Shown piece by piece: positions 1 to 20,951 of a stretch of 20,951 nt of DNA. Position 1 is the first letter of the stretch, and each line of letters starts with the position of its first letter. The DNA is from a virus. Under the pieces are notes generated by a model. That model ran no database searches and was not told where the DNA came from. It worked only from the letters and a program-made list of their open reading frames with translations. The DNA lies in the IMG/VR virus record IMGVR_UViG_3300035665_000281, positions 1 through 20,951 of that record; one strand, given 5' to 3'. The position numbers and the translations under genes were made by a program.

Positions 1-4
1 CCTC

Positions 5-44
5 TTGCCCTAATTTGCCGTGGAAACCAGGCAAAAGCGGGCAA
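5..44. promoter_or_regulatory. Symmetric TTGCC/GGCAA array upstream of the terminase genes
   Basis: Two TTGCC blocks (5-9 and 15-19) are followed by two GGCAA blocks (30-34 and 40-44). The array is perfectly symmetric about position 24.5, with each like pair one helical turn (10 bp) apart. The match extends to six pairs on each arm (5-10 with 39-44, and 14-19 with 30-35). It sits just upstream of the small terminase gene. It could be a repressor or activator operator, a terminase recognition (pac or cos-type) site, or a hairpin ending an upstream transcript. No T-run follows, so a standard intrinsic terminator is less likely. The symmetry is seen directly; the role is inference. Confidence 0.4.
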
Positions 45-74
45 AAGTAACCGCCGCCGACGCCTCAAACCGAC

Positions 75-617
75 ATGCCGCGACCTCGCATCCTCAGCGA
101 CGAGCAGGAGCGCGAGGCATGCGCACGAGTGCACGCAGGTGTGCCAGTGGCACAAGTCGCGCGGCACATCGGGGTCAGCCGTCAGATGCTTGAGGCGGCC
201 ATCAAGCGCAGAGGCGGAGCAGCTGCCGGCGCAGGGCGCCTGATCGGCGCGGCATCGCCCGACACCGGCGCAGCACCCTCGCCGAGCCCAGCGGGTTCGC
301 TTGGCCAGCCGCTCGACGCGTTCGAGGCGGCGCAGATCCTGGTGTTCGAGTCCGCCGTTGCGCGGCTCCAGGCCGGCGAACTGACGCCCGACCAACTGGC
401 GAAGCTCGGCAAGACGATCAACGACACGGCCAAAGCGGTGCGCCTGCACCGCGCGCAGAGCCGCATCGCGGTCGCGACCTCCGACGAGGTGACGGCGAGC
501 GCTGAGCGGGTCCGTGAGCGGCTCGAGCGCATGCTGGCGGGTCCTCGGCTCGCCGAGCCTGCCGCCGACGAATCAGAGCACAGCGAGGAGGTTCCCCGTG
601 GGGCTGTCGCTCGCTGA
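75..617 (+). CDS. Terminase small subunit-like DNA-binding protein
   Basis: This 180-residue protein begins with a helix-turn-helix-like segment at about residues 17-45 (GVPVAQVARHIGVSR region), the kind small terminases use to recognise packaging sites. An Ala/Pro-rich linker follows, then a helical charged region at about residues 80-160 that could mediate oligomerisation. The gene lies directly before the large terminase and overlaps its proposed GTG start by 20 bases, which strongly supports the assignment. An in-frame TAA at 48-50 makes the ATG at 75 the first possible start. No clear Shine-Dalgarno precedes it, unlike most genes downstream. The HTH and position are visible; direct sequence similarity to a named small terminase family was not established. 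It could alternatively be a transcriptional regulator. Confidence 0.65.
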   Translation: MPRPRILSDEQEREACARVHAGVPVAQVARHIGVSRQMLEAAIKRRGGAAAGAGRLIGAASPDTGAAPSPSPAGSLGQPLDAFEAAQILVFESAVARLQAGELTPDQLAKLGKTINDTAKAVRLHRAQSRIAVATSDEVTASAERVRERLERMLAGPRLAEPAADESEHSEEVPRGAVAR

Positions 618-1920
618 GCAAGCCGCGTCGAGGGCGCTGACGCTCTCGCCAGAGGAGCTCTCCGAGCTCGAGCACGACTGGGAGTTCTGGTCGCGGCCCG
701 AGCAGCGGGAGCCTGAAGGCGACTGGCTCACGTGGCTCATTCTCGCCGGGCGCGGGTTCGGCAAGACGCGAGCGGGCGCCGAGGCGGTACGGCGTGCCGT
801 GACCGTCGACGGCTGTCGGCGCGTGGCGCTCGTCGGCGCGACGTCGGCGGACGCGCGAGACGTCATGGTGCTTGGCGAGAGCGGGATCCTGAACGTGTTC
901 CCCGAGCACGAGCGCCCCAAGTACGAAGCTTCGAAGCGCCGCGTCTTGTTCCGCAACGGCGCGATCGCGACCTGCTACTCGGCCGAGGAACCCGACCGAC
1001 TTCGTGGCCCGCAGCACGACTTCGCCTGGTGCGACGAGTTCGCCGCTTGGGGCCGGCTCGAGCAGACGTGGGCGGATCTCCAGATGGGCCTGCGCCTTGG
1101 CGGCAGGCCGCGCACCATCATCACGACGACTCCGCGCCCGCTCGACCTGCTCAAGGAGCTTGTCGAGCAGTCGACCCGCCCGGGCTCGGGTGTAGTCGTC
1201 ACCCGAGGCCGCACCCGCGACAACGCCGCGAACCTACCGCGCAGCTTCATCGACACCATCACCCGCGCCTACGGCTCGACCCGGCTCGGACGGCAGGAGC
1301 TCGACGGCGAGATCCTTGGACCGGCCAGCGGCCTGTTCAAAGCCGAGTGGTTCCGCTACCTGCCCGAGGCACCCGCCGGCGGGCGTTGCGTCGTAGCGGT
1401 CGACCCCGCCATCACGACGCGCAACGACGAGACCGGCATCGTAGTGACCAAGCGGGTTGCCGACCGTGCCTACGTGCTCGAAGACCTCTCTGGCACGCAC
1501 AGCCCAGAGGAGTGGGCGCGCATCGCGGTCGACGCGTGCAGGCGCCACCGAGCGAGCACCATCGTGGCCGAGACCAACCGCGGCGGCGACCTCGTGAGGA
1601 CGACCATCCGCCAGTTCGATCGCGCGGTACCCATCAAGGAGGTACGCGCGAACCGGGGCAAGGACACGCGGGCCGAGCCCGTGGCAGCTCTCTACGAGCA
1701 AGGCCGGGTGTTCCACTGCGGCCAGCTCCGCGCGCTGGAGAAGCAGCTCACCGAATGGGACCCCACGTCGCAGGACGCTCAGCGCCAGCGGCGGCAAGCC
1801 ACCTCGCCCGACCGGCTCGACGCGCTCGTGTGGGGCATCACCGAGCTCGGATTCCATCTCGGCCTCAGCCGGCTCGCGCCGCTGCGTGAGGCGCCCAGCA
1901 TCACTCACGACACGCACTAA
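598..1920 (+). CDS. Terminase large subunit (packaging ATPase and nuclease)
   Basis: This is the motor that pumps DNA into the procapsid through the portal and cuts the concatemer. With the GTG start at 598 it has 440 residues, a normal length. The GTG has a GAGGAGG Shine-Dalgarno at 585-591 with good spacing; upstream ATG 514 has no such support and would overlap the previous gene by about 100 bases. The ATPase domain shows Walker A (GRGFGKT, residues 51-57, Lys56) and Walker B (FAWCDE, Asp146/Glu147), followed by a TTTPRP coupling-type motif. The RNase H-like nuclease begins at VVAVDPA (Asp269), with likely further acidic ligands Glu325 (AETNRGGD) and Asp408 (RLDALVWG). It resembles the COG5323/Terminase_6 group found with Mu-like structural modules. 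The portal gene follows after 3 bases. Confidence 0.95.
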   Translation: MGLSLAEQAASRALTLSPEELSELEHDWEFWSRPEQREPEGDWLTWLILAGRGFGKTRAGAEAVRRAVTVDGCRRVALVGATSADARDVMVLGESGILNVFPEHERPKYEASKRRVLFRNGAIATCYSAEEPDRLRGPQHDFAWCDEFAAWGRLEQTWADLQMGLRLGGRPRTIITTTPRPLDLLKELVEQSTRPGSGVVVTRGRTRDNAANLPRSFIDTITRAYGSTRLGRQELDGEILGPASGLFKAEWFRYLPEAPAGGRCVVAVDPAITTRNDETGIVVTKRVADRAYVLEDLSGTHSPEEWARIAVDACRRHRASTIVAETNRGGDLVRTTIRQFDRAVPIKEVRANRGKDTRAEPVAALYEQGRVFHCGQLRALEKQLTEWDPTSQDAQRQRRQATSPDRLDALVWGITELGFHLGLSRLAPLREAPSITHDTH

Positions 1921-1923
1921 CCC

Positions 1924-3288
1924 ATGGCAGACGGCACGCTGACGGAGACCCCGGCGCTTGTGAGGCCGGGGCGACGTCCGTCCAACGTGTCGATCGCCAG
2001 CGCGTGGCAATCGCCCATTTCGGCAACCATGTGGCGCCCGGCGACGGTGCGCGCTGCGCTCGACGACCTCGAGAGCGGCGTCTTCTACTCCGCCGCCACC
2101 CTGGCCGAGAGCGTTGGGCGAGACTGTGTGGTAGGCGGCGCGCTGGCTGCCCGTGTGCGCGCTCTTGCGAGCCGCTACGCGCTCCCGTTCTCCGTCGTCG
2201 CAGGCATCGGCGACGGCCGACGCCGCGAAGCTATCCGCCGACGAGTCGAAGAGCTCACGTGGACGAGCGTCCCTGAGCGCGTCATCGACCCCGTGCTGCG
2301 AGACGCCGTCATGCTCGGCGCGGCGGTGGGTCGGATCTGGTGGGAGCGCTCCGCGTCTGAGTGGGTGCCGCACATGATGCACCTCGCACCGCACGGCATC
2401 GAGTGGCACGAGTGGTCAGGCACGTGGACGTACACGACCCGCGACGGCCAACGCCTGCAGGTTACTCCGGGCGACGGAACGTGGTTCCTTCACCTGCCGC
2501 ACGGCACGCGCTCATTCATGTCGGGCGCCATCCGCGCAGTGGCCGAGCCCTGGCTGGCGCGACGCTACGCGGCCCGCGACGAGGCACGATGGTGCGAGCG
2601 CCACGGCATGCCCGTCCTAGCGGTGGAAGAGCCTTTCAGCGCGACCGACGACGTCGAGGGCACCGACGGCACGCAGGCCGACCAGGTCTACAGCGGGCTG
2701 CGCAACGGCATGGGCAGCGGCGCGGTCATCCGACTCCCGCAGCCGCAGAGCAAAGACGAAAACGGCTGGCGCGCGCAGTGGCTCGAGCTCCAAGGCCGCT
2801 CGTTCGACGGCATGCAGCAGAGCATGGCCCGGTGCGCCCGCGACATCGAGACGCGGCTACTGGGCAGAGCACAGGACGGCGGCGCCAAAGGCGGTGACGG
2901 CGAGCTGGCCAGCGAGGTGCACCGCAACGAGTACCTCAGCAGCGACGCCGAGTCGCTCACCACGACGATCCGAGATCAGGTGTGGCGCCCGTTCGTGGCC
3001 TACAACTACGGCGCCGAGCTCGACCTTGCACCGTGGGGCCGTTGGGATACGCGCCCAGCGCCCGACATGGAGCGACGAGCCCGCGTACTCAAGACGCTTG
3101 GCGAGTCGCTGCCGCTGCTCGTCGCGGTCGGCATCGACGTTGCGCCGGTGCTCGAAGAGTTCGGGCTCCAAGCGCCGGACGGCGTCGAGGCGCCCGAGCC
3201 TGCTCCTGTTCCTGCTGCTGCGCCGGATGCGCCCGCGCCCGCTGACGCCGAGGAGCCCGACGAGACCGAAGACAACGGAGACGACTAG
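1924..3288 (+). CDS. Portal protein, DUF935 / Mu gp29-like
   Basis: Portal proteins form the dodecameric ring at one capsid vertex through which DNA enters and leaves, and they anchor the connector and tail. This 454-residue protein has the N-terminal pattern of the DUF935 (Mu gp29) family: a short lead, a helical segment ending in ESVGRD, then GGALAARVRALAS. A conserved-looking central region includes EWHEWSG and the WRPFVAYNYG segment near residues 350-365. The last 35 or so residues are Pro/Ala-rich and then acidic (ending EDNGDD), probably disordered. The gene lies right after terminase and directly abuts the protease gene (stop 3286-3288, next ATG 3289). No gp30/gpF-type minor head gene lies in between, which is unusual for this family. 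Confidence 0.87.
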   Translation: MADGTLTETPALVRPGRRPSNVSIASAWQSPISATMWRPATVRAALDDLESGVFYSAATLAESVGRDCVVGGALAARVRALASRYALPFSVVAGIGDGRRREAIRRRVEELTWTSVPERVIDPVLRDAVMLGAAVGRIWWERSASEWVPHMMHLAPHGIEWHEWSGTWTYTTRDGQRLQVTPGDGTWFLHLPHGTRSFMSGAIRAVAEPWLARRYAARDEARWCERHGMPVLAVEEPFSATDDVEGTDGTQADQVYSGLRNGMGSGAVIRLPQPQSKDENGWRAQWLELQGRSFDGMQQSMARCARDIETRLLGRAQDGGAKGGDGELASEVHRNEYLSSDAESLTTTIRDQVWRPFVAYNYGAELDLAPWGRWDTRPAPDMERRARVLKTLGESLPLLVAVGIDVAPVLEEFGLQAPDGVEAPEPAPVPAAAPDAPAPADAEEPDETEDNGDD

Positions 3289-4302
3289 ATGGAAATCAAG
3301 CGCGCGCAATTCTCGACGTCGTCGCTCGACGTGGAGACCCGCTCCTTTGACGTGGTGGCCAGCACCGAGTCGATCGATTCGCACGGCGACATCGTCAAGC
3401 AGAGTTGGAGACTGGAGCGCTACGAGGCCAACCCCGTGGTCCTGCTCGGGCACGGCGGGCTCCCAATCGGCAAGGGCTCGAATGTACGCGTCGAGGATGG
3501 CGCGCTCAAGATGCGCGTCACGCTCGTCAGCGAGAAGGCCAACCCGCAAGCAGAGCAGGTGCTCCAACTCATGCGGGAGGACGCGCTTAAGGCGGTTTCG
3601 GTCGGGTTCCGACCGGGGCGGCGCAGCACGGAGAAACGCGACGGCCGAGAAGTTCGAGTGCTCGACGACAACGAGTTGCTCGAGGTCTCGGTGGTGGCGA
3701 TCGGGTCCAACCCCGACGCCCAAGCAAAGGACCACGCCCGGCACGGTGCCGGCGCTTTGGAGGCACAGAACATGAACGACATCACCAAGGCGCTCGGGCT
3801 CCAGACCGGGGCAAGCGCAGAGGACGTGACTGCGGCATTCGGCGCGGTCGAGAAGGAGATCCTGGAGGCCACGGGCGCGCGCAAGCTCGCCGAGGTGGCG
3901 GCCAAGGTCGACGCGCTGCGGGTCGAGCGCGATGCGCTCAAGGCCGCGGCGACGGAGCTCGAGGCGGTCAAGGCCAAGCTCGCCGAGGAGGCCAAGGCGG
4001 CAGCGGCGGCCAAGCTCCAGGCGACGCTCGACGACGCCGTCAAGGCGGGTCGGGTGACTCCGGCTCGTCGCGAGGAGCTGGCTCAGAAGGCCGCCAAGCA
4101 CGGCCAGGAGTGGCTCGAGGAGCTTATCGCGCAGCTGCCCGTTCAGGGCGGTAGCGAGAGCGAGGCCAGGAGCCTTGCAGGCCCTGACACGTCGGCGGGC
4201 GCTGCGGCTCGCGTCGTGACTGACGAGCTCCGCGCGGAGCTGAAGCGCTTCGGGCTCACCGAGGCCGACTACGTCGCGGTGAACGCGAAGAAGGAGATCT
4301 GA
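3289..4302 (+). CDS. HK97-like prohead protease with C-terminal scaffold domain
   Basis: The protein matures the procapsid by cleaving scaffold and shell proteins. The first roughly 150 residues match the HK97-type prohead serine protease fold. They show the IDSHGDIV motif, the catalytic-type His55 in LLGHGG, Ser104 in AVSVGF, and Glu132 in ELLEVSVV as the probable third member of the triad. From about residue 160 the protein becomes an Ala/Lys/Glu-rich predicted coiled coil (about 185-260), typical of scaffolding proteins, and ends in a short conserved-looking tail. Total length is 337 residues. This protease-plus-scaffold layout matches Mu gene I/Z and lambda C/Nu3, in which the scaffold is also made separately from an internal start. 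Such a start is present here (see 3772-4302). The ATG directly follows the portal stop. Confidence 0.9.
   Translation: MEIKRAQFSTSSLDVETRSFDVVASTESIDSHGDIVKQSWRLERYEANPVVLLGHGGLPIGKGSNVRVEDGALKMRVTLVSEKANPQAEQVLQLMREDALKAVSVGFRPGRRSTEKRDGREVRVLDDNELLEVSVVAIGSNPDAQAKDHARHGAGALEAQNMNDITKALGLQTGASAEDVTAAFGAVEKEILEATGARKLAEVAAKVDALRVERDALKAAATELEAVKAKLAEEAKAAAAAKLQATLDDAVKAGRVTPARREELAQKAAKHGQEWLEELIAQLPVQGGSESEARSLAGPDTSAGAAARVVTDELRAELKRFGLTEADYVAVNAKKEI
3759..3774 (+). promoter_or_regulatory. Internal ribosome binding site and start for a nested scaffold
   Basis: GGAGG at 3759-3763 is followed by eight bases and then ATG at 3772, in frame with the protease gene. The position falls exactly where the protease domain ends and the helical scaffold region begins. 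Signal and frame are seen directly; use as a start site is inferred by analogy with lambda Nu3 and Mu Z. Confidence 0.6.
3772..4302 (+). CDS. Nested in-frame capsid scaffold protein (probable)
   Basis: Initiation at the internal ATG would give a 176-residue protein identical to the C-terminal part of the protease. It starts MNDITKALGL, contains a long charged Ala/Lys/Glu coiled coil and ends with the same short globular tail. Scaffolds of this kind guide shell assembly and are then degraded by the protease from the longer product. The evidence is the well-placed GGAGG, the in-frame ATG at the domain boundary, and the known nested arrangement in lambda (C/Nu3) and Mu (I/Z). It has not been shown that both products are made here; the ATG could be an ordinary internal methionine. 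Confidence 0.55.
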   Translation: MNDITKALGLQTGASAEDVTAAFGAVEKEILEATGARKLAEVAAKVDALRVERDALKAAATELEAVKAKLAEEAKAAAAAKLQATLDDAVKAGRVTPARREELAQKAAKHGQEWLEELIAQLPVQGGSESEARSLAGPDTSAGAAARVVTDELRAELKRFGLTEADYVAVNAKKEI

Positions 4303-4303
4303 C

Positions 4304-4741
4304 ATGACTGCACTCGCACAGGATAAGGCCCGGCTTCGGGTTGGGGACGCCGTCAGCGTCGCCGACTTTGCGGTGGCCGCAAACACGGACATCTTCGCCG
4401 GCGCTCTCGTGTCGGTCGTGGGCTCCACCGGACTGGCCATCAACGCCGCCACCGCAACGACGCACCTCGTGCTCGGCGTGGCTACCTTTCGCTGCGACAA
4501 CAACCCCGGCGCCGCCAGCGAGCGACGCGTGCAGGTCGAGACCGGCGTCTTCGAGTTCGCCAACAGCACGGCCGGCGACGCCATCACGGTGGCCAACGTC
4601 GGTCAGTCCTGCTTCGTGGTCGACAACGACCAGGTAGCGCTCACCAACGGCGGCTCCACGCGGAGCAGGGCCGGAATCATCGTCGGTGTCACGTCCACCG
4701 GCGTCCTCGTGCGTGTCGGCTTCGACATGCTCAACCCGTGA
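4304..4741 (+). CDS. Head decoration / capsid cement-like protein
   Basis: This 145-residue protein is rich in small residues, Val and Thr, and is predicted to be mostly beta. It has the repeated short hydrophobic stretches typical of DUF2190-like capsid cement or decoration proteins (for example a VLGVATF segment near residue 55 and AGIIVGVTSTGVLVRV near the C-terminus). Such proteins bind the outside of the expanded shell and stabilise it. Its place between protease-scaffold and major capsid is where Mu-like and lambda-like phages keep this gene. The ATG at 4304 follows an AAGGAG site at 4291-4296 and starts one base after the protease stop. No catalytic motif or signal peptide is visible. 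The family call rests on composition and position, so another small head protein is possible. Confidence 0.6.
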   Translation: MTALAQDKARLRVGDAVSVADFAVAANTDIFAGALVSVVGSTGLAINAATATTHLVLGVATFRCDNNPGAASERRVQVETGVFEFANSTAGDAITVANVGQSCFVVDNDQVALTNGGSTRSRAGIIVGVTSTGVLVRVGFDMLNP

Positions 4742-4766
4742 CGTGACTACCTACTAGGAGACCACC

Positions 4767-5681
4767 ATGGCAGGCATTCAGCGACCGGCAGCGCTCGAGG
4801 CGCTCAATACCCTTCTCTTGAAGTCCTTTCAGGAGGGCATGAATCAGGAGCCTTTCGGCGAGGCCGAGGGGCTCATCACGCGCGTGCCGAGCACGTCCGA
4901 GTTCAACACCTACGGGTGGATGGCGAACATCGGCGGCATGCGCGAGTGGATCGGCTCGCGGCTCTTCGATGGCATCAAGGAGCGCAGCTTTCAGATCTAC
5001 AACAAGCACTATGAGAAGTCTCTCGCGGTCAACATGGACCGACTCGAGGACGGCCAGATCGCCGACGCCTCGATGGCCATGCAGCAGCTTGCGGCTCAGG
5101 CTGCCTTTCTCTCCGAGGATCTGCTCGTGCAGCTACTGGAGAACGGGCAGTCGACCCTCTGCTACGACGGGCAGAACTTCTTCGACACCGACCACCCGAC
5201 GGACATCGACGCGGTGACTGGCACGCAGCGGAACTACCACGCCAGCGGCCTCGCTCTCGACGCGACCAACCTCAACACGGTTCTGACCGCGATGATGGGT
5301 TACCGCGGCGAGAACGGGCGGCCCATGCGCGTGGTGCCCAACCTGCTCATCGTTCCCCCGGCGCTGTACAAGACCGCTGTCGACCTCGTCGAGGTCAAGA
5401 CGGTGACCAACGGCGGAGAGAACAGCTTCGAGTCGAAGTACAACCTGCGCGTGGTCGTGCTCAAGCGCGCTGCCTCGGCGACTCGCTGGTGGGTAGCGGA
5501 CACGCAGAGCCCCGGCCCGAAGCCGGCGATCCTGCAGGTGCGCAAGGCGCCGACGTTCGTCGCCAAGACGGCGCCGAGCGACGAGGCCATGTTCTTGCAC
5601 AACGAGGCGCAGTTCGGCGTCGACGCCCGCATGGGCCTCGGGCCTGGCCTCTGGCAGCGCATCTACTCGGCGAGCGCCTGA
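4767..5681 (+). CDS. Major capsid protein, Mu gpT-like
   Basis: This 304-residue protein is the shell subunit. Its sequence has the character of the Mu major head subunit gpT family: an N-terminal LNTLLLKSFQEG helix, an STSEFNTYGW segment near residue 47, a SFQIYNKHYEKSLAVNMDRL stretch near 88-107 and YDGQNFFDTDHP near 143-154. A later VPNLLIVPPALYKTA segment fits the HK97-type P-domain of that family. The length agrees with gpT (about 300 residues). An AGGAG site at 4755-4759 precedes the ATG. The gene follows the decoration-like gene and precedes connector genes, as expected. No N-terminal cleavage site can be assigned by eye. Confidence 0.93.
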   Translation: MAGIQRPAALEALNTLLLKSFQEGMNQEPFGEAEGLITRVPSTSEFNTYGWMANIGGMREWIGSRLFDGIKERSFQIYNKHYEKSLAVNMDRLEDGQIADASMAMQQLAAQAAFLSEDLLVQLLENGQSTLCYDGQNFFDTDHPTDIDAVTGTQRNYHASGLALDATNLNTVLTAMMGYRGENGRPMRVVPNLLIVPPALYKTAVDLVEVKTVTNGGENSFESKYNLRVVVLKRAASATRWWVADTQSPGPKPAILQVRKAPTFVAKTAPSDEAMFLHNEAQFGVDARMGLGPGLWQRIYSASA

Positions 5682-5701
5682 CGAAGGGCAAGGAGGGGTA
5701 C

Positions 5702-6064
5702 ATGGCCATCATCAAGCGCGTCCGGTGCATGCCGGGCGCTGGCAAGTTCTTTCGCGGCGGGCACGGGTTCGACGAGGCTGGCCGCGTCGTCGAGCTCTCC
5801 CCGGCGCTCTACGAGCTGCTGCGGACGGAGAAGCGCCTGGCGCTCGACGACGTCGGCGCAGAGGAGAAGCCAGTGGCAGTGCTCGACATCGTCGACAACT
5901 GCCCGGCGTACGACCACGCCTGGAACGCCTCGCGTCACGCGCGGCTTGAGGTCGAGCGGCTCAAGCGCGAGAACGCAGCGATCCAAGCTGAGCTCGAGCT
6001 CGCGGCGCTCGCCGAAGAGAACAAGAAGCTCAAGGCCGCCAAGGCCTCCAAGGCGAAGCCTTGA
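5702..6064 (+). CDS. Small protein after the capsid gene, C-terminal coiled coil
   Basis: I do not recognise the family of this 120-residue protein. The ATG at 5702 has a strong AGGAGG at 5691-5696 and is preferred over a longer frame running back into the capsid gene. The first 60 residues are mixed and probably globular; residues about 75-118 form a strongly charged heptad-like helix ending in a Lys/Ala-rich tail (KAAKASKAKP). In Mu-like modules a small protein of variable sequence often sits between the capsid gene and the DUF1320 connector (the Mu gp35 region). A role at the head-tail connection, or as a capsid accessory protein, is therefore plausible but inferred from position only. Its stop overlaps the TTG start of the next gene. 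Confidence 0.7.
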   Translation: MAIIKRVRCMPGAGKFFRGGHGFDEAGRVVELSPALYELLRTEKRLALDDVGAEEKPVAVLDIVDNCPAYDHAWNASRHARLEVERLKRENAAIQAELELAALAEENKKLKAAKASKAKP

Positions 6065-6474
6065 GCCAGTACGCGACCGTGGACGACCTCGCAGCGTTCG
6101 GCCTCCAGGCCAGTGCTACGACCGGGCTGGATACGGACGCGCTCGAGGCTCAGCTGTCGGCGGCGAGCGCGCTGGCCGACTCCTACCTGTCGAGTAGGGG
6201 CTACGCGCTCCCACTTACCACGTGGGACGTCGACCTGCGCAACGCCGTCTGCCAGATCGCAGCTTGGCAGATCGTGGTCCACCACCGCGGGGTGAACCCC
6301 AGCAACCCGGCGCACGCCGCGCTCATGAAGAGCCGCGACGACGCCGAGGCATGGCTCCGACGAGTCGCAGCTGGACAGGCCAACCTCGTCGGCGTCAGCA
6401 CGCAGCTACCCCGGGCACGGCAAGGCGTAGCCGAGGTCTACCTTCCCACGTCGGACGGATCGCGAGGCTGGTAG
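6061..6474 (+). CDS. Head-tail connector, DUF1320 / Mu gp36-like
   Basis: This 137-residue protein resembles the DUF1320 family (Mu gp36), connector components just below the portal. Features typical of the family are the short N-terminal YATVDDLAAFG segment, LSAASALADSYLSSRGYALPL, and the helix around NAVCQIAAWQIVVHHRG followed by an AEAWLRRVAAGQ segment. The start is a TTG at 6061 that shares TTGA with the previous stop, so translation is probably coupled. No independent Shine-Dalgarno is obvious. It is followed directly by the gpG-like gene, preserving Mu order. Confidence 0.8.
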   Translation: MSQYATVDDLAAFGLQASATTGLDTDALEAQLSAASALADSYLSSRGYALPLTTWDVDLRNAVCQIAAWQIVVHHRGVNPSNPAHAALMKSRDDAEAWLRRVAAGQANLVGVSTQLPRARQGVAEVYLPTSDGSRGW

Positions 6475-6876
6475 GTGGCACTCGTCGGCGACTTCGACCA
6501 GCTTCGTCGGCTGGTCGCGGACGCTCGTGCCGTCTCGCGGGGCGTGCCTACGCGCGCGCATCGCGCGGCTGCTGCTGAGGTCTCTCAGCGCTACGTATCG
6601 GGCTACACGCAGCAGCAGGACCCGTGGGGCGTGCCCTGGCGCACGACGCGGGCAGGCAAGAGCCCCGTCCTGCGCACGACGGGCGCCATGATGGGCGCGC
6701 TCATCTCAGTGACGTCGAGCAGCGTCAAAGTGCGCCCGCCGAGGTATTGGGTCTACCACCAGATCGGGGCCAACAACATGGAGCGGAGGGCGGTCCTGCC
6801 GTTCGAAGCCGGCTCCAACTGGGATCGGCCCATTCTCGACGCGGTCGAACGCGCCGTGCTGGGTAGGCTCCTGTGA
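6475..6876 (+). CDS. Tail completion / virion morphogenesis protein, Mu gpG-like
   Basis: This 133-residue protein starts at a GTG immediately after the stop of the previous gene. It shows the pattern of the phage virion morphogenesis (gpS/gpG) family: a central DPWGVPWRTTRAG stretch near residues 44-56, LRTTGAMMGAL, then RYWVYHQIGANNMERRAVLP, which corresponds to the family's 'hQ.G....PaRpfLp' signature. These proteins act when the tail is finished and joined to the head. Context agrees: DUF1320 lies before it and a tail terminator-like gene after it, overlapping by GTGA at 6873-6876. No membrane segment or enzyme motif is seen. Confidence 0.78.
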   Translation: MALVGDFDQLRRLVADARAVSRGVPTRAHRAAAAEVSQRYVSGYTQQQDPWGVPWRTTRAGKSPVLRTTGAMMGALISVTSSSVKVRPPRYWVYHQIGANNMERRAVLPFEAGSNWDRPILDAVERAVLGRLL

Positions 6877-7448
6877 CCTGGGAGTACTGCCTCAGTGCGC
6901 TGCAGCGCGAGGTCGCGACGCTCATGGATGCGAGCGGCCTGCCCAGCGTGGCAGCCGTGCCGCATCTGGTCGGAGCCCGCTGGCTCGTGACCAACGACCG
7001 CCCGCCGTACTACGTCTGGGTCCCCGTGCGCGTGCGCGGTTCTCAGCCGACGGTGGTGCGCCAGGTGGAGGAGCACCGCACGCTCATCGCCGGGCGCCAT
7101 CAGGTCGACGTCTACTGTGCAGGGCTCACGCTCGACCAGGCCAGCGCGCTCGCGCAGAACCTCGTCAAGGCGGCGCAGCTCGCCGGGACCATCGACATCG
7201 CCATGGAGAACGCGCGGTGGCTCGACGCCGGCGCCGCGTTCAACCAAGACGGAGAGACGCTCATCGTAGAGCTCGAGCTCAGCGCGCCGTTCATCGACGC
7301 GTGGGTGGACGTCTCGACGCTGGCGGACCCCGTCGTCACGACGGTGGACCCGACAGGCATGGTCGCTGAGCTGTACAGCAGCGACACAGGAACCACGGAC
7401 GACGAGCTGCTGCTGGTCGTCGACTACGAGGAGCCACCACCGCCATGA
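6873..7448 (+). CDS. Tail terminator / head-tail joining-like protein (Mu gp37 position)
   Basis: This 191-residue protein starts with GTG overlapping the previous stop. Its first 150 residues look like the compact alpha/beta fold of tail terminator proteins: an initial helix, a long middle section with VWVPVRVRGS, and VEEHRTLIAGRHQVDVYCAG followed by a helix and a beta strand (ETLIVELELSAPF). The last 40 or so residues form an acidic extension ending in a Pro-rich tail (YEEPPPP). Terminators cap the tail tube and receive the head. The call rests on gene order between gpG-like and sheath genes and on general fold appearance rather than a diagnostic motif. Confidence 0.6.
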   Translation: MTWEYCLSALQREVATLMDASGLPSVAAVPHLVGARWLVTNDRPPYYVWVPVRVRGSQPTVVRQVEEHRTLIAGRHQVDVYCAGLTLDQASALAQNLVKAAQLAGTIDIAMENARWLDAGAAFNQDGETLIVELELSAPFIDAWVDVSTLADPVVTTVDPTGMVAELYSSDTGTTDDELLLVVDYEEPPPP

Positions 7449-7693
7449 GCAAGAAGGAAGCGCCTGCCGCAGAGCAGGCGACGCCGGAGGTGCGCCCGCT
7501 GGAGGAGTGGGCGCGCGCCAAGGGGCACATCCCCAAACCCGGGCCACTGCGGCACCGAGGCGACATCCACCGCGGGCCGCACATCGCGGTCGTGCTCCAG
7601 CACAGCAAGCTCGCGATCAACAGCCTCATCACCGAGGCCACCTACGACAACCACGTAACGGCGGCCTACGAGCTGCCCATCCGGGAGACCTGA
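7445..7693 (+). CDS. Small protein before the tail sheath gene (Mu gp38 position)
   Basis: This 82-residue protein has a Glu/Ala/Pro-rich N-terminus, a basic middle (RHRGDIHRGPH) and a more regular C-terminal half ending in AAYELPIRET. It overlaps the previous gene by ATGA and is followed by the sheath gene after three bases. Mu-like phages carry a short DUF2635-type protein of unknown function at this spot, but I cannot see that family's signature here. No membrane segment, cysteines or enzyme motif are present. Coding is supported by tight junctions and by a GAGGAG at 7428-7433 upstream. Confidence 0.65.
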   Translation: MSKKEAPAAEQATPEVRPLEEWARAKGHIPKPGPLRHRGDIHRGPHIAVVLQHSKLAINSLITEATYDNHVTAAYELPIRET

Positions 7694-7696
7694 CCC

Positions 7697-9124
7697 ATGC
7701 CCGTCGCCCTACCGAACAGTGAAATCAGCATCGTCGACGGTGGCCTCGGCATCGTCGGCTCCGGCGCCAACACGACGGGCAAGATCGGCGTCTCGAGCGC
7801 CGGCACCGTCAACAGCTTCTACTCGTACTCGGGCACCGACACGAGTCGCGTGGTGACCGACCTCGGCACCGGGCCGCTGGTCGACAGCATCATCATGCAC
7901 CTGCTCGAGTCGGGCGGTGCGCCGGTCATCGCCTACAAAGCGACGTCCAGCACGGCAGGCACGAGCACGGCCGTGACGCAGACGGGCACCGGCCCCACGG
8001 TGACGCTGACGGGAGCTCCCAACGACCAGCACGAGGCCATCGTCGAGGTCATGGTGGGCGGCGTGCTCGGCACGTCGCAGATCCGCTACTCGCTCGACGG
8101 CGGCGACACCTGGGTCGGCAACCTCGCGACGGCGGCGACCATCCTGCTGCCCAGCGGCGTCACCATCAACATGGCGGCTGGAAGCTACGTCGTGGGCACG
8201 ACCTACGCCTGGACGGACACGGCGCCCGCCATGACGACCACCAACGTCGGGGACGCGCTCGACGCGTTCATCGTCTCGCCGTTCGACGTCGAGTTCATCC
8301 ACGTCGTGGGACAGGCTGCAGACGCAGCGGCAGCGGCAACCATGTTCGCCACGCTGGCCAGCAAGGTCACCTCGGCGCATGCGGCCCACAAATACCTGTG
8401 GATCCTCTTCGAAGCGCCGGCGGTCGACAAGGCCAACCTAGCGAGCTCCTTCGCGGCCTTGGAGAGCCGCTTCGTGGCCGGCGCTGCGGGGTTCTGCGAG
8501 CTGCTCAGCCCGCGCACCCAGCGCGTGCAGAAGCGCAGCAGCGGGCGCGTGCTCGCTCCTCGCATCGCGCGCAACCCGATCGCGATTCACCCGCTGCGTG
8601 ACGTCGGCGACAGCGACGTGGACCCCATCTCCAGCATCGTGCGGCTCGTTCCTGCGGGCGCGGCTGCCTCGACGGGCTACCACGACGAGGAGCTGACTCC
8701 GGGCCTCAACGCCGCGCGGTTCATGACGCTGCGGACCATCACCGGTCGCGGCGGGTTCTATCCGTCGAACGGCATCACGTTCGCCTCGGGCACCAGCGAC
8801 TTCCAGATCCTCATGAACATGCGGATCGTGCTGGCTGGCGCGCGCGCCTGGTACCAATACACGCTCACGCAGCTCGCCCGGCGCATCCGTCGCGACCCGA
8901 CGACGGGCTACATCGATCCGGCATTCGCCGACGCGATCCAGACCGCTGGCGAGGCGGTCCTGCGGGCTGCTCTCGGCGACGCGGTGCGCGCGGTGCGCGT
9001 GCTCGTCAACCGCACCGACAACCTCGCGAGCGATCCCACGCTGCGCGCCAAGCTGCGCTTCGTGCTCGACGGCTACGCGCTCGAATACGAGTCCGAGCTC
9101 GGCCTCGCCTCGTCGCTGTCCTGA
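7697..9124 (+). CDS. Tail sheath protein (DUF2586 / Mu gpL-like)
   Basis: This 475-residue protein is placed and sized as the contractile sheath subunit that surrounds the tube and shortens during injection. The N-terminal part has sheath-like glycine-rich strand content (GGLGIVGSGANTTGKIG). Residues about 95-175 look like an inserted beta domain with an IRYSLDGGDTW motif and an AGSYVVGTTYAW strand, seen in several phage surface proteins. The C-terminal half contains the conserved-looking FMTLRTITGRGGFY segment near 345-358 and a helical end with ALEYESELG, as expected for the sheath core that contacts tube and neighbours. The tail tube gene follows 22 bases later, the classical order. It is clearly a tail surface polymer protein; exact family membership is from memory. 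Confidence 0.8.
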   Translation: MPVALPNSEISIVDGGLGIVGSGANTTGKIGVSSAGTVNSFYSYSGTDTSRVVTDLGTGPLVDSIIMHLLESGGAPVIAYKATSSTAGTSTAVTQTGTGPTVTLTGAPNDQHEAIVEVMVGGVLGTSQIRYSLDGGDTWVGNLATAATILLPSGVTINMAAGSYVVGTTYAWTDTAPAMTTTNVGDALDAFIVSPFDVEFIHVVGQAADAAAAATMFATLASKVTSAHAAHKYLWILFEAPAVDKANLASSFAALESRFVAGAAGFCELLSPRTQRVQKRSSGRVLAPRIARNPIAIHPLRDVGDSDVDPISSIVRLVPAGAAASTGYHDEELTPGLNAARFMTLRTITGRGGFYPSNGITFASGTSDFQILMNMRIVLAGARAWYQYTLTQLARRIRRDPTTGYIDPAFADAIQTAGEAVLRAALGDAVRAVRVLVNRTDNLASDPTLRAKLRFVLDGYALEYESELGLASSLS

Positions 9125-9146
9125 CCACTGACCTGGAGGCTTTGCA

Positions 9147-9617
9147 ATGGCTCTCTCGTACCCCAAGCGGAACGGGTTTCTCTACTCGTTCCAGTCGTTC
9201 CGTCTGCTGGAGGGCTCGGAGCTGTTCCGTGGCCTGATGGCGTTCACCGTCACCGCGAAGATCGAGGGCAAGAAGCTCGTGTTCGGCAACGGGCGCAAGG
9301 CCTACGGGCGCGTGCGCGGTCAGCTGCAGGTGGAGCTGAGCATGACGTTCCTCGCCGAGTCGTTCTTCGAGTTCGCCAGGAATCATCCGCAGTACCTCGA
9401 CGAAGAGTTCAACCTCACGGGCGTCTGCGAGGAGGGCTCCACGCGGGACAAGCTCGAGATCATCGGGCTCTCGCTCGACTCGTCGAGCATCCCGTTCGAA
9501 GGCACCGACGAGGTCAAGGTCGAGCTGCCCGGGATGGCGATCGACATCCTCATCAACGGGGTCTCGCCCGTCGTGGGCGACTCGCTGAGCGTCCAGGGCG
9601 ACGCCGGCGCTGGCTGA
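9147..9617 (+). CDS. Tail tube protein (Mu gpM-like)
   Basis: This 156-residue protein has the length and strand-rich character of myovirus tail tube subunits, which stack in hexameric rings to make the DNA channel. Visible features are the N-terminal FLYSFQSFRL segment, the GRKAYGRVRGQLQVELSMTF strand pair and a closing DEVKVELPGMAIDILINGV strand region. The ATG at 9147 is preceded by TGGAGG at 9134-9139. It follows the sheath and precedes the tail chaperone and tape measure, the order shared by Mu, P2 and many contractile systems. Confidence 0.85.
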   Translation: MALSYPKRNGFLYSFQSFRLLEGSELFRGLMAFTVTAKIEGKKLVFGNGRKAYGRVRGQLQVELSMTFLAESFFEFARNHPQYLDEEFNLTGVCEEGSTRDKLEIIGLSLDSSSIPFEGTDEVKVELPGMAIDILINGVSPVVGDSLSVQGDAGAG

Positions 9618-9638
9618 TAGGCACGAGGAGGGGCAGTC

Positions 9639-10214
9639 ATGAACAGGACCATCAAGGGGCTCGCACGCGACGTCGTCGTCGAGGTGCGCCGGCCCACGCT
9701 CGCCGAGCTGACCAAACTACGCACTGCAGGAGCCACGCCGGCAGCGCTGGCGGCCTTCCTGCGCTCGGTGCTGGTAAGCCACAAGCTCACCGAGTTGACC
9801 GCGCTCAAGCCTGCGTGTGTGGCTCCGCTGGCGACGCTCGTGATGGAGGCGTACGGCCTGAGCGCCGACCTCGACGAGCTCGACCCCGAGGAGCTCGACG
9901 AGGAGCAGGCCGCAGCCTACGCAGCAGCCGAGAAGGCTGGGTTCTCGCAGCCGTTCACGGCGCTGCGGTACGCGCCGAAGGTCGGGCCGGCGGTGTTTGT
10001 GCTGATGCGCGCACCCGGCCCGCTGGACTTCCGCGAGATCGAAGAGCAGCCCAAAAGCCTCGACGCCGCGCGCTCGCTGACCGCGAAGCTCTGCGTGCAG
10101 CAGCCGAGCCCGCTGGCGCTCATCGACGAGCACTACCCCGGGCTGTACCACCCGATCTCGTCGGTGCTCTACACGCGGCACGCTGCCGACGAGGAGCTGA
10201 CGCTGGGGGAATAG
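9639..10214 (+). CDS. Tail assembly chaperone, zero-frame product (gpG / Mu gp41-like)
   Basis: This 191-residue protein lies between tail tube and tape measure, where nearly all long-tailed phages encode the tail assembly chaperone. The first 70 residues are a compact domain beginning MNRTIKGLARDVVVEV. An acidic helix-rich region (LDELDPEELDEEQAAAY) and a Leu/Pro-rich C-terminal section follow. The chaperone keeps the tape measure soluble while the tube polymerises and is not normally in the virion. A GAGGAGG at 9626-9632 supports the ATG at 9639. The frame ends CTG GGG GAA TAG, with five consecutive G's just before the stop. The -1 frame is open through this point and continues to 10384, so a minority of ribosomes probably make a longer fusion. 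Confidence 0.8.
   Translation: MNRTIKGLARDVVVEVRRPTLAELTKLRTAGATPAALAAFLRSVLVSHKLTELTALKPACVAPLATLVMEAYGLSADLDELDPEELDEEQAAAYAAAEKAGFSQPFTALRYAPKVGPAVFVLMRAPGPLDFREIEEQPKSLDAARSLTAKLCVQQPSPLALIDEHYPGLYHPISSVLYTRHAADEELTLGE
10205..10211 (+). promoter_or_regulatory. Candidate -1 frameshift site in the tail chaperone gene
   Basis: The sequence G GGG GAA precedes the TAG at 10212-10214. A tRNA-Gly on GGG (10206-10208) can slip back one base and pair again with GGG (10205-10207), giving access to the open frame that ends at 10384. It is not an ideal X XXY YYZ heptamer because the GAA codon would mispair after slipping, so a P-site slip helped by the nearby stop is the better model. Confidence 0.5.
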
Positions 10215-10384
10215 CCGCCCTGCGCACGGCCATGCCTCGCGACCTCCACATGGCGGCGCGATGCGTGCTCGAGGCGCGGGGCGTCACGCAACCGACCAAG
10301 TACGCGCGCGCGGGCGCGCTGCTCGAGGCCGAGTACCAACTGTCCGTGCTCGCCTTCCTGAAGGGGCTCTCGAATGGCTCTTAG
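10208..10384 (+). CDS. Frameshift extension of the tail assembly chaperone (T domain)
   Basis: Read in the -1 frame after the slip, this adds about 58 residues to the chaperone (about 248 in total), including MPRDLHMAARCVLEARG and a helical C-terminus ending LSVLAFLKGLSNGS. It overlaps the tape measure start at 10374. In lambda (G/GT), P2 and Mu, the extension recruits the tape measure and tail tube subunits, and this helical segment in the same place fits that role. The only in-frame ATG near its beginning (10232) has no Shine-Dalgarno, which argues against an independent gene, although a separate 50-residue protein cannot be excluded. Frame geometry is observed; frameshifting is inferred. 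Confidence 0.6.
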   Translation, partial: GIAALRTAMPRDLHMAARCVLEARGVTQPTKYARAGALLEAEYQLSVLAFLKGLSNGS

Positions 10385-12107
10385 CTGGACGCTCTCGCTC
10401 ACCGACAAGGTGTCAGGTCCGGCCAAACGAGCCGCGACCGGCCTTGACCGCGTCAGCGCCAGCATGAACAAGGCCCGCGCAGCCTCGACGTCGCTGGATC
10501 AAGCTCAGGCGAAGCTTGGCAGGGATGGTCGCTGGCGCGACAGCAAAGGGAAGTTTGTCGGCACTGGAAGAGCGGGCGGGGCTGGCGGCAAGGGCGGCGG
10601 TGCAAGCAACCCCTTCGAGGTGGGGCTCTCCGACATCGGTCAGGGAGTAGGGCTCAGCGCCGCCGCCGCCGGCGTAGGTGTCGCTGCGGGCGCCGCCAAG
10701 CTCGGGATGATGGTGCAGGACGCGCAGGCGTTTCGGCAACGCACGATGTTCGCGCTGGAGACCATCCTTAAGAGCAAGTCGGCAGCGGAGCAGGCGTACG
10801 CCATGGCGACGCGCACGGCGCTGGAGACGGGCGGAGACTTCAGGCAGACCATGGCGGGGTTCAACACGCTGGTCGCGCAAGGGTTCGATGTCTCGTTCGC
10901 GGACCAGCTCATGCGAGCGATGGCCGACCTCCGGACCCTGAACCCTCAAGCGAACATGGAAGGGATCACCCGAGCCGTCTCACAGATCAAGACGACCGGA
11001 CGCCTGCAGGGGGACGAGCTCATGCAGCTCGCCGAAGCTGGACTCAACGTGGACGCGGTCTACCAGGAGATCGCGAAGTCCATGGGCGTCGTCGCCAAGG
11101 AAGGCGAGACCGCCGGGCAGCAGGTCCGAAAGCTTCAAGAGGCGGGCAAAATCTCGAGCGAGGTGGCCATCGCGGCCATCATGGCGAGCCTCAAGAACCA
11201 GGTGGGCGGCAAGGCGTTCGGCGCCACGGCGGCCGAGCGCGCCAACCAATCGCTCGACGGCGCCATCGCGAGAGCCAAGACGCTCGCCGAGGTGTTCCTG
11301 TCGAGCATCAAGGTCGATTGGTCGCCCATCATCCGCGCGGTCGAGCGCGTGACGTCGGTACTCCAAGGCCCGGCGGGCGCCGCGTTCGCGGACAAGATCG
11401 GGGCGAGCTTGACGCGGGTCATCGCCATCTTGGACCAGGTCACCGAGAGCGACATCGAGTCCTTCCTCGAGACGACGGGCAACGCCTTCACGTCGCTGGC
11501 GGACAACGCCGAGCGCGTCGTGGAGGTGGGCTCGCGACTGAACGCGGTCTACCAAGAGCTGAACGCAGCCTTCGAAGGCGCGACCGGGATCGGCATCGCC
11601 GACGCCGCGCTCATGGGGCTGAACGGCACCGTGCAGAACACGGTCACGGTGGTGCAAGGCATGCAGGCTGTGTTCGAGGGTGCGTGGGCCGCTCTCGAAG
11701 AGCTGGCCGACGGGCAGGCGCTCGGCGCTCAGATCATGTCCGGGCTTGTCGAGGGCATCACCTCGGGCGCCGCCGCTGTCGTCGACGCGCTCGTGGGCGC
11801 AGTCGACGGAGCCATCAAGGCCGCAGAGAAAAAGCTCGGCATCGCCTCGCCCTCGAGAGTCATGCGCGACATCGGGCGCAACACGTCACGCGGCGCAGCG
11901 CTCGGCATCGCCGACGAGCTACCGCGGGTCGAGCAGGCCGGGCTCTCGCTCGCCTCGGCGCCCATGGCCGCCGGGCAGCGCATCGGCGGATTCGTCGGCT
12001 CGGGCGGCAGCGCACCCAGCGGGCCTACTGTCCACATCGAGAACCTGCACGCCGTCGACCCCGCGCAAGCGCTCGCCGAAGCGCTCCGTGAGGACCTGGC
12101 GGCATGA
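10374..12107 (+). CDS. Tail tape measure protein
   Basis: This 577-residue protein sets tail length and leaves through the tube ahead of the DNA. It starts inside the end of the chaperone frameshift frame. The N-terminus (MALSWTLSLTDKVSGPAKRA) leads into a helical segment with spaced Ala/Lys residues. An Ala/Gly-rich hydrophobic stretch follows at about residues 88-107 (the start of the tape-measure N-terminal domain), then long amphipathic helices. The C-terminal part has the characteristic KKLGIASPSRVMRDIGRNTS motif near residues 482-501. By the usual rule of about 1.5 angstrom per residue the tail would be roughly 85 nm, a short to medium myovirus tail. No lytic transglycosylase or peptidase motif is visible. 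Confidence 0.92.
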   Translation: MALSWTLSLTDKVSGPAKRAATGLDRVSASMNKARAASTSLDQAQAKLGRDGRWRDSKGKFVGTGRAGGAGGKGGGASNPFEVGLSDIGQGVGLSAAAAGVGVAAGAAKLGMMVQDAQAFRQRTMFALETILKSKSAAEQAYAMATRTALETGGDFRQTMAGFNTLVAQGFDVSFADQLMRAMADLRTLNPQANMEGITRAVSQIKTTGRLQGDELMQLAEAGLNVDAVYQEIAKSMGVVAKEGETAGQQVRKLQEAGKISSEVAIAAIMASLKNQVGGKAFGATAAERANQSLDGAIARAKTLAEVFLSSIKVDWSPIIRAVERVTSVLQGPAGAAFADKIGASLTRVIAILDQVTESDIESFLETTGNAFTSLADNAERVVEVGSRLNAVYQELNAAFEGATGIGIADAALMGLNGTVQNTVTVVQGMQAVFEGAWAALEELADGQALGAQIMSGLVEGITSGAAAVVDALVGAVDGAIKAAEKKLGIASPSRVMRDIGRNTSRGAALGIADELPRVEQAGLSLASAPMAAGQRIGGFVGSGGSAPSGPTVHIENLHAVDPAQALAEALREDLAA

Positions 12108-12856
12108 GCTTGATCCCTGCTGGACCGTGGCACGAGCAGCCCGAGCTGTGGGACCGCATCATGCTCGCCGATCGCCAGTGGCCCGGCCTCGCTACCGTCG
12201 AGGTGAGCCGCGCGAACAAGTGGGACAGCAAGAAAGCCAAGGGCAGCCATGGCCAAGAGCGCGAGTTCTCCGGCGTCGACGCGGCGAAGGTCAAGATCCG
12301 GATCCGGTTCTGGACCTCGGAGCAATGGGCCGAGATTACCAGCGACCTCCTACCCACCATCGAGCCGAGCCCCGAAAAAGCCAAGGTCGACAGCATCACG
12401 ATCGGGCACGCGGTGGCCAGCGCTCGCAAGGTCGCGCGCATCACGGTCGACGTCGTCAAAGGCCCGTCGGAGGAGGCGGACGGCACGTGGGCGATCGACA
12501 TCGACGCCACCGAGTATCGCGCGCCCGCGACGAAGAACGCGACGGGTACCGCGACGGGCAAGGGCACCGGCGGGGGCAACCCAGCACCCGGCACCGTGTG
12601 CGACCAGCTAAAGGAGCAGATGGTGTTCCTCAGCAACAAGCTGAACGCCGCGCTCGCGAAACAGGCCGAGATCCTCGGCCGCCTGAACAACAACGCCTTT
12701 TGGATCGAGTGGCCGTTTCTCCAGACCGGCCTTGGCGTCGCCGAGCAGGAGATCGCCCAGACGCAGGCCGAGATCGCCGACGTCGCAGCGCGGCAGCAGC
12801 AGGAAGGCTGCGGCAACGCACAAGCCAGCGCCTCACCCCAGATTGTAGGACCCTGA
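12104..12856 (+). CDS. Unrecognised tail/baseplate protein between tape measure and hub
   Basis: This 250-residue protein overlaps the tape measure stop by ATGA. Mu-like phages place gp43 here, and P2/PBSX-like phages a LysM-type hub-associated protein, so a baseplate hub or tape-measure-contact role is likely from position. Residues 1-145 look like a beta-rich domain with a Trp-rich start (GPWHEQPELWDRI), FWTSEQWAEI near residue 69 and a long strand region ending TWAIDIDATEY. A Thr/Gly-rich linker follows (about 146-165). A helical C-terminal region then contains TVCDQLKEQMVFLSNKL and ends with a Gln/Ala-rich stretch. I see no convincing LysM, peptidase or lysozyme motif. Family is unknown to me. 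Confidence 0.7.
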   Translation: MSLIPAGPWHEQPELWDRIMLADRQWPGLATVEVSRANKWDSKKAKGSHGQEREFSGVDAAKVKIRIRFWTSEQWAEITSDLLPTIEPSPEKAKVDSITIGHAVASARKVARITVDVVKGPSEEADGTWAIDIDATEYRAPATKNATGTATGKGTGGGNPAPGTVCDQLKEQMVFLSNKLNAALAKQAEILGRLNNNAFWIEWPFLQTGLGVAEQEIAQTQAEIADVAARQQQEGCGNAQASASPQIVGP

Positions 12857-12858
12857 CC

Positions 12859-13986
12859 ATGGCCGTCGTCGAGCTCTCCGGCACCCCAGTGACGAGCGGG
12901 CGGGTTCGGTTCCCGCTCGTCGGCGCGTGGGTGGCGACGCTCGCGCTGCAGAGCACGGCGGCGCCCGCGGTGGGTTCTCCGGCTGTGCTCGACCTCGGCG
13001 GCGTGCCGTTCGTGGGCTCGGTGGCCTCCAGCGAGGCAGACGCCGGGCGACGCGTCACGGTGCGCGTCGTGGGCGGCGCCAACGGGCTCGGGACGCAGCT
13101 CGAGCCACAGGGCTACTACCGCCCGACGCGGCGCACGGTCGTTGTGGACGCTCTCACGGCGGGCGGCGAGACGCTCTCACCGCTCAGCGATGCCACGCTG
13201 CTCGATGCCTCGCTTGGGCACTGGTCGCGATTCCGCTCCACGGTCGCTGAGACGGTGCGCCGGGCAGCCTCGGGCGCGACGCACCGCGTGCTCCCGGACG
13301 GCACCGTGTGGGTAGGCTCGGACGTCTGGGCGCCCATCGACGCGACGGGCTACGTCGTCGAGCAGGAGCGCCCCACCGAGCAGCGCGTAGAGCTCGCCCT
13401 CGAGACCGCGCTCGTGCTCCCTGGCGCCTCGCTACGGGGCCAGCGCGTGACCGACGTTGTCTACACCGTTGGAGAGCGCAAGCTTCGCGCACAGGTCACC
13501 TACGGCGAGACGCGTGGCGGTCTCGGCACCCTGCTCGACGAGGTAGTGTCGCGCCGCACGGCTGCCACTGACCTCCACGCGCTCTACGTCGCTACGGTCC
13601 GCGGGCAGAACGGCGACGGCACCGTCGAGCTCGCCGTAGCGGACGGCCGGTTTCCATCGCTCTCGCGCGTCCCCGTGCGCCTTGGCGGCGTTTCGTCGGT
13701 TCGGCTCGTGCCAGGCACGGCGGTGCTGCTCGGGCACGAGGACGGCCGCGAAGACCGGCCCGTGGTCGTGCAGGCGTACCAAGCCGCCGTCCAATCGCTC
13801 GAGGTGACGGCGGTCGAAAGCGTTCGCCTCACGGCTCCGCGCGTCGAGGCCGGCGGCGCTCAGCCGCTCGTGCTGCACACGGCGCTCGCGGCCTGGGTGA
13901 GCGCTCTCACGACGGCCGCGGCTCCGCTCGGGCTCTCGGTGCCCCCGCTCGTCGGAGCGGCCACCACGGTTACGGGGGGCGCATGA
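12859..13986 (+). CDS. Baseplate hub-spike protein (Mu gp44/gp45-type combined)
   Basis: This 375-residue protein starts at the ATG at 12859, two bases after the previous stop; the much longer upstream frame is a shadow of the tape measure and is rejected. Residues 1-230 have hub-type character: GRVRFPLVGAW near the start, a TVRVVGGANGLG strand, and a VLPDGTVWVGSDVW strand followed by a further beta domain. Residues about 241-306 read like the OB-fold of gpV/gp45 spikes (VATVRGQNGDGTVELAV, then VRLVPGTAVLLGHEDG and PVVVQAY). A short beta tip follows (VRLTAPRVEAGG) and a C-terminal helical tail. In Mu the hub (gp44) and spike (gp45) are separate genes; here one frame seems to cover both. No HxH metal-binding tip is seen. 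Confidence 0.75.
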   Translation: MAVVELSGTPVTSGRVRFPLVGAWVATLALQSTAAPAVGSPAVLDLGGVPFVGSVASSEADAGRRVTVRVVGGANGLGTQLEPQGYYRPTRRTVVVDALTAGGETLSPLSDATLLDASLGHWSRFRSTVAETVRRAASGATHRVLPDGTVWVGSDVWAPIDATGYVVEQERPTEQRVELALETALVLPGASLRGQRVTDVVYTVGERKLRAQVTYGETRGGLGTLLDEVVSRRTAATDLHALYVATVRGQNGDGTVELAVADGRFPSLSRVPVRLGGVSSVRLVPGTAVLLGHEDGREDRPVVVQAYQAAVQSLEVTAVESVRLTAPRVEAGGAQPLVLHTALAAWVSALTTAAAPLGLSVPPLVGAATTVTGGA

Positions 13987-14387
13987 GCACATACGGCACG
14001 GACCTGTCGACGTACGCCGGCGGAGTGCTGGACATCGACCCGCTGCTGCCGGTGCTGACGACGTCGCGCACGGTGCTGGAGTCGTGCGTGCGCCGACTCA
14101 CCACCCCGCGCGGGTTCCTGCGGTGGGCTCCAGACTACGGCTACGACCTGCGCAGCAAGCTCGGGCAGCGCATGAGCCCGATCGCGCGAGCACGCATGGC
14201 GAGCGACATCGTGGCGGAGCTCGAGCGCGACGAGCGGGTCAGGGCGGCCGAGGTGCAGGAGTTCAGCGACCAGGGCAACGGGCGCTGGCGGCTACGCATC
14301 GGCGTGAGGCTCGCAGAGGGGCCGTTCACGCTGGTGGTGCAGGCGAGCACGCTGACGGTGGAGCTACTCAGGACGGAGCAGGGGTGA
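13983..14387 (+). CDS. Baseplate wedge protein, gp25 / Mu gp46-like
   Basis: This 134-residue protein overlaps the hub-spike stop by ATGA. It matches the gp25-like/GPW lysozyme-related baseplate family. The key region TTPRGFLRWAPDYGYDLRSKL (about residues 39-59) carries the family's 'T..G....dp.yG..l' signature. A helix follows, then a strand segment (GRWRLRIGVRLAEGPFTLVV) before the short C-terminus. In T4, gp25 helps trigger sheath contraction and nucleates sheath assembly at the baseplate; the same role is assumed here. The next gene encodes the J/gp47 partner, as in most contractile systems. Confidence 0.88.
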   Translation: MSTYGTDLSTYAGGVLDIDPLLPVLTTSRTVLESCVRRLTTPRGFLRWAPDYGYDLRSKLGQRMSPIARARMASDIVAELERDERVRAAEVQEFSDQGNGRWRLRIGVRLAEGPFTLVVQASTLTVELLRTEQG

Positions 14388-14388
14388 C

Positions 14389-15480
14389 ATGGCGACCAAA
14401 GAGGATCTGATCGTCCCTGAGAGCGTCGAGGAGATCGAGGAGACCATGATCTCCCTCGCGGCTGCGAGCGACCTGCCTGTCACTGGCTGGTACGAGGATG
14501 CCGTTCCCCGCACCATCATCGGCATCGTGGCCGAGGTGGCGGCCGACTGCTGGCTCGCGGCGGCCCAGATCGCCAACGGCGTGCTTCGCCGCTACTCGCG
14601 CGGCCCGTGGCTCGACTTGCTCATGGCCTCTGCCTACCAGGAGACGCGGCGCGCACCCGCCATCACCACCGGCAAGGTCACGCTGACGGACGCCGGCGGG
14701 GGGCCGCACACCATCACCGCGGGCGCCGTGCTGGTCGCTACCCCGACGGGGCAGCAGTACCGCGTCACGTCATCGGGTACGCTGGCGCTGAACGGCTCGC
14801 TGACGGTGGACGTTGCGGCGGTGGCGGCAGGTGGCGCGAGCAACGTCCCGAACAACGCCATCACGCAGATGGTGACGAGCCTTCCCACGGTCACGGTGAC
14901 GAACCCGGCCATTGGGCTAACGGGCACGTGGATCACGACCGTAGGCGCCGACGCCGAGGCGGACGGCGCATTCGCCGCTCGCTGCTCGGCGAAGTGGGGC
15001 ACGCTCAGCACGGGATCGCCCGAGTCGGCCTATCTATACTGGGCGCTGAGCACAGCCGGAGTCTCGCGCGCCAAGGTCGACACGGCCAACCCCGACGGCG
15101 CCGGCTCGCTGCGCGTCTACGTGGACTCATCGACCAGCGTTGCGCCGCTGCAGGCGTTCATCGACACGAAGAAGCCAGCAGGCACCAAGGCCACGGCGAC
15201 GCTTGCCACCTCGCAGATGGTCGTCATCGACGGCGTGGCGACGGCTCGGCGCGACCAGCGGGCAGCCGTCGAGGCCGCCGCCATCACGGCGCTCGTGGCG
15301 TACCAGAACGAGGTCGAGATCGGCGGCACCGTCATCAAGTCGGAGGTCATCGAGCGCGTCATGGCCGCTGGTGCGCTCGACTACGTCGTGGGCTCAGGCT
15401 GGACGGGCGCGCCGAACGTCACGCTGCCCAGCGACAAGATCCCAGCGTTCTCGCTCAGCATTACGTGGGTGGAAGCATGA
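14389..15480 (+). CDS. Baseplate J-like wedge protein (Mu gp47-like)
   Basis: This 363-residue protein belongs to the baseplate J/gp47 family, which forms wedge arms linking the central hub to the fibres. The order of recognisable segments fits: an N-terminal helical part, RRYSRGPWLDLLMASAYQET near residues 65-84, strand-rich middle regions (TITAGAVLVATPTGQQYRV; AGGASNVPNNAITQM) and the GADAEADGAFAARCSAKWGT segment near 186-205. The latter corresponds to the family's 'G.d.EtDe.lR.R' motif. The C-terminal domain includes AYQNEVEIGGTVIKSEV. It starts one base after the gp25-like stop and overlaps the next gene by ATGA. Confidence 0.9.
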   Translation: MATKEDLIVPESVEEIEETMISLAAASDLPVTGWYEDAVPRTIIGIVAEVAADCWLAAAQIANGVLRRYSRGPWLDLLMASAYQETRRAPAITTGKVTLTDAGGGPHTITAGAVLVATPTGQQYRVTSSGTLALNGSLTVDVAAVAAGGASNVPNNAITQMVTSLPTVTVTNPAIGLTGTWITTVGADAEADGAFAARCSAKWGTLSTGSPESAYLYWALSTAGVSRAKVDTANPDGAGSLRVYVDSSTSVAPLQAFIDTKKPAGTKATATLATSQMVVIDGVATARRDQRAAVEAAAITALVAYQNEVEIGGTVIKSEVIERVMAAGALDYVVGSGWTGAPNVTLPSDKIPAFSLSITWVEA

Positions 15481-16229
15481 CGGTCCCCGAGTCCCTTGAA
15501 GGCGTCGGCTTCGCCGCGACGCCTCCATGGCTGCGCGGACCGTGGGCCACCAAGCTGCTGACGGTCGTTTACGGGATCTTCGACGTCGCCAACCAGGCGA
15601 ACCGCGAGGCCGCCAAACTCGGGCTCGTGGCGGAGTGCGCCGACGACGCCATCGACGACCACGCCGAGGAGCGCATGATCGAGCGGCTCCCGGGTGAGAC
15701 TACAGCGGCGCTGCGGCTGCGGCTCGTTGACGCCTGGCGGACGTGGACGACGTCGGGCACGACGCTCGGACTCCGCACGATCCTGCGCACGTACCTCGGA
15801 GCGCCGACGCTCGAGGTGTACGACTTCGCCAACGACGCCTGGTACGACGGCGCGGCGCTGACGGGGTTCGACGACGACGAGCGCGCCAACTGGTCGCGGC
15901 TCGCGCTGGTGGTCCCTCAGCCCCACCCGTGGACGCGCCCAGTAGTCGGCCCGGGGCTCATCGTGGGTCCCGATCTGCTGGTGGGCATCACCATGACGGG
16001 CTCGGAGTTGTCGCGGTTGCGTCGCGCGTTCCGGCGCTACGCACCAGCGCACATGGTGTCCATCGGGCTTGAGGTCATCATGGACGCGACGTCAGCGGCG
16101 GCGCACCTGGCGGACCACGCCACGACGAGCGACGTCGTCAGGATGCCGGTCGACACCGGAATGGTGGGTTACGCCCAGCACGGAATGGTGGTCGGGCCGG
16201 GCCTGATCGTCGGGTACCGCTACACGTGA
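15477..16229 (+). CDS. Baseplate/tail protein I, Mu gp48-like
   Basis: This 250-residue protein starts at an ATG overlapping the J gene stop; the long upstream extension of the frame lies inside the J gene and is rejected. It resembles the Mu gp48 / YmfQ / tail protein I group by position and by the LPGETTAALRLRLVDAWRTW segment near residues 64-83, followed by TLGLRTILRTYLG. These proteins attach fibres to the wedge. The C-terminal half carries two copies of VVGPGLIVG (residues 156-164 and 238-246), the second almost at the end of the protein. The repeat does not belong to the usual gp48 core and may be a fibre-docking strand. Confidence 0.75.
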   Translation: MTVPESLEGVGFAATPPWLRGPWATKLLTVVYGIFDVANQANREAAKLGLVAECADDAIDDHAEERMIERLPGETTAALRLRLVDAWRTWTTSGTTLGLRTILRTYLGAPTLEVYDFANDAWYDGAALTGFDDDERANWSRLALVVPQPHPWTRPVVGPGLIVGPDLLVGITMTGSELSRLRRAFRRYAPAHMVSIGLEVIMDATSAAAHLADHATTSDVVRMPVDTGMVGYAQHGMVVGPGLIVGYRYT

Positions 16230-16247
16230 GGAGAGGACAGTAGGGAC

Positions 16248-16895
16248 ATGAAAAGCACCGCGATCAACACCGCCGCAAGCTGGGCCGGTACCATCCAAAG
16301 CTTCGTTGACGGCGACCAGTTCCGAGAGTCGAACTTCGATCTCAGCGCCAACTCCATCGCCGACCGCCTCGGCTACCTCAAGGCGCAGGCCGACGCAGCT
16401 GCGAAGGTCGGAAGCGCCAACGTGTTCACGAACGCCAACACGTTCAACACCGACACGCACGACTTTACCATCAACGGCGCCGGCGACGCCGTCATCGAGT
16501 CGGGGCTGCTCAGCGTGGACGCGCCCAGCGCGTTCCGCGCGCCCCACCTGCACGAGGTACAGGGCACGCTTTCGATTCTCGCAGCGCTCGGCATTACCTC
16601 CACGGTGCTCCCCGACGCCAGCGGCGCGATCCCTGCGGGCGTCATGCTCTGCAGGGTCCCCGCCATCACGGCCAACCGCACCTATTCGCTGCCGGCGGTA
16701 GGGGCCAGCGACAACCGCCTTGTGCTGCTCACGCGCTCGGGCACCGAGGCCTTCACCGTCGGCCTTGCGACGGGCATCGGCACGCTCGCCAGCGGCACGG
16801 CTGGTTGGGTGCTGGTTGGCGTGCGCGCCAGCGCCTGGAAGGCCATCGCGTGGAGCTCGACGTGGACGCCGGGCGCCAACTTCGCCGACGTCTGA
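16248..16895 (+). CDS. Tail fibre or baseplate-distal structural protein
   Basis: This 215-residue protein lies between the baseplate and the large fibre gene. The N-terminal 50 residues contain a segment (VDGDQFRESNFDLSANSIAD) that I associate with fibre-attachment ends, then a short helix of heptads (LKAQADAAAKVG). The rest is beta-rich and Ala/Thr/Gly/Val-rich with short repeats such as NVFTNANTFNT. It ends in a Trp-containing strand region (GWVLVGVRASAWKAIAWSS). This composition fits a trimeric fibre or tip protein. A TAGGGA lies just before the ATG at 16248. No enzyme motif is recognised. Receptor binding is inferred from location. Confidence 0.65.
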   Translation: MKSTAINTAASWAGTIQSFVDGDQFRESNFDLSANSIADRLGYLKAQADAAAKVGSANVFTNANTFNTDTHDFTINGAGDAVIESGLLSVDAPSAFRAPHLHEVQGTLSILAALGITSTVLPDASGAIPAGVMLCRVPAITANRTYSLPAVGASDNRLVLLTRSGTEAFTVGLATGIGTLASGTAGWVLVGVRASAWKAIAWSSTWTPGANFADV

Positions 16896-16911
16896 CCTGA
16901 CCGGAGAGACC

Positions 16912-18792
16912 ATGACCCTACTTGCCTCGCTACTCGCTCAGATCGGCGCCGGGCACACCCCGTGGAAGCTCGCGTGTCGCGTCGTCGCGACGTCGCCTGC
17001 CACGCTGTCGGGGCTCTACACGCTGTCGGGCGTCGCCCTCGCCGAAGGCGACCGTGTGCTCTGCACGGCGCAGGCAGCGGGCCGCGACAACGGCATCTGG
17101 CTCGCGTCTGCCAACGCCTGGACGCGTGCGCCCGACATGTCGACCTCAAGCTACGCGCAGCTCGGTACGACGGTGCGGGTGCTGGAGGGCACTGGGGCTG
17201 GCGAGTACCGTCTCGCGTCGCCGGTGACGGGCACCATCACGGTGGGGGTCACGGCGCTGACGTGGGCGTTTAGCGGTGGAGACGGCGTGCTCGACGCCGC
17301 TGGCCCCGTCACTGTTGGGTCAACGCTCGCCACGAGCGTCTCCGTCGGGCGCGCGGGCGCGCCAACGACAATCAGCGGCAGCACCATCACGGTGACGCCG
17401 GCCAACCTCGCACTCACGCTGTCGGGCGCCTACTGTCAGATCCTGAGCTCGCGCCTCGTATGCAACACAACCGGCGTCGGGAACGTCCTGGATCTCGCGC
17501 ATCCAAGCCAGGAGGTACAGATCGGCCTCGAGAAAGAGGTCAGGATCGGCCAGACGTCGGCGCCGTACCTCGGGCTGCACGACCACATGCCAGTCGAGCA
17601 GCAGAGCGCGTGGGACGTCGCCTCCCTGCTCTCCGCGCTGGCGCGGCAGGGCATCGTTCACGACTCGTCGCAAGGCTACCAAGTGGCCATCCGCGGCGAC
17701 TCTCTGTGGACGGTAGGCGCTACGACTCCGACCGCGCGAGCCTCAAGGCTGCTCGGGGACACGTTGACCGGGGCGTCCGTAGAGGACTGCTCGGAGCCTG
17801 GCGATTTCCCGCGTTCGCCGGCGCACTTCTACCGCAACGTCCCGCCGCGCAAGAAGTCGATCTTGGTCCTCATGTGGGGGATCAATTCGTTCATCGCCGG
17901 TCAGTCGGCCGCGACCGTGCAGGCCGCTACCACTGCGGAGGTAGCGGCAGCGCTCGCGGCGGGATGGGACGAGGTCATCGTGTCCACGGTGTTCCACGCT
18001 GGAACGACGGTACTCAGCGCCGGGCAGAACACGCAGCGCACGACCTACAATAGTTGGCTCCTCGCGAACTTCGGCTCGATCGGAGCGATCGCGTGCGCCG
18101 ACCCCGCCGCGAACGTCAACCTATCGAACGCGACCAACCTGACCTATTTCCTCGCCGACCAACTGCACCTCACCAATGCGGGGCACACGGTACTCGCGGG
18201 CGTGATGGCTCCCGTCGTGAGCGCTCGCCTCACGGGCCAGACGCGCGAGGACGCCACGATGCGCGGCGCGGCCGTCACGGTCGACGGCGCCTCTTCGGTG
18301 GCGCTCACGTCGGGCGGGTCGAGCTTGACCGTGAGCGCAAGCTTCTTCTCGCAGGTCATCACCACCCTCTGGATCGTGGCCTCTGACCAGTGGTTCACGC
18401 GCTCGGCGACGTCGCGACAGCACTCCGTGCGCTACGTTCCGCCGGATGTCGTAACGACGGACGCGACGGTCACGACGGCGTGGTCACTCACGACGACGGC
18501 GAATCGCGTCTATCGCGTGACGGTGCGCGCGGTGTGCAGTAACGACACGGACAACCAGGGCGGCAGTTTCGAGCCCAGGTATGCCACGTTCCGCGACGTC
18601 ACGGGCACGGTCAATCAGATCGGCACGACTGGCCCGGCCTCGCCGACGGACCACCGCGACGCGACGATCCCGGCCGCGACGGTCACGATCGACAACAGCG
18701 GAACGACGTTGCGCGCGCGGGTCACGGGGACCGTGGGCAAGACGGTTCGATGGCGTCTCATCGTGGACGTGGACGAGGTCGACCTAGCATGA
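16912..18792 (+). CDS. Tail fibre with an embedded SGNH/GDSL-type hydrolase domain
   Basis: This 626-residue protein starts at an ATG preceded by GGAGAG; the longer upstream frame overlaps the previous gene and is rejected. The N-terminal 120 residues carry the common fibre module seen as SGVALAEGDRVLCTAQAAG and GRDNGIWLASANAWTRAPD. A beta-rich linker follows, then a region with SGNH hydrolase blocks in the right order: block I GDSL (Gly262-Leu265, nucleophile Ser264), block III GIN (Gly323, Asn325) and block V DQLH (Asp416, His419) in a LADQLHLTNAGH context. The final 200 residues are Thr/Val-rich and beta. SGNH domains in phage fibres typically de-esterify surface polysaccharides. Presence of the triad is observed; activity and substrate are inferred. 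Confidence 0.8.
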   Translation: MTLLASLLAQIGAGHTPWKLACRVVATSPATLSGLYTLSGVALAEGDRVLCTAQAAGRDNGIWLASANAWTRAPDMSTSSYAQLGTTVRVLEGTGAGEYRLASPVTGTITVGVTALTWAFSGGDGVLDAAGPVTVGSTLATSVSVGRAGAPTTISGSTITVTPANLALTLSGAYCQILSSRLVCNTTGVGNVLDLAHPSQEVQIGLEKEVRIGQTSAPYLGLHDHMPVEQQSAWDVASLLSALARQGIVHDSSQGYQVAIRGDSLWTVGATTPTARASRLLGDTLTGASVEDCSEPGDFPRSPAHFYRNVPPRKKSILVLMWGINSFIAGQSAATVQAATTAEVAAALAAGWDEVIVSTVFHAGTTVLSAGQNTQRTTYNSWLLANFGSIGAIACADPAANVNLSNATNLTYFLADQLHLTNAGHTVLAGVMAPVVSARLTGQTREDATMRGAAVTVDGASSVALTSGGSSLTVSASFFSQVITTLWIVASDQWFTRSATSRQHSVRYVPPDVVTTDATVTTAWSLTTTANRVYRVTVRAVCSNDTDNQGGSFEPRYATFRDVTGTVNQIGTTGPASPTDHRDATIPAATVTIDNSGTTLRARVTGTVGKTVRWRLIVDVDEVDLA

Positions 18793-19415
18793 GCAGCCGA
18801 CTAGGACCCGACGACGACACGCCGCCCGCGGGTGTGCCCGTGCCTCGCCCGCGCTCCAGCGGCCAGACGATGGTCGGCCTCGGCGCCGTGGAGTCGCCCA
18901 CGCCTCGCAGCGACCCACCCACGACGCCGCCGCACGGCACGGACCTACGCGGAGCCGACACCAAGCTCGTATTGGAGCGGGTGGGGCTCGCCGACTCGCA
19001 CGCGGTCGATCGACTGGACAGCCTTGAGGAGAAGGTCGACGCGCTGCTCTCCGACGTGCGCCGCATCGTCGGCGACCTCCGCACGCGCGATGAGGCGCTG
19101 TTCGGGCTGCTCGGCCTACCCGGTCAGGTAGAGCAGCTCGCCCGCCGGCTGGAGGACGTGGCCCGCAGGGTCGGTGCTGTCGAGCGCGCGCCACGGGAGG
19201 GCAGCTCGCCGCAGCTCGAGGCGCTGGCGTCGCTCGCGCTCGAGGACGCGGAGACCGAGGTGCGGCGCCGTCGGGCGCAGGTCGCCGAGGACGAGCAGCG
19301 ACGGCAGCTCAGGGCGCAGAACCGCGCCCGTCTGTGGGGCTGGGTCTGGAAGATTGCGGCGGTCGTGGGGCCGCTGCTGGGCGCCGTCGTGGCGCGCGAA
19401 TGTGGAGGAGGCTGA
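18789..19415 (+). CDS. Tail-anchored coiled-coil protein (function unknown)
   Basis: This 208-residue protein starts by ATGA overlap with the fibre stop. The first 55 residues are Pro/Ser/Thr-rich and likely disordered. Residues about 60-185 are predicted long helices with clear heptads (SLEEKVDALLSDVRRIVGDL; QVEQLARRLEDVARRVGAV; then a strongly basic ALEDAETEVRRRRAQVAE segment). Near the end one hydrophobic segment (IAAVVGPLLGAVVA, about 190-203) follows a Trp-rich WGWVWK, so it looks like a single C-terminal membrane anchor. Position between fibre and lysis-type genes suggests a lysis accessory or membrane protein, but I recognise no family. It does not have the N-terminal anchor expected of a classical i-spanin. 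Confidence 0.65.
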   Translation: MSSRLGPDDDTPPAGVPVPRPRSSGQTMVGLGAVESPTPRSDPPTTPPHGTDLRGADTKLVLERVGLADSHAVDRLDSLEEKVDALLSDVRRIVGDLRTRDEALFGLLGLPGQVEQLARRLEDVARRVGAVERAPREGSSPQLEALASLALEDAETEVRRRRAQVAEDEQRRQLRAQNRARLWGWVWKIAAVVGPLLGAVVARECGGG

Positions 19416-19418
19416 GAC

Positions 19419-19640
19419 ATGGATCACGTGGTCAACAATCGGAACAGCGTCGACGAGGACATCCTGAGGTTCTTCCGCCACGAGCATCTGCCGGAGCATC
19501 TGCAGGACATGGCCCGCCTGTTCCGCGACGTGGCGGTGCACGTCGGTGGCAGCTGCCCGCCGAGCCACGAACGGACGAAGGCGCTCGACGCGCTACTCGT
19601 CGCCAAGGACGCCGCCGTGCGCGCCAAGCTGGGAGGCTGA
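19419..19640 (+). CDS. Acb2/Tad1-like small protein, candidate anti-CBASS/anti-Thoeris sponge
   Basis: This 73-residue protein has a GGAGGAGG site at 19404-19411 before its ATG and closely resembles the helical-hairpin family called Acb2/Tad1 (DUF7681). Family-like features are the short lead, ILRFFRHEHLPEHLQDMARL, the spacing to CPPSHERTKALDALL, and the closing LLVAKDAAVRAKL, close to the 'ErtvALRKLLEAKDaAVRA' end that I know from this family. Acb2 proteins form hexamers that bind cyclic di- and trinucleotides made by CBASS systems; Tad1 proteins sequester Thoeris gcADPR signals and some also cyclic nucleotides. The predicted cellular location is cytoplasm. Family call is by recalled motif, with no search run; ligand specificity cannot be told from this sequence. 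Confidence 0.72.
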   Translation: MDHVVNNRNSVDEDILRFFRHEHLPEHLQDMARLFRDVAVHVGGSCPPSHERTKALDALLVAKDAAVRAKLGG

Positions 19641-19642
19641 GC

Positions 19643-20221
19643 ATGGAACCGGAAGTCGTCACGCAGGCAGGGCAGGGCTCACACGTCGCGGGGGCAGCGC
19701 TCGCCGTCTGGGTGCTCGTCTCGGTACTCAAGTCCGACCGCGTGCCCATCAACGTACCGCCCGCCGTGCGCCCGTGGCTCGCGCTCGTGCTCGGGCAGGT
19801 CTACGCGGTGCTCTCCGCCGTCGTGCTCGGGCAGCCCTGGGGCGCTGCCGTCGTTGACGGACTGCTGGCCACCACCCTCGCCGTGACGGGGCAGGAGCTC
19901 GGCTCCTCCGTCTCCGGCCATCGACTCCCGCCGCCGCCGCCGTCGGTCCTCCCCCTCCTGCTGACGGTGGCGGCGCTCGGGGGGCTGACGTCCTGCAGCG
20001 GTGCGCAGCAGGTCACGCGGCTCGCCGAGGCTGCGCGGGACGTGGCGGTCGTCGCCGAGCCGTGCCTGGTGGAGGTGCAGCGCGCGGAGCTGCGCACCTG
20101 CGAGGGCGAGCCCGGCTGCGAGGGGCTGGTGCGCCAGCGCTGGGCACCGGTGGCGGCTGCGCTCGACGTTCTGCATGAGGCGTGGTGCGGGCTGGCTCCG
20201 GAGTCGGAGGGGTGCCCGTGA
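19643..20221 (+). CDS. Holin-like membrane protein with a lipoprotein-like C-terminal part
   Basis: This 192-residue protein starts at an ATG two bases after the previous stop, with GGGAGG at 19631-19636. Residues about 15-30, 45-63 and 67-83 are three hydrophobic segments that look like a small holin. After a His/Arg and five-proline stretch (96-100) comes another hydrophobic run ending in a textbook lipobox, LTSC, with Cys118. The remaining 74 residues are soluble-looking and hold five more cysteines. A GTG at 19883 (Val81) could start a 112-residue stand-alone lipoprotein whose lipobox Cys would be residue 38, but no Shine-Dalgarno precedes it. Alternatives: a single holin/o-spanin-like fusion, or two products from one frame. 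Lysis role is inferred from layout and topology. Confidence 0.65.
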   Translation: MEPEVVTQAGQGSHVAGAALAVWVLVSVLKSDRVPINVPPAVRPWLALVLGQVYAVLSAVVLGQPWGAAVVDGLLATTLAVTGQELGSSVSGHRLPPPPPSVLPLLLTVAALGGLTSCSGAQQVTRLAEAARDVAVVAEPCLVEVQRAELRTCEGEPGCEGLVRQRWAPVAAALDVLHEAWCGLAPESEGCP

Positions 20222-20322
20222 GCGCGCTGGAGATCGTGGGCGTGCTTGCGGCCATCATCGGCGCGTCGGGGCTGCTGAAGCTGCGCGGCAAGGCCCCGCC
20301 GAGCGGGGAGCGGCTCCGGTGA
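20218..20322 (+). CDS. 34-residue membrane peptide (lysis region)
   Basis: A GTG overlapping the previous stop (GTGA, 20218-20221) opens a 34-residue frame, MSALEIVGVLAAIIGASGLL followed by a basic tail (KLRGKAPPSGERLR). It has one hydrophobic helix of about 16 residues and a positive C-terminus, so it would sit in the inner membrane with the tail in the cytoplasm. It ends with GTGA coupling to the next small gene. Coding is supported by the overlaps on both sides, a plausible TM peptide and its place in the lysis-type cluster; there is no other evidence. Confidence 0.5.
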   Translation: MSALEIVGVLAAIIGASGLLKLRGKAPPSGERLR

Positions 20323-20480
20323 GTGCCGCTCTCGCGCTCGCGCTGACGTCGGGGCTCGCGCTCGACGGCGCGCCCATCGACGCTGATGGGGTGCCTCCCT
20401 CGCGACTCGAGGTGTGGATCGTGTTCGGCGTGCTCCTCGCGTTCGCGCTGCTGCTGCTCCACCGAGAGGCCAACCGATGA
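20319..20480 (+). CDS. 53-residue membrane protein (lysis region)
   Basis: A GTG overlapping the previous stop opens a 53-residue frame. It has an Ala/Leu-rich N-terminal run (residues about 2-15, signal-like), a short polar loop with several Asp and Pro, then a strong transmembrane helix (WIVFGVLLAFALLLL, about residues 33-47) and a short basic end. The frame extends further upstream in the translation, but the GTG at 20319 fits the coupling pattern of the cluster. Two hydrophobic segments suggest a small holin or antiholin-like protein, but this is inference from topology. It overlaps the next gene by ATGA. Confidence 0.55.
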   Translation: MSAALALALTSGLALDGAPIDADGVPPSRLEVWIVFGVLLAFALLLLHREANR

Positions 20481-20686
20481 GCCAGGTCTACCTGCACGAG
20501 GTGCGGCGCCAGCTCGAAGCGCTCACGCTCGACGAGCTGCACGAAGTCTACGCCTACCTGCGCGAGGCCATCGTGCGGCGGCGCGCCATCCTCCGCGGGG
20601 CGGACGCCGACGAGCTCGAGCTCGAGCTGCCCCACCGCGACACCGACCCTGCACCGCTCGTCCTCGACGAGCCTGGAGAGCCATGA
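20477..20686 (+). CDS. Small acidic protein (unknown)
   Basis: This 69-residue protein starts by ATGA overlap at 20477. The first 40 residues are a charged helix or helix pair (RRQLEALTLDELHEVYAYLR, then EAIVRRRAILRG). The last 30 are acidic and Pro-rich (ADELELELPHRD). No membrane segment or cysteines are present. It could be a small regulator or accessory protein of the following gene, with which it overlaps by four bases (ATGA). I recognise no family. Confidence 0.55.
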   Translation: MSQVYLHEVRRQLEALTLDELHEVYAYLREAIVRRRAILRGADADELELELPHRDTDPAPLVLDEPGEP

Positions 20687-20951
20687 CGACCCCGACGAAG
20701 TGGCGCGTGATCCAGCGCAGCGCGGACGGCCTGCACGGGCTGGCGATCTACCTCGCTGGGCCGGGCGTGGACGCGGACCGGGACGGAGTCGGCGACCTCG
20801 ATGAGGCCATCGCGGCGGCGCTTCCCGGCGTGGGCGTGGTAGCCACCGTCGGCAGCGGCCTGCACGACACCGCCAACGACATGATCCGAGCGGCAGCGGC
20901 CTGCGGCGCGGCCCGTATCGACGGGCTGGCGGGGTTCAGCGCCGGGTGCCA
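20683..20951 (+). CDS. Truncated protein with GFSAG nucleophile elbow (possible alpha/beta hydrolase)
   Basis: The gene starts at 20683 by ATGA overlap and runs off the end of the window, giving 89 residues. Near residues 30-41 is DADRDGVGDLDE, which has the acidic spacing of a Ca-binding EF-hand or thrombospondin type-3 loop. At the end, GLAGFSAGC places a GxSxG-type nucleophile elbow (Ser86) after a helix (TANDMIRAAAACGAARIDG), as in alpha/beta hydrolases. Next to a lysis-type cluster, a cell-envelope esterase or LysB-like enzyme is attractive, but the rest of the catalytic triad lies outside. A general esterase or another fold with this motif remains possible. Confidence 0.5.
   Translation, partial: MTTPTKWRVIQRSADGLHGLAIYLAGPGVDADRDGVGDLDEAIAAALPGVGVVATVGSGLHDTANDMIRAAAACGAARIDGLAGFSAGC

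Follow-up and report, generated by a model that had tools for sequence, protein, structure and literature searches.

The small gene at positions 19419 to 19640 of the window, which here means the whole stretch of DNA analysed, a virus fragment of 20,951 bases, encodes a 73-residue protein of the PHROG 1761/5120 family. Profile comparisons place this family on a sister branch, remotely related to the Acb2/Tad1 hairpin family (Pfam PF24729), and the window protein is not an Acb2. Acb2 is used by some phages to soak up bacterial alarm molecules, and the best guess by homology, a tentative one, is that the window protein acts as an oligomeric sponge for a nucleotide immune signal. Homology alone is no proof of sponge activity, and helical hairpins are common. 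The family has a predicted hairpin fold and no fixed partner gene, and the window copy has diverged at residues that are near-invariant in its relatives.

Gene and genomic setting

The window contains Mu-like head and tail genes, identified by Pfam as Portal_Mu, Mu-like_Pro, Mu-like_gpT, a DUF2586 protein and Baseplate_J. The original prediction placed the gene at the end of a Mu-like late operon; the Mu-like character is borne out by these assignments, but the end position is not, because the record stops at position 20951 with the operon still running. The proposed location between fibre and lysis-type genes holds as far as gene order is concerned, with a 208-residue gene product intervening after the fibre, while the downstream 'lysis-type' genes encode putative membrane proteins lacking a Pfam match. 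Neither of the two genes that adjoin the hairpin gene has a Pfam match above cut-off, and the products of both look membrane-associated (Table 1).

Several further features of the surrounding genes were noted. The product of the gene directly downstream has an inner stretch, LTSC, that resembles a lipobox and might mean that two lysis-type products are fused or overlap here. The fibre-like protein (16912-18792) contains GDS, WGIN and DQLHLT, which by eye are typical of an SGNH/GDSL esterase domain. The truncated ORF at 20683-20951 carries GFSAG, resembling the nucleophile-elbow motif of alpha/beta hydrolases, and its 89 residues gave no Pfam match. No close phage relatives of the window were found by way of its baseplate gene and an adjoining gene.

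The ORF of 73 codons on the plus strand, with the C-terminal end ...ERTKALDALLVAKDAAVRAKLGG, is a genuine gene. Its reading as a real coding sequence follows from a strong ribosome-binding site, a coding composition with a GC content of 0.74/0.38/0.88 at the three codon positions, a composition-based gene caller that picks exactly this ORF along with the remaining genes of the operon, and more than 300 homologous phage records. The extent originally given for the 73-residue frame is thereby confirmed.

Table 1. Coordinates in the window of the hairpin gene, its neighbours and the predicted elements of its product
Feature	Position	Strand	Basis or remark
Upstream neighbour, 208 aa, coiled-coil-like stretch and C-terminal hydrophobic segment	18789..19415	+	sequence; sub-threshold Pfam match only
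Shine-Dalgarno-like GGAGGAGG	19404..19411	+	7 nt 5' of ATG; just before stop of upstream gene (19413-19415)
73-aa predicted helical-hairpin protein, PHROG 1761/5120 family	19419..19640	+	ATG 19419, TGA 19638-19640
Predicted helix 1, residues 6-19, start less confident	19434..19475	+	AlphaFold2 model
Predicted helix 2, residues 26-45, hairpin arm 1	19494..19553	+	AlphaFold2; HHalign pairs it with PF24729 helix 2
Predicted hairpin turn CPPS, residues 46-49	19554..19565	+	matches CPxS of PF24729 clade
Predicted helix 3, residues 50-72, family signature ERTxAL..LL.AKDAAVRA	19566..19634	+	AlphaFold2, alignment
Residues 57-61, DALLV in place of RKLLE of almost all family members	19587..19601	+	family alignment
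Downstream neighbour, 192-aa putative membrane protein, holin-like by appearance	19643..20221	+	sequence; no Pfam match

The PHROG 1761/5120 family

Residues 7-71 of the window protein match PHROG 1761 (E 6.8e-19) and PHROG 5120 (E 4.9e-9), two profiles to which no function is assigned and which are both matched by all 35 viral members. The PHROG 1761 profile spans 148 positions, and the hairpin domain corresponds only to its C-terminal half. With the window protein as tblastn query 37 phage records were retrieved, and with other family members as queries 302-338; a scan of viral contigs added 87 relatives and a scan of bacterial genomes 65, and a plasmid collection contained no match. Members occur in phages and prophages of Alphaproteobacteria, Vibrio, Acinetobacter, Erwinia, Actinobacteria, Planctomycetes and Myxococcota, and many are proteins of 60-70 residues from cultured phages of Gordonia, Acinetobacter, Vibrio, Brevibacterium and Dinoroseobacter. 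Their consensus reads ILQFFxYxHLPxHLQEVSxPFxxLAxxIxxxLPRNPERTVALRKLLEAKDAAVRAKL. The records inspected are annotated 'hypothetical' nearly throughout, and a literature search by family names found neither a paper describing the family nor an experiment on any member.

The domain appears in several modified forms. In Erwinia phage pEa_SNUABM_36 (L160, 3758-4186) it is fused C-terminally to a P-loop domain of about 75 residues (GPVGVGKS); in 47 phage records at least 80% of the fusion is covered, and those listed at full length all belong to Erwinia jumbo phages. In Ochrobactrum phage vB_OspP_OH (L336, 765-1133) it lies behind a Cys-rich segment resembling the zinc fingers of DnaJ and anti-TRAP. 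Gp70 of Mycobacterium phage Apex (L339, 738-977) and gp94 of prophi79-1 (L340, 654-917) retain a GLRKLLEA(K/R)DCF helix and have a quite different N-terminal half, the latter gene being flanked by genes for a ParB-like nuclease and a nucleotidyltransferase. An insertion of roughly 13-17 residues near the hairpin turn is present in the homologue of Myxococcus phage Mx4 (L156, 7001-7213) and at loci L131 and L138.

Among the Brevibacterium AGM-type phages, 21 of 32 records have an exact in-frame tandem duplication of 51 bp in the homologue (ETLPDGPEKSTALRKLL twice), and 11 are without it. The duplication, as for example in Brevibacterium phage AGM9 (L356, 392-637), spans the hairpin turn and the start of helix 3 and might alter or switch off the protein; the selection against Acb2 by the Panoptes defence is offered as a comparison.

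Remote kinship with PF24729

A search with the Acb2/Tad1 profile gave a negative answer for the window protein itself: it has no Pfam match, and PF24729 was absent at E <= 1 for this protein and for the 35 aligned viral members. PADLOC and NCBIfam yielded nothing relevant for the window protein, and a PDB sequence search returned nothing beyond designed helical repeats and further helical matches due to chance. Elsewhere in the family, matches to PF24729 were found below its curated cut-off of 27 bits, with E values of 0.0014 and 0.0045 for two actinobacterial members and 0.035 for a member from a Nitrospira MAG (best 19.3 bits). The member of Brevibacterium phage AGM16 matched PF24729 with an E value of 8.4e-4.

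Stronger signals came from one clade of PF24729, defined by a YHPP sequence near the start of its proteins, of which 35 out of 35 tested match PF24729 at E <= 0.01 (best 5.7e-26). HHalign aligned the PHROG 1761/5120 family with this YHPP clade at a probability of 89-93 and a score of 33-37, compared with 15.2 for the best of the controls, which consisted of 40 column-shuffled profiles and one reversed profile per comparison. When repeated with other alignments, the same comparison gave a probability of 72 and an E value of 3.4e-5. An HMM of the YHPP clade gave the window protein 10.2 bits, more than any of approximately 1,540 composition-matched shuffled or reversed decoys (best 9.0), with a family median of 9.7 bits versus -1.0. 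In the opposite direction, the PHROG 1761 profile matched 21 of 42 contigs carrying PF24729 proteins at E <= 0.01 (best 5.8e-7) and 0 of 14 control genomes; its two best matches coincide in coordinates with the PF24729 gene of their contigs. PHROG 1454 is common to 29 of the 35 family members (best 5e-4) and T4 Acb2 (7e-4). With a PF24729 set that lacked the YHPP clade and in which 'VRHxYRVL' and T4/PaMx-like sequences predominated, HHalign did no better than with the reversed profile.

These comparisons indicate that the PHROG 1761/5120 family and one clade of PF24729 very probably share a remote common ancestry. The initial assignment to the Acb2/Tad1 family therefore survives as remote kinship, supported by controlled profile comparisons and by the predicted architecture, but not as an identification with either Acb2 or Tad1. 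The ERTKAL...AKDAAVRAKL sequence, originally taken for an Acb2/Tad1 motif, turned out to be a signature of the sister family and not of Acb2. The label that the evidence carries is 'Acb2/Tad1-hairpin-related protein, PHROG 1761 family', while acb2 or tad1 as a gene name is unsupported.

A mutually exclusive distribution, with the family taking the place of Acb2, is untenable, as the viral contig G317 (L352, L022) encodes both one family member and a separate PF24729 (Acb2/Tad1 hairpin) protein above cut-off.

Predicted fold

AlphaFold2 models the window protein with a mean pLDDT of 87 and a pTM of 0.71 as a short helix followed by a helical hairpin (helices 6-19, 26-45 and 50-72), in support of the hairpin pattern anticipated from the sequence. 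The model of a PF24729 protein of the YHPP clade (helices 4-10, 20-41 and 46-69) has the same order of helices and a CPxS turn between helices 2 and 3. In a Foldseek search of a viral structure library, 'Acb2/Tad1 hairpin domain-containing' proteins were the first known-family names after the own family, with probabilities of 0.3-0.91. Against the PDB, the PF24729 model found T4 Acb2 (7uq2) with a probability of 0.99, while no Acb2 chain was among the matches listed for the window model. VIA-align comparison of the window model with the PDB likewise listed generic helical bundles, with Z up to 7.6, and no Acb2. Judged from the models, the resemblance to Acb2 is one of architecture, with differences in detail.

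Gene neighbourhoods across the family

Both neighbours lie on the strand of the family gene in 125 of 150 loci, and within two genes on either side terminases, capsids, head-tail adaptors, endolysins, tail sheath, ParB-like proteins and others are encountered. A conserved neighbour gene was considered and rejected, as no PHROG recurs more than three times among the approximately 130 neighbours per side. The pattern is as expected of a stand-alone accessory gene, because the neighbours vary without a fixed partner.

Individual phages illustrate this variety and bear on two structural or lytic roles. The gene is located directly 3' of the holin gene in Brevibacterium AGM16, just 5' of lysin A in Gordonia Puppers and just 5' of a putative endolysin gene in Myxococcus phage Mx4. 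Together with the membrane-protein genes that follow it in the window and a few endolysin families among upstream neighbours, these positions would fit an accessory of the lysis cassette that influences the timing of holin or endolysin. Such a role is nonetheless highly unlikely, since the protein has no membrane helix and the gene lies far from lysis genes in many phages: within the head region in Acinetobacter R3177, amid DNA and nucleotide metabolism genes in DFL12phi1, next to topoisomerase and rIIA in Acinetobacter phage 133, and adjoining baseplate genes in Dickeya JA33. In Sulfitobacter AX, too, nucleotide metabolism genes surround it. The proximity to capsid or baseplate genes in some phages and the predominant co-direction with neighbours could also indicate a small virion or assembly protein, which is very improbable as well, because the gene has no fixed place in the head and tail gene order and is found in early or metabolic regions elsewhere. 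The same distribution bears on the earlier suggestion that late expression serves to stockpile a quencher of immune signals, for which no evidence emerged here, homologues being found equally in head, tail, lysis and DNA-metabolism regions.

Conserved residues and divergence of the window copy

The near-invariant set of the family comprises F19, H23, L24, E51, R57, K58, E61, K63, D64, V67 and R68. Because the scans were seeded with KDAAVRAK (both scans) and ALRKLLE (genome scan only), conservation is inflated at those sites in the respective sets; the conservation of R57, K58 and E61 in the viral set is unseeded. Among 121 non-redundant sequences, R57 is present in 119, K58 in 116 and E61 in 119.

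The window protein retains most of this set, including H23, K63, D64 and R68, and carries the changes R57D, K58A and E61V; each of D57, A58 and V61 is unique, or nearly so, among the 121 sequences. P34L and V54K occur in addition, and the full combination is seen in no other of the 121 members. By this alignment the window copy is a divergent member that has lost three near-invariant residues, and it may have changed its ligand or lost its activity. The unique combination would be compatible with decay of the window copy within a family in which intact members act as sponges, an unlikely explanation given that the gene retains an intact reading frame, ribosome-binding site and codon bias and encodes an unaltered KDAAVRAK. 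K54 lies one helical turn before A58, where its gain may or may not be a compensation; if it were one, it would speak against decay.

The pocket tyrosine of Acb2, its lysine/arginine and its EAxMW signature, in place of which stands EAKDA, are not retained. At the column of the pocket tyrosine the window protein has H21, and the family has Y in 73, F in 30, H in 7 and W in 5 of 121 sequences. The basic residue of Acb2 helix 2, an invariant R28 in the YHPP clade, aligns with a family column of V/T/I/A and with M in the window protein, in a register made uncertain by a nearby gap. The helix-3 signature T.L.EA.MW of Acb2 is absent, the family having RKLLEAKDA and the window protein DALLVAKDA. A signal would probably not be bound in the manner of Acb2, because the known pocket residues of Acb2 are replaced by a different near-invariant set.

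Helix 3 carries near-invariant charged residues that are peculiar to this branch and unlike those of Acb2, which would also fit a hairpin that shares ancestry with Acb2 and serves as a small protein-binding module; such a module might, for example, block or recruit a protein of the host or of the phage via the RK..E.KD...R face of helix 3. The persistence of the motif in Apex gp70 and prophi79-1 gp94 despite their different N-terminal half, and the fusion proteins in which the module is joined to a P-loop domain (Erwinia jumbo phages) or a Cys-rich zinc-finger-like domain (an Ochrobactrum phage) point in the same direction. We consider this rather unlikely, as a ligand pocket would equally be expected to conserve a small charged set and no conserved partner gene was seen.

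Putative function as a nucleotide sponge

If the window protein is an oligomeric sponge, several copies of the hairpin would assemble into an oligomer, which would hold a nucleotide immune signal in pockets between its subunits, as Acb2 does; with the signal held, the host effector would stay off, resulting in counter-defence. It is conceivable, if doubtful, that PHROG 1761/5120 as a whole represents a large, so far unrecognised class of sponges that bind an immune nucleotide other than those of Acb2 in a different pocket (H, RK..E.KD...R), and that the window copy has been re-specialised.

Should the family bind immune signals, several hundred phage genes annotated as 'hypothetical' would become candidate counter-defence genes, and the difference in conserved residues would implicate a signal or defence system outside those of Acb2, Tad1 and Tad2. 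Even if it does not bind signals, the family constitutes a clear, compact and testable target.

Comparison with Acb2, Tad1 and related proteins

Tad1 contains an N-terminal antiparallel beta-sheet (PMC12043709). The likeness to Tad1 is limited to the helical-hairpin part and to the family name, while no strand is predicted in the window protein, which has only 73 residues. An identity with Tad1 was ruled out by the lack of a beta-sheet domain in the AlphaFold2 model.

Acb2 assembles as a hexamer, in which cyclic dinucleotides are bound between protomers and cyclic trinucleotides where trimers meet (PMC12043709, PMC10419184), and binding by T4 Acb2 needs Tyr8, while Phe82 stacks on the bound nucleotide (PMC12657218). 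The Acb2 proteins of T4 (Vs.4) and of Pseudomonas phages (p26) (PDB 7uq2, 8h2j) share with the window protein a helical hairpin of similar size, and T4 Acb2 additionally shares PHROG 1454. They differ in that there is no significant direct profile match and that Tyr8 and Phe82 of T4 Acb2 are not retained.

The YHPP clade, for example gp101 of Mycobacterium phage Xandras, resembles the window protein in the predicted short N-terminal helix plus hairpin, the CPxS.E turn and a conserved E/A/L/E/A spacing in helix 3. In contrast to the invariant Y, R and EEAVMWAN of this clade, the PHROG 1761/5120 family has Y/F/H, no aligned R and LLEAKDAAVRA. With the PHROG 1761/5120 proteins, finally, the window protein shares the same motif and a match over nearly its whole length, the window copy being without R57, K58 and E61.
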